From Acrocarpospora corrugata (GTDB taxonomy: Bacteria; Actinomycetota; Actinomycetes; Streptosporangiales; Streptosporangiaceae): a stretch of DNA of 64,000 bases. The DNA lies in NCBI RefSeq assembly GCF_009687845.1, contig NZ_BLAD01000041.1, positions 186,001 through 250,000 of the forward strand, in the 5' to 3' direction. Below the pieces are notes generated by a model. The model saw only the letters and a program-made list of their open reading frames with translations, ran no database searches and had not been told where the DNA came from. Each line of letters starts with the position of its first letter. Positions within the stretch are counted from its first letter, which is position 1. This document shows, piece after piece, positions 1 to 64,000 of this stretch. The position numbers and the translations under genes are program-made.

Positions 1-380
1 CGTTGGCTGCGGCGGAGGCGTGCATGAGCTCGCGAGCTCATGCGGAGACCGAAACATGGGCACGGCAAATGGCCGTCGAACGTGAGTACCTCGTGGCGGG
101 GCTGCGTGCACTGGGCGCTCACGTCGTTCCCGACCCACAGGCGTCGTTCGTGTGCGTGCGACTTCCGGCAGGCCGCGACAGCTCCGCCGGTTCGGTCGGG
201 AGCGAGAGGCCCTTGCATGTGCGGTTGGCTTTGCGGGCGAAAGGGTTCGCTGTTCGTCGGGGGGACACGTTTCCGGGGCTTGGGGAGGACTGGATTCGCG
301 TGGCTGTAAGGGATCCGGGGACCTCGGACGCGTTTCTTGAGGCGTTGGCGGCCACAATGAAGACATCCCCGACGCGTTGA
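1..380 (+). CDS. CobC-like PLP-dependent aminotransferase, C-terminal part (5' end outside window)
   Basis: The reading frame is open from the left edge, so only about 125 C-terminal residues are present. The segment has the small-domain pattern of class I/II aminotransferases: a variable stretch, then 'GFAVRRGDTFPGLGEDWIRVAV', where the Arg of the IRVAV motif typically contacts the substrate carboxylate. The gene ends 10 bp before cobT. That neighbour favours a CobC/CobD-type threonine-phosphate decarboxylase or the Rv2231c-type proteins of cobalamin synthesis, but a histidinol-phosphate aminotransferase cannot be excluded from the C-terminus alone. The PLP lysine lies outside the window. 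Family is fairly sure; substrate is inferred from context. Confidence 0.6.
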   Translation, partial: LAAAEACMSSRAHAETETWARQMAVEREYLVAGLRALGAHVVPDPQASFVCVRLPAGRDSSAGSVGSERPLHVRLALRAKGFAVRRGDTFPGLGEDWIRVAVRDPGTSDAFLEALAATMKTSPTR

Positions 381-390
381 GGAGTGTCCT

Positions 391-1830
391 GTGCCTAGCC
401 GTACCCGACTGAACGAGACTATTGCGGCGATCAGTTCACTGGACTTGGCGGCGATGGCTGAGGCCAGGGCGCACCAGGACCGGCTCACCAAACCGCGCGG
501 GTCGCTGGGCGCGCTGGAGGACGTAGCCGTCCGGCTTGCCGGAATCGCTGCGGTTTCGCCACCCCCGCTCCCGGAACCGGCAGCGCTGGCGATCTTCGCC
601 GCCGACCATGGCGTACACGCCCAAGGTGTCAGCCCATGGCCCCAGGAGGTCACCACCCAGATGGTGGCCAACTTCCTCGCGGGTGGCGCCGTCGCGAACG
701 CCTTCGCCGCCCAGGCGGGCATCACGGTCACCGTCGTCGACGTCGGCGTCGCCACCGACCTGCCCCCCGCCCCCAACCTCCGCGTCCACAAGGCTGGATA
801 CGGCACCGCCGACCTCTCCCAGGGCCCCGCCATGACAGAGGCCCAAGCCCTCACCGCCCTCTGCGCAGGCATCGAAACCGCCACCACCTTGATCGCCGAC
901 GGCGCCCGCTGCCTCATCACCGGCGACATGGGCATCGCCAACACCACCGCCTCAGCCGCCCTGATCTGCGCCTTCACCGGCAGCGACCCCACCGACGCAA
1001 CCGGCAGAGGAACCGGCATCGACGACACCACCCTCAACCACAAGATCGCCATAATCCGCCAGGCCCTGACCAAGAACGCAATCCCCGGCGCCGGACATGC
1101 ATCGCAGCCCCCGACCAAGAACGAGATTTCTGACGCTGGAGGTACGTCCCAGGCCCTAGCCACGAATGCAGGCCCCGGCATCGGTGATTCGTCGCAGGCC
1201 CTGACCGAGGGTGCGGTCACCGGCGCTGGAGGTACATCCCGGGCCCTGGCCACGAATGCAGGCCCCGGCGCTGGAGATCCGTCCCAGGCACTGGCGATGA
1301 ACGCAGTCTCCGGCATTGGAGATTCGTCGCAAGCACTGGCCGAGGCTGCGGTTTCTGGTGCTGGAGATTCGTTCCAGGCCCTAGCCGCGAATGAAGTCCC
1401 CAACGTTGGGGATTCGTCGCAGGCGCTGGCTGAGAATGCGATTCCCGGCGCTGGAGATCTGTCCCAGGCTCTGCGGATATTGGCGGCTGTTGGTGGGTTC
1501 GAGCATGCGGCGATTGCTGGGTTTGTGCTGGGGGCTGCTGCGCAGCGCGTTCCCGTTGTTCTGGATGGGGTGATCGCTGGTGCGGCGGCGCTGGTTGCGG
1601 CGGGGCTCGCGCCGGAGGCGATCGGGTATTGCGTCGCCGGGCATCGGTCGGCTGAGCCGGGGCATGCCATCGCGCTGGAGTTCCTGGGCCTGCGCCCGCT
1701 TGTTGACCTTGAGCTCAGGCTGGGTGAGGGTTCAGGTGGCCTGCTCGCCCAACCGCTGATCGTCGCCGCCGCCCGGGTCATGCATGATGTCGCCACCTTC
1801 GACTCCGCTGGGGTTTCCGACAAAACGTGA
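391..1830 (+). CDS. cobT: Nicotinate-nucleotide--dimethylbenzimidazole phosphoribosyltransferase with an internal repeat insertion
   Basis: CobT makes alpha-ribazole phosphate from nicotinate mononucleotide and dimethylbenzimidazole for the lower ligand of cobalamin. The GTG start follows a GAGGAG Shine-Dalgarno. Family motifs are intact: 'LTKPRGSLGALE' near residue 35, 'FAADHGV' near 70, 'GDMGIANTT' near 178, 'GTGIDD' near 208, and C-terminal 'GHRSAEPGH', whose Glu is the catalytic base in characterised CobT. The protein is 479 residues, against about 350 usually. The excess lies in residues 228-362: nine 15-residue units between the helix ending 'IIRQAL' and 'RILAAVGGFEHAA'. The rest aligns without gaps, so an active enzyme with an expanded surface loop is likely. 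It sits directly behind the CobC-like gene, probably in one operon. Confidence 0.92.
   Translation: MPSRTRLNETIAAISSLDLAAMAEARAHQDRLTKPRGSLGALEDVAVRLAGIAAVSPPPLPEPAALAIFAADHGVHAQGVSPWPQEVTTQMVANFLAGGAVANAFAAQAGITVTVVDVGVATDLPPAPNLRVHKAGYGTADLSQGPAMTEAQALTALCAGIETATTLIADGARCLITGDMGIANTTASAALICAFTGSDPTDATGRGTGIDDTTLNHKIAIIRQALTKNAIPGAGHASQPPTKNEISDAGGTSQALATNAGPGIGDSSQALTEGAVTGAGGTSRALATNAGPGAGDPSQALAMNAVSGIGDSSQALAEAAVSGAGDSFQALAANEVPNVGDSSQALAENAIPGAGDLSQALRILAAVGGFEHAAIAGFVLGAAAQRVPVVLDGVIAGAAALVAAGLAPEAIGYCVAGHRSAEPGHAIALEFLGLRPLVDLELRLGEGSGGLLAQPLIVAAARVMHDVATFDSAGVSDKT
1072..1476 (+). repeat. Nine in-frame 45-bp tandem repeats inside cobT
   Basis: Read in the cobT frame, this stretch divides exactly into nine 15-codon units of the type 'xNAxxGAGDxSQALA'. 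The units begin at 1072, 1117, 1162 and so on, and the last ends at 1476. They are diverged at both DNA and protein level. The final unit merges into the conserved helix 'ALRILAAVGG', which suggests the array grew by duplication of a native loop rather than by insertion of foreign DNA. Confidence 0.95.
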
Positions 1831-1886
1831 TCGTCGTGGTTCCTGGGGCTGATCGGTAGGTCAGGGCTTGGGTGGATGATGGTGGT

Positions 1887-2900
1887 ATGGCTAGGTATGG
1901 GCCTATGTATGGGCCGGACATCACGTTTCTTGGCGTCGAGCGCTGTGATCTGAGCGAGCCGAGCAGTTTCGCCGAGGCCGATGTGGTCATCGTCGGAGCG
2001 CCGTTCGACGGTGGGACCAGCAATCGGCCCGGGGCGCGGTTCGGGCCGCAGGCGTTGCGGCAGGCGTGTTATCTGGCTCATGACGGATCCCGGCCGAGCA
2101 TGGCGCTGCGCGTGGACGGCCTGAAGGATCTCAAGGTTCTCGACGCCGGTGACGTGGAGTGCTACTCGGGGGACATCGAGACCTCGATCAAGGACATCGA
2201 GGCCGCCGTCTACACGATCGCCAAGTCGGGCGCGATCCCGGTGATTCTCGGCGGCGACCACACGGTGGCTCTGCCGGACGCGCGCGGCGTCGCCCGGCAC
2301 CACGGCTTCGGTCGCGTCTCCATGATTCACTTCGACGCGCATGCGGACACCGGCGAGATCGAGTTCGGCCACCTCTACGGCCACGGGCAACCCATGCGCC
2401 GACTGATCGAATCCGGCGCGATCCGCGGCGACCGGTTTCTCCAGCTCGGCCTGCGCGGCTACTGGCCCGGCCCGAAGATCCTCGGCTGGATGGCGCAGCA
2501 GAACATGCGCTCCTATGAAATGACGGAAATCGTCGCCCGAGGGCTCACCGACTGCCTCACCGAGGCGTTCGTGATCGCGCAGGACGACTGCGATGGGATC
2601 TTCCTCTCGGTCGACATCGACGTCTGCGATCCCGGCCACGCCCCCGGCACCGGCACGCCCGAGCCCGGCGGCCTGTCGGCGCGCGAACTCCTCGACGCGG
2701 TTCGTCGCATTTGTTATGAGTTGCCGGTCGTCGGAGTCGAAGTCGTCGAGGTCGCGCCGCCGTACGATCACGCGGACATCACCGCCTTCCTTGGTAACCG
2801 TGTGGTGCTTGAGGCGCTCTCCGCCATCGCCCGCCGACGGGAGGTCGCCGCCGGTGGAGAGCCCTGGGACCCCCGGAAGCCCTTGCTGGAAGGGCGATAA
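1887..2900 (+). CDS. Agmatinase/arginase-family ureohydrolase
   Basis: This is a ureohydrolase of about 337 residues, which would release urea from agmatine, guanidinobutyrate or a related guanidine compound at a binuclear Mn site. Metal-binding blocks are complete and in order: 'GGDHT', 'HFDAHADT' and 'SVDIDVCDPGHAPGTGTPEPGG'. The form with TPEPGG is typical of agmatinase (SpeB) rather than arginase. The ATG at 1887 is chosen; a GTG at 1872 would add five residues and neither has a clearly better ribosome site. The gene lies between cobT and a siroheme synthase gene on the same strand, but no functional link with tetrapyrrole synthesis is evident. Family is certain; substrate is open. Confidence 0.88.
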   Translation: MARYGPMYGPDITFLGVERCDLSEPSSFAEADVVIVGAPFDGGTSNRPGARFGPQALRQACYLAHDGSRPSMALRVDGLKDLKVLDAGDVECYSGDIETSIKDIEAAVYTIAKSGAIPVILGGDHTVALPDARGVARHHGFGRVSMIHFDAHADTGEIEFGHLYGHGQPMRRLIESGAIRGDRFLQLGLRGYWPGPKILGWMAQQNMRSYEMTEIVARGLTDCLTEAFVIAQDDCDGIFLSVDIDVCDPGHAPGTGTPEPGGLSARELLDAVRRICYELPVVGVEVVEVAPPYDHADITAFLGNRVVLEALSAIARRREVAAGGEPWDPRKPLLEGR

Positions 2901-2979
2901 GGCGTATCTCGTCAGTGGCGTCACAGGTCAGGAGGTAGGTTTACCTCTTAACGGACCCGTATTGATCCAATGGGGAGAG

Positions 2980-4212
2980 ATGGCGCCCTATCTGCTCGGA
3001 TTGCGGCTCGACGGCCGGCGGGTGCTGGTCGTCGGAGGCGGACGCGTCGCCCAACGGCGGGTGCCCGCGCTCCTCGACGCGGGGGCGTCGATCACCCTGG
3101 TCTCGCCGAGCGTCACCCCGGCCCTGGATGACCTGATCGCCGATGGCCGGGTGGTGTGGGAACGCCGGCCGTACCAGCCGGGGGACTGCGACGGAGTCTG
3201 GCTGGTGCAGGCCTGCACCAGCAACCGGGACGCCAACACGGCCATTGCCGCCGAAGCCGAGGCCAAACGCATCTGGTGCGTACGCGCCGACGACAAGGAC
3301 GCCTCCGCCGCCTGGACCCCGGCCAGCGGCCGGGTGGACGAGGTCAGCGTCGCGATCACTGCGGGCGGCGACCCCCGCCGCGCCGCCGGCATCCGCGACG
3401 CCGTCGTGAGCGCCCTCCGCGACGGTACGGTCGACGCCCGCCGCCACCGCACCAAACCCGTCGGCGTGGCCCTGGTCGGCGGCGGCCCCGGCGACCCCGG
3501 CCTCATCACGGTCCGTGGCCGCCAACTGCTCGCCCAGGCCGACGTCGTCGTGGCCGACCGGCTGGCCCCACGCAGCCTGCTGGACGAACTCCCGCCAGAC
3601 GTCGAACTGATCGACGCGGCCAAAGTCCCGTACGGGCGGTTCCTGTCCCAGGAGCGGATCAACGAACTGCTCGTCGAGCACGCCAAAGCCGGGCGTTTCG
3701 TGGTCCGGCTCAAGGGCGGGGACCCGTTCGTGTTCGGGCGCGGTGGCGAGGAGATGATCGCGTGCGCCAAGGCGGGCGTGCCGGTCATGGTGGTGCCCGG
3801 CATCACCAGCGCGGTGGCCGTGCCGGCCGCGGCCGGGGTTCCGGTCACCCATCGGGGTGTGAGCCAGGACTTCCACGTCGTCTCCGTCCACGTGCCGCCT
3901 GGGCATCCGGATTCGACCGTTGACTGGAAGGGATTGGCGCGATCCCAGGGAACCCTGATACTTCTGATGGCGGTGGAACGTCTCGCGGAGATTGCTGAAA
4001 CGCTGCAAGGTGACGGACGTTCGCCGGAAACTCCCGTAATGGTGGTACAGGACGGTACTCTTCCCACCCAGCGCGCAGTAATCGCCACCTTGTCCACCGT
4101 GGCGGAGCGAGTGACCGCCGCCGGGCTTCGGCCCCCGGCGATCGTGATCGTCGGGGACGTCGTCGGAGTCGGCCAGGAGATTGAGATGGTGCGAGCGGAG
4201 CGGGTTCCGTGA
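2980..4212 (+). CDS. cysG: Siroheme synthase / uroporphyrinogen-III C-methyltransferase
   Basis: A two-domain protein of 410 residues. Residues 1-145 form the NAD-binding precorrin-2 dehydrogenase/ferrochelatase part ('VLVVGGGRVAQRR' Rossmann loop). Residues 155-400 form the SAM-dependent uroporphyrinogen-III methyltransferase, with 'GGGPGDPGLITVRG', 'VVRLKGGDPFVFGRGGEE' and 'VPGITSA'. It converts uroporphyrinogen III to precorrin-2 and onward to siroheme, fitting its position next to cobalamin genes. The ATG at 2980 has GGGGAG immediately upstream with short spacing. The frame stays open far upstream through the agmatinase gene, but that part is not homologous to the family. The stop overlaps the GTG of the following dynamin-like gene (GTGA), so the two are translationally coupled. 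E. coli CysG is about 457 residues. Confidence 0.9.
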   Translation: MAPYLLGLRLDGRRVLVVGGGRVAQRRVPALLDAGASITLVSPSVTPALDDLIADGRVVWERRPYQPGDCDGVWLVQACTSNRDANTAIAAEAEAKRIWCVRADDKDASAAWTPASGRVDEVSVAITAGGDPRRAAGIRDAVVSALRDGTVDARRHRTKPVGVALVGGGPGDPGLITVRGRQLLAQADVVVADRLAPRSLLDELPPDVELIDAAKVPYGRFLSQERINELLVEHAKAGRFVVRLKGGDPFVFGRGGEEMIACAKAGVPVMVVPGITSAVAVPAAAGVPVTHRGVSQDFHVVSVHVPPGHPDSTVDWKGLARSQGTLILLMAVERLAEIAETLQGDGRSPETPVMVVQDGTLPTQRAVIATLSTVAERVTAAGLRPPAIVIVGDVVGVGQEIEMVRAERVP

Positions 4213-7200
4213 AGTCGGCCGCCAACGTGCCCGGACACGAGCATGCCACCGGCGACGCGCCGGGTGACCCAGTGAGCGGCACCTCGGGAGAAACCGTGAA
4301 CGACCAGGTCGACGAGGGTCCTGGTGAGCAGACGGCATCGTTCCGTGCCATCAGGCCCGACGAACCACCCCCGGATTCCACCCCGGAACCGGTGATCAAC
4401 TCCGCGGCCGTGTCGGCGGCGCGGGCGAAGGCGCTGCCGGCGCAGGAGGGTGGCGCGGGCAAGAAGGGCGAGAGCGCGTGGTCCCATCTGTCGGTCAGCG
4501 GCACTCCAGCGCCCGACGATGAGCCCACTTCGGCCGCCGGCGACTCGGACGATACCCCCCAGTCTGCTCAGGACCCCGGCAAAGCGGACGAAAGTCCAAA
4601 CTACTTCAGAAAGTACGCCCCGGGTGCTTCCGTGAACCCTTCCCCCGCCGCGGACACCGCCTCCCCCGACGAATCTGACGGCTCGGATGGCTCTGGGGCC
4701 TCCTCGGACGACGCCTCGGCCTCCAGTGGCAGCTATTGGGACAAGCCAGGCGTTACCCCAAGCCCGCCGAGCGGCCCCAAGGTCTCCTCGACTAGCGCCA
4801 CGGGTTCCCTGGACAAGACAGCGGACCCCCGGGCCGACGCCAAGGATTCTTCGACCGGCACCACCTCCAAGGGCAGTTTCTGGGACCGGGTGGACGACAC
4901 CGCCCCTCCCTCCCGAGACGACCCCAAGGATTCCGCCGAGCCCCTCGAATCCCTGACCAAGGCCGACAGCCCTCCAAACGAGGCCACGGACCCCCAACCC
5001 GAAGCAGACACTTCCCCGGAAGACGTCGCCGACCCCCCGGCCAAGGCCAGTAGCTATTGGGACAAGGCCACAGATTCCACGGAACACGTAAGCGACGGCA
5101 CCGGCAGCGCGTCGGACGCCGCCGGCTCTCAGTCTGACGCAGACGACGCAACAGGTTCTGCGCCCAAGGTCGGCAGCTCCACGGGCGGTGCCTTTGGTTC
5201 CGCGGCGAAGACTGATAGCACTGCGAGCAGGACCGCCGTTTCCGCAGCCAGGGGTGACAACCCTTCGGACGTTGCCGCCGGTTCCGCGCCGAAGGCGGAT
5301 AGCTCTCCGGACGGTGCCTCCAATTTCTGGACCAAGGGCGACAACTCTTCGAGTGCCGCCGGTTCTGCGCCCAAGGCTGGCAGCCCCTCGGGCGGTGCCT
5401 TTGGTTCCGCGGCGAAGACTGATAGCTCTGCGGGCAGCGCCGCCGTTTCCGCAGCCAAAGGTGACAGCCCCTGGGGCAGTGCCGCTGGTTCCGCGCCGAA
5501 GGCCGACAGTGCGGTGGGCAGCGCCGCTGGTTTCTCGGCTGGAGATGACAGCCCTTCGGGCGGTGCCGCTGATTCCGCGGATAGAGGCGACAGCCCCTCG
5601 GGCGGTTCCGCCGGTCCCGCACCCAAGGCTGACAGCTCTGCGGGCGGTGCCGCCAGTTCTTCGGCCAGGGGTGACAGCCCCTCGGACGATGAGCCCGGCC
5701 GCCCGGCCAAGGGCAATGATTCCGCCGACGAGGCTGCGGGTTCTCCGCGTGATGTCAAGCGTCCCTCTGGTGGTGCTGTGATCATCCAGGGTCACCTCGT
5801 GGCCTCCTCCGACGGTTCTGCGGACAAGGAAGCCGCCGGTGGTGGTTGGCGGAACGAGGGTGGGGGTGCTTTCGGGGCGACGAGTGGAACGTTCGCGGGA
5901 GCCGTACAGGAAGAGAAGTTGCCTGAGGCGGTGTCGGCGGCTCTGACGGGAGCGTTGGCGCAGCTCAGGGAGGCTGTCACCGGGTTGCACTTCGGGCTGG
6001 ACGTGCCGGGCGCCGATGAGGCGCGCAAGGCGCAGGCGGCCGTGCTGACGCAGCTCGACGACTACGTGATTCCGCGCGTGCACATGAGCACGGCCCCGGC
6101 CCTGGTCGTGGTCGCGGGTAGCACCGGCGCGGGCAAGTCCACCCTGGTCAACACGCTCTCGGCGCAGCAGGTCAGTGCCACCGGGGTCCGCCGCCCGACC
6201 ACCGGCACCCCCGTGCTGGCCTGTCATCCGGACGACCGCGACTGGTTCGTCAAGGGTGACCTGCTCAGCGGCCTGACCCGGCTGGACAAGCCCGGCGTGG
6301 GCGTGGGCGCGGACAGCATCGTGATCGCCCCGACCGAACGCCTGCCGCAGGGCGTCGCCCTGCTCGACACCCCGGACATCGACTCGGTCGTCGAGGAGCA
6401 CCACCAGATCGCGCACCGGATGCTGGACGCCGCCGACCTGTGGGTGTTCGTCACCACCGCCGCCCGATACGCCGACGCCCCCTCCTGGGGCCTGCTCCGG
6501 CTGGCCAAGGAGCGCAACGCCCGACTGGTGATCATCCTGTCCCGGGTCCCGGAGAAGTCCCGCGACGTGATCGTCAAGCACTTCGTCCGCATGCTCGACG
6601 AGTACGGCTTGGGCGAGGTCGAACGTTTCATCGTCAACGAGAGCGCCGTCACCAACGGCAGGCTCCCCGACGACCAGGTCACCGAACTGCGCATGTGGCT
6701 GGCCGAACTGTCGGTGGACGACCAGCGGCGCACCACGGCCGTGCAGACCACGCTCAACGGCGTGCTCAACAGCTTCCGCAACCGCGTCCCGGCCCTCGCC
6801 CGGCACCTGGAGACCCAGGTGGCGCTCCGCGCGGACCTGCGCTCGGACGTGGACTCCGCATACATGAGCGCGCTGGCCGAGATCGACGAGGCCACCAGGA
6901 ACGGCTCGCTGCTGCGCGGCGAGGTGCTGGCCCGCTGGCAGGACTTCGCCGGATCCGGCGACCTCATGCGGACTTTACAACTCCGCCGCGCGGCCAAGTC
7001 CGGCCAGCAGGGCCCGGAACGCCTCCGCGCGCTGAAGGGCGCGCTGCACACCGGCCTCGAATCCGTGATCACCTCGGCCGCCCAGCGCGCCGCCGAGGAG
7101 GTCGTCACCCGCTGGCGGCAGCGTGCCGGGGCGGGCGACAAGCTGGCCGCCACCCCCGGTCTCGGCCGCCCGAGTGAGGAGTCGGTGCGCCGGACCGCCC

Positions 7201-7589
7201 GGATGGTCACCTCGTGGCAGGACCACGTGACCGAGCTGATCAGAACCGAGGGCGTGACCAAACGTTCGGTGGCCAAACTGGTCTCCTTCGACGTGCAGTC
7301 GCTGGCGTTGATCTTCACGGTGGGCCTGCTCGGCTACGGCACCACCGACGTGTCGGTCGGGTCAGGCAACAGCGCCCTGCCGCAGCGGCTGCTGCGCGGG
7401 CTACTCGGCGCCGAGTCGCTGCGCAGCATCAGCGCCAAGGCGCGCAGCGACCTGCGGGCCAGGATCGGCCTGCTCTTCGACGACGAGACGTTGCGCTACG
7501 TGGACGCGCTGGACAGCGCCGGGATCCCGGACGAAGCCGCGGCAACCCGGCTGTACCAGGCCACCTACAACCTTGAGGTAGCCAGATGA
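4209..7589 (+). CDS. Large dynamin-like GTPase with long disordered N-terminus (DynA-type)
   Basis: This protein has 1126 residues. Residues 1 to about 570 are low-complexity Ser/Ala/Asp/Gly/Pro. From about 315 to 510 they fall into loose 13-15-residue repeats ('GSAPKADSSxGGA' type), and an aromatic motif recurs at residues 131, 175, 223, 282 and 372. The GTPase follows: G1 'GSTGAGKST' at 637-645, a 'GVRRPTTGTP' switch region, and G3 'LLDTPDID' at 718. The usual (N/T)KxD motif is replaced by 'LSRVPEK'. A helical stalk-like C-terminus ends the protein. Together with the next gene it resembles the paired dynamin-like proteins DynA/DynB that stabilise sporulation septa in Streptomyces; that role here is inference. 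The GTG start overlaps the cysG stop, and the stop overlaps the next ATG. Confidence 0.8.
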   Translation: MKSAANVPGHEHATGDAPGDPVSGTSGETVNDQVDEGPGEQTASFRAIRPDEPPPDSTPEPVINSAAVSAARAKALPAQEGGAGKKGESAWSHLSVSGTPAPDDEPTSAAGDSDDTPQSAQDPGKADESPNYFRKYAPGASVNPSPAADTASPDESDGSDGSGASSDDASASSGSYWDKPGVTPSPPSGPKVSSTSATGSLDKTADPRADAKDSSTGTTSKGSFWDRVDDTAPPSRDDPKDSAEPLESLTKADSPPNEATDPQPEADTSPEDVADPPAKASSYWDKATDSTEHVSDGTGSASDAAGSQSDADDATGSAPKVGSSTGGAFGSAAKTDSTASRTAVSAARGDNPSDVAAGSAPKADSSPDGASNFWTKGDNSSSAAGSAPKAGSPSGGAFGSAAKTDSSAGSAAVSAAKGDSPWGSAAGSAPKADSAVGSAAGFSAGDDSPSGGAADSADRGDSPSGGSAGPAPKADSSAGGAASSSARGDSPSDDEPGRPAKGNDSADEAAGSPRDVKRPSGGAVIIQGHLVASSDGSADKEAAGGGWRNEGGGAFGATSGTFAGAVQEEKLPEAVSAALTGALAQLREAVTGLHFGLDVPGADEARKAQAAVLTQLDDYVIPRVHMSTAPALVVVAGSTGAGKSTLVNTLSAQQVSATGVRRPTTGTPVLACHPDDRDWFVKGDLLSGLTRLDKPGVGVGADSIVIAPTERLPQGVALLDTPDIDSVVEEHHQIAHRMLDAADLWVFVTTAARYADAPSWGLLRLAKERNARLVIILSRVPEKSRDVIVKHFVRMLDEYGLGEVERFIVNESAVTNGRLPDDQVTELRMWLAELSVDDQRRTTAVQTTLNGVLNSFRNRVPALARHLETQVALRADLRSDVDSAYMSALAEIDEATRNGSLLRGEVLARWQDFAGSGDLMRTLQLRRAAKSGQQGPERLRALKGALHTGLESVITSAAQRAAEEVVTRWRQRAGAGDKLAATPGLGRPSEESVRRTARMVTSWQDHVTELIRTEGVTKRSVAKLVSFDVQSLALIFTVGLLGYGTTDVSVGSGNSALPQRLLRGLLGAESLRSISAKARSDLRARIGLLFDDETLRYVDALDSAGIPDEAAATRLYQATYNLEVAR
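5155..5720 (+). repeat. Degenerate 39-45-bp repeats coding for the disordered region of the dynamin-like protein
   Basis: Roughly a dozen in-frame units of 13-15 codons with the pattern G-S-A-x-K-x-D-S-x-x-G-x-A. Two stretches about 225 bp apart are almost identical in protein ('FGSAAKTDS' near 5190 and 5400). The base pattern allows long open frames on other strands and frames, which are not genes. Confidence 0.75.
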
Positions 7590-9211
7590 CAATCAGCGCC
7601 GAACCCCGGCACGGACTCGGCACCAGGCTCGCCGCCCTCGCCAGGGTGGTCGAGCTGGGCCAGGGACGGGTCGATCCGGAGCTGCTCGAAGAGGCCACCC
7701 AGCTCCTCCTGCGAGCCGGGAACCGGCTCAAGCTCTCCCCCGACCACACCGTGGTCGCGCTCGCCGGGGGCACCGGCAGCGGCAAGTCATCCCTGTTCAA
7801 CTCGGTCTCCGGCCTGGAGCTCTCGCCGACCGGCGTGCGCCGCCCGACCACGGCACGCACGCACGCCTGCGTGTGGGGCCTGGACGGGGCCGCGCCGCTG
7901 CTGGACTGGCTGCAGATCCAGTGGCGGCACCGGTTCGCCCGGGCCAGCGCGCTGGACAAGGGCGAGAGCCAGCTGCACGGCCTGATCCTGCTCGACCTGC
8001 CCGACCACGACTCCATCCGGGCGCTCACCGACAACGAGGCGGATCGGCTGATCACCGCCGCCGACCTGATCGTCTGGGTGCTGGACCCGCAGAAGTACGC
8101 CGACGCCGCCACCCACCGGCGCTACGTGGCCGAGCTGGCCGGGCACGACGCCGTGACCGTCTTCGTGCTCAACCAGGCCGACAAGCTGACCCCGGAGGAG
8201 CAGGCCATCTGCGTGGCCGACCTGGAGGAACTGCTGGGGCGGGAGGGCGTGGCCAACCCGAAGGTGGTGGCCACTTCGGCGACGACCGGCAAGGGCATCG
8301 ACGGCCTGAAGGCCGTGCTGGCCGAGTCGGTGAGCGCGCGCCGGGCCGGCTACCTCCGCCTGGAGGCCGACCTGGACAAGCTCATGCTCCGGGTGGCCAA
8401 GGACATGCCCGACCTGCTGCACGTCGAGCCGACCGTGGACGGCGCCCGCCGGGCCGGTCTCACCGACGCACTGTGCGACGCGGTCGGCGCCGCGGCCGTC
8501 GGCGAGGCCATCGAGAACGTCTACGGCGTCCGCTCGATCGACTGGGTCGGCTGGCCCTACGCCCGCTGGGGCGGCCTGTTCCGCCCCGACCCGCTCAAGA
8601 GCCTGCGCCTCGGCGACGTCAAGGACGACATCCGCACCCTCGTCGGCGGCTCGGTCCGAGCCCAGCCCGCCGAGGTGGACAACGCCGTCCAGGCGCTCTC
8701 CGACGGGCTCAGCCAGGGCATGCCGGTGATCTGGCAGGACGGCGTCCGCGACGCGGCCAGGTCCCGCTCCGGCCAGCTGCCCAAGGTGCTGACCGACGAG
8801 CTGGGCGAGATCGCGCCGCCGCTCGACCGGGTGCCGCCCTGGTGGTGGCTGGGCAAGATCTGGCAGTACCTGCTGGTCCTGCTGTTCGGCGCGGGTCTCG
8901 GCGTGACCGGCATGATCGTGGCCTACGGCGCGTTCGACGCCGGCGTGCCCCCGTCCGAATTGCTCGGCGACCTCGGCGTGCTGCCCTGGGTGCTGCTCAT
9001 GATGATCAGCGTGCTCGGTGTCGGGCTGCTCTCCGCCGTGGCCAGCCGGAACTTCGTGGTGCTGGCCGCCGGGACCGAGCGGGACCGGCTGGAGCGGGAC
9101 ATGCGGCGGCGGGTCTCCACCGTGGCCCAGGAGCTGGTGGTGGAGCCGGTGGAGCGTGAGCTGCAGCGCTACAACGATTTTCACGAGGCATTGAATACCG
9201 CGAAGTACTAG
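7586..9211 (+). CDS. Membrane dynamin-like GTPase (DynB-type)
   Basis: A 541-residue GTPase. The P-loop 'GGTGSGKSS' is at 61-69, followed by 'GVRRPTT' (as in its upstream partner), G3 'LLDLPDHDS' near 137 and G4 'NQADK' near 194. Two transmembrane helices near residues 428-485 surround a short loop, and an Arg-rich cytoplasmic tail follows. The ATG overlaps the stop of the preceding GTPase gene, so the two are made in a coupled fashion and probably work as a complex. In Streptomyces the DynB-type partner is the membrane-bound one that recruits DynA to septa. A strong hairpin followed by TGTTTT lies 11 bp downstream and probably ends the operon. Paralogy with the upstream gene is visible in the G1 and switch motifs. 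Confidence 0.82.
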   Translation: MTISAEPRHGLGTRLAALARVVELGQGRVDPELLEEATQLLLRAGNRLKLSPDHTVVALAGGTGSGKSSLFNSVSGLELSPTGVRRPTTARTHACVWGLDGAAPLLDWLQIQWRHRFARASALDKGESQLHGLILLDLPDHDSIRALTDNEADRLITAADLIVWVLDPQKYADAATHRRYVAELAGHDAVTVFVLNQADKLTPEEQAICVADLEELLGREGVANPKVVATSATTGKGIDGLKAVLAESVSARRAGYLRLEADLDKLMLRVAKDMPDLLHVEPTVDGARRAGLTDALCDAVGAAAVGEAIENVYGVRSIDWVGWPYARWGGLFRPDPLKSLRLGDVKDDIRTLVGGSVRAQPAEVDNAVQALSDGLSQGMPVIWQDGVRDAARSRSGQLPKVLTDELGEIAPPLDRVPPWWWLGKIWQYLLVLLFGAGLGVTGMIVAYGAFDAGVPPSELLGDLGVLPWVLLMMISVLGVGLLSAVASRNFVVLAAGTERDRLERDMRRRVSTVAQELVVEPVERELQRYNDFHEALNTAKY

Positions 9212-9221
9212 CGAGCGTTTC

Positions 9222-9257
9222 GAGGGCTGTGGATAACCCGCGTTGTCCACAGCCCTC
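9222..9257 (+). terminator. Hairpin terminator after the dynamin-like operon, containing DnaA-box arms
   Basis: GAGGGCTGTGGA (9222-9233) pairs with TCCACAGCCCTC (9246-9257) over 12 perfect base pairs, followed by TGTTTTCC. The arms themselves contain 9-mers matching the DnaA box, so this element may have two functions. Confidence 0.6.
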
Positions 9258-9286
9258 TGTTTTCCACAGGATGCTCGTTTTCCACA
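9228..9286. promoter_or_regulatory. Cluster of four DnaA-box-like 9-mers upstream of ssb
   Basis: TGTGGATAA at 9228-9236 is the complement of TTATCCACA. TTGTCCACA at 9243-9251 is the usual actinobacterial DnaA box. TTTTCCACA at 9260-9268 and 9278-9286 differs from it at one central position. The three direct copies start 17 and 18 bp apart. This is the only such cluster noticed in the window. DnaA control of ssb, or DnaA titration, is inference; the first two boxes also form a terminator stem. Confidence 0.5.
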
Positions 9287-9371
9287 GAGTGCCGTTCGGC
9301 CGCTCGGGGCGGGGGCGGCCGGCGGGAAGGTGAGTGCGAGTCCGGCGAGGGTCCGGACCGTGGAGGCACTC

Positions 9372-10118
9372 ATGAGCGAGATCTATGTCACCCTGTCGGG
9401 GAATGTCACCGACGATCCCAAGCAGTTCCACTTCGGTGACGGGTCCCGGGCGACCTCGATGCGGGTCGCGGTGAACCGGCGGTTCCTGGACCGCCAGACG
9501 CAGACCTGGCAGGACGGGGAGACCAGCTACTACACCGTGCGCTGCTACCGCGCGCTGGCCGACCACGTGGCCCAGTCGGTGCGGCGCGGCCATCCGGTGG
9601 TGGTGTCGGGCAAGTTGCGGGTGAAGCAGTTCGAGCGCGACGGGGAACAGCGCTTCTGGGTCGAGGTGGAGGCGGTCTCGGTCGGACACGACCTCAAGTG
9701 GGGTATCACCAGCTTCGAACGCCCGGTGCGCGGTTCGTCCGGTCCTGTCGCCGCCGCACGCGATCTCCGGGCGATGGAGGACGCCACCCGCGATTGGGAA
9801 CTGGCCACCGTTGGGGCCCCGGGCACGCTGCGGCTACTGGAGGGCGGCGCGGGCGCGGATGACGACGAGCACGCCGACCCGTTCGGCCGTCCGGGTGACG
9901 GGCGGCTGGGCGGTTCTCATTCGGACGTCCTTGCGGGAGACGGGCGGCTGAGTGGTGCCCGTTCGGACGTCCTTGCGGGAGACGGCCGGATGGGCGACGC
10001 CTTCGCCGACGTCCTTTCGGACGACACCCGGGTGGGTGCCGACTATGTTGTCGATGGTTCGGGGGGCGAGGGGGACGAGACTCCGTGGCCTGGTGAGGCC
10101 ACGCCGCTGGCGGCTTGA
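9372..10118 (+). CDS. Single-stranded DNA-binding protein with a repetitive C-terminal tail
   Basis: A 248-residue protein with an OB fold in residues 1-110 ('VTLSGNVTDDPK', 'SMRVAVNRR', 'YYTVRCYRALADHVAQSV', 'VVVSGKLRVKQFERDG', 'WVEVEAVSVGHDL'), as in SSB. The ATG at 9372 follows GGAGG by 5 nt. The second half is not typical. It has three 14-residue repeats (residues 175-216) and ends in 'PWPGEATPLAA', without the acidic DDDIPF-like tip that normally binds replication and repair partners. This resembles the secondary, sporulation-associated SSB type of actinomycetes rather than the housekeeping SSB encoded with rpsF and rpsR. It follows a dynamin pair with a possible septation role, which fits chromosome segregation in sporulating hyphae. 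Confidence 0.85.
   Translation: MSEIYVTLSGNVTDDPKQFHFGDGSRATSMRVAVNRRFLDRQTQTWQDGETSYYTVRCYRALADHVAQSVRRGHPVVVSGKLRVKQFERDGEQRFWVEVEAVSVGHDLKWGITSFERPVRGSSGPVAAARDLRAMEDATRDWELATVGAPGTLRLLEGGAGADDDEHADPFGRPGDGRLGGSHSDVLAGDGRLSGARSDVLAGDGRMGDAFADVLSDDTRVGADYVVDGSGGEGDETPWPGEATPLAA
9894..10019 (+). repeat. Three 42-bp in-frame repeats in the SSB tail
   Basis: Three contiguous 14-codon units begin at 9894, 9936 and 9978, encoding GDGRLGGSHSDVLA, GDGRLSGARSDVLA and GDGRMGDAFADVLS. A fourth, degraded unit follows. The first two are nearly identical in DNA, indicating recent duplication. Confidence 0.9.
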
Positions 10119-10123
10119 CGAGG

Positions 10124-10157
10124 GAGGGGGCATCGGCCGTGCGCGGCCGGTGCCCTC
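10124..10157 (+). terminator. Hairpin terminator after ssb
   Basis: GAGGGGGCATCGGCCG and CGGCCGGTGCCCTC form a long GC-rich stem with one mismatch around a short loop, 6 bp after the ssb stop. There is no clear T-tract, as is common in actinobacteria. Confidence 0.5.
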
Positions 10158-10438
10158 GATCAGGGTCCGGAGATCGGCCGATGGCGACGATCCGCGTCGC
10201 TGCAAGAGCACCAGATCAGGTCCAGGTAACGCCCCGCACCATGGCTGCTCCTTTCCCACACGGCCCGCTCCACGAACGAGCGGTTCCCCACCAACGGACG
10301 GTTCTGTGGCGAATCACCACAGAAGCGCCCCCAGGCCATCAGAACGAATGGCCACGCAGCCCAAGGTAGCGGTTCCCGTCGCACGTCGCACACTCCGCAA
10401 CTATTGTGTTACACATCGTGAGACGCTGGAGTCAGCGT

Positions 10439-11752
10439 ATGGATGCGTTGGGGGACGGGATGACGGCGCCCAGTCAGACCTCGGCCAAACCGCTCGGCGG
10501 CATGCCGGCACGCGGCGGCCGGTGGCCTCTGCTGGCGCAGCGGCGTCCGCTGGTGCTGTACCTGGTGGCGATCGTGGCGCTTGATCTGGCCGCGATCGGT
10601 TACTTCGCGGCGACCACCGGATTCTCGGTCGCCGACCTGGCCACCTTCCTGGCCCTGACGGCCTGCGGGGCGGTCTGCATCGAGGCGACCCGGCGGCTCG
10701 GCATGCCCGCCGGAGTCCACCGCGACCTGCTCTCCGCCTGGTGGCTGCCGGCCGCGCTGCTGCTGCCGCCGGTCTACGCGCTGCTCGCGCCGATCCCGCT
10801 GCAGATCCTGCTGCAACTGCGGGTCCGGGCGACCGTCGCCTACCGGCGGGTGTTCAGCGCGGCCGCGATCGGCCTCGCGGCGGGGGCGGCCTCGGTGGCC
10901 TTCCACGCCCGGGTCGCCGATCCGGGGGAGCTGGCGCTGGGGACCGGCTGGCCGATCGTGACCGCGGTCGCCTGCGCGGCCCTGTTCACCGTGCTCAACA
11001 CGGCGCTGATCGCCATCGCCGCGCACACCGCCGACCCGGACAGCCGCTGGCGGGACGTGCTCTGGGACCGGGAGAGCCTGCTGCTGGACGCGGTCGAGCT
11101 CTGCCTGGGCGTCTCGGTGGCCATCCTGTGCGGGCTCAACCTGACCCTGCTGCTGCTGGCACTGCCGCCGGTCATGCTGCTGCAGCGCAGCCTGCTGCAC
11201 GCCCAGCTCCAGGCGGCGGCCCGGACCGACCCGAAGACGGGCCTGCTCAACGCCGCCGCCTGGCAGCGCGAGGCGGACACCGAGATCGTCAGGGCCCGCC
11301 GCACCGGCGAGATGCTGGCCCTGCTGATCGTCGACATCGACCACTTCAAACGGGTCAACGACACCTACGGCCACCTGGTCGGCGACCAGGTCCTGATCGG
11401 GGTGGCGGCCACCCTGCGCAGCCAGCTCCGCGACTATGACGTGGTCGGCCGGTTCGGCGGCGAGGAGTTCGTGGTCCTGCTGCCCCGCGCCGACGTGGCC
11501 GAGGCCCGCCGGGTCGCCGAGCGGCTCAGGACCAGGGTCGGCCGGATGGCCGTGCCCGCCGACGACGCGATGATCACCGTGACCATCTCGGCCGGAGTCG
11601 CGATCATGAACATGCACGGGGACGACCTGATCGAACTGCTGGCCGCCGCCGACCTGGCCCTCTACCGGGCCAAGGAACTCGGCCGGGACCGTATCTGCCT
11701 ACCGGCCACCCAGAATCCGCCGACGGACGGCAAGCCCGCCACGGCCCACTAA
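10439..11752 (+). CDS. Membrane diguanylate cyclase (GGDEF)
   Basis: A protein of 437 residues that would make the second messenger c-di-GMP. The N-terminal 240 residues form about six hydrophobic helices of an integral membrane sensor. The GGDEF domain follows, starting at 'ARTDPKTGLLN' and containing 'LLIVDIDHFKRVNDTYGHLVGDQVL'. The active site is GGEEF at 340-344. RDYD at 331-334 lies exactly five residues upstream, which is the RxxD product-inhibition site, so the enzyme looks active and feedback-controlled. ATG 10439 is chosen for its GGAG at proper spacing; in-frame GTG 10406 and ATG 10460 are alternatives. It ends 9 bp before ettA, but co-function is not implied. c-di-GMP controls development in filamentous actinomycetes. 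Confidence 0.88.
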   Translation: MDALGDGMTAPSQTSAKPLGGMPARGGRWPLLAQRRPLVLYLVAIVALDLAAIGYFAATTGFSVADLATFLALTACGAVCIEATRRLGMPAGVHRDLLSAWWLPAALLLPPVYALLAPIPLQILLQLRVRATVAYRRVFSAAAIGLAAGAASVAFHARVADPGELALGTGWPIVTAVACAALFTVLNTALIAIAAHTADPDSRWRDVLWDRESLLLDAVELCLGVSVAILCGLNLTLLLLALPPVMLLQRSLLHAQLQAAARTDPKTGLLNAAAWQREADTEIVRARRTGEMLALLIVDIDHFKRVNDTYGHLVGDQVLIGVAATLRSQLRDYDVVGRFGGEEFVVLLPRADVAEARRVAERLRTRVGRMAVPADDAMITVTISAGVAIMNMHGDDLIELLAAADLALYRAKELGRDRICLPATQNPPTDGKPATAH

Positions 11753-11761
11753 GCTAAACCC

Positions 11762-13426
<1,665 letters not shown>

Positions 13427-13427
13427 C

Positions 13428-13826
13428 GTGCGGCATGTGTTCTCCCGGCAGATCCGGTTCGCCGACATCGATCAGCTGGGGCACGTCAACAACGTGCGGT
13501 ACTTCGACTACCTGGAGGACGCGCGGCTGGCCATGCTCTACCTGGATCCGATCCGGGCGGGCGGCCGGCCGCACCGCGGGCTGGTCGTGGCGCGGCACGA
13601 GATCGACTACCGGCGGACGCTGACGTTCCGTCCCGAACCCGTACGGGTGGAGACCTGGGTGACTCAGGTCAGCCCGGTGCGTTTCACCCTGGCGTACGAG
13701 ATCCGGGATGAGGACGTGGTCTTCGTGACGGCCCGGTCGGTCATGGTGGCCTATGACCCGGCGGCGGGCAGGCCGCGGCGGCTGACCGAGGACGAGCGGG
13801 CCTACCTGGAGAAGTTCACCGGGTGA
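13428..13826 (+). CDS. Acyl-CoA thioesterase (4HBT hotdog family)
   Basis: A 132-residue single hotdog domain. The N-terminal motif 'IRFADIDQLGHVNNVRYFDYLEDAR' contains the Asp of the 4-hydroxybenzoyl-CoA thioesterase/YbgC group, and the central strand pattern 'HRGLVVARHEIDYRRTLTF' follows. It would hydrolyse short or medium acyl-CoA esters; the substrate is unknown. The GTG start lies 2 bp after the ettA stop, so it is likely cotranscribed with ettA. The 3' end overlaps the convergent glucosidase gene by 11 bp. Confidence 0.85.
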   Translation: MRHVFSRQIRFADIDQLGHVNNVRYFDYLEDARLAMLYLDPIRAGGRPHRGLVVARHEIDYRRTLTFRPEPVRVETWVTQVSPVRFTLAYEIRDEDVVFVTARSVMVAYDPAAGRPRRLTEDERAYLEKFTG

Positions 13827-15321
13827 GCAGCCAGGCGGCGGTGTCCGGCGGCAGCGTGTCGCCGTCGAGGGGGCCGCTGGAGATGAGCACCTGGTGGTGG
13901 GGCGGCAGTGTGGCCGGGTGCTCGCCGCAGTTGACCGCGCAGATCAGGTCACCCCGGGTGAAGTAGAGCGTGTCGGGTTGGCCGGGGAGCCAGCCGATTG
14001 TGTCGGGGAGCGTGCCGCGCAGGGCCATTCTGGTGGCCAGGGCGCGCCGGTAGAAGGACAGGGCCGAGGCCGGGTCGGTGGCTTGGTGTTCGGCGGTCAG
14101 GTCGGTCCAGTCCGCCGGTTGGGGTAGCCAGCTGCCGCCGGGGCCGAAGTCGAACGGCGGAGCCGTACCGGACCAGGGGAGGGGGACGCGGCAGCCGTCG
14201 CGGCCGGGGATCTCGCCGTTGGAGCGGAAGAAGATCGGGTCCTGGCGGGCTTCCGGGGGGATTTCCGTCACCTCGGGGAGTCCTAGTTCCTCCCCTTGGT
14301 AGAGGTATGCCGAACCGGGGAGCGCCAGCATGGCCAGCAGGGCGGCGCGGGCGCGGGCGGGGCCGGCGGCGGGGTTGAGTGAGCCTTCGCCGTAGCGGGT
14401 GACGTGGCGGACGACGTCGTGGTTGGAGAGGACCCAGGTGGGGGCGGAGACGGCGGCCAGCGTGTCGTCGATCACCTTGCGGAAGGCGGTGGCCGACCAG
14501 GGGGCCTCCAGCCAGGCGAAGTTGAAGCTCTGGTGCAGCTCGTCGGGACGTACATATCTGGCTAAGTCCTCCGCGGAGTCGGTCCAGACCTCGCCGACGG
14601 CGGCCCGGTCGCCCGGATAGGAGTCCAGGACCTTGCGCCATTCGCGGTAGACCTCGTGCACTTCGGGGCGGCTCCAGATGGGGGAGGCGGCGCCGAAGCC
14701 GGGGTCGGTGTCGGGGAGGCCGTCGGCCTTGTACAGGCCCATCGCGACGTCGATGCGGAAGCCGTCCACGCCGCGGTCCAGCCAGAAGCGCAGGATGTCG
14801 AGGAACTCCTCGTGCACCTCGCGGTTGTGCCAGTTGAAGTCCGGCTGTTCGGGGGCGAACAGGTGCAGATACCACTCCCCGTCGGGAAGTTTGGTCCAGG
14901 CGGGGCCGCCGAACACCGACAGCCAGTTGTTCGGCCTGTCCCGGAACATGTAGCGCTCCCGGCCGGTGCCCGCCAGCGCCTCCTGGAACCACGGGTGGGC
15001 GCTCGAACTGTGGTTGGGCACGATATCGACCATGATCCGGATTCCGGCCGCGTGCGCGGCGCTCACCAGCGCGTCGAACTCGGCCAGGTCGCCGAAGAGC
15101 GGGTCCACGTCGCGGTAGTCGGCCACGTCGTAGCCGCCGTCGGCCATGGGCGAGCGGTAGAAGGGGGTCAGCCAAATGGCGTCCACGCCCAGTTCCGTCA
15201 GGTACGGCAGGCGGGAGCGCACCCCCGCCAGGTCGCCGACGCCGTCGCCCGAGACGTCGGCGAAGCTGCGGACGTAGATCTCATAGACGACGGCCTCATG
15301 CCACCAGGGGGTTTGGTCCAT
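13816..15321 (-). CDS. Alpha-glucosidase, GH13 family
   Basis: A 501-residue glycoside hydrolase acting on alpha-1,4 or alpha-1,6 glucosides such as maltose and isomaltose. The conserved regions are present: 'DIVPNH' at 99-104, 'GFRIDVAMG' with nucleophile Asp191, 'GEVW' with acid/base Glu244, and 'SNHDVVRH' with Asp302. The 'VYEIYVRSFADVSGDGVGDLAGV' opening is typical of the oligo-1,6-glucosidase/alpha-glucosidase subgroup. No signal peptide is seen, so it is cytoplasmic and probably handles imported oligosaccharides. No transporter genes adjoin it. The start ATG lies 30 bp from the globin gene on the same strand. Confidence 0.92.
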   Translation of the reverse strand: MDQTPWWHEAVVYEIYVRSFADVSGDGVGDLAGVRSRLPYLTELGVDAIWLTPFYRSPMADGGYDVADYRDVDPLFGDLAEFDALVSAAHAAGIRIMVDIVPNHSSSAHPWFQEALAGTGRERYMFRDRPNNWLSVFGGPAWTKLPDGEWYLHLFAPEQPDFNWHNREVHEEFLDILRFWLDRGVDGFRIDVAMGLYKADGLPDTDPGFGAASPIWSRPEVHEVYREWRKVLDSYPGDRAAVGEVWTDSAEDLARYVRPDELHQSFNFAWLEAPWSATAFRKVIDDTLAAVSAPTWVLSNHDVVRHVTRYGEGSLNPAAGPARARAALLAMLALPGSAYLYQGEELGLPEVTEIPPEARQDPIFFRSNGEIPGRDGCRVPLPWSGTAPPFDFGPGGSWLPQPADWTDLTAEHQATDPASALSFYRRALATRMALRGTLPDTIGWLPGQPDTLYFTRGDLICAVNCGEHPATLPPHHQVLISSGPLDGDTLPPDTAAWLLTR

Positions 15322-15351
15322 GGTTCACTCGCTGCCCCGCGATGCGGAGAC

Positions 15352-15729
15352 TTATGCGTTGATCAGGCTGTGGGCGGCGTAGACGAGGTACTTCCAGAGC
15401 TTCTCGTGCTGCTCCTGCGGCAGCTCCAGGGACTCCACCGCGTCGCCCATGTGCTTGAGCCACGCGTCCCGCTCCGGCTCGCCGATCACGAACGGCGCGT
15501 GCCGCATGCGCAGCCGGGGATGGCCGCGCTCCTGACTGTAGGTAGTCGGGCCGCCCCAGTACTGGATCAGGAACAGCCGCAGCCGGTCCTCGGCACCGGT
15601 GAGGTCCTCTTCGGGATAGAGCGGGCGGAGCAGCGGATCCTCCGCCACACCCTGGTAGAACCGGTGGATTAGGCGCTTGAACGCCTCCTCGCCCCCGATG
15701 AGGTCGTAGAAACTCTCCTCGCTGGTCAC
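15352..15729 (-). CDS. glbO: Truncated haemoglobin, group II (GlbO type)
   Basis: A 125-residue 2-over-2 globin. Visible haem-pocket residues include Tyr25 (B10, in 'RFYQGV'), the proximal His77 in 'RLRMRHAPF' and Trp90 (G8, in 'ERDAWLKHM'), which is diagnostic for group II/trHbO. Such proteins bind O2 and scavenge NO and peroxides, and in mycobacteria associate with membranes. Length is exactly that of the family. The glucosidase gene follows on the same strand after 30 bp, so they may be cotranscribed. Confidence 0.93.
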
Positions 15730-15836
15730 GGTTTCAGCCTAAGACAGCTACCGACCAGTAAAGGCGCGGGGCCCCGGGGGAGGATTCTCATCCCGGTGAT
15801 TTTCCTGCCGGGTAGTGATTCTTCCGTCAGAGGAGA

Positions 15837-16898
15837 TCAGGCCGCGAAGACCAGGCCGTGCTCGTCGAAGGCGCGCTTGATTCGGCGGCGGAGTTCGCGG
15901 GCGGCCGTGGCGCGCTCGCCGGGCACGGTCTTCACGCTGACTCGGAAGATCACGGCGGAGTCGGAGATCTGCTCCATGCCGAAGACCTGCGGCTCTTCGA
16001 CGATCACCTTGTCGTGGAAGTTCTCGTCCTCCCACACCTCGGTGGCGATCTCCTTCAGCAGTTCCTGCACCCGGATCACGTCCGCGTCGTAGGCCACCGG
16101 CACGTCGACGACCGCCCGCGACCAGCCCTGGGACTCGTTGCCGACCCGGGTGATGGTGCCGTTCCTGACGTACCAGACCTTGCCGTCGGCGTCGCGGAGC
16201 CGGGTGATGCGCAGGGTGACCGCTTCCACGGTGCCGATCGCGACCCCGGTGTCGATCACGTCGCCGACCCCGTACTGGTCTTCGACCAGCATGAACATGC
16301 CCGCGATGAAGTCCTTGACCAGTTCCTGGGCGCCGAAGCCGACCGCGACGCCCAGGACGCCGACGCTGGTGAGGACGGGGGCGATCGGGAGGCCGATCAT
16401 GGTGGCGATGGTGAGGAAGGCCGTGCCGAGGATCACGGCCGAGGCGATGCTGCGGAGCACCGATCCCAAAGTGTCGCCGCGCTGCCTGCGCCGTTCGCTG
16501 AGGATGGCGGAGGTGGCGTCTTCGGGGGTGGTGGCCCGGCGGAGCCGGTCCGGCAGCACGCCCTCGGCGGCTCGCAGGGTGGCCCGGGTGATGAGCCGGT
16601 GTGCGATCTTCCTGATCACCAGGGCCGCTACCAGGATCAACACGATGATCAGGATGACGTCCGCCACGCCGGCGACCAGCTGAATCCAGGTGGGGTAAGC
16701 GGCCCGCGGGGGGAGCAAGGTGTTCAGGAGAGGGCAGATCAACCCGTCGCCTTTCGAACACGCCTCCACCAGGTTCTGGTGTGCCTGGTCGAAATTGATG
16801 AACGAGGTCGGGCTCGGGGTGGGGCTGGGGGACAGGCTTGGCACCACGCTGGGGCTGAGACTGGGTGTCGGGCTCGGGCTCGGGGAGAGCAGGAACAC
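15837..16898 (-). CDS. Small-conductance mechanosensitive channel (MscS family)
   Basis: About 353 residues. A Pro/Ser-rich N-terminus made of 'SPSPTPS'-like repeats precedes a first helix ('VADVILIIVLILVAALVI'), a second hydrophobic segment, the pore helix 'GVLGVAVGFGAQELVKDFIAG', and the beta domain 'VGDVIDTGVAIGTVEAVTLRITRLRDADG'. It would release solutes on hypo-osmotic shock. I chose GTG 16898, preceded by GAGGGGG at suitable spacing. A TTG at 16955 in the same frame would add 19 residues with no clear ribosome site. The low-complexity N-terminus is unusual and may cross the wall or be a linker. Confidence 0.88.
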   Translation of the reverse strand: MFLLSPSPSPTPSLSPSVVPSLSPSPTPSPTSFINFDQAHQNLVEACSKGDGLICPLLNTLLPPRAAYPTWIQLVAGVADVILIIVLILVAALVIRKIAHRLITRATLRAAEGVLPDRLRRATTPEDATSAILSERRRQRGDTLGSVLRSIASAVILGTAFLTIATMIGLPIAPVLTSVGVLGVAVGFGAQELVKDFIAGMFMLVEDQYGVGDVIDTGVAIGTVEAVTLRITRLRDADGKVWYVRNGTITRVGNESQGWSRAVVDVPVAYDADVIRVQELLKEIATEVWEDENFHDKVIVEEPQVFGMEQISDSAVIFRVSVKTVPGERATAARELRRRIKRAFDEHGLVFAA

Positions 16899-17403
16899 GA
16901 GGTGGATCCCCCTCGGATCAGTTCGTTCGGCGCTGGTCAGGTCAACGCAGGTCAACCTAAACCATATTGCCGAGCAAACCGGCCAACGTCACATTACGCC
17001 GGGGAGACGTAAGCGCCGGAACCCGGGCCGCGGAGGGCGGGGGCCGACACTTCTGTGACGACTGGCAGGGCAGGGACGTGCACCCGGAAGCACATCCCGA
17101 ACCGTTCTCCGGGAGGGGGATCCCCCCGATGGTCGACCGGCCCGGTCACCCGTGCCGGTCGACAGCCAGCCGGGTACGGCCCCGCGCCGGAGCCGTACCC
17201 GAGACTGCGTGGACCCGAGGGCCCACGAGATTCAAGTACCAGTGCCGATCAGATCCGCTGGTGTCAGGGCCGGCGGGACGCCGCAACGTTCCAGGGAACG
17301 TTCCGCACCGGGCGTCCCGCCGGCCCCGTGGAGCCGCGGTGACCGCGATGTGCCGAGGTGACTGCGCTTCACCTGGTCCATCGCGATTGTTGCGATCATT
17401 CTG
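16899..17403. other. Gene-free region with three strong stem-loops
   Basis: No convincing gene is seen. Perfect inverted repeats occur at 17132-17140/17155-17163 (9 bp), 17171-17180/17192-17201 (10 bp) and 17268-17282/17311-17325 (15 bp). The last encloses a second perfect hairpin, AACGTTCC-AG-GGAACGTT, at 17285-17302. It lies upstream of mscS and downstream of the leftward small gene. It could hold terminators, an mscS leader, or an unannotated structured RNA. Confidence 0.5.
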
Positions 17404-17664
17404 TTATTCGCCTACCGCGGCGAGCACACGTGCGACCTTTGTCGCGGCACCGGCCGGATCGTCCGCCCGGTGCATTCGCTCCCCCCAGGACCACCAATAG
17501 TCCGCCGCCTTGCAGACGACGTTCTCGGTGAGACTGGTCGCATTCGGGTTGATCACGCGGACGAAGGCACGGCCCGTCGGGCTGTGCACCACCCGCGCGT
17601 GAAGTCCCCGGGTGCCGAGCTCTGAAGCAAGACGCTCCAGATGCCCGAAATCGTCCTCCCCCAC
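17404..17664 (-). CDS. Conserved-looking small protein of unknown function
   Basis: An 86-residue soluble protein. It starts with the acidic 'MGEDDFGHLERLASEL', contains a compact core ('LHARVVHSPTGRAFVRVINPNATSL') and 'VCKAADYWWSWGERMHRAD', and ends in a helix. Codon use is like its neighbours. The start follows a GGAGGA-like site. It is divergent from an HTH/TPR-like regulator gene across a 325-bp region with nested inverted repeats. In actinomycetes such small proteins are often found next to this kind of XRE-type regulator, so a regulator-partner pair is possible. I do not recognise a named family. Confidence 0.6.
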   Translation of the reverse strand: MGEDDFGHLERLASELGTRGLHARVVHSPTGRAFVRVINPNATSLTENVVCKAADYWWSWGERMHRADDPAGAATKVARVLAAVGE

Positions 17665-17706
17665 CGTTAGTCCTCCTTTTCGGGTTTCTTGCGGTGATTT
17701 GCGGCT

Positions 17707-17775
17707 CTGCCTTTCGGTGCTGGTTGGCCCAAGATGACTTACTGGGCCGCACCGGTCAACGAAGCGGAAAGGCAG
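17707..17775. promoter_or_regulatory. Nested inverted repeat between divergent small gene and regulator gene
   Basis: CTGCCTTTC (17707-17715) pairs with GAAAGGCAG (17767-17775). Inside, GGTGC (17716-17720) pairs with GCACC (17749-17753) and GGCCCA (17726-17731) with TGGGCC (17743-17748). The position between divergent genes suggests an operator or RNA structure. Otherwise 17665-17989 shows no gene. Confidence 0.4.
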
Positions 17776-17989
17776 CTCTGGATGCGGTTAACACCAAGTG
17801 GGTTGAAAGAAACAGCCCAGGGGTGGACGATCCTTAATCAGCACGTTCGACAGTGACACCGGGCCGGGCAAACCTGGTCCATCATTTGTCTGGGCGCAGT
17901 GCAACCTGAAGGTTACGCTGAGTCAGCAGATGAGGACCGGTCGGGACATGTGGGCGGCGCGTACGGCTGGCCACGAGAGAGGGGCCGGT

Positions 17990-19561
17990 ATGTCCGGCAG
18001 GCAACACAAGGAGACGGAGACCGCGAGGCGGGTCCGGGCCCGAGGCCTGGCCGCCGGGCGGAGTCTGGCGAGCGTCGCCGAAGAGATCTTCGAGACCTGC
18101 TCGCCGCTGTTCGGCACGACCCGGATCAAATCCCATCGGCTCTCGAACGGCATCGCGCTCGCCGACGTAATCGAGCAGGTGCGCGCCCTTTTCGAGCGGG
18201 ACGGGAAAGCGATCCCGGGAATCGGGGAAACGCTGCTGTCCGCGTACGAGTCCGGACTCAAACGCCCCGGGCCCGAATACCTCCATTACCTGTGCTGCGT
18301 CTACCGGGTCGAACCGGTCGCCCTCGGCTACGACGGCCCCTGCATCTGCGGTCATGGTCACCGCATGCCGGGCGTCGTCCGCGGCGGCGACCTGCAGGAC
18401 GGAAGATCCGACACATCCCCCGTCTCGCGCGAGCTGCTGATCCTCTCGGACGGCGGCGACCCCTCAACGGGCGGGGGCGAGGAGGACGAGAACGTGCTAC
18501 GGAGGACGCTGTTGAAGCTCCTCGCCGGCACCTCGGTAAGCCTGGACGGTCAGGTCCTTGGTGCGGTTGAGAACATCAGGCGGCGGATGGACGACACCAT
18601 GGTGTCGGCTACCGTCTCTCCCGCGATGCTCGATCAGTGGGAGGAATCCACGATCGGCTTCGGCCGCCAATATATGAACACTCCGCCGCTCCGGCTGCTC
18701 TGCGACGTGCTGCTGGAATTCGCGGCGGTGCGCAAGGCGATGGAACGGCGTCAGCCGGTCGACCTGCAGGAGCGGCTCTGCCGGATGGCGGCGCAGCTCT
18801 CCGGGCTGTGCGGCATGATCATGATCGATCTGGGCGACCACCGGCTGGCGCGGTCCTTCTTCCGCACCGGGCGGACGGCCGCCGACGAGACGGGCGACCG
18901 CGCGCTGCGCGCCTGGGTGGTGGCCCGCGAGGCGCTCGTGCCGCTGTACTACGGCGACCCGCGCGAGGCGCTCACGCTGGCCAAGAAGAGCCGGGACATG
19001 GCCGGTCAGACGCCCTGTGCGGCGAAGACCATGGCTCCGGTGGTGGAGGCCAGGGCGCTGGCCATGCTGGCCGGCAGCAACGGCCAGAAGAAGGACGTGG
19101 TCGACCAGGCCAAGCGCGCGCTGTCCCGGGCCCGCACCGCGTTCTCCCAGATGGTGCCCTCCGAGCAGGAGGACACCGCGTTCGGCTACACCGAGCGGCA
19201 GCTCTACTTCTACCAGGGTGACGTGCTGGTCCGGCTCGGTGAGACGCTGGAGGCCGACGTCGTGCTGGAGCAGGCTCTCGGGCAGTACGAGGGCGAGCCG
19301 CTGGACCAGACGCTCATCCGGCTCGACCTGGCCCAGTGCCGGCTCATCGAGGGCGACCCCGAAGAGGCCGTGGGCCTGGCCGTGAAGGCGCTGGAGATGA
19401 TCGAGAAGATCCACCGCACCGAACTGGTGATCGCCCGGGTGACCGAGCTGATCAACGGCGTCACCAGCAAGCACGGCGAGGTCAAGGGACTGGACCGGCT
19501 CAGGACCGTCGCACTGGATCGGGCCCAGCTGGACCTGGGTGACCTGGTGGGGGGTTTATGA
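17990..19561 (+). CDS. HTH regulator with a helical-repeat C-terminal domain
   Basis: About 523 residues. The N-terminal 110 residues look like an XRE-type DNA-binding region with an insert ('GLAAGRSLASVAEEIFETC', then 'GIGETLLSAYESGLKRPGPEYLHYLCCVYRVEP'). An acidic linker with 'SDGGDPSTGGGEEDEN' follows, and a helical C-terminal half ('GDRALRAWVVAREALVPLYYGDPREALTLAKKSRD' and onward) resembles TPR-like sensor domains. ATG 17990 follows GAGAGAGGGG; ATG 17948 is an upstream alternative. The stop overlaps the ATG of the next gene, a GNAT, so they are coupled. A role as transcription factor for nearby genes is inferred. Confidence 0.75.
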   Translation: MSGRQHKETETARRVRARGLAAGRSLASVAEEIFETCSPLFGTTRIKSHRLSNGIALADVIEQVRALFERDGKAIPGIGETLLSAYESGLKRPGPEYLHYLCCVYRVEPVALGYDGPCICGHGHRMPGVVRGGDLQDGRSDTSPVSRELLILSDGGDPSTGGGEEDENVLRRTLLKLLAGTSVSLDGQVLGAVENIRRRMDDTMVSATVSPAMLDQWEESTIGFGRQYMNTPPLRLLCDVLLEFAAVRKAMERRQPVDLQERLCRMAAQLSGLCGMIMIDLGDHRLARSFFRTGRTAADETGDRALRAWVVAREALVPLYYGDPREALTLAKKSRDMAGQTPCAAKTMAPVVEARALAMLAGSNGQKKDVVDQAKRALSRARTAFSQMVPSEQEDTAFGYTERQLYFYQGDVLVRLGETLEADVVLEQALGQYEGEPLDQTLIRLDLAQCRLIEGDPEEAVGLAVKALEMIEKIHRTELVIARVTELINGVTSKHGEVKGLDRLRTVALDRAQLDLGDLVGGL

Positions 19562-20061
19562 GCTACCCGTTACGGGTGCGGCGCTATCGCTGGTCCGATC
19601 TGGACGCGATCTGGGCGCTGCACCAGATCAGCCTTGCCCAAGTGGGGCTGGTGCCCGGCGACGGCGTCTACTACGAGGACGATTTCCCGCGGATCACTGA
19701 GGTCTATCTGGCCGACCGGGGCGAGTTCCTGGTCGGCGAGGTGCCGGGCGGCCGGATCGTCGCGATGGGCGGATTACGCCGTTTGGATGATGAAACGGCG
19801 GAAATGTGCCGATTGCGGGTGCATCCGGAGTTTCAGCGGCGCGGCTATGGCGCGCAAGTCCTGGAACTGCTCGAACAACGGGCCTGTGAACTGGGTTACA
19901 GCCTCCTGCGCGGGGACACCACCCTGCAGCAGGGGGCGGCGATCGAGCTCTACCGCAAGTACGGCTGGCGCGAACTCAGCCGCGAGGTTCGCGGCGACGC
20001 CGTCGTGCTGTACGGCGAAAAATCACTAATCCCGGTTAATTCTGGTCAATTCATCCGGTAA
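19558..20061 (+). CDS. GNAT N-acetyltransferase
   Basis: A 167-residue GNAT domain with motif A 'CRLRVHPEFQRRGYGAQVLELLEQRA' (the Q/RxxGxG/A acetyl-CoA loop is RRGYGA) and motif B 'AIELYRKYGW'. The substrate is unknown. It starts within the stop of the preceding regulator gene (ATGA), so the regulator and acetyltransferase are produced together. The enzyme may modify the regulator or its ligand; that is speculation. Confidence 0.85.
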   Translation: MSYPLRVRRYRWSDLDAIWALHQISLAQVGLVPGDGVYYEDDFPRITEVYLADRGEFLVGEVPGGRIVAMGGLRRLDDETAEMCRLRVHPEFQRRGYGAQVLELLEQRACELGYSLLRGDTTLQQGAAIELYRKYGWRELSREVRGDAVVLYGEKSLIPVNSGQFIR

Positions 20062-20083
20062 TGGATGAAAGTTTCTCGGGATT

Positions 20084-20539
20084 TCACAGTAAATGGTCGA
20101 GAACGGCGAGCAGGTTCGGGGGCTCGACCGGCTCGGGGAGCGCGGCCAGGTCGGCCCGGGAATGCCAGGCGTGGCCGCGGTAGGTGCCGTGCTCCTCGGG
20201 GGTGAGCTCGGTTGAGGCGACATCGGGGGTGCCGTCGAACCGGGCCAGGAAGAACGGCTCGGTCTTGATGTAGTGCACGCCTAACCAGACATAGTCCCGT
20301 TCGACCGGAATCCACTGGTCAAGCACATTGCCGCCGGGCAGCCCGGTCTCCTCGGCGAGCTCGCGGCGGGCCGCCTCCAGCGGCGTCTCGCCCGGTTCGA
20401 TGCCGCCGCCCGGCGGCTCCCAGAACACGACGTCGCTGACATGGTCGTGCCAGCGGAGCAGGAGCACACGGTCCTGACCGTCCACGCAGAGAACCCGCGC
20501 CGCGGGTCGGGAGTCAGCCACGTTCGCCAATCCTGCCAT
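20084..20539 (-). CDS. Nudix hydrolase
   Basis: A 151-residue protein with a full Nudix box from 'GGGIEPGETPLEAARRELAE' to 'ETG' (GX5EX7REUXEEXGU), which binds Mg for cleavage of nucleoside diphosphate-X substrates. The preceding 'VLCVDGQDRVLLLRWHD' strand is typical. The substrate is not predictable. It is convergent with the GNAT gene, with 22 bp between the stops. Confidence 0.9.
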   Translation of the reverse strand: MAGLANVADSRPAARVLCVDGQDRVLLLRWHDHVSDVVFWEPPGGGIEPGETPLEAARRELAEETGLPGGNVLDQWIPVERDYVWLGVHYIKTEPFFLARFDGTPDVASTELTPEEHGTYRGHAWHSRADLAALPEPVEPPNLLAVLDHLL

Positions 20540-20637
20540 CCGCGCGGGCGACCTATCCCCGGAACTTCGCGGGCGGTGAAATCCGGCAAGAGCGATATCA
20601 TGCTGAGCCGATGGATACGCGCGGCCAAGGAATCCAG

Positions 20638-21486
20638 ATGAACGCCGAATATGTGCTGACCCTGTCCTGCCCCGACCGGCCCGGGGTGGTCGCGGCCGTC
20701 TCCGGGTTACTGGCCGGGCGCGGGTGCAACATCACCGAGAGCCAGCAGTTCGGCGATCCGGAGGCGGATCGGTTCTTCATGCGGGTGCAGTTCGTCGGCG
20801 AGGCGCCGATGGACGAGCTGCGGGCCGCGTTCGCGGCGCTCGCCACCGAATTCCGGATGGAGCTACAACTTTTCGACCGGGCGGTGAAGCCCCGGGTGCT
20901 GGTGCTGGTGAGCAAGTTCGACCACTGCCTGAACGATCTGCTCTACCGGGTGCGGTCGAGGCTGCTCGACATCGAGGTGGTGGCGGTGGCGTCCAATCAT
21001 CCTGATCTGCGGCCGCTCACGCAGTCGTACGGGATCGACTACCACCATCTGCCGGTGACGCCGGAGACGAAGACCCGCCAGGAAGGCGACATTCTCACGC
21101 TGGTCGACCACTACCGGGCCGATCTGGTGGTGCTGGCCCGCTACATGCAGGTGCTCTCCGAGGATCTGTGCGGCAAGCTGTCCGGCCGGGTGATCAACAT
21201 TCACCACTCGTTCCTGCCGTCGTTCAAGGGCGCCAAGCCCTACCACCAGGCCCACGCCCGGGGGGTCAAGCTCATCGGGGCCACCGCCCACTACGTCACG
21301 GCCGATCTGGACGAGGGCCCGATCATCGAGCAGGAGGTGGCCCGGGTGAACCACACCCACTCGGCCACCGATCTGGTCGCCATCGGCAAGGATCTCGAAT
21401 GCCAGGCCCTGGCCCGCGCGGTCCGCTGGCACGCCGAGCACCGGGTCCTCCTGGACGGCCACAAGACCGTTATCTTCCCCCGGTAG
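20638..21486 (+). CDS. purU: Formyltetrahydrofolate deformylase
   Basis: Hydrolyses 10-formyl-THF to THF and formate, balancing one-carbon pools. The 282 residues consist of an N-terminal ACT domain ('YVLTLSCPDRPGVVAAVSGLLAGRGCNI') and a C-terminal formyltransferase fold with 'VINIHHSFLPSFKGAKPYHQA' and 'ATAHYVTADLDEGPIIEQE'. The Asn/His/Asp catalytic set is present. ATG 20638 is chosen for its AAGGAA ribosome site; ATG 20611 in the same frame would add nine residues outside the ACT domain. It is divergent from the Nudix gene across about 100 bp. Confidence 0.95.
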   Translation: MNAEYVLTLSCPDRPGVVAAVSGLLAGRGCNITESQQFGDPEADRFFMRVQFVGEAPMDELRAAFAALATEFRMELQLFDRAVKPRVLVLVSKFDHCLNDLLYRVRSRLLDIEVVAVASNHPDLRPLTQSYGIDYHHLPVTPETKTRQEGDILTLVDHYRADLVVLARYMQVLSEDLCGKLSGRVINIHHSFLPSFKGAKPYHQAHARGVKLIGATAHYVTADLDEGPIIEQEVARVNHTHSATDLVAIGKDLECQALARAVRWHAEHRVLLDGHKTVIFPR

Positions 21487-21599
21487 TCAGCTGCCGAAGT
21501 GCGGGCGCGGGCTACCGCCCCGGCCGCCGGTGACGCTCCAGTTCGAGGCAGAAGCTGCCCGCTTCGAACTGGAACGACGACCTGTGCACCAACCCCGGG

Positions 21600-23669
<2,070 letters not shown>

Positions 23670-23871
23670 GTCACGCACTTTAGGGCAGCCCACCGACAGA
23701 CTCGTACCCCCTAAAGCCGGGGAGTAAAAAGATGATCGCCGGGGCATAAAGAGCACCAGGCGTATCAGTCGCCCAGGTTATGGGGTGGCGGACAGGTCAT
23801 CGCAAAGGCCACACTTTGGTTGAGGACGGTGCCGTGGTGACCATCCGCTGGACCGTCCGGCGGAGGTCTTC

Positions 23872-23994
23872 GTGAAGGAAACACCCGAGTCCCAACAGGT
23901 GGGGCCGCAACGTAGGCGCACAGTCGTCGCTCTGCGACTCGCCGCTCTCCGGCTGACTGCCGAGTCCGCCGAGACTGCCGTGGAGGCCGGCTGA
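23872..23994 (+). CDS. Possible 40-residue leader protein coupled to the HNH gene
   Basis: A GTG start with an ideal GGAGG five bases upstream opens a 40-codon frame, 'MKETPESQQVGPQRRRTVVA' and onward. Its TGA shares one base with the ATG of the HNH gene (TGATG). The product is basic in the middle and acidic at the end, of unknown function. Coupling and ribosome site argue for real translation; the short length limits confidence. Confidence 0.45.
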   Translation: MKETPESQQVGPQRRRTVVALRLAALRLTAESAETAVEAG

Positions 23995-24503
23995 TGCGCC
24001 AAGTCCTGCTCCTCAACGCCACCTACGAGCCGCTGACCACGCTCTCCCTGCACCGGGCGATCATCCTGGTGCTGCGGGAGAAGGCCGACGTCGTCCATCG
24101 AGACGGCCGTGGCACGGTTCTCCGATCGGCCACCCGGACCCTGGACGTGCCGTCCGTGATCCGGCTGCGCCGGTATATCCGAATTCCGTACCGGTCCCGG
24201 ATCCCGCTCACGCGGGCGGCGCTGATGCGCCGGGATGATTTCCGCTGCGCCTACTGCGGGCAGCGGGCCGAGACCATCGACCACGTGATCCCACGATCAA
24301 AAGGTGGCCCGCACACCTGGGAGAATTGCGTCGCCTCATGTATGCCTTGCAACCATCGCAAGGCAGACAAGCTGCTGGAAGAGATCGGGTGGTCGCTCCG
24401 CGTCAGCCCAGCCGTGCCACGCGGTGCGCACTGGCGGCTGATTGGGGCACAATTCGACGGTGATCCGCAGTGGGCTCCTTATCTCTCGGAGTCAGCGGCC
24501 TGA
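23994..24503 (+). CDS. HNH endonuclease domain protein
   Basis: A 169-residue protein with an N-terminal strand-rich region ('VLLLNATYEPLTTLSLHRAI') and a zinc-binding HNH domain: 'FRCAYCG', 'TIDHVIPRSKGGPHTWENCVASC' and 'CNHRKADKLL'. The His of DHV, the Asn of WEN and the NHRK His fit a metal-dependent nuclease, and the two CxxC pairs bind structural zinc. This small-HNH form is widespread and single-copy in actinobacteria; its role is not established. The GGAGG site at 23982 lies inside the tiny ORF that overlaps its start. Confidence 0.88.
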   Translation: MRQVLLLNATYEPLTTLSLHRAIILVLREKADVVHRDGRGTVLRSATRTLDVPSVIRLRRYIRIPYRSRIPLTRAALMRRDDFRCAYCGQRAETIDHVIPRSKGGPHTWENCVASCMPCNHRKADKLLEEIGWSLRVSPAVPRGAHWRLIGAQFDGDPQWAPYLSESAA

Positions 24504-24534
24504 ACCTCGCTGATCGGATGGGCACAATCGAATC

Positions 24535-25374
24535 ATGACGTGGACGCTCACCTCAGACGTGTCGGCCTACGCCGAAGCAGCCGAGCCCTGGCTGCTCCGC
24601 GACCCCGTCCGCAACACGGTCCTGCTGACCGTGCTGCGGTGGATCCGGAGCGGCCAGTACTCGGACCCCTTGATGGGCTGGTTCGTCGAGCACGGGGAGG
24701 TGCGGGGGGCGTTATGTCACACGCCGCCGTACCCACTGCTGATCGGCGCGTCCCCGTTCGCCGAGCTGCCCGCCCTGGTCGGGCAGCTGGTGAACCGCGG
24801 CCGTGAACTGCCCGGCGTCACCGGGCCGGTGGAGACCGTCTCCACCTTCTCCTCCGCCTGGTGGCAGCCCGAGAAGGAACGCCGGTCAGAACGCCTCTAC
24901 CGGCTGGCCTCGCTGGTCGCCCCAGGCGGCCCCGGCGGCCACTCCGCCCTGTACGGCCCCGGCCACGCCCGGGTGGCCACCCCGGACGACCTGCCGGTCG
25001 CCGTGCACTGGTTCCGCGCCTTCCAGAACGAGGCCCACGTGGACGCCTCGGCCGACCCAGGCCCGGTCGTCTCGGCCCGCCTGAACCGCAACGAACTGGT
25101 CTGGTGGGAGCTGGCCGGCCGCCCGGTCTCGCTGGCGGGCGTGTCCACCCCCATCTCCGGCATGTCCAGGATCGGGCCGGTGTACACACCCCCGGAGTTC
25201 CGCCGCCACGGCTACGGCTCCGCGGTCACCTACGCCGCCACCCGTAAGGCCATCGACGAGGGCGCCACCGAGGTCCTGCTCTTCGCCGACCTCTCCAACC
25301 CGGTCTCGAACTCGATCTATCAAGCGATCGGCTATGTCCCGGTAGCCGACTACGCGACGATCTCGTTCGGCTGA
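24535..25374 (+). CDS. GNAT-family acetyltransferase, two-domain
   Basis: A 279-residue protein. The N-terminal half ('WLLRDPVRNTVLLTVLR') is a degenerate GNAT-like fold. The C-terminal half carries the working acetyl-CoA motif 'YTPPEFRRHGYGSAVTYAATRKA' and 'NSIYQAIGYVPV'. The substrate is unknown. It lies 31 bp after the HNH gene and 17 bp before the FmdB gene on the same strand, so the three may be cotranscribed. Confidence 0.85.
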   Translation: MTWTLTSDVSAYAEAAEPWLLRDPVRNTVLLTVLRWIRSGQYSDPLMGWFVEHGEVRGALCHTPPYPLLIGASPFAELPALVGQLVNRGRELPGVTGPVETVSTFSSAWWQPEKERRSERLYRLASLVAPGGPGGHSALYGPGHARVATPDDLPVAVHWFRAFQNEAHVDASADPGPVVSARLNRNELVWWELAGRPVSLAGVSTPISGMSRIGPVYTPPEFRRHGYGSAVTYAATRKAIDEGATEVLLFADLSNPVSNSIYQAIGYVPVADYATISFG

Positions 25375-25391
25375 CCGTTTATGATGCGGCT

Positions 25392-25610
25392 ATGCCTCGC
25401 TATGACTTTCGGTGCCGATCCTGTGGTTCCACGTTCGAGCTGAACCGGCCGATGGCCGAGGCCAACGCGCCGGCGACCTGCCCGGACGGGCACGACGACA
25501 CGGTGAAGCTGCTGTCCACCGTGGCGGTGATGGGCGGCGCCGCGTCAGCGAGCGCACCGCGCGCTTCCGGTGGCGGCGGTGGCTGCTGCGGGGGCGGCTG
25601 CTGCGGCTGA
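25392..25610 (+). CDS. FmdB-type zinc ribbon protein
   Basis: A 72-residue protein. The N-terminal ribbon 'MPRYDFRCRSCGSTFEL' and a second Cys in 'TCPDGH' form the FmdB regulatory-protein fold. The tail is a Gly/Ser linker ending in the Cys-rich 'GGGGGCCGGGCCG'. The family is widespread and poorly understood; formamidase regulation is known only for the founder. The Cys-rich C-terminus is common in actinobacterial members and could bind metal. Confidence 0.85.
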   Translation: MPRYDFRCRSCGSTFELNRPMAEANAPATCPDGHDDTVKLLSTVAVMGGAASASAPRASGGGGGCCGGGCCG

Positions 25611-25652
25611 CCGCTGCGCCGGGCGCGGGAGAAGCGCCCGGCCCAGGGATCC

Positions 25653-26135
25653 TCAGGCGACCTTGCGTCGCTGGAAGGGTAAATACCGCTCGGGCAGGTG
25701 CGGGCGGGACGGGATGTCGGTCGGCTCGACCGACACGATCCGGTCGAACCGGAAGGCCCGGATGCCGCGCCGGAGCCGGCACCAGCCGACCAGATACCAG
25801 TAGTCGCGGTGGACCAGGCAGGTCACGGGCTCCACGTCGCGGACGCTGAGGGCGGACCCGGCGTCCAGATACTGGATGCGGACCACCTGGCGGGTGGTGA
25901 TGGCGCCGGCGACCGCGCGGGCGCGCCGGGCCACGTCGGGGGGCATCGGAGTGGTCAGGGTGGACAGGGTCGTCGCGATCACGTCGTCGTCGAGGTCCAG
26001 GTGTTCGAATGCGTGCCGGAGCCCGCGACGGGCGGTCACGGACTGCGGGCCCGCGCCCAGGTGGGCGAGCGAGAGCGCGAGCGCGGCGAGTTCGGCGGTC
26101 GTCAACGACCCGGTGTGCCTAATGACGTTGGCCAT
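25653..26135 (-). CDS. WYL-domain protein lacking a DNA-binding domain
   Basis: A 160-residue protein with a short helical N-terminus and a WYL ligand-binding domain ('VVRIQYLDAGSA', 'PVTCLVHRDYWYLVGWCRLRRGIRAFRFDRI'). Full-length actinobacterial WYL regulators have an N-terminal HTH and about 320 residues. Here no HTH is present and there is room for none before the next gene, so it is a stand-alone sensor or a truncated regulator. The ligand may be a nucleotide or nucleic acid, as for other WYL domains. Confidence 0.8.
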   Translation of the reverse strand: MANVIRHTGSLTTAELAALALSLAHLGAGPQSVTARRGLRHAFEHLDLDDDVIATTLSTLTTPMPPDVARRARAVAGAITTRQVVRIQYLDAGSALSVRDVEPVTCLVHRDYWYLVGWCRLRRGIRAFRFDRIVSVEPTDIPSRPHLPERYLPFQRRKVA

Positions 26136-26187
26136 ACCTCAGATTTTACCGAGCGGCACTGACATTTTTCGAACGCGTGCTTGAGGA

Positions 26188-28026
26188 CTAGCGCGACAGC
26201 TGGGACAGATCCCGGGACGCGCCCGTCGACGCCGACGTGGTCAGCGCCGCGTACGCCTGCAGCGCCGCGGTGACCGGCCGGTCGCGGTGGCGCGGCCGGT
26301 AGCGGCCGAGCTCGGCGAGCAGGCTCTTCCGGCGGGCCGCCAGATCGGCCTCGCTGACCTTGAGCTCGATCGAGCGGCCCGGGATGTCGATCTCGATGAG
26401 GTCGCCGTCCTGGACCAGCGCGATGGTGCCGCCCTCCGCCGCCTCGGGCGAGGCGTGCCCGATCGACAGCCCCGAGGTGCCGCCGGAGAAGCGGCCGTCG
26501 GTGACCAGCGCGCAGGCCTTGCCCAGGCCCCTGCCCTTGAGGAAGGAGGTCGGGTAGAGCATCTCCTGCATGCCGGGGCCGCCCTTCGGCCCCTCATACC
26601 GGATCACCACGACGTCGCCCGCCTTGACGCGATTGCCGAGGATGCCCTCCACCGCGTCCTCCTGCGACTCGAAGACCACGGCGGGGCCGGTGAAGCGCCA
26701 GATCGACTCGTCCACGCCTGCGGTCTTCACGATGCAGCCCTCGACGGCGATGTTGCCGTACAGCACGGCCAGGCCGCCGTCGCGGGTGTAGGCGTGCTCG
26801 GCGTCGCGGATGCAGCCCTCGGCCCGGTCCAGGTCCAGGGAGTCCCAGCGCGCACTCTGCGAGTACGGCTTCACCGTCCGCATGTTCCCGGGCGCGGCGT
26901 GCCACAGCTCGGCCGACTCCGGCAGCGCGGTCGGCGACTTCACGTCCCACTGGGCCAGCAGGTCGCTCATGGTGCCGCCGTTGACGGTCAGCGCGTCCCG
27001 GTGGATCAGGCCGGCCCGGTCCAGTTCGCCCAGGATGGCGGGGATGCCGCCGGCCCGGTGCACGTCCTCGACGTGGTACTTCGCGGTCGCCGGGGCGACC
27101 TTGCACAGGCACGGCACCCGCAGCGAGATCTCGTTGATCTCCTTGAGGCCGAAGTCGACCTCGGCCTCGCGGGCCGCGGCCAGGATGTGCAGGATCGTGT
27201 TGGTCGAGCCGCCCATGGCCACGTCCAGCGCCATCGCGTTCTCGAAGGCGTCCTTGGTGGCGATGCTGCGCGGCAGCACGCTCTCGTCGTCGTCCTCGTA
27301 GTAGCGCCGGGTGATCTCCACCAGCTGCCGGCCGGCGTCCTGGAACAGCTTCTTGCGGGCCAGGTGGGTGGCCAGGATGGTGCCGTTGCCGGGCAGCGCC
27401 AGGCCGATCGCCTCGGCCAGGCAGTTCATCGAGTTGGCGGTGAACATGCCGCTGCACGAGCCGCAGGTCGGGCAGGCGTTCTCCTCCATCTCCAGCAGCT
27501 CGGCGTCGGAGACGCTGTCGTCGGCGGCGGCGATCATCGGGTCGATCAGGTCCAGCTTGCGGCCGGCCGTCTTGCCGGCCTCCATCGGGCCGCCGGAGAC
27601 GAAGATGGTGGGGATGTTCAGCCGGAACGCGGCCAGCAGCATGCCGGGGGTGATCTTGTCGCAGTTGGAGACGCAGATCAGCGCGTCCGCGCAGTGCGCG
27701 TTCACCATGTACTCGACCGAGTCGGCGATCAGTTCCCGGGACGGCAGCGAGTAGAGCATGCCGCCGTGGCCCATCGCGATGCCGTCGTCCACGGCGATCG
27801 TGTTGAACTCGCGCGGGATCGCGCCCGCCTCGCGGATGGCGCCGGCCACCACGTCGCCGACTTCGCGCAGGTGCACGTGGCCGGGGACGAACTGGGTGAA
27901 GCTGTTGGCGACCGCGATGATCGGCTTGCCGAGATCGCTGCCGGCTACCCCGGTCGCCCGGAGCAGGGCTCTGGCCCCGGCCATGTTCCTGCCGTGAGTG
28001 ACCGTACGAGACCTGAGGGCGGGCAT
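26188..28026 (-). CDS. ilvD: Dihydroxy-acid dehydratase
   Basis: Converts 2,3-dihydroxy-3-methyl acids to 2-keto acids in valine, leucine and isoleucine synthesis. The 612-residue length is standard. The Fe-S ligands lie in '[12 protein letters not shown]' and '[20 protein letters not shown]'; the opening '[22 protein letters not shown]' and the C-terminal '[24 protein letters not shown]' are family signatures. The gene stands alone, with no other ilv gene nearby. A hairpin at 28111-28146 separates it from the NERD gene upstream. Confidence 0.97.
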
Positions 28027-28110
28027 GGCCGGACTCCCATCGGAAGACGACGTTTGAGTCTCCCCATGCTACGACCACCGCCCAGTCGTTGAGACTTCCG
28101 TCCCACCAAG

Positions 28111-28146
28111 CGGTACGGCCCACGCCGGGTGACGCGGGCCGTACCG
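28111..28146 (-). terminator. Hairpin terminator of the NERD gene
   Basis: CGGTACGGCCC (28111-28121) and GGGCCGTACCG (28136-28146) form an 11-bp perfect stem just past the stop of the leftward NERD gene and before ilvD. Confidence 0.65.
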
Positions 28147-28158
28147 ATCGGAAAGGGG

Positions 28159-28983
28159 TCAGCCGTCGCCGTAGCGCGCCGGCAGGACGCTGGCCGCGGC
28201 CTGGTAGATCGAGTCGATCTCGTCCGTGGTCAGGGACTTCTCCCGTTTGGTGATCCACTTGCGGACCAGGCCGCCGGAGAAGACGTCCACGTCCCGGATG
28301 TTGAGGATCCGCCACGGGATGGCCGGGCCGTAGATCGCCAGGGACGGCACGACCGTGACCTCGCGGCCGAGTGCCTGGGTGATCAGGTCGCTGGCCTGAT
28401 TCGCCTCCCAGCGCGCCTCGTCCAGCCGGGGTTTCTGGTTGAAGGGGCCGTGGAACAGCTTGCGGTGCGACTGCACGCGCACGGGCAGCCGTCTGTCCCA
28501 CTTCTCGGAGTCGACCGCGTACACCCCCGTCGGCCCGACGACCAGATGGTCGATCTGGGCGTCGCTGTTGGGGATGGCGCGGGCGTGCAGAGTCTTGTAG
28601 CCGCCACGTTCCAACTTCTTGAGCTGGCCCTCGGTCCGCCGCTCGGCCACCGAAGGACGCCGCCAGGCGGGGACCGACGACTGGGTCCTGGCCCGATAGA
28701 CGGTGTCCGCGATGGCCGCGAGAATCGCGGCGGTGAGGCCGACGCGCCAGCTCATCAGCAGCACGCCGAAGACGACTCCGGCCGCTACAGCGATCAGGGC
28801 ACGGCGCCTCAGATGCTGGTATTTGGGCTGGTTGAGCATGCTCTGCAGGGATGCGCGCTCTACGGGCGCATACGTCGACGCGGGCTCTTCGGGTCGCGTC
28901 GAGGCTCGTTCACGATCGCTCACCCAGATCGGTGACGTATCGTGACCCTCATCGGGCGCTAGACCGGTATCCACGTCACTCAC
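28159..28983 (-). CDS. NERD-domain membrane-anchored protein
   Basis: About 274 residues. An acidic N-terminus is followed by a helix-pair transmembrane region ('ALIAVAAGVVFGVLLMSWRVGLTAAILAAIADTVY') and a NERD nuclease-related domain ('EGQLKKLERGGYKTLHARAIP', 'QIDHLVVGPTGVYAVDSEKW'). The D-G-V/DSEK arrangement matches the NERD core, suggesting DNA processing. GTG 28983 is chosen because it leaves a normal gap to the divergent amidase; ATG 29058 would add 25 residues. Neither has a clear ribosome site, so the start is uncertain. Confidence 0.8.
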   Translation of the reverse strand: MSDVDTGLAPDEGHDTSPIWVSDRERASTRPEEPASTYAPVERASLQSMLNQPKYQHLRRRALIAVAAGVVFGVLLMSWRVGLTAAILAAIADTVYRARTQSSVPAWRRPSVAERRTEGQLKKLERGGYKTLHARAIPNSDAQIDHLVVGPTGVYAVDSEKWDRRLPVRVQSHRKLFHGPFNQKPRLDEARWEANQASDLITQALGREVTVVPSLAIYGPAIPWRILNIRDVDVFSGGLVRKWITKREKSLTTDEIDSIYQAAASVLPARYGDG

Positions 28984-29118
28984 GGTAGTTGAGCCGCCAA
29001 CAGGTTGCCTAGTGTTGCCTGGTTCATACTTTTGTGGCCCGCTTCTGCCGATTCGCATGGGCCATTTGTGGGAACCATCTCTAGATATCTCCGCGCCCGC
29101 CGCTTACCGTTCAGTAGC

Positions 29119-30534
29119 GTGACCAGCATTCATGACCTTACCGCGTTGGCGTTGGCGGCGGCCGTACGAAACCGTGAACTGTCCCCGGTGGAGATCACTG
29201 AGCATTATCTGGACCGTATCGACCGGCATGGCGAGGCGGTCGGGGCCTATGTCACCGTGGTCGGTGAGAGGGCACTTGACCAGGCACGACAGCTGGAGAA
29301 GCAGGATCCGGCGAAGCGTCCGCTGTTCGGCGTGCCGATTCCGATCAAGGATCTCAATCTGGTGAAGGATGTGCCGATCCACTTCGGTTCTGCCACGTAC
29401 GACGGGTTCGTTGCGCCGGTCGACGACAGCGTGGTGGAACGCCTGCGGGACGCCGGCACGATCATGCTGGGTAAGACCAGTACGCCAGAGTTTGGTTTGC
29501 CGTGTTACACCGAGACCTCGATCGGCCCGCCGGCCCGCACCCCATGGGATGTGACCAGGTCGGCGGGTGGTTCCAGCGGGGGTGCCGCGGCGGCCGTGGC
29601 TGCCGGGCTCGCGCCCGCCGCGCACGGCAGTGACGGAGCGGGGTCGATCCGCATCCCGGCCTCCATGTGCGGTCTGTACGGCATCAAGCCCAGCCGGGGC
29701 CGCATCTCGTTCGCCCCGATCGTCCCGGATCTGGCGGGCCTGTCGACGAACGGCCCGATCGCCCGGGACGTCGCGGACGCCGCCGCGCTGCTGGACGTGA
29801 TGGCCCACAACAACCCGGGCGATCTCTACTACGCGCCCCCGCCCGTGCTGGGCTCGTTCACCGCCTACGTCGGCCGCGACCCCGGCCGCCTCCGCATCGC
29901 CCGCTACATCGACCCGGTCGTCCAGGACGCCGAGGTGCACCCGGAGGTCCGCGCCGCCTACGAGAGCGCGTCCGCCGTCCTGGCGGGCCTCGGGCACGAC
30001 GTGGTCGACATCCCGTCGCCGTTCGGCCCGGACATGGTGCCCGAGTTCGAGCGCATGTGGTTCGCCTTCGCCTGCATGCACCCGGTCGCAGAGCAACTGG
30101 AATCCCAGCTGCGCCCGCTGACCGCCTGGCTGCGTGAGCGCGGCTTCGCCACGCCCGCCCCCGACTTCCTGAAGGCCCAGTCGGCGCTCCAGCTCGCCAC
30201 CCGCTTCGCGCTGCTGGTCACCGACGAGTACGACGCCGTCCTCACCCCCACCGTCACCCAGCCCCCGCCCCCGGTCGGCTGGTTCGAGGACGTCGACGAC
30301 CCCAAGGAGACTTTCGAGCGAATGAAGGCTTTCGCTCCTTTTGCCGCCACGAGCAATGTCAGCGGCCAACCGGCCGTGAATTTGCCGCTCTATTGGACTC
30401 CCGAGGGCCTGCCCATTGGCGTCATGCTTTCCGGCCGGTACGGCGACGAGGGCACTCTGATCTCGCTGTCGTCCCAGGTGGAAGCCGCTGTGGGCGGATT
30501 CTGGGGGGACCGCAGGCCGCAGATCTGGGACTAG
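29119..30534 (+). CDS. Amidase (amidase-signature family)
   Basis: A 471-residue enzyme. The Ser-cisSer-Lys triad is visible: Lys in 'VPIPIKDLN', cis-Ser in 'RSAGGSSGGAAAAVAAG' and nucleophile Ser in 'GSDGAGSIRIPASMCGLYG'. It would hydrolyse an aliphatic, aryl or peptide-like amide. It is not the GatA subunit: no gatB or gatC adjoins it, and the C-terminal part ('VTQPPPPVGWFEDVDDPKETF') is that of catabolic amidases. GTG 29119 is chosen where homology begins; the frame opens earlier. Confidence 0.9.
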   Translation: MTSIHDLTALALAAAVRNRELSPVEITEHYLDRIDRHGEAVGAYVTVVGERALDQARQLEKQDPAKRPLFGVPIPIKDLNLVKDVPIHFGSATYDGFVAPVDDSVVERLRDAGTIMLGKTSTPEFGLPCYTETSIGPPARTPWDVTRSAGGSSGGAAAAVAAGLAPAAHGSDGAGSIRIPASMCGLYGIKPSRGRISFAPIVPDLAGLSTNGPIARDVADAAALLDVMAHNNPGDLYYAPPPVLGSFTAYVGRDPGRLRIARYIDPVVQDAEVHPEVRAAYESASAVLAGLGHDVVDIPSPFGPDMVPEFERMWFAFACMHPVAEQLESQLRPLTAWLRERGFATPAPDFLKAQSALQLATRFALLVTDEYDAVLTPTVTQPPPPVGWFEDVDDPKETFERMKAFAPFAATSNVSGQPAVNLPLYWTPEGLPIGVMLSGRYGDEGTLISLSSQVEAAVGGFWGDRRPQIWD

Positions 30535-30566
30535 GAAATATGTGAAATCGGGCGTAACGTCGATAT

Positions 30567-30851
30567 ATGGACAGTGCGCTCGAGATTCTTGCGTTTCTTG
30601 TCATAACGTCCGGCTCGATATTCGTGGTGGTCGGGCTGCTGGTGCTCGTCTTCTCCGGGCGGAAGCACCGCAAGAAAGACGGCGTCGTCTGGATCGGCGG
30701 CCCGTACGAAACCGAGCACGGGGCCGGCCAGACCACCCGGGTGCTGACCGGAGTGGTGCCGCGCGGCGAGCCACCGGACGTGGACTGGCCCGCGATGGCC
30801 GCGACCACCGAACCCGGCCGCCACATCGGCGGCGCGTCGGCGGGGTGGTGA
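30567..30851 (+). CDS. Small single-pass membrane protein
   Basis: A 94-residue protein with one N-terminal transmembrane helix ('ILAFLVITSGSIFVVVGLLVLVF'), a basic stop-transfer stretch 'GRKHRKKD', and a soluble tail of about 55 residues. No named family is recognised. It overlaps the next gene by a GTGA junction, so the two are coupled. Confidence 0.65.
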   Translation: MDSALEILAFLVITSGSIFVVVGLLVLVFSGRKHRKKDGVVWIGGPYETEHGAGQTTRVLTGVVPRGEPPDVDWPAMAATTEPGRHIGGASAGW

Positions 30852-31213
30852 TCGCAATGCCCGCGCTGAACACACTGCAAGCAGTCGACATCCGCACGGT
30901 GGTGCGAAAGGCGAACGAGAGGACCGGTCTCCACTTCGCCGTGTACACCGGACCCGCCCAGGGACCGCGGCGGCACTTCGCCGAAAGCCTGCACGCCGCC
31001 CTCGGCGACGAGATGGCGCCCTACTCGGTGCTGATCATGGTGGACACCGCCGGGCGCGGCCTGGAGATCGTCACCGGCGAGGAAGCGCGGCGGCGGCTGT
31101 CCGACGGCGACTGCCGCCTGGTGGCCATGTCCATGGCGACCCGGTTCAGCGTCGGCGACCTGATGGGCGGCCTGGCCGGCGGGATCGCCGCCCTGGGCGA
31201 ACGAGCCCGCTAG
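30848..31213 (+). CDS. TPM-like/DUF5130-type small protein
   Basis: About 121 residues from GTG 30848 (GTGA overlap); ATG 30857 would give 118. The fold pattern 'VVRKANERTGLHFAVYTGP', 'LIMVDTAGRGLEIVTGEEARRRLSD' resembles the TPM/YgcG-type domain found in DUF5130 proteins of actinobacteria. The function is unknown; membrane-associated stress roles are suspected for the superfamily. Coupling to a single-pass membrane protein suggests a complex at the membrane. The stop overlaps the convergent gene by 4 bp. Confidence 0.6.
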   Translation: MIAMPALNTLQAVDIRTVVRKANERTGLHFAVYTGPAQGPRRHFAESLHAALGDEMAPYSVLIMVDTAGRGLEIVTGEEARRRLSDGDCRLVAMSMATRFSVGDLMGGLAGGIAALGERAR

Positions 31214-32181
31214 GCCCGTAGTAGCGAGATCACGTGCTCGGACACGTCGGCCAGCAGCCGGGCCGGGCGCAGGTCCGTGCCCGCGACGGCCGAGAACAGG
31301 CTGGGCAGCCCCGCCAGCGGGAAGCCGTCCCTGCGCATGACCTGGTGGCCGACGCCGTTCTTGTCCAGCGCGGTCCTGCTGCGCTGCCAGGCGTCCAGGA
31401 CCTCCTCGGGGGAGGGCACGCCGAAGCCGTGGCCGACCGGGGCCGCGTGGCGGAGCCGTACCAGCGGGGTTTCCGCGAAGGTGAGGGCGACCCGGCAGCG
31501 CGTGGCGAGGTTCTCGCGGTCGGGGACCCAGTCGATGGCCGGGCACGGGTTGCGGCATTTGGCCACACAGGTGGCGAGCGCCCCGGCGACCTGGCTGTGC
31601 TGCCGGTCGAAGTAGGCGCGCCAGCCTTCGCCCGGCTCGCCCGCCACCCGCAGGGTGCGCTCGGTGGCCGACTGCTCGGAGCGGGTGTGGTCGCAGTCGC
31701 GGTCGCCGATCGCCCCGAACCTGCTGCCGGGAGCCCGCAGTCCTTCGGGCCAGCGGGCCGGATCGCCGGAATGGCCGAGCGCCGTCTCATACGCCAGCAG
31801 CGGCAGGTATTCGGCGGAGATGTGCAGCGCGGCCATCATCGCGCTCAGCTCCCGCTGGTCCCAGCGGACCCGGATCACCTCAAGCAGCAGCGAATACGCC
31901 GGGCGGAGCGAGTCGAGCGCGCCGCGCGGCTGCTCCTTGGGCGTCTGCGGCATGTGGCAGGCCCGCGCCCGGCGCCGGAGGTCGGCGGGGATCGTCGGCA
32001 CGTCCAGCTCGCTGGCGAAGTCCTCCGCGTCCAGGGTCAGCAGCCGCTGCCCGAACTCGCACACCGCCGAAACCTGGGCGGCTTTGACCGGATTCGCCAG
32101 GACGGCGGGGGCCAACGCCCCCACGTCCCCGAATGAATACCGGCGGGCGAGCGCGATCAGCAGATCCTGGGCCGACTCCAT
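31210..32181 (-). CDS. Hypothetical protein, 323 residues
   Basis: A mostly helical soluble protein beginning 'MESAQDLLIALARRYSFGDV'. Several Cys residues cluster in 'CVAKCRNPCPAIDW' near residue 205, which could bind metal. A region of roughly 30 residues with 'RDCDHTRSEQSATERTLRV' looks surface exposed. There is no transmembrane segment or signal peptide. I do not recognise the family. It ends head-to-tail with the convergent DUF5130-like gene (4-bp overlap) and starts about 75 bp from the end of pepN on the same strand. Confidence 0.65.
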   Translation of the reverse strand: MESAQDLLIALARRYSFGDVGALAPAVLANPVKAAQVSAVCEFGQRLLTLDAEDFASELDVPTIPADLRRRARACHMPQTPKEQPRGALDSLRPAYSLLLEVIRVRWDQRELSAMMAALHISAEYLPLLAYETALGHSGDPARWPEGLRAPGSRFGAIGDRDCDHTRSEQSATERTLRVAGEPGEGWRAYFDRQHSQVAGALATCVAKCRNPCPAIDWVPDRENLATRCRVALTFAETPLVRLRHAAPVGHGFGVPSPEEVLDAWQRSRTALDKNGVGHQVMRRDGFPLAGLPSLFSAVAGTDLRPARLLADVSEHVISLLRA

Positions 32182-32254
32182 CGGATCACTTTCTCATGAG
32201 CCCGGCCTGACCTCCCCTTTGGGCGGCGGGTCCGGCCGGGCTCAGAAAGATGGG

Positions 32255-34813
32255 TCAGGCGTCCTTGGCCTGGGCCCGCAGCGCCCGGCCGACGCCGTCC
32301 GCGCCCTCCAGCAGCAGCCGGCGCAGCGCGTGCGGCGGCTGCGAGGCCGAGACCAGCTCATCGGTGCGGTCGATGGTGTCCTGCTTGATCAGCAGCATCG
32401 GGTAGCAGCCCATCGCGAAGGTCTGCGCCATGTCGGAGGTCCACGACTTCCAGATCTGGCCGACCTCCTCGAAGTAGGCCGCGCCGTAGGGCTCCAGCAG
32501 GTCCACATGGTGCGGGTCCATGAAGCCGCCGACGGTCGAGCGCAGCAGCGCGCCGCTCAGCGAACCGCCGGTGATGGCCGCCCACGCCTCCGCCTTGGCG
32601 GCCGCGGTCGGGATCGCCGCGCGGGCGGCCGAGGCCGCGCGCTCGCCGGTCGCGGTCGCGTCCCTGACCAGTTCCGCGTCGATGTCGGCCGCGCCCAGGA
32701 CGCCGCCGGAGACCAGCGCGTGGGTCAGCGTCCAGCGCAGGTCGGTGTCGACGGTCAGGCCTTCGGGCACCGCGGTCCCCGACAGGATGCCGGTCAGGAT
32801 CGCCAGGTCCTCGGCCGAGGTGGCGGCGGCGGCGAAGGCGTTGACGTAGGCCAGCTGGTGGTCGGAGCCGGGCTCGGCGCCGTGCAGCAGGTCGCGCAGG
32901 GTGCTGGCCAGCCGGCTCATGCCGGTGGCCCGCCACTCGGGCGCCGCGTACTGCTGGACCGCCAGGCGGGCCTGGCGCAGCACGGTCTGCAGCACGGTGA
33001 TGTCGCCGACCGCGTTGATGCCCGAGGTCACCAGGCGCACGTAGTCGCGGGTGGCCATCTCGCCGTCGCGGGTCATGTCCCACGCCGCCGACCAGCACAG
33101 CGCCCGCGGCAGCGACTCGGTGAAGGCCACGATGCCGCCGCTCACCAGGGTGTTCAGCGAGCCCTCGTCGAGCCGGATCTTGGCGTAGGTCAGGTCGTCG
33201 TCGTTGACCAGGACCAGGTCTGGGCGGGCCTCGCCGATCAGCTCGGGCACGGGGGTGCGGGCGCCGACCACGTCCAGCTCGATCCGCTTGACCCGGACCA
33301 GCCGGCCTTCGTCCATCGAGTACAGGCCGATCGCGACGCGGTGCGAGCGCAGCGTCGGGTAGGCGGCCGGGGCCTCCTGGAGCACGTCGAAGCTGGTGAA
33401 CCTGCCGGTCGCGTCCAGCTCGAAGGACGGGCGGAGCGTGTTCACCCAGGCGGTCTCCAGCCACTCCTTCGACCAGGACGACAGGTCTCGGCCTGAGGTG
33501 CGCTCCAGCGCGCCGAGCAGGTCCTTCAGCTCGGTGTTGCCCCAGGCGTGCTCGTTGAAGTAGTCGCGCACGCCGGCCAGGAAGTTGTCCAGGCCCACGT
33601 AGGCGACCAGCTGCTTGAGCACGCTGGCGCCCTTGGCGTAGGTGATGCCGTCGAAGTTGACCTCGACCGCCTGCATGTCCGGAATATCGGCCGAGATCGG
33701 GTGGGTGGACGGCAGCTGGTCCTGCCGGTACGCCCACGCCTTCTCCACGTTGGCGAACGTGGTCCAGGCGCCCTGCCCCCAGCGGGTGGCCTCGGCCTGG
33801 CAGAGCACCGACATGTAGGTGGCGAACGACTCGTTCAGCCACAGGTCGTCCCACCAGCGCATGGTGACCAGGTCGCCGAACCACATGTGCGCCATCTCGT
33901 GCAGCAGCGTCTCGGCGCGGCGCTCGATGATCGCGTCGGTGACCCTGGACCGGAAGACGTAGTCCTCCAGGAACGTCACGGCGCCCGCGTTCTCCATCGC
34001 GCCCGCGTTGAACTCCGGCACGAAGAGCTGGTCATACTTCCCGAACGGGTAGCGCAGCCCGAACACCCGGTGGAAGAAGTCGAAGCCCTGCTTGGTGACC
34101 TCGAACAGGTTGTCCGCGTCCAGGTGCTCGGCCAGCGACTGCCGGACGAACAGGCCCAGCGGGATGCCGTCGTGCTCGTCCCGGACCACCGCGTAAGGCC
34201 CCGCCACCAGTGCGGTGATATACGTGGACATGACCGGAGTCGCGGGGAAATGCCACCGTTTGGCGGCTTGGAGCGTGCCATGGCGCCCCTCGTGTGCCGG
34301 CAGTTCGTCCGAGGCGTCCGGAGCCGCGTTGGAGATGACCTCCCAGTCGCCCGGCGCGATCACGGTCAGCTCGAAGGTGGCCTTGAGGTCCGGCTGGTCG
34401 AAGCACGCGTACATCCGGTGCGCGTCCGCGGTCTCGAACTGGCTGTGCAGATAGACCTTCTGGTCCACCGGGTCGACGAACCGGTGCAGCCCCTCGCCGG
34501 TGCGCATGTAGGACGCGTCGGCGTCGACCCGCAGCTCGTTGTGCTCGGCCAGACCGGGCAGCGGGAACCGGCCGCGCTCCGCGTCGTAACCGCTCACGTC
34601 CAGCTCGGCGCCGTTGAGCACGACCGAGCGCAGATGCGCGCCGTGCAGGTCGATGAAGGTGTCCGCCCCCGGCTGGGCACAGGTGAAGTGGGCGGTCGTG
34701 ACGCTCTCGAACCGCTCCTCGCCCTCAGTCAGGTCGAGTTCCACCGCATACGACTGGACGGTCAGCAGCCGGGCGCGCTCCCGGGCTTCGTCACGGGTCA
34801 GATTGCCTGCCAC
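32255..34813 (-). CDS. pepN: Aminopeptidase N (M1 family)
   Basis: An 852-residue zinc metallopeptidase. The substrate-binding motif 'GAMEN' and the zinc motif 'HEMAHMWFGDLVTMRWWDDLWLNES' (HExxH plus the distal Glu) are intact. The C-terminal ERAP1-like helical domain follows ('ESLPRALCWSAAWDM' and on). It removes N-terminal residues from peptides and matches the actinobacterial PepN subtype in length. There is no signal peptide; it is cytoplasmic. It lies 73 bp upstream of the 323-residue hypothetical gene on the same strand. Confidence 0.96.
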   Translation of the reverse strand: MAGNLTRDEARERARLLTVQSYAVELDLTEGEERFESVTTAHFTCAQPGADTFIDLHGAHLRSVVLNGAELDVSGYDAERGRFPLPGLAEHNELRVDADASYMRTGEGLHRFVDPVDQKVYLHSQFETADAHRMYACFDQPDLKATFELTVIAPGDWEVISNAAPDASDELPAHEGRHGTLQAAKRWHFPATPVMSTYITALVAGPYAVVRDEHDGIPLGLFVRQSLAEHLDADNLFEVTKQGFDFFHRVFGLRYPFGKYDQLFVPEFNAGAMENAGAVTFLEDYVFRSRVTDAIIERRAETLLHEMAHMWFGDLVTMRWWDDLWLNESFATYMSVLCQAEATRWGQGAWTTFANVEKAWAYRQDQLPSTHPISADIPDMQAVEVNFDGITYAKGASVLKQLVAYVGLDNFLAGVRDYFNEHAWGNTELKDLLGALERTSGRDLSSWSKEWLETAWVNTLRPSFELDATGRFTSFDVLQEAPAAYPTLRSHRVAIGLYSMDEGRLVRVKRIELDVVGARTPVPELIGEARPDLVLVNDDDLTYAKIRLDEGSLNTLVSGGIVAFTESLPRALCWSAAWDMTRDGEMATRDYVRLVTSGINAVGDITVLQTVLRQARLAVQQYAAPEWRATGMSRLASTLRDLLHGAEPGSDHQLAYVNAFAAAATSAEDLAILTGILSGTAVPEGLTVDTDLRWTLTHALVSGGVLGAADIDAELVRDATATGERAASAARAAIPTAAAKAEAWAAITGGSLSGALLRSTVGGFMDPHHVDLLEPYGAAYFEEVGQIWKSWTSDMAQTFAMGCYPMLLIKQDTIDRTDELVSASQPPHALRRLLLEGADGVGRALRAQAKDA

Positions 34814-35391
34814 ATCCGCTCCTCATCCACACGACCCCGCAGCTCCGTCGCCCAGGGGATGCCTGAATCCTGCCACGACGCTCTGACAAAGCCGCAATCA
34901 AGATTTGCCCTACCTGTAATAGGGAGAACTCTGACTTCGGTTGTCGATCGATGAAACCCTAATCCAGTTGAGAGCCTTAACAAATGTCAGACGCGCAGTT
35001 GGTGCATTTCTGGTTCGACCCGATCTGTCCGGGGGGCCGGAAGCCTAGGGGATCGGGTACCAGAAGTTCGACATACGAACTGATGTTCGGGGGAGAGGTG
35101 TCTACCTGAGTAGTACAGGGCTAACTCTCGGAATTGAATCGTTCTCGTCTGGATATTGCCGGAGCTACACCGATCTTGGAAGACTTCGTTTTTCCGCGCG
35201 GCGGGGCCTTAACCTGAGCGAAGACACAGTCAACTGAAGAAGTGAAGATCGTGTGCCGGCCTCTGCGCGGGACCGCACGCGACCGGCCGGGAGCTCCAAT
35301 CGGACAGCCGTCCAATTGGTGATGGGCTATGCCAATCTCTTACCGGTTTGTGTGCTCGCCATCGGACAGTCCCCGCGCAAGGATGAGGTAC
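34814..35391. other. 578-bp gene-free region with hairpins and a CGAAC-N4-GTTCG site
   Basis: No convincing gene is seen on either strand. The base composition is less GC-rich than its surroundings. It contains an 8-bp perfect stem at 35018-35025/35051-35058 enclosing a CCGG/CCGG arm, an inverted repeat AGTTCG-ACATA-CGAACT at 35065-35081, and an overlapping dyad at 35076-35089. It separates divergent pepN and the aldehyde dehydrogenase gene, and is much longer than a normal promoter region. Confidence 0.5.
35076..35089. promoter_or_regulatory. Candidate LexA-like (CGAAC-N4-GTTCG) operator
   Basis: CGAAC at 35076-35080, TGAT, GTTCG at 35085-35089. This equals the core spacing of Gram-positive LexA boxes, but the flanking and central bases are not ideal and no damage-inducible gene follows directly. 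It overlaps a second inverted repeat (35065-35081). Confidence 0.3.
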
Positions 35392-36795
35392 ATGCGTCAC
35401 CTATACGTGAACGGCTCCTGGACACCCTCCACCTCGGGTGAGGTGGTCGATGTGATCAATCCCGCTACCGAGGAGGTCATCGACCACGTTCCGGCCGGCA
35501 CGCCGAGTGACGTGGAGTCCGCGGTCAACGCCGCGCACGCCGCTTTCACCTCGTGGTCGAACACCCCGCCCGCCGACCGGGCCAAGCTCCTCGCCGACGC
35601 CGCAGAGCTGCTCAAGGAGCGGGCCGAGCGGATCGCCACCACCATCGCCACCGACATGGGCGCCCCCTTCCCGTTCGCGCTCAAGGTGCAGACGCTGATG
35701 CCCGCCGGGGTGATGAAGTCCTTCGCCGGGATGGCCGAGACGCTGACCGCCGAGAGCCGGGTGGGCAACTCGCTCATCGTGCGCGAACCGGTTGGGGTGG
35801 TCGGCGCCATCACCCCCTGGAACTACCCGCTCCACCAGGCCGTCTGCAAGGTCGCCGCCGCGCTCGCCGCCGGGTGCACGGTGGTGCTCAAGCCCAGCGA
35901 GGTCGCCCCGCTCGCCGCGTACGCGCTGGCCGGCGTGCTGCACGACGCCGGCCTGCCGCCCGGCGTGTTCAACCTGATCAGCGGGTACGGCCCGGTGGTC
36001 GGCGAATCCCTGGTCACCCACCCGCTGGTCGACATGGTCTCCTTCACTGGCTCCACCAGGGCCGGGCGGCGGGTGGCCTCGCTGGCCGCCGAGACCGTCA
36101 AGCGGGTCGCGCTCGAGCTCGGCGGCAAGTCCGCCAACATCATCCTGCCGGACGCCGACCTGGAGAAGGCGGTCGCCTCCGGGGTGTCGCACGCGTTCGT
36201 GAACTCCGGCCAGACCTGCTCGGCGCTGACCCGGATGCTGGTGCACTGGGACCAGTACGACGACGCGGTGGCCCTCGCGGTCGCCGCCGCCCGCACCTTC
36301 ACCGTGGGCGACCCGTTCGCGGAGGACACCCGGCTCGGCCCGCTGGTCTCCGCCGCGCAGCGGGACCGGGTGATCCGCTACATCAACATCGGCCAGGAGG
36401 AGGGCGCCCGGCTGGTCGCCGGGGGCACCGACTATCCGCTGGAGCGGGGGTACTACGTCGAGCCGACCGTCTTCGCCGGGGTCGCGCCCGGGATGGCGAT
36501 CGAGCAGGAGGAGATCTTCGGGCCGGTGCTGTCGATCGTGCCGTTCGGCTCGGTGGACGAGGCCGTGGAGATCGCCAACGGCACGCCGTACGGGCTGGCC
36601 GGGGGAGTCTGGGCCGGCAGTGAGGAGCGCGCGGTGAGTGTGGCGCGGCGGCTGCGGACCGGCCAGGTGGCGGTCAACGGCGGGCGCTTCAACCCGCTCG
36701 CGCCCTTCGGCGGCTACAAGCACTCCGGCGTCGGACGCGAGCTGGGCGAGTCGGGCCTGGAAGAGTTCCTTGAGGTCAAGGCCCTGCAGCTGTAG
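35392..36795 (+). CDS. Aldehyde dehydrogenase (NAD(P)-dependent)
   Basis: A 467-residue ALDH. Cofactor region '[23 protein letters not shown]', the catalytic Glu loop '[13 protein letters not shown]' and the catalytic Cys in '[14 protein letters not shown]' are intact, and the C-terminal '[25 protein letters not shown]' is typical. The substrate aldehyde is not predictable; similarity is to the broad class used for betaine, aliphatic and aromatic aldehydes. ATG 35392 follows GAGG; ATG 35383 is three codons upstream. It is convergent with def, one base between stops. Confidence 0.93.
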
Positions 36796-36796
36796 C

Positions 36797-37285
36797 TCAG
36801 GGGGCCTGCTGCATGATCTTGCGGGCGGCGTCCTTGGGCAGCCGGTCCACGTAGAGCCGCCCGTCCAGGTGGTCGAACTCGTGCTGGAAGCAGCGGGCCA
36901 GCATGCCGCGCGCGGTGATCGACACCGGCCGGCCGAGCTGGTCCTGACCGCGCACGGTGACGCCCGCCGCGCGGGGCGTGGGCGCGTACAGCGGCTTGCC
37001 GGTCTCCCGTCCGGGCACCGACAGGCAGCCCTCCTCCTCGACCACCTCGGCCGGGTCGTCGACGATGAGCTCGGGGTTCACCACGTGGCCCTTGCGGTTG
37101 CTGATCTCGTAGACGAACAGCCGCCGCGGCACGCCGATCTGCGGCCCGGCCAGGCCCACCCCGTCCGCCAGATACATGGTGGCGAACATCTCGTCGATGA
37201 GCCTGCGCAGGTCCCGGTCGAATTCGGTGACCGGCTCCGCCGGGGTGCGCAGGACCGGGTCGCCAAGATAACGGATCTCGCGCAT
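36797..37285 (-). CDS. def: Peptide deformylase
   Basis: A 162-residue metalloenzyme removing the formyl group from nascent proteins. The three motifs are present: 'GVGLAGPQIG', 'EEGCLSVPG' (Cys ligand) and 'QHEFDHLDG' (HExxH). The ATG follows GGAGAG at normal spacing. It stands alone with no fmt neighbour, as is usual for one of the extra def copies in actinomycetes. The other gene products in this area are unrelated. Confidence 0.96.
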   Translation of the reverse strand: MREIRYLGDPVLRTPAEPVTEFDRDLRRLIDEMFATMYLADGVGLAGPQIGVPRRLFVYEISNRKGHVVNPELIVDDPAEVVEEEGCLSVPGRETGKPLYAPTPRAAGVTVRGQDQLGRPVSITARGMLARCFQHEFDHLDGRLYVDRLPKDAARKIMQQAP

Positions 37286-37360
37286 CGCGCTCTCCAGGAA
37301 CGAGTAAGGGTTCAGCGGGTGGGTTGGCCATTACTCTAGTGGACCTGCGAAACTAGCGGG

Positions 37361-37828
37361 GTGCGCGTTTACATAGGTTCCGACCATGCCGGCTTCGAGC
37401 TGAAGAATCACCTGGTGGCCTGGCTCAAGGAGCAGCACCATGAGGTGGTCGACTGCGGTCCCGCGGGCTTCGACCCCGAGGACGACTACCCGCCGTTCGT
37501 GCTCCGCGCCGCCATGGGTGTGGCCGAGGACCCGGGCAGCCTGGGCGTGGTGATCGGGGGTTCCGGCAACGGCGAGCAGATCGCCGCCAACAAGGTGCCC
37601 GGCATCCGGGCCGCCCTGGCCTGGAACGAGGACACGGCGAAGCTGTCCCGCGAGCACAACGACGCCAACGTGATCAGCGTCGGCGCGCGTATGCACCCGG
37701 CCGAGCAGGCCACCCGGTTCGTGGAGCTGTTTCTGACCACGGAGTTCTCCGGGGCGGAACGGCACGCCCGCCGGATCGCCATGCTCACCGACTACGAGGC
37801 GAGCGGCGAACTACCCCCCCTGCCCTAA
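37361..37828 (+). CDS. rpiB: Ribose-5-phosphate isomerase B
   Basis: A 155-residue RpiB/LacAB-type isomerase interconverting ribose-5-phosphate and ribulose-5-phosphate. 'YIGSDHAGFELK' carries the phosphate-binding Asp/His, and 'GGSGNGEQIAANKVPGIRAALAWN' has the actinobacterial pattern in which the usual active-site Cys is replaced by Ser, as in M. tuberculosis RpiB. 'HNDANVISVGAR' completes the family signature. The start is GTG. It is divergent from def. Confidence 0.95.
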   Translation: MRVYIGSDHAGFELKNHLVAWLKEQHHEVVDCGPAGFDPEDDYPPFVLRAAMGVAEDPGSLGVVIGGSGNGEQIAANKVPGIRAALAWNEDTAKLSREHNDANVISVGARMHPAEQATRFVELFLTTEFSGAERHARRIAMLTDYEASGELPPLP

Positions 37829-37992
37829 CTGGCGGGCCCGGGATCGCGGAGCGGTCTGCGTGCGTCCCGCCTGGGCATCTCGTCGCGCAGGGGCCGCCGG
37901 TCGGCGGCCTCCTGCTGCTCTTGCGTCGGGCGCGACACGTCCCGGGCGCGCATCGCGGTGATCGCCGTGATCTGCAAGCTCTGCAAGGCCAT
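37825..37992 (-). CDS. Small basic protein, 55 residues
   Basis: The frame starts with ATG and encodes 'MALQSLQITAITAMRARDVS' followed by a hydrophilic Arg/Asp/Pro-rich tail. The 'MRARDVSRP' core looks like short conserved proteins I recall in actinomycetes, but no function is known. It overlaps the rpiB stop by 4 bp in convergent orientation and lies 35 bp downstream of the Eis-like gene on the same strand, so it may be its operon partner. Confidence 0.5.
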   Translation of the reverse strand: MALQSLQITAITAMRARDVSRPTQEQQEAADRRPLRDEMPRRDARRPLRDPGPAS

Positions 37993-38027
37993 GCCCGCCA
38001 CTGTACGGCTCCGCTCCGACGATTCCG

Positions 38028-39257
38028 CTAGAACACCAGCCCGGCCCACGGCTTGGGATCCCAGGCCATCGCGGTGGACAGCTCCAGCAGCGCGCCCGGC
38101 CGATGCTCGGTGACCAGTCCCGCGTCGGCGTACGTGGTGAGCGGGCGCCCGCCGAAGTAGGCCGCGCCGAGAACCTGGATCGGCAGGGTCAGGTCGGGCT
38201 CGTCCTCGGTGCGCTCGCAGGTGCCCTTGGCGGTGGCGAGCCGCCAGCGGCCCTCGTTCCACGGGCAGACGTCGTCCTCGGCGATCTCGATCACGACCTC
38301 GGCGGGGGCCGCGTACGCGCGCGCCACGAGCGCGGCGGGCAGGTCCACCACCCGGGCCCACAGCTCGTCCAGGGTGCCCGCGTTCAGGTGCCGGGGTTCG
38401 GCCAGCAGGTGCGTGATCGGGTCGTCCACCGGGCGGTTCCACGCGTACACCCGCGAGCACAGGTCGCGGTCCAGCACGCTCCGCCAGAGCGCCGCGTAGG
38501 CGGCCGGGTCGACGGCGAACAGTTCGATCAGCCGGACCTCGCCGTCGAACACGTCGTGGTCGGTGAAGGAGCGCTTGATCTTGAAGAGCGCGTAGCCGCG
38601 GACGCCCCCGTCGTCCTCGGCGAGCATGCAGCGCAGCCGGCCGTCGTCGCCGCGGTCGAACTCCTCGTCGGCCAGCAGCGAGTCCCAGCGGGCGGGGGAG
38701 CGGGTGTAGATGCCGGGGCGGCTGCCGGAGATCGCGTCGAAGACCTGCTCGAACTCGGCGCGGGCCTGGGCGGGCAGGGCGGTCCGCAGGCGCAGGGACG
38801 GATCGGTGGGGGCGTTCTTGACGAACGCGGAGCCGTGCCGGGGGATGCGGTAGAAGACGCTATCGGCGGCCCGGCCATAGCCGAATCGGCCATAGATGCC
38901 CGCCTCTGAGGCGTACAGGACGGCGATGGACTCGCCGTGCTCCTTGATGTCGTTGAGCTGCTTGCGCATCAGCCCGTTGAGGATGCCGCGGCGGCGGTGT
39001 GAGGGCAGCACGCCGACCGCGGTCACGCCCGCGACCGGGAGGCGCGCGCCGCCGGGGAGCGTCATGTCGAAGTCGAAGATGGCGGTCACCCCGACCGGCA
39101 GGTCCCCGTCGAAGGCCGCCAGGGTGCGGTTGAAGGGGGTGAGCGCCTTGAACCGCTCGACCTGTACGGGATGGAATGTGGAGGCGAACGCCTCTTCGAG
39201 CACGGCGACGAACGCGGGCCATTCGGCCTCGGAGATGGGGCGTATCGGGAGATTCAC
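38028..39257 (-). CDS. Eis-like GNAT acetyltransferase
   Basis: A 409-residue three-part protein like Mycobacterium Eis. It has an N-terminal GNAT with 'AVGVLPSHRRRGILNGLMRKQL', a second degenerate GNAT domain, and a C-terminal SCP2-like domain. It ends at a hydrophobic '...GLVF', fitting Eis proteins whose terminal carboxylate acts as general base. Eis enzymes acetylate multiple amines, including aminoglycosides and proteins; whether this one gives antibiotic resistance cannot be told from sequence. The GTG start is preceded by GGAG at short spacing. Confidence 0.88.
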   Translation of the reverse strand: MNLPIRPISEAEWPAFVAVLEEAFASTFHPVQVERFKALTPFNRTLAAFDGDLPVGVTAIFDFDMTLPGGARLPVAGVTAVGVLPSHRRRGILNGLMRKQLNDIKEHGESIAVLYASEAGIYGRFGYGRAADSVFYRIPRHGSAFVKNAPTDPSLRLRTALPAQARAEFEQVFDAISGSRPGIYTRSPARWDSLLADEEFDRGDDGRLRCMLAEDDGGVRGYALFKIKRSFTDHDVFDGEVRLIELFAVDPAAYAALWRSVLDRDLCSRVYAWNRPVDDPITHLLAEPRHLNAGTLDELWARVVDLPAALVARAYAAPAEVVIEIAEDDVCPWNEGRWRLATAKGTCERTEDEPDLTLPIQVLGAAYFGGRPLTTYADAGLVTEHRPGALLELSTAMAWDPKPWAGLVF

Positions 39258-39374
39258 CGCTCCACGGTAGGCCGGGGCAAAGAGGGACGGCCACCCAATA
39301 TCCGTGCTAAATGATCAAGGTCTTGGTCAAGAGGCTGCCTTGCGGAGGTGTCGACCGATACAGTCGAGTGCATC

Positions 39375-40487
39375 ATGAGTTCCCGTCCGGTGCCGCTCAT
39401 TCCTCCCCGGCTCCGCGCGATATTGGTGCGGGTACCGTTTTTGGTGCCGCTTGTCCGGTTTGTGAGGAAGAGTTCGTCGAAAGATCGTCATCTACTGGTC
39501 GCCTTCGTCTTCGTGACCCTGCTCATCGGGGTGCTCGGAGTGCGGGTCTCCGTGCTCTGGTTCTCGCCGTCGCTGCTGATCCTGATCACGCTGCTCGGCG
39601 GGCTCCAGCTCAAGCTGCGCAGTCTCGCGGTGCTGCTGTGCTCTGTGGCGGTCGCGCTCACCTACCTGGCCTCCTCCACCGATGACCGGTATGTCGGGCC
39701 GGGGCTGCTGATCGCGGTCGGGGTCACCGCCGTGCTGGCCTGGCTGATGGCGCGCACCCGGGGCTCCCTCGGCGTGCAGGGCCTGCGCGGCGACGCGATG
39801 CTGCTGGAGCTGCGGGACCGGCTGAAACGCCAGAGCGAGCTGCCCGCGCTGCCCAAGGACTGGGGCGCCAAAGTCGTGCTCAAACAGGCCGGGGGATCCT
39901 CCTTCGGCGGCGACTTCGTGGTGTCCATGCGGGAGGGCACCCGGGTCGAGATCGCGGTGGTGGACGTGTCCGGCAAGGGGGTGGACGCGGGCACCCGGGC
40001 GCTGATGCTCTCCGGCACCTTCGGCGGGCTGCTCGGGTCGGTACGCGACTTCCTGCCGGCCTGCAACGCCTACCTGCACCGGCAGCGGGAGGGTGAGGGT
40101 TTCGTCACCGCGGTGCACCTCAGCCTGGACCTGGCCACCGGTGGTTACGTGATCACTTCGGCCGGTCATCCGCCTGTGGTCAAGTTCGACGCGGGGACCG
40201 GCACCTGGCGGGTGGCCGCCGCCAAGGGCGTGGTTCTCGGGGTCGTGCCCGACCTGCAGTGCGAGCCGGACAGCGGGGTGCTGCGCAAGGGCGACGCGCT
40301 CATGCTCTACACCGACGGCCTGATCGAACAGCCGGGCCGCGACATCGACGCGGGCCTGGATCGGCTGCTCGGTGAGGCGGAACGCCTGCTTCCGTCCGGA
40401 TTCGCGAGCGGGGCCCGCCAGCTGGTGACGACGATGTCCTCGGCCCACAACGACGACTGCGCGCTGGTGCTGATCTGGCGTCCCTGA
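39375..40487 (+). CDS. Membrane SpoIIE-type PP2C serine phosphatase
   Basis: About 370 residues with three to four N-terminal transmembrane helices ('LLVAFVFVTLLIGVLGV', 'LLILITLLGGLQL', 'LAVLLCSVAVALTYL', 'LLIAVGVTAVLAWLMA') and a C-terminal SpoIIE/RsbU-type PP2C domain. Metal-binding Asp residues lie in 'SSFGGDFVV', 'VAVVDVSGKGVDAGTRALML' and 'LMLYTDGLIEQ'. It would dephosphorylate an anti-anti-sigma protein or similar substrate to activate a sigma factor. GTG 39348 is an alternative start; its GGAGG is too close to serve it. No sensor kinase or anti-sigma gene adjoins it. Confidence 0.88.
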   Translation: MSSRPVPLIPPRLRAILVRVPFLVPLVRFVRKSSSKDRHLLVAFVFVTLLIGVLGVRVSVLWFSPSLLILITLLGGLQLKLRSLAVLLCSVAVALTYLASSTDDRYVGPGLLIAVGVTAVLAWLMARTRGSLGVQGLRGDAMLLELRDRLKRQSELPALPKDWGAKVVLKQAGGSSFGGDFVVSMREGTRVEIAVVDVSGKGVDAGTRALMLSGTFGGLLGSVRDFLPACNAYLHRQREGEGFVTAVHLSLDLATGGYVITSAGHPPVVKFDAGTGTWRVAAAKGVVLGVVPDLQCEPDSGVLRKGDALMLYTDGLIEQPGRDIDAGLDRLLGEAERLLPSGFASGARQLVTTMSSAHNDDCALVLIWRP

Positions 40488-40708
40488 CGAACTCCATGGG
40501 TTGGGGCATGTCCGTAGTCACTGGTTAAGAGCCGCGCAAAAAGCGATCCTGGGGATACCCCTGCCACCGGCGGCGCGGGGGTGCCGCCGGCGGAGAAACG
40601 CGACCGGGGCCGCTTCCGGGAGTGCGCCCGGGGCGAACCGGCACCGATTCCCGGTCCCGGGCGAGCGGCGCGGCTCACCCGGGACCCGGTCTCCCGAAGC
40701 CCGCCGGT

Positions 40709-41314
40709 TTACAGCCAGCCGGAATTCGCCGCGATCCGGACCGCGTCCACCCGATTGCGCGCCCCCGTCTTGCACATGATCCGGGACAGGTGATTGCGCA
40801 CGGTCCCCACCGACAGGAACAGCTGATCGGCGATCTCCTTGGACGGCGCGCCCTGCGCGGCGATCCGCAGCACATCCAGTTCGCGCGGCGTGAGCGGATT
40901 GTCCGCGGTCTGTAACGCCGCGACCGCCAGGTCGGAGTCGACCGCCCTGCGCCCCGCCGCGATCCGCCTGATGCCCTCGGCCAGCTGCTCGGTTCCCACC
41001 TGGATGCTCATGTAGCCGAGCGCCCGCGCGGCGAACGCGCGCCGGACCTGGCCGGGGTTGGGCTGGCTGGACAGGATCATCACGCGGCAGCGAGGCGCCT
41101 TCTCGTGCAGCCGGGCCGCGGCGGTGAGGCCGTCCAGCCCCGGCAGGTCGGCGTCGATGACGGCGGCGTCCGGCTTCACCTCCAAGGCGGTGGCCACGAT
41201 GTCCTCCCCGGCCGCGATCTCGGCGACCACCTCGAAGTCGCTCTCCGCGGCCAGCGACACGACGAGCCCGTGCCGGACCAGCGGCAGGTGCTCGGCCACC
41301 AGGATCCTGATCAA
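40709..41314 (-). CDS. Orphan NarL/LuxR response regulator with degenerate receiver
   Basis: A 201-residue regulator. The receiver has the phospho-acceptor Asp54 ('AAVIDADLPGLDG'), but the acidic pair is Glu8-His9 instead of Glu/Asp-Asp, and the conserved Lys after strand 5 is Ile104 ('GYMSIQ' where the family has 'GYLLKD'). The HTH is normal: 'NPLTPRELDVLRIAAQG' and 'LSVGTVRNHLSRIMCKTG'. The loss of two of the catalytic pocket residues implies phosphorylation-independent action. No histidine kinase gene adjoins it. The fold is DesR-like otherwise. Confidence 0.85.
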   Translation of the reverse strand: MIRILVAEHLPLVRHGLVVSLAAESDFEVVAEIAAGEDIVATALEVKPDAAVIDADLPGLDGLTAAARLHEKAPRCRVMILSSQPNPGQVRRAFAARALGYMSIQVGTEQLAEGIRRIAAGRRAVDSDLAVAALQTADNPLTPRELDVLRIAAQGAPSKEIADQLFLSVGTVRNHLSRIMCKTGARNRVDAVRIAANSGWL

Positions 41315-41499
41315 AGGTGCCCCTTCCTTACCTCAGGGTGATCGGCCAGACGCACAGTGTCAACGAAGTCTCTCGATTCGGCAAACTCTGTGCAAGTTGA
41401 TCGTGGAAGGCGTCCCCCACCGGGACGACGCGGGCCGCACAATGGTGGGCTACCCTCGAACGGAAACGACACCCTTCTCCGCTACGGGGGTACGCGCCG

Positions 41500-42807
41500 A
41501 TGAGCTGGGTCTATGTGGCCGGGTTCTTGCTCCTCTTCGTCGGGTTGATGGTGTCCATCGCCCTGCACGAGATCGGCCACCTGATCCCCGCGAAGATCTT
41601 CGGCGTCCGGGTGACCCAGTACATGGTCGGTTTCGGCGGCACCCTCTGGTCCCGCCGCCGCGGCGAGACCGAGTACGGGGTGAAGTACATCCCGCTCGGC
41701 GGCTACATCCGGATGATCGGCATGCTCCCGCCCCGGGCCAGCGACGACCCCAACAAGCTGCGCAGCATCTCCACCGGCCCATGGCAGGGCCTGATCGAGA
41801 ACGCCCGCGCGGTCGCCTCGGAGGAGATCCGCCCGAGCGACCAGGACCGGGTCTTCTACCGCAAGCCGTGGTGGCAGAAGGTCATCATCATGGCCGGCGG
41901 CCCGCTGATGAACTTCGTGCTGGCCTTCCTGCTGTTCGCGCTGGTGATGATGGGCTTCGGCGTGGTGGTCCAGAAGCCGGTGCTGTCCAAGGTCAGCCAG
42001 TGCGTGGTGCCGGCCTCCCAGGCCACGGCGGGAGAGCGCCCCTGCAAGCCGACCGACCCGATCAGCCCCGCCGCCCAGGCCGGCCTGCTGCCCAGGGACC
42101 GGATCGTGGCCATCGAGGGGACCAGGGTGAGCACCTGGGAGGCCGCCCAGAAGCTGATCCGCCAGCACGGCGCGGGCCCGGCCGCCCTGGTGGTCGACCG
42201 GGGCGGCAAGGAGCTGACGGTCACCGCCCAGCTGATCGCCCAGGACCGGCCCGACCTCGACGACCCCGACAAGCTGGTGAAGGTGGGCTTCCTCGGGGTG
42301 GAGCCGACCCAGGTGATGGAGCGCCAGGGCCCGGGTTACGTGCTCGCCCAGATGTGGGAGATGACCAGCAGGACCGCGGTGGCCATGGTGGACATCCCCG
42401 GCAAGATGGTCGGCGTCTGGCAGGCCGCCTTCTCCGGTGAGGAGCGCGACCCCAACGGGCCGATCGGCGTGGTCGGCGCGGGGCGCATCGGCGGCGAGAT
42501 CGCGGCCTCCTCCGCGCCGCTGGAGAGCAAGATCATCATTTACATCAACCTGCTGGCCGGGCTCAACCTGGCGGTCGGCATGTTCAACCTGATCCCGCTT
42601 CTCCCGCTGGACGGCGGCCACATCGCGGGCGGGCTGTGGGAGGGCGTCAAACGCGGCTGGGCCCGGCTCACCCGGCGTCCCATCCCGGGTTATGTCGACG
42701 TGGCCAAGGCGCTGCCGCTCACCTACGCGATGGCGGTCGTGCTGCTGTTCATGGGCGGGCTGCTGATCTTCGCCGACATCGTCAACCCGATCCGGCTGAG
42801 TGGGTGA
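41500..42807 (+). CDS. Site-2 protease, RIP metalloprotease (M50, RseP/Rip1 type)
   Basis: A 435-residue integral membrane protease that cleaves transmembrane anti-sigma factors or signal peptides. 'ALHEIGHLIPAK' carries the zinc site (His23, Glu24, His27) in the first helix. A PDZ domain lies around 150-250 ('AAQAGLLPRDRIVAIEGTRVSTW'), and 'NLIPLLPLDGGHIAGGLWEG' holds the third ligand Asp. Corynebacterial Rip1 cleaves RskA-type anti-sigma factors, so this is the likely final protease for envelope-stress sigma pathways in this organism. In many actinobacteria dxr and ispG flank it, but not here. Confidence 0.92.
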   Translation: MSWVYVAGFLLLFVGLMVSIALHEIGHLIPAKIFGVRVTQYMVGFGGTLWSRRRGETEYGVKYIPLGGYIRMIGMLPPRASDDPNKLRSISTGPWQGLIENARAVASEEIRPSDQDRVFYRKPWWQKVIIMAGGPLMNFVLAFLLFALVMMGFGVVVQKPVLSKVSQCVVPASQATAGERPCKPTDPISPAAQAGLLPRDRIVAIEGTRVSTWEAAQKLIRQHGAGPAALVVDRGGKELTVTAQLIAQDRPDLDDPDKLVKVGFLGVEPTQVMERQGPGYVLAQMWEMTSRTAVAMVDIPGKMVGVWQAAFSGEERDPNGPIGVVGAGRIGGEIAASSAPLESKIIIYINLLAGLNLAVGMFNLIPLLPLDGGHIAGGLWEGVKRGWARLTRRPIPGYVDVAKALPLTYAMAVVLLFMGGLLIFADIVNPIRLSG

Positions 42808-42856
42808 TCACGCGGGTGTGCGGCCGCGGGGGCTGGACACGCACACCCGCGTGATC
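42806..42856. terminator. Bidirectional terminator between the RIP protease and wall-protein genes
   Basis: A 16-bp perfect inverted repeat, GATCACGCGGGTGTGC (42806-42821) and GCACACCCGCGTGATC (42841-42856), lies between the convergent genes. It begins inside the last codon of the protease gene. Confidence 0.75.
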
Positions 42857-42884
42857 GGTGGGTGGGGCAGTTGGCTCTTGGGTG

Positions 42885-43829
42885 CTAGAACATCGAGATG
42901 TGCACGTGGTCGAAGTGGTTGGCGGTGATGCCGCCGCGGTTGCCCATCAGCCGCCAGCCGGAGCCGTGGTTGATGCGCTGCTTCCAGATCACGTACTTGA
43001 CGCCCAGCTTGGTGCGGTTCTTCAGGGCCCAGTCGGCGATCTTGTTGCCGAGTGCGACGTTGACGGCGCTCGGCAGCGAGCCGCCTGAGCTCATCATGAA
43101 GTCGCAGGCCCGGCCGAGCGGGTGCTCGCCCATGTTGTCGACGCGGAAGCAGCCGACGGTGTAGTGCAGCTTGAAGGCGTCCTTGATCTCCTCGCGCATC
43201 AGCCGGGTGCGCGGGGTGATGTTGTCGGTGCCGGTGGGCAGCTGTGGCGCCCAGCCGCCGTTGGCCAGCTTGCCGGGGCCGATCGGGATGAGCGCGTCCA
43301 GCTTGTCCTGGATCTCGCTGATCAGCCGTTCGGCGTCCTTGCGCTGCTGTTCGATGTCGTCGGTCTGCTTCTTGATTTCCGTGATCAGCTCGTGCGCGGC
43401 GGCCGCGGCGTCGCGGCGTTCGGTCTCCTTCTTGGCGAAGGACGTCATCGCGGCGGCCTTCTCGGCCTGCAGCTGTGCCGCCAGGGGGGAGAGTTGCATG
43501 CCGGGCATCAGCATGCGGGTGTCGACGGTGGCCTGGTAGTTGAGCCCGGCGAGCTGGCCGACTTCGCGCTGGGCCAGCACGTAGTCCGCTTCGGCCTTGG
43601 CCAGACGCGCCTTGGCCGCCTTCTCGGCGGTCCGCGCCTTCGCGAGATCCTCACGCGCGGCGTGGTACTTGCCGATCAGCCCGTCGACTTTTCTCTCCAG
43701 GCTGCTGAGCTGCTTCTTCAGCTCACCCTCGGTGGGTTTGGGGGCCGCGGTGGCGGCGGATCCCAAGGTCAAGACGGCCGCGAGAACGCCGACCGACACG
43801 AGGGCATGGCGGCGGAACGTGGGGGGCAG
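42885..43829 (-). CDS. Secreted coiled-coil protein with ARB_07466-like C-terminal domain, CTG start inferred
   Basis: About 314 residues. A signal peptide ('FRRHALVSVGVLAAVLTLGSAATAA', cleavage after ATAA) is followed by a long coiled coil with many Lys/Glu/Ala (residues 35-200), then a small C-terminal domain with 'FRVDNMGEHPLGRACDFMM' and 'ITANHFDHVHISMF', metal-type His/Asp residues as in D-Ala-D-Ala carboxypeptidase-like folds. A cell-wall processing role is likely. No ATG, GTG or TTG gives a normal signal peptide: CTG 43829, six bases after AGGAG, gives an Arg-containing n-region, while GTG 43799 removes it. A c-di-AMP riboswitch lies immediately upstream. Confidence 0.8.
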   Translation of the reverse strand: MPPTFRRHALVSVGVLAAVLTLGSAATAAPKPTEGELKKQLSSLERKVDGLIGKYHAAREDLAKARTAEKAAKARLAKAEADYVLAQREVGQLAGLNYQATVDTRMLMPGMQLSPLAAQLQAEKAAAMTSFAKKETERRDAAAAAHELITEIKKQTDDIEQQRKDAERLISEIQDKLDALIPIGPGKLANGGWAPQLPTGTDNITPRTRLMREEIKDAFKLHYTVGCFRVDNMGEHPLGRACDFMMSSGGSLPSAVNVALGNKIADWALKNRTKLGVKYVIWKQRINHGSGWRLMGNRGGITANHFDHVHISMF

Positions 43830-43837
43830 CGCCCACT

Positions 43838-43953
43838 CCTCTCCTTCTGCCGACCGGGTTAGCTGACGGGTTCGGGCCGGAGACAGCCCTGGCGCTTGCG
43901 CGCGTTCACCCCAGGTACCTTGGGTCCCCGGTTCCCGAGTAAGGCACTCGGGA
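43838..43953 (-). ncRNA. Cyclic di-AMP riboswitch (ydaO/yuaA leader)
   Basis: On the minus strand the leader has the hallmarks of the ydaO class: a first hairpin (CCGAGTGCCTTACTCGG), 'GGGGACCCAAGGTA', 'GGGGTGAA', 'CAGGGCTGTCTCC' and 'CCGAACCCGTCAGCTAACCC', closing on the AAGGAGA that forms the ribosome site. Elements are in the right order and spacing. In actinobacteria this riboswitch precedes genes for cell-wall hydrolases (such as rpf) and shuts them off when c-di-AMP is high. The gene below encodes a secreted wall protein, in agreement. Confidence 0.93.
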
Positions 43954-44082
43954 TTAGGCGTTCCGGACGAGACGTGTGATCTCAGGTGAGACCCGGGTGA
44001 ATCGGCCGGTTGCAGTGGATAGTAATGGCAAAGCCAGGGCCTCGCCACCGAAAGTCGCGACCAATTAGAGATCAATCCGTAA

Positions 44083-45144
44083 TCAGTCCGCCTGGCTTTC
44101 CTGATCTCGCAGCATGTCGGCGGCCTCCTCCGGGCGGATGTCGTTGACGAAGGCGCCCATCCCGGACTCCGAACCCGCCAGGTACTTGAGCTTGCCGGGG
44201 GCCCGCCGGATGCTGAACAGCTGCAGGTGCAGGTAGGCCAGGTCACGGCGGTGCGACACGGGAGCCTGGTGCCAGGCCGACACGTACGGCATCGTCACCC
44301 CGAACAGTCCGTCCAGCCGCCGGAGCACCTCGGTGTACACCGGCCCGAAGGCCGCGCGTTCCGCCGGGTCGAGCGCGGGCAGGTCGGGCACCTGGCGGTG
44401 CGGATACAGGTGCACCTCGAACGGGTAACGTGCGGCGGCCGGCACGAACGCGGTCCAGTGCTCGTTGGCGGCCACCACCCGGGGACCGGCCCGCTCGGCG
44501 GCCAGCACGTCGGCGAACAGGTTCCCCCGGTACCGCTCGGCGCTGTCCAGGATCTGCCGGGTCCTGGGCGTCACGTACGGGTAGCCGTAGATCTGCCCGT
44601 GCGGGTGCGGCAGCGTGATCCCGATCTCCGCCCCGCGATTCTCGAAGCAGAACACCTGCTCGACGCCGGGCAGCGCGGACAGCTCCGCCGTACGGTCCAC
44701 CCAGGCTTCCATCACCAGCTCCACCTGGCTCGGGGCGAGGGCGGCGAACGACGCCTGGTGGTCGGGGGTGAAGCAGACCACCTCGCAGCGGCCGAGGCCG
44801 GGCCGTACCGCGCTGAGGCCGCCGACCGGCTCGAACTCCCCGGCACCCAGGCTGAACGAAGGGAACCGGTTCTCGAAGACGGCCACGTCATACCAGGACG
44901 GGATCTCCGAACCGGGGTGGGCCGGGCAGAGCGGGCATTCCTCGGCGGTGGGCAGGTGGGTGCGGGTCTGGCGGTGGCGGGCGATGGCCACCCATTCGTC
45001 CATCAGCGGGTCGTAGCGCAGCTCCGAGGGAAGCGGGCGCGGCGGAAGCTCGCGCTCGTCTGGAGCGCTCCGGTCGGCGGCGTCGGAACGGTCGAAATAG
45101 AGCAGTTCCCGGCCGTCCGCCAGGTGGGTGACGGTCTTCTTCAC
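44083..45144 (-). CDS. galT: Galactose-1-phosphate uridylyltransferase
   Basis: A 353-residue Leloir-pathway enzyme exchanging UMP between UDP-glucose and galactose-1-phosphate. The active site is 'LPHPHGQIYGYPY' (HPH), and zinc ligands lie in 'ECPLCPAHPGSE'. 'NRFPSFS' and 'FEVHLYPHRQVPDL' are family blocks. The GTG start overlaps the stop of the DeoR-family regulator (GTGA), so the pair is an operon under that regulator. No galK or galE is seen nearby. Length is normal. Confidence 0.95.
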   Translation of the reverse strand: MKKTVTHLADGRELLYFDRSDAADRSAPDERELPPRPLPSELRYDPLMDEWVAIARHRQTRTHLPTAEECPLCPAHPGSEIPSWYDVAVFENRFPSFSLGAGEFEPVGGLSAVRPGLGRCEVVCFTPDHQASFAALAPSQVELVMEAWVDRTAELSALPGVEQVFCFENRGAEIGITLPHPHGQIYGYPYVTPRTRQILDSAERYRGNLFADVLAAERAGPRVVAANEHWTAFVPAAARYPFEVHLYPHRQVPDLPALDPAERAAFGPVYTEVLRRLDGLFGVTMPYVSAWHQAPVSHRRDLAYLHLQLFSIRRAPGKLKYLAGSESGMGAFVNDIRPEEAADMLRDQESQAD

Positions 45145-45938
45145 AGCGCGGACGCCTCGTCCTGGGCGTCCCCGGCGACGATCAGCTCGCCCACCTGTTC
45201 GGCCAGTTCGGCGCGGGCGGGCTCGGGCAGCCCGGCGTCGGTCACCACGACGTGGGCCTGGTCGAGGCGGGCGATGCTGCTGATGCCGATCGTGCCCCAT
45301 TTGGTGTGGTCGGCCAGGACGACCAGCTGCTGGGCGGCGGCCACCAGTTCGCGGTCGGTCTCGGCCTCCAGCAGGTTCGGGGTGGTGAAGCCGGCCCGCA
45401 GGCTCATCCCGTGCACGCCCAGGACCAGCACGTCCACGTTGAGCGAGCGGATGGCGGCCACCGCGACCGGACCGACCAGGGCGTCGGACGGAGTCCGTAC
45501 CCCGCCGACCAGGACCACCGTCTGGTCGGGGCGGCCGCTGCGGTGGAAGACGTCGGCGACCTGGAGCGAATTGGTGATCACCGTCAGTTCCGGCACGTCG
45601 ATCAGGTGGTGGGCGAAGGTCCAGGTGGTGGTGCCGGCGGAGAGGGCGACCGAGCTGCCGGGGCGGATCAGATGGGCCGCGTGCCGGGCGATCGACTCCT
45701 TCTCGGCCTGCTGCCGGACGGACTTGGCGGCGAAACCGGGCTCCTCGGTGGAACCGGGACCGGCGACCGTGGCGCCGCCGTGCACCTTCTCCAGCAGGCC
45801 GCGTTCGGCCAGGACCTCCAGGTCGCGCCGGATCGTCATGTCGGAGACCCCGAGATCGCGGACCAGGTCGGCGACCCGCACGCCGCCGGTCCTGCGGACC
45901 CGCTCCAGGATCGCCTGCTGCCGTTGTTGCGCCAGCAT
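45141..45938 (-). CDS. DeoR-family transcriptional regulator
   Basis: About 265 residues: an N-terminal winged HTH ('GGVRVADLVRDLGVSDMTIRRDLEVLAERGLLEKVHGGA', residues near 20-60) and a C-terminal sugar-phosphate sensor ('SVALSAGTTTWTFAHHL', 'VLVLGVHGMSLRAGFTTPN'). It probably represses galT and itself, released by a galactose or other sugar phosphate. ATG 45938 is chosen for its GGGAG five bases upstream; ATG codons at 45950 and 45953 are alternatives. It directly overlaps galT. Confidence 0.9.
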   Translation of the reverse strand: MLAQQRQQAILERVRRTGGVRVADLVRDLGVSDMTIRRDLEVLAERGLLEKVHGGATVAGPGSTEEPGFAAKSVRQQAEKESIARHAAHLIRPGSSVALSAGTTTWTFAHHLIDVPELTVITNSLQVADVFHRSGRPDQTVVLVGGVRTPSDALVGPVAVAAIRSLNVDVLVLGVHGMSLRAGFTTPNLLEAETDRELVAAAQQLVVLADHTKWGTIGISSIARLDQAHVVVTDAGLPEPARAELAEQVGELIVAGDAQDEASAL

Positions 45939-45950
45939 CACCACTCCCAT

Positions 45951-45990
45951 CAACAGATTTCAACAAATTATGGCACATCGAATGTTGAAT
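45951..45990. promoter_or_regulatory. Candidate DeoR-type operator upstream of the deoR-galT operon
   Basis: CAACAGA and TCAACAAA repeats lie beside a downstream TGTTGAA on the same strand, so CAACA/TGTTG form direct and inverted copies across about 35 bp just before the regulator start. This fits autorepression but is not proven. Confidence 0.4.
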
Positions 45991-46070
45991 CCTGATGACG
46001 ATGATGGGTCTTGTGGGGGTACGTCCCCGGGAGGACAGTTGATCGAGACGACGAGCGAGAGGACGTGCTC

Positions 46071-46148
46071 ATGGGCAAGCGTCAGCGCAAGGCGAAGGCT
46101 CGCAAGAAGAAGAAGGCCAACCACGGCAAGCGGCCGAACGGGAACTAG
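46071..46148 (+). CDS. 50S ribosomal protein bL37 (25 residues)
   Basis: ATG 46071 follows GAGAGGA by seven bases and encodes 25 residues starting 'MGKRQRKAKARKKKKANHGK' and ending 'RPNGN'. The Lys/Arg-rich start and the C-terminal 'ANHGKRPN' are those of actinobacterial bL37, the tiny ribosomal protein first seen in mycobacterial cryo-EM structures. The gene is monocistronic, convergent with the TIGR03086-family gene nine bases away, and too short for usual gene callers. Confidence 0.88.
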   Translation: MGKRQRKAKARKKKKANHGKRPNGN

Positions 46149-46157
46149 CCCCCCGGG

Positions 46158-46727
46158 TCAGGCGCGGCGGCCCCAGGCGGCGAGTAAACGCGTCTGCGGG
46201 TCGGCCTCGGCGGGCACGTCGGCGTGTTCCCCTATCACACCGGACTGCCGGTAGGCCTCCTCCGCGCCCGCGAACCAGTTCGCGCAGGCGTCGACCAGTT
46301 CGGGATCGAGCCGGTCGACGACGCCTATCGCCTGGGACAGGTCCCAGGTGTGGATCAGCGCGTCCGCGAACAGCTCGGTGATGTACTCCTCACCCGGCAC
46401 GTCCGCGAACGACAGGTGCACGACCCGGGTCAGCGCGCCGTCGGCCGCCGTCGCCTGCACGGCCTCGTGCGCGGCCGAGTCGAACGCCTTGATCGGGTCG
46501 TCGCCCAGCAGGTCGCCGTCGAAGACGTCGCCGACCTCCCCGACGGTACGGCCCGCGAGCAGCTCCGGCGCCCACCGGCTCTCGTTCACGAGGTGATTGA
46601 CCAGGGAGTGCACGTTCCAGTCCACGCATGGCGTGACGATCTGCCACTGGTCGGCCCGAATGAGGTGCACGCGCTGACCGAAGGCATCGAGGGCCCGGCG
46701 GTAGGCGTCTCTGATATCGATGGTCAT
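46158..46727 (-). CDS. TIGR03086/DinB-like metal-binding protein
   Basis: About 189 residues with the mycothiol-dependent maleylpyruvate isomerase/DinB-type fold. 'DWNVHSLVNHLVNESRW' carries the first metal-binding His, and 'ELFADALIHTWDLSQAIG' the later His motif 'HTWD'. Proteins of this family (TIGR03086) may use mycothiol, but the reaction here is unknown. ATG 46727 is chosen; upstream Met codons in the same frame lack similarity. It is convergent with the bL37 gene. Confidence 0.8.
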   Translation of the reverse strand: MTIDIRDAYRRALDAFGQRVHLIRADQWQIVTPCVDWNVHSLVNHLVNESRWAPELLAGRTVGEVGDVFDGDLLGDDPIKAFDSAAHEAVQATAADGALTRVVHLSFADVPGEEYITELFADALIHTWDLSQAIGVVDRLDPELVDACANWFAGAEEAYRQSGVIGEHADVPAEADPQTRLLAAWGRRA

Positions 46728-47013
46728 GCTTCTGACGTTAACCCGTCGGAGCGTTCCCGTCATTCCGCTCATGTACGGCAGGCCCCAGCCCCGCGACTCT
46801 CGCGCCCCACCAGACCCACCCGATCGTGACCACGACCCCCGCGGCCATTTCCTCCGCGTTTGTCTACCGAAAAATACCCAATGACATCTGATAAACGGTC
46901 ATATGACAGTAAAGGAAATATGCGGCCCGCCATTTTTCCGCCAGCGAGAATGTGATGCGCCTATTCATGTGCCTATGGTGAAGAGTCCCTCGATTTCGAC
47001 TGGGAGGTAACTG

Positions 47014-47421
47014 GTGACCACCACATCGCCCGGACGGATGCCGTCGTCGACGCGCTCCAACTGGCTCGGCTTCGCCGGGATCATCGGCATCACGGTAGGC
47101 ATCTTCAACATCATCGGTGGGCTAGTCTCGCTCTTCCGCAGCAGCTTCTACCTCGCCAACAGCGGCCATATCCTGCTGTGGAACTTCACCGCCTGGGGCG
47201 TCATCTGGCTCATCATCGGAATCGTCCAGGTCGTCGCCGGATTCGGAATCCTCGGCGGAAAGATGTGGGCCAGAACCCTGGGCATCGTGATGGCCGCGCT
47301 CGCCATGCTCGGCCAGTTCGCGTTCGCCGCCGCGTTCCCGCTGTGGTCGATCATCGCCATCGCGCTGAGCCTGTTCGTCATCTACGCGCTGGTGGTCCCG
47401 CCGAGGGGCTCAGTCGCCTAG
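47014..47421 (+). CDS. Four-helix membrane protein (DUF7144-like)
   Basis: A 135-residue integral membrane protein with four hydrophobic helices: 'FAGIIGITVGIFNIIGGLVSLF', 'WGVIWLIIGIVQVVAGFGIL', 'LGIVMAALAMLGQFAFAAAF', 'LWSIIAIALSLFVIYALVV'. The GTG start has a clear GGGAGG upstream. This compact four-helix family is multi-copy in actinomycetes and of unknown function. The 5' region is AT-rich and probably contains its promoter, though I see no clear consensus. It is convergent with the next gene 17 bp away. Confidence 0.72.
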   Translation: MTTTSPGRMPSSTRSNWLGFAGIIGITVGIFNIIGGLVSLFRSSFYLANSGHILLWNFTAWGVIWLIIGIVQVVAGFGILGGKMWARTLGIVMAALAMLGQFAFAAAFPLWSIIAIALSLFVIYALVVPPRGSVA

Positions 47422-47438
47422 AGGTCGCCTAGCGACGG

Positions 47439-49175
47439 CTACGGCAGCATCAGCTCAACCCAGACGATCTTGCCGACCGGGGTCGGGCGGGTGCCCCAGC
47501 GATAGGTCAGCCGCTTGATCAGCTGGAGGCCCCGCCCGGTGTCGTCCTCCGAGGTGGGGGTGCGCACCGCGGGCGGGGTCGGCGAACCGTCGGAGACCTC
47601 GCAGACCAGGGTCCGCCTGTGCACCCGCAGCAGCCGCAGCTCGATCGGCGGCCAGCCGTGCTTGAGCGCGTTGGTGACCAGCTCACTGATGATCAACTCG
47701 GTGGTGTCCACCATCGCGCCCAGGCCCCACTCGCCGAGCGTGGCCCGGACGAACCGGCGGGCGTGCCCGACGAACCGGGGGTCGGCGGGCAGCGCGCAGA
47801 ACGCCGTCTCGTCGGGGGCCAGCTCGTGCACCCTGGCCAGCAGCAGCGCGATGTCGTCCCGCTCGTGACCGGGGCGCTGGCTGCTGATCGTGACGTCGCA
47901 CATCTCCTCAAGGTCGCCGCGCTGGATCGACAGCAGCCTGCGCAGCGCGGTGATGCCCTCGTCGATGTCCCTGGCCCTGCTCTCCACCAGGCCGTCGGTG
48001 TAGAGCGCGAGCACGCTGCCGGCCGGGAGGATCATCTCCCGCATCTCCAGCGGCTCGTTGCCGATGCCGAGCGGCAGGCAGGCCGGCAGTTCGATGATCT
48101 CGGTCGCGCCGTCCTCGTGGATCAGCACCGGCGGCACGTGCCCGGCTCTGGCGATCGCGCAGGAGCGGGTGACCGGGTCGTACACCGCGTACACGCAGGT
48201 CGCGATCTGGGTCGGGTCCAGGTCCTGGCTCATCCGGCTCAGCCGGAACAGTAACTCGTCCGGCGGCAGATCCAGGCTGGCCAGGGTGCGCGCGGCGACG
48301 CGCAGCTGCCCCATGGTGGCCGCCGCCCTGGTGCCGTGGCCCATCACGTCGCCGACCACCAGCGCGGCCCGGCAGCCCGGCAGCGGGATCACGTCGTACC
48401 AGTCGCCGCCCACCCCCATCAGGTCGCTGGCCGGCAGGTAGCGGGTGGCGATCTCCATGCCCAGCGGCTGGTGCAGGTCGGACGGGAGCAGACTGCTCTG
48501 CAGGGTGAGCGCGGTCCTGCGTTCGCGGGTGTAGAGGCGGGCGTTGTCGACGCAGACCGCGGTCCTGGCCGCGAGCTCCTCGGCGACCGCGACGTCCTGC
48601 TCCTCGAACGGCTGCCCGCCCGGCCTGCGGGTGAACACCGCGCAGCCGAGCACCCGGCCTCTGGCGCGCAGCGGCACCGCCAGGAACGAGCCGCCGGACA
48701 GCAGTTTGGTCACCACTTCGCGGTCCAGGCTGGCGCCGATCAGCCGCGCGGTCTCCTCGTCCAGCTCCGGATACATGATCGTCTTGCTGGTGGTCATGCA
48801 CTGCGCGTGTGGCAGCCTGGCCGGGAAGACGGTCACCTCGCCGACCGGGAAGGCCTCCAGCCACTCCTGCGCGCCCTCCTCGGCCACGCCGATGGCGACC
48901 CGCCGGACCAGCGCGGATCCATCGGCCGGGCGGGACGGGAACTCCCCGTCGATGACCAGCCGGTCCTGCACCATGATGGCGGCGGTGTCCGCGAAGCGCG
49001 GCACGGTCACGTCCATCAGCTCACGGCCGGTCTCCCCGAGATCGAGCGTGCTGCCGATCCGGCGGCTGGCCTCGTTGAGGAACGCCAGCCGCTCATGCGC
49101 GGAACTGGCACTCCGGCGCCGCCATTCGGCCCGGTCCCCTGGCACGGGGTCCTTGATCACGCTGTTCCGGTTCAT
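47439..49175 (-). CDS. GAF - PP2C phosphatase - anti-sigma-type ATPase regulator
   Basis: A 578-residue soluble three-domain protein. Residues about 30-195 form a GAF sensor. Residues 225-435 form a SpoIIE-type PP2C domain ('SDLMGVGGDWYDVIPLPGCRAALVVGDVMGHG', 'ALYTDGLVESRARDIDEG'). Residues 445-578 form a HATPase_c of the RsbW type ('LIISELVTNALKHGWPPIELRL', 'TGRGLQLIKRLTYRWG'). This fusion of phosphatase and anti-sigma kinase modules is common in Streptomyces-like genomes and links a ligand signal to a sigma-factor switch. The ATG follows GGAGAG. It is monocistronic and leftward. Confidence 0.9.
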   Translation of the reverse strand: MNRNSVIKDPVPGDRAEWRRRSASSAHERLAFLNEASRRIGSTLDLGETGRELMDVTVPRFADTAAIMVQDRLVIDGEFPSRPADGSALVRRVAIGVAEEGAQEWLEAFPVGEVTVFPARLPHAQCMTTSKTIMYPELDEETARLIGASLDREVVTKLLSGGSFLAVPLRARGRVLGCAVFTRRPGGQPFEEQDVAVAEELAARTAVCVDNARLYTRERRTALTLQSSLLPSDLHQPLGMEIATRYLPASDLMGVGGDWYDVIPLPGCRAALVVGDVMGHGTRAAATMGQLRVAARTLASLDLPPDELLFRLSRMSQDLDPTQIATCVYAVYDPVTRSCAIARAGHVPPVLIHEDGATEIIELPACLPLGIGNEPLEMREMILPAGSVLALYTDGLVESRARDIDEGITALRRLLSIQRGDLEEMCDVTISSQRPGHERDDIALLLARVHELAPDETAFCALPADPRFVGHARRFVRATLGEWGLGAMVDTTELIISELVTNALKHGWPPIELRLLRVHRRTLVCEVSDGSPTPPAVRTPTSEDDTGRGLQLIKRLTYRWGTRPTPVGKIVWVELMLP

Positions 49176-49230
49176 CTCTCCAGAATGGTAATTAGGAGCT
49201 CCGACGCATTTCAGGCTTTTTGCCAGAATG

Positions 49231-49259
49231 TACGGCTCCCGCTGACGACGGGAGCCGTA
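49231..49259 (-). terminator. Terminator after trpB2-like gene
   Basis: TACGGCTCCCG (49231-49241) and CGGGAGCCGTA (49249-49259) form an 11-bp perfect stem with a 7-base loop right after the TrpB2-like gene on the minus strand. Confidence 0.75.
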
Positions 49260-49264
49260 TCTTG

Positions 49265-50623
49265 TCAGACTCCCGGCAGCGTGGCCAGTGCCCGGTCGAT
49301 TCGCTCCTGCGGGAGGGCGAAGTCCTCCATCTCCCCGGCCAGATAACGGTCATAAGCCGCCAAATCGAAGTGGCCGTGGCCGCACAGCGCGGTCAGGATC
49401 ACCTTCGCCTCGCCGCTCTCCCGGCAGCGCACCGCCTCCGCGATCGTCTCGGCCAGCGCGTGCGTCGGCTCGGGCGCGGGAACGATCCCCTCGGTACGGG
49501 CGAAACGCAACCCGGCCTCGAAGCACTCCTTCTGGCCGAGGGCGGTCGCTTCGAACATGCCGAGCTCGTACATGTGGGACAGCAGCGGCGCCATGCCGTG
49601 ATACCGCAGCCCGCCCGCATGGATCGGATCGGGCACGAAATCGTGGCCGAGCGTGTGCATCTTCAGCAATGGGGTGAAGCCCGCGGTGTCCCCGAAGTCG
49701 TACGCATAGGTGCCCCGGGTGAACGTCGGGCAAGCCTGCGGCTCCACGGCGCGGATGGTCGGATTCATCCGCCCGGCGAGTTTCTCCCGGAAGAACGGGA
49801 ACGTCAGTCCCGCGAAATTGGAGCCCCCGCCGGTGCAGCCGACGATCACGTCCGGGGTCTCGCCGAACGCGGCCAACTGCTCGACGGCCTCCTCGCCGAT
49901 CACCGTCTGGTGGGTGAGGACGTGGTTGAGGACCGAACCCAGGGCATACCGGGTGTCGTCGTGCTGTCCCGCGATCTCGACGGCCTCGCTGATGGCGATG
50001 CCCAGGCTGCCGGGGGAGTCGGGCGACTCGGCCAGGATCTTCCGGCCCGCGCTGGTCACGGGGGATGGGCTGGCGTGCACCTTCGCGCCGTAGACGCCCA
50101 TCAACGAGCGCCGGTAGGGCTTCTGGTCGTAGGACGCGCGGACCATCCAGATCTCGCATTCCACCCCGTACTGGGCAGCCGCGAAGGCCAGCGCCGAGCC
50201 CCACTGGCCCGCGCCGGTCTCGGTGGTCAGGCGGCGCACACCCTGCTGGGCGTTGTAGCACGCCTGTGGGACGGCGGTGTTCGGCTTGTGCGAGCCGGAG
50301 GGTGAGCCGCCCTCGTATTTGTAGTAGATCCGCGCCGGGGTGCCCAGGCTCTTCTCCAGTCGCCGGGCCCGGATCAGCGGGGTGGGCCGCCAGAGCCGGT
50401 AGACGTCCAGCACGCTCTCCGGGATCTGGATGAATCGGTCCTGGCTGACTTCTTGGGCAATCAACTCCATTGGGAAGAGTGGTGCCAGATCGTCGGGGCC
50501 AAGGGGTTGGAGCGTGCCCGGATGGAGTGGCGGCGGTGGTGGCTCCGGGAGATCGGCGACGATGTTGTACCAGTTACGGGGTATGCGGGACTCGTCGAGA
50601 AGAATCCTGGTGGGTTCGGCCAT
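49265..50623 (-). CDS. TrpB-like pyridoxal-phosphate enzyme (TrpB2 type)
   Basis: A 452-residue TrpB2-type synthase beta subunit. The PLP lysine lies in '[15 protein letters not shown]', and the phosphate-binding glycines in '[14 protein letters not shown]'. TrpB2 proteins have an extended N-terminus and lack the residues for tight TrpA binding; they condense serine and indole independently or act on other substrates. There is no trpA neighbour, so salvage of indole is the best guess. The Pro-rich stretch near residue 27 ('[12 protein letters not shown]') is a family feature. A terminator follows. Confidence 0.9.
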
Positions 50624-50729
50624 AACACGCCCTCCACAACGACGGGGAGTGATCAGACCCCTCCCAGTCTCCGCCTCTCCCCGCCATTTGCAAAGCGATC
50701 AACGTCGTGACCTCGTATGACATGAAATG

Positions 50730-51620
50730 TCAGCCTTGGCGTTCTTCTTTCACTCTTTCCCGGACCAATGGGGCGACTTCTTCGGCGAAGCGGTGGAGTT
50801 GGGTTGTCTGGTCGCCTTCGCCCCAGAAGATGAAGGAGTCCATTCCGTACGCGAGGGCCAGATCGGTGAGTTCGTCCGCCCATTGGCCGGCGGGGCCGCG
50901 GAGGAATCCTTCGGAGGGGCCGTCGGTGATGGTGCCGTTGACGTTGTAGAGGCGGCGGATTTCGGAGGGTTCGCGGCCGGCTTTGGTGGCGGCGGTGTCG
51001 ATGCGGTCGTTCAGTTCGGGGAGGCGGGCCGGGGGCGCCCAGCCGGAGGAGGGGAGCCAGCCGTTGGCGGAGCGGCCGGTGAGGGCCAGGGCGCGGGGGC
51101 CCGCCGCGCCGAGCCAGATGCCGATCGGGTGGGCGGGGGGCGGGCCGGATTTGGCGCCGGTCAGGTGGTAGTGCTCGCCGGCGAAGCGGAGGTTGGACTC
51201 GCCGCTCCAGATCTTCCTGATCACCTGGATTGCTTCGGTGAGGGCGTCGATGGCCTCTTTGGGGGTTCGGGCGGCGGCGCCGTACGCGGCGATGGCCTCC
51301 CAGAAGGCGCCCGCGCCCAGGCCGAGTTCGAAACGGCCGCCGCTGAGCAGGTCGAGGCTGGCGGCGGATTTGGCCAGGACGGCGGGTGGGCGGAGGGGGA
51401 GACTGGCCACATCGGGAAATACGGTGATTCGTTCCGTGGTGGCGGCGATCATGCTGAGCAGGGTCCAGGTGTCCACGTAGCGCCGCTGGTACGGATGGTC
51501 CTGGACGCCGATCAGGTCCAGCCCGAGGCGTTCGGCCGTCCGCGCGGTCCGCAGCAGCGGGTCGTCCGCATTGGGAACCAGGAAATATCCGAACTGCACG
51601 TCGCGGCCGTAGTCACTCAT
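50730..51620 (-). CDS. LLM-class F420-dependent oxidoreductase
   Basis: A 296-residue luciferase-like TIM barrel. 'LGLDLIGVQDHPYQRRYVDTW' and 'SAASLDLLSGGRFELGLGAGAF' are typical of actinobacterial F420-dependent oxidoreductases of the MSMEG/mer type. It would use reduced coenzyme F420 for a hydride transfer; the substrate is unknown. It lies 42 bp downstream of the response regulator gene on the same strand, so it could be the last gene of the signalling operon and a target of it. Confidence 0.87.
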   Translation of the reverse strand: MSDYGRDVQFGYFLVPNADDPLLRTARTAERLGLDLIGVQDHPYQRRYVDTWTLLSMIAATTERITVFPDVASLPLRPPAVLAKSAASLDLLSGGRFELGLGAGAFWEAIAAYGAAARTPKEAIDALTEAIQVIRKIWSGESNLRFAGEHYHLTGAKSGPPPAHPIGIWLGAAGPRALALTGRSANGWLPSSGWAPPARLPELNDRIDTAATKAGREPSEIRRLYNVNGTITDGPSEGFLRGPAGQWADELTDLALAYGMDSFIFWGEGDQTTQLHRFAEEVAPLVRERVKEERQG

Positions 51621-51662
51621 GTTCGCGTGAACCCTCGGGCCGCGCGGATTGTTCCGGCCGGT

Positions 51663-52367
51663 TCAGTGGCCGCTCTCGGCCGCCAGCGACTGGTACTCGA
51701 TGATGTCGTCCGGCGTGATCAGGCCGTCCTGGATCGCGCGGGCCAGCAAGGTCGTCTTGGTGGGGGCGGCCCGGCCGGTGCTGGCGTACTTGATGCGGGC
51801 CCGTTCGATGTACTGCTTGACCGTCGCCTCGGTGATGCCCATCCGGGTGGCGACCGACTGCTTGTTCATGCCCTGGAACCAGAGCAGCAGCGCCTCCCGC
51901 TCCCGGGCGGACAGCATCGGCCTGGCCGTGCTCGCGTCGGCCACGACCAGCGCGCCCGCCATCGTCGGCGTGACGTAGGGCCGGTCCCGCGCGACCGCCA
52001 CGATCGTCTCCAGGCAGTGCTCGGAACTCTCCCCCTTGGTGATGAACGTGGCCGCCCCCGCTTTGAGGACATTGAGGACGGTCTCCTCATCCTCGTGCAC
52101 CGAATACACCACCACCCGGCGGCCCTGCGCGCACAGCTCAGGAATCCGGCCGATCATGAGAACCCCGTTGAGCTCCAGGTCGAGCAGGATCACGTCCGCG
52201 TCCGCCCCCGGCCCGTCGAGCACCGCCTCCAGCGTGTCCCCGCTGGCGATGATCTCGACACGTTTCAGCGGATCCGCGGCGACCCACGAGTGCATGCCCT
52301 CCAGGACCACCGGGAGGTCCTCCACCACGGCGAGCCTTACGGGGCGGTCCAGCCGCTCTCGATCCAC
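51663..52367 (-). CDS. LuxR-type response regulator
   Basis: A 234-residue regulator with a complete receiver (Glu16-Asp17, phospho-acceptor Asp63 in 'ILLDLEL', Ser89, Lys111 in 'FITKG') and a C-terminal HTH ('LSAREREALLLWFQGMNKQSVATRMGITEATVKQYIERAR'), ending in a 35-residue tail. The GTG start is preceded by a perfect AAGGAGG six bases upstream and lies inside the end of the preceding membrane-protein gene (31-bp overlap), which proves coupled expression. The partner kinase is presumably the gene two upstream. Confidence 0.92.
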   Translation of the reverse strand: MDRERLDRPVRLAVVEDLPVVLEGMHSWVAADPLKRVEIIASGDTLEAVLDGPGADADVILLDLELNGVLMIGRIPELCAQGRRVVVYSVHEDEETVLNVLKAGAATFITKGESSEHCLETIVAVARDRPYVTPTMAGALVVADASTARPMLSAREREALLLWFQGMNKQSVATRMGITEATVKQYIERARIKYASTGRAAPTKTTLLARAIQDGLITPDDIIEYQSLAAESGH

Positions 52368-53452
52368 AGCAGTCCTCCTTCGACCTGCGTTGCGACGTGT
52401 ACGCCGTCGGGCGAGGGCAGAACGAACTCCTCGGCGTCCGACAGCACGCTGATGATCACCTGGGTGGCGGTGGCGACCAATGTTACGCGTGCTTGTTTAC
52501 GTGCTCGTGCCAGCGCTTCCAAGGGGGCTTCGATCAGCGCCTGCCGTACCTCCAGAGCCAGGGGCGGTACGGTCCCCGCGGTGAGCAGATTGACCACGAC
52601 GCCGCGCTTCTCGATGTCGAAGACGCACGCGCGCAGCGTGTGCAGCAGCGGGTTCGGCGTGTCGTCCGTCTCGGCGATCAGGCGGCGGAGCCGGGCCGCG
52701 CCGACCGCGCACGCGTGCTGGACGTCCGGGTCACTGGGGTCCGCGCCCTCGGCCAGCCGCGTCAGCACCGGGGCCGCCGCCTGCCTGGCCTGCGCGTACC
52801 GCCGGAGCCGGTCGGCGTGGACCTGCTCGGCGGCACGCTGCGCGGCCTCCGCCCTGGCCAGGGTGCGGGAGTTGTCGGCGGCCCAGCGGGCGGCCAGATC
52901 GAAACCGTGCGCCCCCGCGCTGGCTCCCGCCTGGAGCGCCATGCTGCCGAACAGAATCACCAGGAACTTGCCGATCCACACCCGGTCCAGGGAATCCGCG
53001 GCGGCCATTCCGACCAGCATCACGATCGCGTTGGCCAGGAAGAACAGCCCGAGATCGGTCGGCCAGCTCCGCCGCCGCCAGAACAGAATGAGCGCCAGCC
53101 AGCCCACCGACCCCCAACCCCAGTTGGCCGGCGCCATGATCGCCTCCGGCCGGCAGGCGACGATCACCGCCGCGTCCGCCAGCAGCGCCAGCGCCCCCGC
53201 CGCCCACGGCCCGAACGGCAGCTTCCTGGCCGGATCGAGCAGCACCATCGAAGCCGCCACGCCGATGACGGAGTAGACGATCCAGGCGCCCAGCGCCACC
53301 AGGGGCCACCGGTATTCGGACCACCCGATGAGCGTGGACGGCAGGTCGGAGCCGAGATGCCAGGCGGCGACGATGGTCACCGCGGCCCTGGTGCTGGCCA
53401 GCGAATACCGCTGCGCGACGAGAAGCTCCGGGTCCGGGTTGGGTTCACTCAT
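52337..53452 (-). CDS. Degenerate histidine-kinase-like membrane protein
   Basis: A 371-residue protein: about five transmembrane helices in the first 180 residues, a coiled-coil linker ('LARAEAAQRAAEQVHADRLRRYAQA'), and a C-terminal region with the strand-helix order of a sensor kinase ATPase ('LEVRQALIEAPLEALARARKQARVTLVATATQVIISVLSD'). The H-box His, the N-box Asn and the DxGxG are all missing, so it cannot be a standard kinase. It overlaps both neighbours (ATGA with the kinase gene before it; 31 bp with the response regulator after). It is probably a pseudokinase partner or sensor for the active kinase. Confidence 0.75.
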   Translation of the reverse strand: MSEPNPDPELLVAQRYSLASTRAAVTIVAAWHLGSDLPSTLIGWSEYRWPLVALGAWIVYSVIGVAASMVLLDPARKLPFGPWAAGALALLADAAVIVACRPEAIMAPANWGWGSVGWLALILFWRRRSWPTDLGLFFLANAIVMLVGMAAADSLDRVWIGKFLVILFGSMALQAGASAGAHGFDLAARWAADNSRTLARAEAAQRAAEQVHADRLRRYAQARQAAAPVLTRLAEGADPSDPDVQHACAVGAARLRRLIAETDDTPNPLLHTLRACVFDIEKRGVVVNLLTAGTVPPLALEVRQALIEAPLEALARARKQARVTLVATATQVIISVLSDAEEFVLPSPDGVHVATQVEGGLLWIESGWTAP

Positions 53453-54606
53453 GGCGACCAGCGCAGGTCGACCCGGGTGCCCTGGCGGTCCGAGGCGACG
53501 GTCGCGGTGCCGCCCACGGCTTCCAGGCGTTCGATGATCGAGATGCGGATGCCGTACCGGTGGTCGGGGACCGAGGAACGGTCGAAACCGGTTCCGTGGT
53601 CGACGACCTCGATCTGGACCTGGGCGTCGTCGGTGGTCAAACGCACCTCGGCGGTGTCGGTGCCGGCGTGGCGGTGGACGTTGGCGAGCGCTTCCGCGAG
53701 GGCCTCCGCGAAGGCGTCGGCGACGAACCAGGGGACCGCGCAGGGGGAGAGATGTTCCTTCACCTTGAGGCCGGCGCGGGCGGTCACCGTGCGGACCCGC
53801 TGGTCCAGGGCGACGAAGGCGGCGCGCGGCTCGGTGGTCTGGGCGATGCGCTCCAGCTCTGACAGCTGGGTCGCCGCCGTTTCGCGGAGCATCGGGGAGG
53901 TGACCCGGATGCCTCCCGCGCCGACGATCATGAGCGTGGCCAGGAAGCTGCCGTGCATCCGGCTGTTCTGCACACGTTCGTCGGTCCGGCGCTCCTGCTC
54001 GACGGTTGCTCTTTCCTCGAAGTCGCGGAGCTGGGAGAGCAGGACGTCCGAGGCGCGGACCGCCTCCCTGAGCAGGGTGGCCAGCACGGCCGTCGCGCCG
54101 ATCTGGATGATGTTGATCCCGGCGGCGGTGTAGCCGCCGTCCGACACCCCCGCCGCCTGCGCGCCGACCAGATGCGCCACCGCGACCACCAGCCCGCCCA
54201 GTACGGCCGCGAGCGGAGTCCACGCCAGGCTCACCACGACAATCGTCATGGTGACCACCCCGGCGATCCAGCTGGCTCCCCCCGACAGCAGCTCGCTCGG
54301 CACCAGCCGATCCTGCAGCAGGCAGAGCACCGTGGTGAGCAGGAGCTCGCCGCTGACCAGCCAGATCGCCAGCCCCCACCGCCAGGCGATCCACGCGAAC
54401 AACCCCGTCCACACGAAGGTGACCGCGACCGCGGGCAGCAGCCACTCCGGTGTCACCGGCGGCGCCATGCTCAACAGGCCCGCGATCCCCGCCACCAGGC
54501 CGGTGACACCGCGCATGCCGGAAGCACACCGCGCGGTCACCCGATTCAGGGCGACCCGCGCCGGGGCTCGGCCCGTGGAACCGACTAACCGAACACCCTG
54601 TGCCAT
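53449..54606 (-). CDS. Sensor histidine kinase (HisKA_3-like, NarL-class partner)
   Basis: About 385 residues with four to five membrane helices, an H-box-like motif 'RVQNSRMHGSFLATLMIVG' in which His218 is followed by Gly rather than Asp, and a HATPase_c domain with N-box 'AEALANVHRHAGTDTAEVRL' (Asn309) and G1 'VVDHGTGFD' (Asp336). The ATPase looks functional. ATG 54606 is chosen; a TTG at 54672 in the same frame is unlikely. First gene of a three-gene operon with a pseudokinase and a response regulator. Confidence 0.82.
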   Translation of the reverse strand: MAQGVRLVGSTGRAPARVALNRVTARCASGMRGVTGLVAGIAGLLSMAPPVTPEWLLPAVAVTFVWTGLFAWIAWRWGLAIWLVSGELLLTTVLCLLQDRLVPSELLSGGASWIAGVVTMTIVVVSLAWTPLAAVLGGLVVAVAHLVGAQAAGVSDGGYTAAGINIIQIGATAVLATLLREAVRASDVLLSQLRDFEERATVEQERRTDERVQNSRMHGSFLATLMIVGAGGIRVTSPMLRETAATQLSELERIAQTTEPRAAFVALDQRVRTVTARAGLKVKEHLSPCAVPWFVADAFAEALAEALANVHRHAGTDTAEVRLTTDDAQVQIEVVDHGTGFDRSSVPDHRYGIRISIIERLEAVGGTATVASDRQGTRVDLRWSP

Positions 54607-54880
54607 CAGAGTCTCACTCGCCGACGTCAGGACAGTTAAGCGCCGTCCGAGTGTAAAGCCTTCCCCAGCCAAACATCAGACCGTATCGCGCTGTTTGGCC
54701 GCAATCGCCCTGGGCGAATGTCAGCTGAAAAGCCGTCAGCGCAGATCAGACGGCACCCCTTCTAATAGAGACGACTTCCAATAAAGACGACCGCAACCAG
54801 CTTCAGGCACGGTTCGCCGTGGGCGCGGACCCCGCTCCGCTGACCAGCGCACCGATCCCGCCCGCGATAGGAGGCCCGGC

Positions 54881-55093
54881 ATGCACGTAACGGAAAGCGA
54901 CATCCGCGCGACCATCGCCTCAGCCCGCGTCACCGACCCCAGAATCGCCGCCCAGTTCGACGACAAGGTCGACCGCGGCGACATCAGCGCCCTGACCAAC
55001 ATGATCAGCAGCCTGGTCCGCGTCTTCCTCGGCACCACGAAGAACGTCGACCACGACACGGCCTCCCGCGTCGCCCGCTCCTACCTCCGCTGA
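54881..55093 (+). CDS. Small protein of unknown function, 70 residues
   Basis: ATG 54881 follows AGGAGG at normal spacing and encodes a soluble helical protein ('MHVTESDIRATIASARVTDP', then 'LTNMISSLVRVFLGTTKNVDHD'). Acidic/basic balance is even. No known family is recognised. A strong hairpin 14 bp after the stop ends the transcript. The 274 bp upstream are shared with the divergent kinase operon promoter. Confidence 0.6.
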   Translation: MHVTESDIRATIASARVTDPRIAAQFDDKVDRGDISALTNMISSLVRVFLGTTKNVDHDTASRVARSYLR

Positions 55094-55107
55094 CGGCTCC
55101 CGAGAAT

Positions 55108-55141
55108 CCCCCGGTCAGTCCGCTGACAGGACTACCGGGGG
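55108..55141 (+). terminator. Hairpin terminator before the tandem hairpin array
   Basis: CCCCCGG (55108-55114) with CCGGGGG (55135-55141), continued by AGTCC/GGACT with a small internal mismatch, follows the small gene directly. Confidence 0.65.
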
Positions 55142-55146
55142 CTCAG

Positions 55147-55248
55147 GCATGTGATGCCGGGCATGTGATGCCGGGCATGTGATGCCGGGCATGTGATGCC
55201 GGGCATGTGATGCCGGGCATGTGATGCCGGGCATGTGATGCCGGGCAT
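55147..55248. repeat. Seven tandem 14-bp units, each an inverted repeat
   Basis: Seven identical 14-bp copies, GCATGTGATGCCGG, run from 55147 to 55244, plus a partial copy. Viewed as GGCAT-GTG-ATGCC plus one G, every unit is a 5-bp-stem hairpin. There is no coding function. The array stands in a 333-bp gap between the small gene and the convergent SDR gene. Copies are identical, so it is young or homogenised. Confidence 0.95.
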
Positions 55249-55253
55249 CCACC

Positions 55254-55271
55254 CCGCCCTCGCGAGGGCGG
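55254..55271. terminator. Perfect 18-bp palindrome after the SDR gene
   Basis: CCGCCCTCG-CGAGGGCGG lies between the tandem array and the leftward SDR gene, about 155 bp past its stop. It may act as a terminator or a protein-binding site. The remaining DNA to 55426 shows no gene. Confidence 0.4.
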
Positions 55272-55426
55272 CCTGCGTGGCGCACTCTGGGCTCCCTCCA
55301 CAGTCGTGCCGTGAGAGGTGCAACGTCGCCGCCACCCTCCTCAGCTGACTCGGGGAATAGCGACGACGGCTCCGCCGCGAATCGGCCGACATATCCGCAT
55401 ATGAGCGGTTGCTGGCCGGGCGGGGG

Positions 55427-56341
55427 TTAGCGGTAGCCCGTTACGTCGGCGGGGAGGCCGGCGTCCTGAACTTCGACCACGTAGCGCCAGGCGTCGGGCT
55501 GGCTGCCGTCCAAGTCGGTGAATCCGTAGGTCTGGGCCAGTTGACCGCTGGAGAGAGAGTGGCCGTTCCAGCGGGAGACGGCGGGGTCGGAGGCGAGGGC
55601 GGCGACGGCTCGGCCGACGTAGAACGGGGTTTCTGAGATGGCGAAATGGGGTTGGGCCTTGAGGGCGTCCTGCCAGGTTTCTTCGGTCACGCCGAAGAGC
55701 TCCAGCATCAGCTCGGAGCGCAGCCAGCCGGGGGTCAGCGCGATGGCGGTCGCGCCGTGGGGGGCGAGTTCTTTGGACTGGGCGAAAGCCATGCGGAGGA
55801 CCGACGTTTTCGCCAGGTCGTAGAAGAAGGAGATCCGGTAATTCTCGGAGTTGTACTTGGCGGTGCCGTCGGTTACTTCGATGACCAGGCCACCCGGGTT
55901 CTTGATGAGCAGCGCCAGGGCGTGATGGCTGGTGACGATGTGGGTGTCGATGGCCAGCCGCAGGATGTGCAGGCCCTTCTCCAGGGAGTGCTCCCAGAGA
56001 GGCTGGTCCCAGCTGAACAGCTGCTCGCCGCCCCAGATGTTGTTGACCAGAATGTCGAGGCGGCCGTGGTCGGCGTCGATGCGCTCGACCAGGGCCCGCA
56101 CCTGATCGGAATCCAGATGGTCCACCTGCACGGGGATGCCCTGGCCGCCCGTGGCGGTGACGAGGTCGGCGGTGTCCTCAATGCTTTCCGGGCGGTCGAT
56201 CTCGGAGCGCTGGCTTCTGATGCTGCGCCCAGTCACGTAGACCGTGGCGCCGGCCGCGCCCAGCTCCACGGCGATGCCCCGGCCGGCCCCGCGGGTGGCT
56301 CCGGCGACAAGGGCGATCTTTCCGGCGAGTGGCTTGCTCAT
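55427..56341 (-). CDS. Short-chain dehydrogenase/reductase
   Basis: A 304-residue SDR. The cofactor motif 'GATRGAGRGIAVELG' and 'TGRSIRSQR' favour NADP; 'LDILVNNIWGGEQLF' replaces the usual NNAG, and the catalytic Tyr/Lys lie in 'SFFYDLAKTSVLRM'. The C-terminal half is longer than in classical SDRs, with 'GWLRSELMLELFGVTEETWQ' as in a known actinobacterial subgroup. Its start codon overlaps the stop of a broken GNAT gene (ATGA), so the two were once an operon. Confidence 0.88.
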   Translation of the reverse strand: MSKPLAGKIALVAGATRGAGRGIAVELGAAGATVYVTGRSIRSQRSEIDRPESIEDTADLVTATGGQGIPVQVDHLDSDQVRALVERIDADHGRLDILVNNIWGGEQLFSWDQPLWEHSLEKGLHILRLAIDTHIVTSHHALALLIKNPGGLVIEVTDGTAKYNSENYRISFFYDLAKTSVLRMAFAQSKELAPHGATAIALTPGWLRSELMLELFGVTEETWQDALKAQPHFAISETPFYVGRAVAALASDPAVSRWNGHSLSSGQLAQTYGFTDLDGSQPDAWRYVVEVQDAGLPADVTGYR

Positions 56342-56747
56342 CGGGCGAGCTCCTTGCTGTAGCGGTGGGTGGGAACACTGACGGGACCGGTGGCGGTCGA
56401 GGCGGCGTACTCAAACGGACCTTCGTCGATCCAGCCGTTGCGCTGATAGAACCGTCGCGCCCGGAGATTTCCGGCGACCACGGCCAGCCAGGCGTTCCCC
56501 GATGCCGTTTCGCCACATAGACCTGTTCGACCTCGTCGTCCAGCACCATGACGAACCCCGCCACCTCGCCGTTCACGGTCGCGACCGCGGTGTCGCCGAC
56601 CCGCTGCGCCGCGCGCACACCGAACGACTCCTCGGTCCGCACGGCGACCAGTTCATCCGGAACATGCCCTAAATGCGCATCCCCCCACCCGTCGAACCAG
56701 ATCTTCGCGACATCCCGCGCATCCTCCTGCTTCGCGGGACGTACGGT
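56338..56747 (-). pseudogene. GNAT acetyltransferase pseudogene (internal frameshifting deletion)
   Basis: From GTG 56747 the frame encodes a GNAT N-terminus up to 'VEQVYVAKRHRG', the start of acetyl-CoA motif A. There the frame fails. A second frame then gives the matching C-terminal half, 'NAWLAVVAGNLRARRFYQRN' followed by 'GWIDEGPFEYAASTATGPV', ending at a TGA that overlaps the SDR start. The missing segment, about 20-25 residues, is the acetyl-CoA loop. So a frameshifting deletion has inactivated the gene, while the ATGA junction survives. A sequencing error alone would not explain the missing residues. Confidence 0.75.
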
Positions 56748-56846
56748 CACGTCCTCTTCGTCGCTCAACACGCCAGCCACACTAACCACGAGGTCCGACA
56801 GAATCGGCTCTGGTCACCGGCACCGGCGGGCGTGGACACTGATGCG

Positions 56847-57083
56847 ATGGTCAAGACACTGTGCCCCAAGGACTACAGCGAGGCGGTCTACGTGGGCCAT
56901 TTCTTCCGTACGGGCGTCCCCGTGGTCATGGACCTCACCGGGCTGCCGGACAGCGACGCCAAGCAGTTCGTGGATTTCGCGGCCGGTCTGGTGTTCGGCC
57001 GTGGCGGCGACATGGACCGGCTGTCACCCAAGGTGTTCCTGCTCATGCCCCGCGGTATGAGCAACCGCCCTTCGGCCCCATGA
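56847..57083 (+). CDS. Minimal SepF-domain protein
   Basis: A 78-residue protein matching only the SepF core: 'CPKDYSEAVYVGHFFRTGVP', 'VVMDLTGLPDSDAKQFVDFAAGL' and 'VFGRGGDMDRLSPKVFLLMP'. SepF tethers FtsZ to the membrane; normal SepF has an N-terminal amphipathic membrane helix and a linker, both absent here. Several SepF paralogues occur in Streptomyces. The stop overlaps the ATG of the next small gene (ATGA). No good ribosome site is visible for ATG 56847; GTG 56832 is possible. Confidence 0.75.
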   Translation: MVKTLCPKDYSEAVYVGHFFRTGVPVVMDLTGLPDSDAKQFVDFAAGLVFGRGGDMDRLSPKVFLLMPRGMSNRPSAP

Positions 57084-57367
57084 CTTTCGCATTCCCTGAA
57101 TTCCCCGAGCCGGCGGCGATCGACGCGGACATCTCCTGGACGGCGGTGTTCGAGAGCTACAACCAACGTCTCGATGACGTGTACTACATCGTGACCACGC
57201 GCGAAGGCGTTCGGGAGGTCGCTCGTTTCATCGTGATGGTGGGTCTGCATTGGGCGGGGGACGATTGGCGTGGCCCCGAATTCGTTCGGCGCCTGCGTCA
57301 GGACATCCACGAGGTGGCGGCCACCGGCCGTACCAACACGGACTATCGCGGGAAGACGATGAGCTGA
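57080..57367 (+). CDS. Unknown protein coupled to the SepF-like protein
   Basis: A 95-residue protein starting 'MTFAFPEFPEPAAIDADISW', rich in aromatic residues, with the helix 'REGVREVARFIVMVGLHWAG' and a polar C-terminus. There is no signal peptide. I do not recognise a family. The ATGA overlap with the SepF-like gene means it is translated together with it, hence a partner or target of the SepF core is likely. Confidence 0.6.
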   Translation: MTFAFPEFPEPAAIDADISWTAVFESYNQRLDDVYYIVTTREGVREVARFIVMVGLHWAGDDWRGPEFVRRLRQDIHEVAATGRTNTDYRGKTMS

Positions 57368-57529
57368 GCCGTTTCGCGGAGTGGGGCAGCCGCTCGTTGA
57401 TCAACTCGAAGTCTGTCCGGAACGGCATCGACGCCGCCGCCCGCTGCCACCAGACACGCGCCGTCACCGTCGGACAGATTTCCAGCTCTTGCCTCCAACC
57501 TCGCACCCCTCGCCGGAGTTCTTTAAGAC

Positions 57530-58045
57530 ATGGACCGTTACGAGGGGTTCCAGGAGTTCGTACACACCCGCCAGCAAGCACTGATGCGGACCGCGTACCT
57601 GCTGACCGGAAACGCCCACCTCGCCGAAGACCTGCTGCAGACGGTCCTGACCAAGGTCGCGACCCGCTGGCCCAAACTGGCCCGGGACGCCAACATCGAG
57701 GCGTACGCCCGAAAAGCCCTGGTGAACCAGCACCTGTCCTGGCGCAGGCGAAGACACGTCGAATTACCGACCGGCACCCTGCCAGAACACGGGCGATCCC
57801 ATGACGAAACGACCGTACGCCGCCTGGCGCTGCGTCAGGCGCTCGCCAAGCTGACCCCGCGTCAGCGGACCGTCCTCGTCCTGCGCTTCTACGAAGACCG
57901 TACCGAACACGAGACCTCCCAGTTGATGGGCTGCTCGCTGGGCACGGTCAAGAGCCAGACCCACCACGCGCTGGCCCGCCTCCGGGCACTCGCCCCCGAC
58001 CTGGCCGAACTACTCGCCGACGTACAGGCGGAGGTGCGCCGATGA
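57530..58045 (+). CDS. SigE-type (ECF-like, SigE70) RNA polymerase sigma factor
   Basis: A 171-residue sigma factor with region 2 at residues 10-75 ('FVHTRQQALMRTAYLLTGNAHLAEDLLQTVLTKVATRW') and region 4 at 108-158 ('LPRQRTVLVLRFYEDRTEHETSQLMGCSLGTVKSQTHHALARLR', written from memory of the frame as 'LTPRQRTVLVLRF'). It belongs to the actinobacterial SigE-like class. The ATG overlaps nothing upstream. Its stop overlaps the next ATG (ATGA), so it is coupled to a membrane protein gene that likely controls it. Confidence 0.92.
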   Translation: MDRYEGFQEFVHTRQQALMRTAYLLTGNAHLAEDLLQTVLTKVATRWPKLARDANIEAYARKALVNQHLSWRRRRHVELPTGTLPEHGRSHDETTVRRLALRQALAKLTPRQRTVLVLRFYEDRTEHETSQLMGCSLGTVKSQTHHALARLRALAPDLAELLADVQAEVRR

Positions 58046-59151
58046 ACACGCTTCGCGATGAACTACGGGGAATCGCCGACGAGGCCCCCCTGGTCGACCT
58101 GGGCGCCCGCGCGCTCAGACGCGCCAAACACCGCCGCGCCACCACCGCGATACTGACCGTCGCGGCCATGGTCGCGATTATCAGCGGCGGAACCGCGACG
58201 CTGTTCACCGGCGGCCCGCTCCCCGACCCCATCGTGCTGGTCCCGATCCCCGAAACGGTCGTCCCGCTCCCGGAAAACAACGTCCAGCCACTGGCGGGCG
58301 CATATCGCCATCGATGCCTGCCGGATGACCCGACCAGATGCGAGGGCGTGGAATGGCGCGTCTTCACCACCTCCGGTTCGACCTACCGCCTCACCGACGC
58401 CGGAACCGCAAGCCCCGTCGCGATCACCCCGGACGGCCGCAGAATCGCCTACTGGAACGCCGAGCAGCAAACCTTCAACCTCCGTGACCTGGCCACCGGC
58501 CAAACCTGGCGAGCACCGATCACGGTCCGCAAAGCCGATATGGACGGCGAGAATTTCCTCCGCCCCTCACCCGACGGACTACACCTGATCTACACGAGAT
58601 TCGGTGGCGGAAACCTTTCGCAATACAGCGTCCTGATCGATATGCAGTCCGGCAAGACCACCAAACTCAACGCCGCCTGGTTCCCCGTGAGCATCGGCAC
58701 CGGCGGCACCCCCATCACCCTGGTCAGACCCTTCGACGACATCACCAGAATCTGGGTCCTGGGCCACGACCCGATCACCATCGACGACTTCACCTACGAA
58801 TTCAGCGCCCTCCACGCCAACGGCCACACCCTCGCCTGGATCGACAAGGCCCTCGACCCCAACAGGTCACCCATGGTCCAAGCAACCGGCTCAATCGCCA
58901 CCGTCGACGCCATCACCGGCATCACCTCCCCACCAGTGCCAATCCAGGGCATCCCCACAACCTCACGCCTCACCAGACTGGGCGCCTGGGCAAGCCCCAC
59001 CGAGGTAACCGCCTTGACCACCTCAGATTCCCCAACCACCCCCCGCCAATCCACCCTGTACGCGATAGACATCCACACCGGCAAAACAAGAAAACTCCAA
59101 ACCCTCAACAACACCGAAGCCTCCTCCACCCAACCGGGAGTCATCACCTGA
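58042..59151 (+). CDS. Membrane protein with beta-propeller-like exterior, probable anti-sigma partner
   Basis: A 369-residue protein. The short cytoplasmic part (residues 1-33, 'MNTLRDELRGIADEAPLVDL') precedes one transmembrane helix ('ATTAILTVAAMVAIISGGTATLF') and an exterior domain of WD/TolB-like repeats ('SPVAITPDGRRIAYWNAEQ', 'LRPSPDGLHLIYTRFGGG'). This layout is typical of partners of SigE-type sigma factors; there is no zinc motif of classical RskA type. It overlaps the sigma gene by 4 bp. Control of the sigma factor is inference. Confidence 0.8.
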   Translation: MNTLRDELRGIADEAPLVDLGARALRRAKHRRATTAILTVAAMVAIISGGTATLFTGGPLPDPIVLVPIPETVVPLPENNVQPLAGAYRHRCLPDDPTRCEGVEWRVFTTSGSTYRLTDAGTASPVAITPDGRRIAYWNAEQQTFNLRDLATGQTWRAPITVRKADMDGENFLRPSPDGLHLIYTRFGGGNLSQYSVLIDMQSGKTTKLNAAWFPVSIGTGGTPITLVRPFDDITRIWVLGHDPITIDDFTYEFSALHANGHTLAWIDKALDPNRSPMVQATGSIATVDAITGITSPPVPIQGIPTTSRLTRLGAWASPTEVTALTTSDSPTTPRQSTLYAIDIHTGKTRKLQTLNNTEASSTQPGVIT

Positions 59152-59248
59152 CGCCTGCGCGACATCTAACCCGTTTCATTCGGTTTCCTGACAGCGGTTA
59201 CGCCAGCCATTACGGTGAAATCGCTGTCCCTACGGGGCGTGGAGGTGG

Positions 59249-59345
59249 GATGGAATCACAACCACCGGAGACCGGGCCCTTGTCGCCGGACTTCACCGGG
59301 ATAGACCCGGTTCTGATGGGGAGCTCATCGGGGAAGGAGCACAGT
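59249..59345 (+). pseudogene. 5' fragment of a gene interrupted by the IS element
   Basis: ATG 59249 with GGAGG four bases upstream opens 'MESQPPETGPLSPDFTGIDP' and continues 'VLMGSSSGKEHS' up to the left IS end at 59346, after which it runs only 12 codons further. It looks like an intact gene start, but the rest is not found to the right of the element. The identity of the gene is unknown. Confidence 0.45.
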
Positions 59346-59589
59346 CAGGGCGACCCGCAAAGTCATTTCCGCAGATAGACAGCGATGAGAGGCTCGTCCG
59401 GCAGACGTGGTCGGGAAGGCCTGGGTGCGTCCGGTCCTCGCTAGATCGGTCACTATGTGTGATGAACGCGGGCGGGTGACGCGCTGGTGATAGGAAGCAG
59501 CGCCGGTCACCGGCAGTAGCTGGAGTGCGAAGACAGGCCCTCAGAAGATCACAGGTGGGCGTCGGCTCGGTGTTTCGCCGTGCGTGAAG

Positions 59590-59649
59590 CAACGAAAACC
59601 CAGTAGGAGCGGAGGTTCCTACACACACCGTCCCCAGGGGTTTTCGTTG
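59590..59649. repeat. Nested inverted repeat at the start of the transposase region
   Basis: CAACGAAAACCC (59590-59601) and GGGTTTTCGTTG (59638-59649) form a 12-bp perfect stem, enclosing GTAGGA (59603-59608) and TCCTAC (59617-59622). A GGAGG sits in the inner loop. It may limit transposase translation or be the end of an older element. Confidence 0.7.
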
Positions 59650-60690
59650 TCTGCAACGTACTGTCCGCCGGTTGCCCGTGTCGAGTCCGACGTAGCGCCC
59701 GAGGTGTGTGCGGGCGGGTTGGGCGAGGTCGTGGAGGTGTTGCGGGAGCGCTCGTCCCAAGTGGCGGCGCTGGGCGGCGTCCAGGCCGACGGCCTGCTGG
59801 CGTGCCTGGCCATGATCCCCGACCCGCGGCATCGGCGTGGTGTGCGCTACACGCTGGCCTCGATTGTGGCGTTGTGCCTGGCGGCGGTGTTGTGCGGGGA
59901 GAAGACCAGGACCGACATTGTGGCGTGGGTGGCTGCGGCGCCGTGCTGGCTGCTGGCAGCGGCCGGGGTGCCAATGCGCCGCGGAGCGCTGCGTGCCCCG
60001 CACGCCGATACCGTGGAACGGCTGCTCCTCAGCGTGGACGGCCAGGCCGCCGATGACGTGCTCGGCGGGTGGTTCGCCCTGCGCGCGGGCCTGGGAATCA
60101 TCACCGGCCCCGGCCCCGGGCCGCGAGCGGAGACGGAGTCTGAGATGGAGCCGCCGCCGGTGTTGCTGGTAGATGGGCAGCCGGCCGCCGTGGCGGTGGA
60201 CGGCAAGGCGCTGGCCGGCGCGGTCGACCCGGTCAGCGGTAGGGCGATGTTCCTGCTCGCCGCGGCCACGCACACCGCCACCAGCGTCCTGGTGGCGGTG
60301 TGCGTCCCCAAGAGCAATGAAATTCCCAGCTTCGCGCCGCTGCTGGCCGGGCTGGAGCTGACCGGGGTGGTGCTCACCATGGACGGTCTGCACACCCAGC
60401 GCGCGCACGCCAATCCCGCCCAGCTCGCCGTGCTGGTGCGCGGCCACTGGTCGATTGAGGCCATGCACTTTGTCCGTGATGTCACATTCCGTGAGGACGC
60501 CTCGACCATCGCCACCGGCTCCCGGCCTCGGCTCATGGCCACGCTACGTAACATCAGCATTGGACTCATCCGTCAATCCGGCACCCGGCGCATCGCCGCC
60601 ACCATTCGCAAGCTCAAGCACGATCCATGCCAGCTCCTGGCCATGCTCGGCCTCGAACCTCACCCGAAATGGGCACCTGACCAGCCATAA
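59647..60690 (+). pseudogene. ISAs1 transposase with in-frame central deletion
   Basis: The readable frame carries 'ACLAMIPDPRHRRGVRYTLASI', the first catalytic Asp in 'AVAVDGKALAGA', the second in 'VVLTMDGLHTQRAHA', and the C-terminal block with the catalytic Glu ('RGHWSIEAMHFVRDVTFRED', then 'MATLRNISIGLIR'). Between the second Asp and the Glu block about 14 residues remain, where ISAs1 transposases have over 100. The join is in frame ('RAHA|NPAQLAVLV'), so the product is a defective DDE enzyme. The start is uncertain: TTG 59647 or a GTG at 59584. Confidence 0.8.
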
Positions 60691-60840
60691 CGACTTTGCG
60701 GTTCACCCTGCGTCATGGCGCATGTCGCCGGTGTATTCGACCTTGACTATGAGCGCCCGTGATTTCCGTGGATCGCCGTCCCATCGGGCGCACAACGGGC
60801 ACGGAAAGATCGTATGCGCGTGTCTCGGATCGAGGATCTA

Positions 60841-60930
60841 CACAGGGGCTGCTCAAGAACCATCTCAACCCCACCTTTGGAAACCGGCATCTGATCGACA
60901 TACGCGGAAGCGGACGAACATGGAACGCGG
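60841..60930 (+). pseudogene. Relic of a tyrosine integrase core-binding domain
   Basis: A 30-codon stretch reads 'GLLKNHLNPTFGNRHLIDIR', which matches the SAM-like core-binding region of actinobacterial integrases ('LLRNHxLPxFGxRxLxxIR'). The frame has no start or continuation of the family on either side. Confidence 0.45.
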
Positions 60931-61077
60931 GTCGGCACCGGGCTGTGGCGAGCCTCGTTCGGGAGGTGGATGTGGACCTCTTCCCTGGTTTTCCGTAGCC
61001 CACTTCTTGGTTCTGTCGCCGGCTGGGGTGGTGGCCCAGACGTAGGCCGCCCATCCCTTCCGGTAGGGGAAGATCGA
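60931..61077 (-). pseudogene. Relic of an integrase N-terminus, opposite strand
   Basis: On the minus strand from 61077 the frame reads 'IFPYRKGWAAYVWATTPAGD' and 'RTKKWAT', then a one-base shift leads to 'KTREEVHIHLPNEARHSPVP'. This is the usual N-terminal pattern of actinobacterial site-specific integrases (Arm-binding strand plus 'GKTREEVH'). It is frameshifted and without the catalytic domain. Confidence 0.45.
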
Positions 61078-61473
61078 GCCTTCCTGGCGAGCCCGGGTTA
61101 TCCGCCCGCCAATGCGTGGATCTGGTCTCGGCGCGGGTCCCTACCCAGGTGCCTGGTGAGTTGGCGATCCTGAGGACCTTCCGCGTGGTCTACAGCGATG
61201 ATGACCGACCCAGCGAGGTAACGATCATGGCAAAGACCGCCATGCCAGGCTCCCATGCCGGGCGGAGCCCTAGACCATCTGGGGCGGCCGCGTACGGCGG
61301 AGGATCAAACGAAACTTTTAGGTGGAAACTTTCGACGATGAAAATCAGAAGTCCGTAAGATCATTGACAAATAGGTGGGACGAAGCTCACACTTCCGACA
61401 TTCATCGCGTTAGGGATTGGGTCGGCACCAAACGCGCGGTGGAGGCCCTGTACGACCCGATAAGAGGAGCGAC

Positions 61474-63855
61474 ATGCCGTCCTCTCGCCCACGTCCCACC
61501 ACACGATCGTTAACCACTGCCTTACTCGCAGTGCCCGTCTTGCTCATCGGCACGCCCGGGGTGGCCGTCGCCGCCGAGACCGGAGCCCCGCCCGTCCTCG
61601 ACGTGGCCACGCTCTCCCCGGTGGACCCCGTCCCGAACTACAACGGCGTGGCGAACAACGCTTACGCCACGTCCAGCGCCACCGGCGTCGGCGGCTGGTT
61701 CACCGGCAACGACGTCACGCTGAACCTGTCGGCGACCGACGACGAGGCCGTCGCCCTGTTCCGGGTGACCATCGCGGGGAGCACGGTCAACGTGCCGGCC
61801 GTGCAGAACGGAACCCGGGGCACGGCCGCGTACGTGATCAGCGGTGACCGCAACAGCAATGTGAGCTATGTCGCCGTCGACGCGGCCGGCAACGCCTCGG
61901 CCGCCCGGACGATCACCGTACGGATCGACACCAAGGTGCCGGTGGCGGCCTGGCCGGGCATCGCCAACGGCAAGGTCGCGCACAGCGCGCTCGCCAGTGC
62001 CATCTCACCGACCCGTACCGACCCCACCCCCGGCTCGGGCGGCGCGGCGGTGCGGGACATGTGGATCGACGGCGTCTGGGCCTACCCGATGCCGCTGGAC
62101 CTGTCCACCCTCTCCGTCGGCGAGCACACCTGGGCCGTCAACATCGGCGACTCCGCCGGCAACGGCGCCAAGTACACGCTGACCTTCGAGATCACCACCT
62201 CGATCGCGGACCTGCGCGCCTTGGTTCAGCGGTACGTGACCGCCGGGAAGGTCTCCGCGCCCAACGGTGATCGGCTGCTGGCGCTGCTCACCGAGGCCGC
62301 AGGCGGCGCCGCCGAGTCGGCGCTGGTCAAGTTCGGCGCGCTGGCAGCGAAGGTGACGCCCGCAGGCCACCTGCGGGACTCGCTGGTCCAGGACGCCGCC
62401 TACCTGGTGGAGGAGCTGCGCGGCGTCGACCACCCCGACGTGGTCACCGGAGTAGCGGTGAGCGCGGGCAAGGGCATGGACCGCTACCCGTTCCGGGCCC
62501 CGGGCGAGGCCGTACGGAACAACCGGCCCAAGTTCAAGATCCTGCTGTTCGGGAACCGGCCGGGCGCCTTCCGGCACGAGCACATCCCGCTGACGATGGC
62601 GGTGATCCAGGACCTCGGCCGGGCGAACTCCTTCGACGTCGACGTCTGGGACTACCTCAGCCCCGAGGTATCCGTTCCGGGCAACCCGTTCGAGAGCGCC
62701 GAGCGCCTGTCCCAGTACGACGCACTGGTCGGCGTCTCCAGCGTCGGCAACGACATGTTCAGCACCGCCCGCCCCTCGACGGACAACCCTGCCGTCACCG
62801 TCAACGAGCAGGCCGCGCTGCAGACCTACATCCGCAACGGCGGCGGCTTCGTCGCCATCCACGGCGCCACCGACTCCATGCACAACTGGGACTGGTACAA
62901 GAACCTGGTCGGCGGCGAGTTCGACAACCACGGCTCCAACGCCGGGGGCATCCAGAACACCTGCGGCGGCTGCGTCGTCGGCGAACTGGTCACCGAGGAC
63001 GACACCCACCCGGCCACCCGGCACTTCGCCAAGAAGATGACGATCTCGGACGAGCTCTACAACTGGCGGGGATTCCTTCCCCGCGAGAAGGTGCACGTCC
63101 TGCAGACGCTGACCGAGTCCACCTACGCGGGCGGCATCGGCAGCAGCGCGGGCCGGATCGAGGGTCCTGACCACCCGATCTCGTGGTGCGCCAACTACGA
63201 CGGCGGGCGTTCCTTCACCCAGGCGCTCCTGCACAACTGGCAGAACACCGCCGACCCGATCTTCCAGCTGAACATCTTGGAAGGCATCAAGTGGGCCGCC
63301 GGTGCGTCCTCCGGGAACTGCGTCACCCACACCGAGATGCGCGGGCTGGTCGCCGCCGGAGCGGCGGACGGGTCCGTCGGGGCCGGTCTGGCCACCGTGC
63401 TGAACGGCGCGATCGACGCCTCGTACAACGCGTACCTGGTCAAGGACTACATCGAGGCCATGGAGCAGGCCAAGGTCGTCCGCCGGGAGGTCAAGGCCAA
63501 CCTGCCTGGGCCCGACAACACCCCGATCCGGGAGCGCGCCAAGGAACTCGCCGAGTGGATGAAGGTGCTCGCCGACGACGCCGTCATCCTGCGCTTCCTG
63601 TCCGAGCCGGTGCCGGCCATCCACCGGCCCGGTGACGACGCGGTCTTCGCGGCGCCCGCCGACGGCCAAAACGTCGCCTACCAGTGGCAGGTCAAGGCGC
63701 CGGGCTCGGCCGACTGGGCGGACGTGCCCGGCCAGACCTCGTTCGCGATCGCCGTCACGGCGGTGCCGGAACTGGTCGGCTCCGAGTATCGGGTCCGCGC
63801 GTCGGACCCGACCGGCGAGATCGTCTCGCGCTCGGCGGTCCTGCGGGTCAACTGA
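61474..63855 (+). CDS. Secreted ThuA-domain protein
   Basis: A 793-residue exported protein. The signal peptide (residues 1-33, 'LTTALLAVPVLLIGTPGVAVAA') is followed by an immunoglobulin-like region of the OmpL47 type (residues 60-210, 'VSYVAVDAAGNASAARTITVRID'), a helical linker, a ThuA-like (trehalose-utilisation, glutamine-amidotransferase fold) domain at about 350-610 ('FKILLFGNRPGAFRHEHIPL', 'YIRNGGGFVAIHGATDSM'), and further C-terminal domains ending in an Ig-like module. Extracellular ThuA proteins usually act on carbohydrates, often with glucose/sorbosone dehydrogenase-like proteins. ATG 61474 follows GAGGAG. Confidence 0.85.
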   Translation: MPSSRPRPTTRSLTTALLAVPVLLIGTPGVAVAAETGAPPVLDVATLSPVDPVPNYNGVANNAYATSSATGVGGWFTGNDVTLNLSATDDEAVALFRVTIAGSTVNVPAVQNGTRGTAAYVISGDRNSNVSYVAVDAAGNASAARTITVRIDTKVPVAAWPGIANGKVAHSALASAISPTRTDPTPGSGGAAVRDMWIDGVWAYPMPLDLSTLSVGEHTWAVNIGDSAGNGAKYTLTFEITTSIADLRALVQRYVTAGKVSAPNGDRLLALLTEAAGGAAESALVKFGALAAKVTPAGHLRDSLVQDAAYLVEELRGVDHPDVVTGVAVSAGKGMDRYPFRAPGEAVRNNRPKFKILLFGNRPGAFRHEHIPLTMAVIQDLGRANSFDVDVWDYLSPEVSVPGNPFESAERLSQYDALVGVSSVGNDMFSTARPSTDNPAVTVNEQAALQTYIRNGGGFVAIHGATDSMHNWDWYKNLVGGEFDNHGSNAGGIQNTCGGCVVGELVTEDDTHPATRHFAKKMTISDELYNWRGFLPREKVHVLQTLTESTYAGGIGSSAGRIEGPDHPISWCANYDGGRSFTQALLHNWQNTADPIFQLNILEGIKWAAGASSGNCVTHTEMRGLVAAGAADGSVGAGLATVLNGAIDASYNAYLVKDYIEAMEQAKVVRREVKANLPGPDNTPIRERAKELAEWMKVLADDAVILRFLSEPVPAIHRPGDDAVFAAPADGQNVAYQWQVKAPGSADWADVPGQTSFAIAVTAVPELVGSEYRVRASDPTGEIVSRSAVLRVN

Positions 63856-63870
63856 CCCGTCCGTCTCACC

Positions 63871-63901
63871 GCCGGTGGCCCGAGTACTTCGGGCCACCGG
63901 C
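63871..63901 (+). terminator. Strong hairpin terminator after the ThuA-domain gene
   Basis: GCCGGTGGCCCGA (63871-63883) and TCGGGCCACCGGC (63889-63901) form a 13-bp perfect stem with a GTACT loop, 16 bp after the stop. It lies before the next gene and may cause partial readthrough. Confidence 0.75.
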
Positions 63902-63926
63902 CTGGCGACCAATCAGGAGAGGATTG

Positions 63927-64000
63927 ATGCGCCGCTCTCTCATCCCGGCCGTGGCCGCGCTCGTCCTGTGCGCCGCGTGCGGCGCCCCGGCCGGTTCTCC
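63927..64000 (+). CDS. N-terminus of an exported protein or lipoprotein (3' end outside window)
   Basis: ATG 63927 follows AGGAGAGG and encodes 'MRRSLIPAVAALVLCAACGA', then 'PAGS' to the edge. The Arg-Arg n-region, hydrophobic core and Cys in 'CAACG' suggest a lipoprotein signal, though position -3 is Cys rather than Leu. The function cannot be told. It follows the ThuA-domain gene on the same strand and may belong with it. Confidence 0.55.
   Translation, partial: MRRSLIPAVAALVLCAACGAPAGS

Follow-up and report, generated by a model that had tools for sequence, protein, structure and literature searches.

In actinomycetes without FtsA and ZipA, it is SepF that anchors FtsZ to the membrane. 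The stretch of the Acrocarpospora corrugata genome analysed here (64,000 nucleotides, hereafter the window) encodes a very short SepF-like protein, which we call mini-SepF, and a second small gene that overlaps its end. The locus raises the question of what a SepF may do without the part that makes it a membrane anchor, and whether the overlapping gene makes up for the loss.

A short SepF core and the gene that overlaps it

The mini-SepF gene (window positions 56847..57083, + strand) occupies the coordinates of the predicted open reading frame and encodes 78 amino acids. Residues 2–71 match the SepF family model PF04472 with 68 bits (E 8.7e-19, cut-off 27), covering positions 1–70 of the 72 in the model, and the tail after the core is very short (8 residues). 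Together with tree grouping and residue conservation (see below), this match identifies the protein as a SepF core lacking the anchor and linker; the original prediction, which had read the gene in just this way, is confirmed by the PF04472 match and by the lack of an anchor motif upstream, and the FtsZ-contact residues are kept. The host assembly (9.27 Mb) contains three SepF genes, mini-SepF being one of them. Another lies downstream of the FtsZ tail, between YggS-like and YggT-/DivIVA-like genes (named by eye), and its product starts with MAGAMRKMAVYLGLVED; the third has MGAVRKVASYLGLGG close to the N-terminus of its product. Among 200 genomes sampled from the bacterial family, at least 45 encode mini-SepF, a count that omits G025 and G062, whose copies have an anchor, and includes G027, G091 and G147, which were placed in no tree. 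Within the genus, its dN/dS values of 0.07–0.53 (10 pairs) indicate purifying selection. Its recurrence in the family, its single tree group and this selection confirm, at the level of sequence, that the core is not a chance resemblance.

The overlapping gene, here called the partner (57080..57367, + strand, 95 amino acids), begins within the stop of mini-SepF (ATGA), and a 4-bp start/stop overlap (ATGA or GTGA) is present in all four genus loci carrying both genes. Within the genus, purifying selection acts on the partner, too (dN/dS 0.10–0.35, 6 pairs), and AlphaFold2 predicts for it a β4-α domain, four strands and a helix, with a mean pLDDT of 91.7. Searches with the window protein gave nothing in Pfam or PHROGs up to E 1 and nothing above cut-off in NCBIfam, and Pfam is also negative for three relatives from the genus and for the relative from NEAU-GS5. 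Among sub-threshold candidates, we rejected a herpesvirus US2 model for the relative encoded by a metagenome-assembled genome (MAG; 14.1 bits against a cut-off of 25) and an NCBIfam CcdA model (13.3 bits against 100). Foldseek searches of the predicted structure against the PDB gave nothing at E ≤0.001 (best 0.087), and VIA-align 2 applied to Foldseek's top 1000 chains gave no Z ≥5 (best 4.3). The most hydrophobic 19-residue stretch of the partner has a Kyte-Doolittle mean of 0.73, which is not that of a membrane helix, and no relatives were found on plasmids or viral contigs.

It is possible, if rather doubtful, that mini-SepF and the partner form a two-part unit of their own, with the partner providing localisation or regulation. 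The overlap seen at all four loci, the purifying selection on both genes and the confident model of the partner agree with such a unit, but the distribution of the partner and its lack of a membrane segment speak against it. The partner is found in five of the 200 family genomes and together with mini-SepF in four, all from one genus, and a profile search recovered it from 4/297 genomes of the order and from a single one of 396 genomes of the phylum (the host itself). One genus member with mini-SepF, G106, was searched for the partner and none was found. Conversely, NEAU-GS5 (L006, G051) has the partner on a different contig from its two SepFs, and in a MAG labelled Burkholderiales the partner lies behind a protein with sub-threshold HEAT matches, with no SepF beside it. 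Given this rarity, the SepF-free occurrences and the absence of a membrane segment, the partner is an addition bound to its lineage rather than the missing anchor. The original prediction of the overlapping gene as a general partner supplying localisation is not supported for a predicted domain that lacks a membrane segment and accompanies mini-SepF in four of at least 45 genomes, all of one genus, and the neighbourhood conservation of the pair, which had been proposed as a check, amounts to the presence of both genes in 4/200 family genomes. Absence of the partner elsewhere had been set beforehand as a refutation: for the pair this is largely what we see, whereas mini-SepF itself recurs.

Two further features of the vicinity may be recorded. 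Just downstream of the pair (57530-59151), a gene for a SigE-family ECF sigma factor (166 bits) overlaps a gene with a sub-threshold β-propeller match, and positions 55146-55248 hold a perfect tandem array of the 14-bp unit GGCATGTGATGCCG (7.4 copies, 100% matches), the unit itself being nearly palindromic.

Probable contacts with FtsZ and possible pairing of cores

What the core may do is suggested by work on SepF of Corynebacterium glutamicum. Mutation of K125 and F131 abolished FtsZ binding (PMC7118173), and G114 is described as buried at the dimer face (PMC7118173, PMC8178401). Aligned to this protein, G47, R58 and F64 of the window mini-SepF correspond to G114, K125 and F131, respectively, and in a comparison limited to these three positions all 43 distinct mini cores have Gly, Arg and Phe. 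Anchored SepFs hardly differ: among 34 anchored cores, the K125 position is Arg in 33 and Lys in one, with Phe and Gly kept. A single FtsZ was found in the host genome, and its C-terminal end, ELDVPDFLK, is intact. Mini-SepF thus probably binds the FtsZ C-terminal tail, although its contact residues could be conserved for some other reason. A comparable protein has been made by hand: the C. glutamicum core, stripped of anchor and linker, still binds the FtsZ tail (Kd 15 µM), bundles FtsZ and forms foci, and it neither complements nor localises to mid-cell (PMC7118173); mutant SepF is also reported there to mix with native SepF in cells.

Could mini-SepF have left cell division altogether, its fold being used for some other cytosolic task? 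No division gene was recognised by eye in the flanks of about 1.5 kb on each side of mini-SepF, as such a change of role would lead one to expect, and the neighbouring genes vary by genus and agree among some close relatives, so that no fixed partner is seen. However, the pocket residues are identical to those of anchored SepFs, and we consider a departure from division unlikely.

Four genomes (G071, G151, G165 and G175) encode proteins of 156–169 residues in which two mini cores are fused, again without an anchor (L053 1258-1767, L058 1474-1959, L061 2023-2493 and L062 1727-2236). The model of one of them (mean pLDDT 73, pTM 0.56) is too weak for the packing of the cores to be judged. Compared with the PDB, it gives 16 matches at E ≤0.001, all of them SepF structures and each spanning approximately one core, and strands and helices follow one another in a closely similar order in the two halves. 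The fused proteins are consistent with a working unit of two cores. The fused proteins excepted, the frames end 0–25 residues past the mini core. Mini-SepF has just a short tail at the place of the regulatory helix α3 of C. glutamicum SepF; once that helix is removed, the FtsZ tail reverses polymerisation only in part (PMC7118173).

We also weighed a toxin-antitoxin-like arrangement, in which division is blocked by a free SepF core that the partner keeps in check. The two genes are small and overlapping, and the free core of C. glutamicum fails to support division (PMC7118173). Yet the co-occurrence expected of such a pair is not seen, both genes being present in 4 of at least 45 mini-SepF genomes; the 41 without the partner show that mini-SepF can do without this particular antidote. 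Relatives of the partner are likewise lacking from PHROGs, plasmids and viral contigs, and a toxin-antitoxin role is very improbable.

Distribution, promoter-like box and upstream DNA

We consider mini-SepF to be a functional SepF core, and its phylogeny and upstream DNA bear on this reading. A tree of 79 cores places 45 mini rows together on one side of a branch supported at 100/100, separate from canonical SepF and SepF2; the fused proteins contribute two rows each, and L090, a canonical SepF, bears a mini label here and is labelled canonical in a second tree. Both trees leave out L077 and also L010, which a contig end truncates, and the core pattern did not pick up L073. Four rows are unmatched by the motif: L059, a genuine mini-SepF outside the count of 43, and L070, L074 and L077, these three comprising two anchored SepFs and one broken copy. 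In the second tree, with two Streptomyces paralogue classes added, 25 mini rows still group at 100/100. The inner order of the trees is unsure, as they rest on 70 columns and a midpoint root.

In a sample of 345 genomes of the class, searched at E 1e-20, a threshold that more diverged mini-SepFs would escape, no match above 79.2 bits was obtained outside the family; the matches from outside the family (up to 79.2 bits) sit within long open frames like that of canonical SepF. Seven plasmid and eight phage records matched mini-SepF, all at less than 60% identity; of two of these, one is a gut scaffold labelled as phage that encodes an anchored canonical SepF, and the other is a paralogue from a Streptomyces plasmid. 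From its patchy presence in the family, mini-SepF is not essential to filamentous growth. In a sample of 71 genomes, all ten with mini-SepF have two further SepF genes, compared with 20 of the other 61 that have at least two (not corrected for relatedness).

Many genera share the layout of the DNA before mini-SepF: TTGAC, 16–17 bp, [GC]AGACT, 6 nt and the start codon. A box [GC]A[GCA]ACT lies within 24 nt before codon 2 in 28/43 mini-SepF loci, compared with 1.2% in shuffles, and in 20 of these 28 it is spaced 6 nt from the start; a −35 element TTG[AG][CT] at 16–17 bp before the box is present in 14/43 loci and in none of the shuffles. Among 111 other genes of the same loci, the box was found in one, each gene having been scored at its longest start, which may differ from the true start. 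The box as defined is lacking from 15/43 loci, among them a group with a longer frame (L049, L052 and others). In the window, a −10-like box GACACT (56835..56840, + strand) lies 6 nt before the ATG; no match to the −35 element TTG[AG][CT] exists, and the weak −35-like hexamer TGGTCA (56811..56816, + strand), 18 bp before the box, qualifies by position only. A reading of the window box as a WhiA site (GACAC) was rejected because most relatives carry GAGACT or CAGACT there. The position of the box points to a mini-SepF mRNA that may well be leaderless, and a transcript that began at the ATG would have no space for an anchor.

Were mini-SepF the decaying remnant of a sepF duplicate, its patchy occurrence would be accounted for, and one disrupted copy is indeed known, a second mini-SepF of G157 (L077 1517-1750, − strand) with its frame broken at the start and an intact copy also present. 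Decay is nevertheless highly improbable in view of the dN/dS values, the three key residues kept in every distinct core, the 45 rows in one fully supported group and the promoter-like box at 28/43 loci.

An anchor motif, searched in any frame within 600 nt upstream, is present in 37/40 anchored SepFs and before none of the 51 mini cores, a set that includes second cores of fused proteins, duplicate loci, the broken copy and the locus truncated at a contig end. There is some circularity in this control, since the anchored rows had been labelled by a similar in-frame motif; independent of the circularity are the absence of the motif from the other frames of the mini rows and the grouping by core sequence alone. 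In the window, the frame of mini-SepF extends without a stop to an upstream ATG at 56673 (136 amino acids), and the added stretch is largely antisense to a divergent GNAT gene and has no anchor motif. In G106, a MazG-like gene (30.3 bits, cut-off 27) ends 22 bp upstream of mini-SepF, and in a group exemplified by L049, L052, L054, L055, L057 and L076 the frame permits about 25 extra N-terminal residues, still without an anchor. Judged from this upstream DNA, the anchor is genuinely missing from mini-SepF, and the frameshift hiding a normal SepF N-terminus that the original prediction had named as its refutation was not found. That an anchor is encoded upstream and masked, whether by a frameshift, by an overlooked start codon or by faulty assembly, for which the frame open to 56673 would leave space, is next to negligible, as against it stand the lack of an anchor in any upstream frame, the identical layout in many separate assemblies, the promoter-like box immediately before the start and the gap of only 22 bp in G106. 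The divergent GNAT acetyltransferase gene (56178-56789, − strand) is 64 bp short of its A. macrocephala counterpart and out of frame, reflecting either a pseudogene or an assembly error.

A proposed role and its place among SepF systems

The account that we favour, and hold to be probable by a modest degree, is that mini-SepF acts in the cytosol as a SepF core, binding FtsZ tails, mixing with anchored SepFs, or both, and so tunes the tethering of the Z-ring. The free-standing core would remain in the cytosol, where two cores would pair through the α-α face (the buried glycine is kept), as in other bacterial SepFs, each core binding one FtsZ C-terminal tail by way of the conserved pocket Arg and Phe. 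The anchorless dimer, or a mixed dimer with an anchored SepF or SepF2, would then link or occupy FtsZ tails off the membrane, and tethering would thereby be lowered or limited, tuning the site and firmness of Z-rings in hyphae. The two further SepFs of all ten mini-SepF genomes in the 71-genome sample are what a modulator of existing SepFs would need. In Acrocarpospora, the partner would share its mRNA with mini-SepF, ribosomes probably restarting at the 4-bp overlap, and it may serve mini-SepF as a cofactor or restrain it as a brake; mini-SepF in other genera can dispense with it. A fuller version of this account, in which a dedicated, leaderless-expressed soluble core (a fused dimer in some species) is a counterweight to anchored SepF through competition and mixed dimers and the Acrocarpospora partner is its purpose-made controller, is offered tentatively, with the balance leaning somewhat against it.

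Mini-SepF shares with SepF proteins such as that of C. glutamicum (PF04472) the core domain, the buried dimer glycine and the FtsZ-contact Phe, with a conservative Lys-to-Arg replacement. It differs in being without the N-terminal amphipathic anchor and the linker, and in that the window gene is not adjacent to ftsZ. It is comparable in its truncation to the engineered SepF-ΔML of C. glutamicum, which still binds and bundles FtsZ (PMC7118173); SepF-ΔML, however, is a construct that retains residues to 152, including α3, whereas mini-SepF is natural.

Extra SepF paralogues alongside canonical SepF are also a feature of Streptomyces, another group of sporulating actinomycetes, in the form of SepF2 and SepF3. 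The family designated f18 was assigned to Streptomycetaceae on the strength of a protein, encoded by 26 of its genomes, that is 65–90% identical to a Streptomyces plasmid protein. In one extra SepF class of these genomes, inspection of 13 sequences by eye revealed no anchor motif, and another extra class has one. Mini-SepF (25 rows), the anchorless Streptomyces class (13) and the anchored extra class (5) form separate tree groups, each with 100/100 support, in a set that contains no sequence named SepF2, SepF3, SflA or SflB (70 columns, midpoint root). Proteins of the anchorless class carry some 50 conserved residues at the N-terminus, whereas mini-SepF begins at the core. SepF2 and SepF3 are presumably the proteins also named SflA and SflB, and a study of sflA/sflB mutants reportedly connects them with branching and ectopic DivIVA and FtsZ. 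Three SepF-like proteins have been described in S. venezuelae, with sepF3 a WhiA target (PMC3781837), and SepF2 as bound by DynB in Streptomyces, both SepF-like proteins being termed of unknown function (PMC8748795). The claim that such a protein has no described function is wrong in part: SepF-like paralogues have been described in Streptomyces, though PMC8748795 calls their function unknown.

The nearest known kind to mini-SepF is the SepF-like paralogues of Streptomyces, and SepF paralogues with no evident anchor are already known in outline. For the combination of bare cores, a promoter-like box and fused doubles, we found no description in the open literature, most subscription papers being outside the scope of the search. 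For studies of the SepF dimer, the fused two-core proteins provide a tool in a single chain. A natural, conserved, anchor-free SepF would be the in-cell counterpart of the hand-made truncation, and with such a counterpart at hand it becomes a testable question whether the formation of Z-rings in multicellular hyphae is set by the balance between anchored and free SepF cores.
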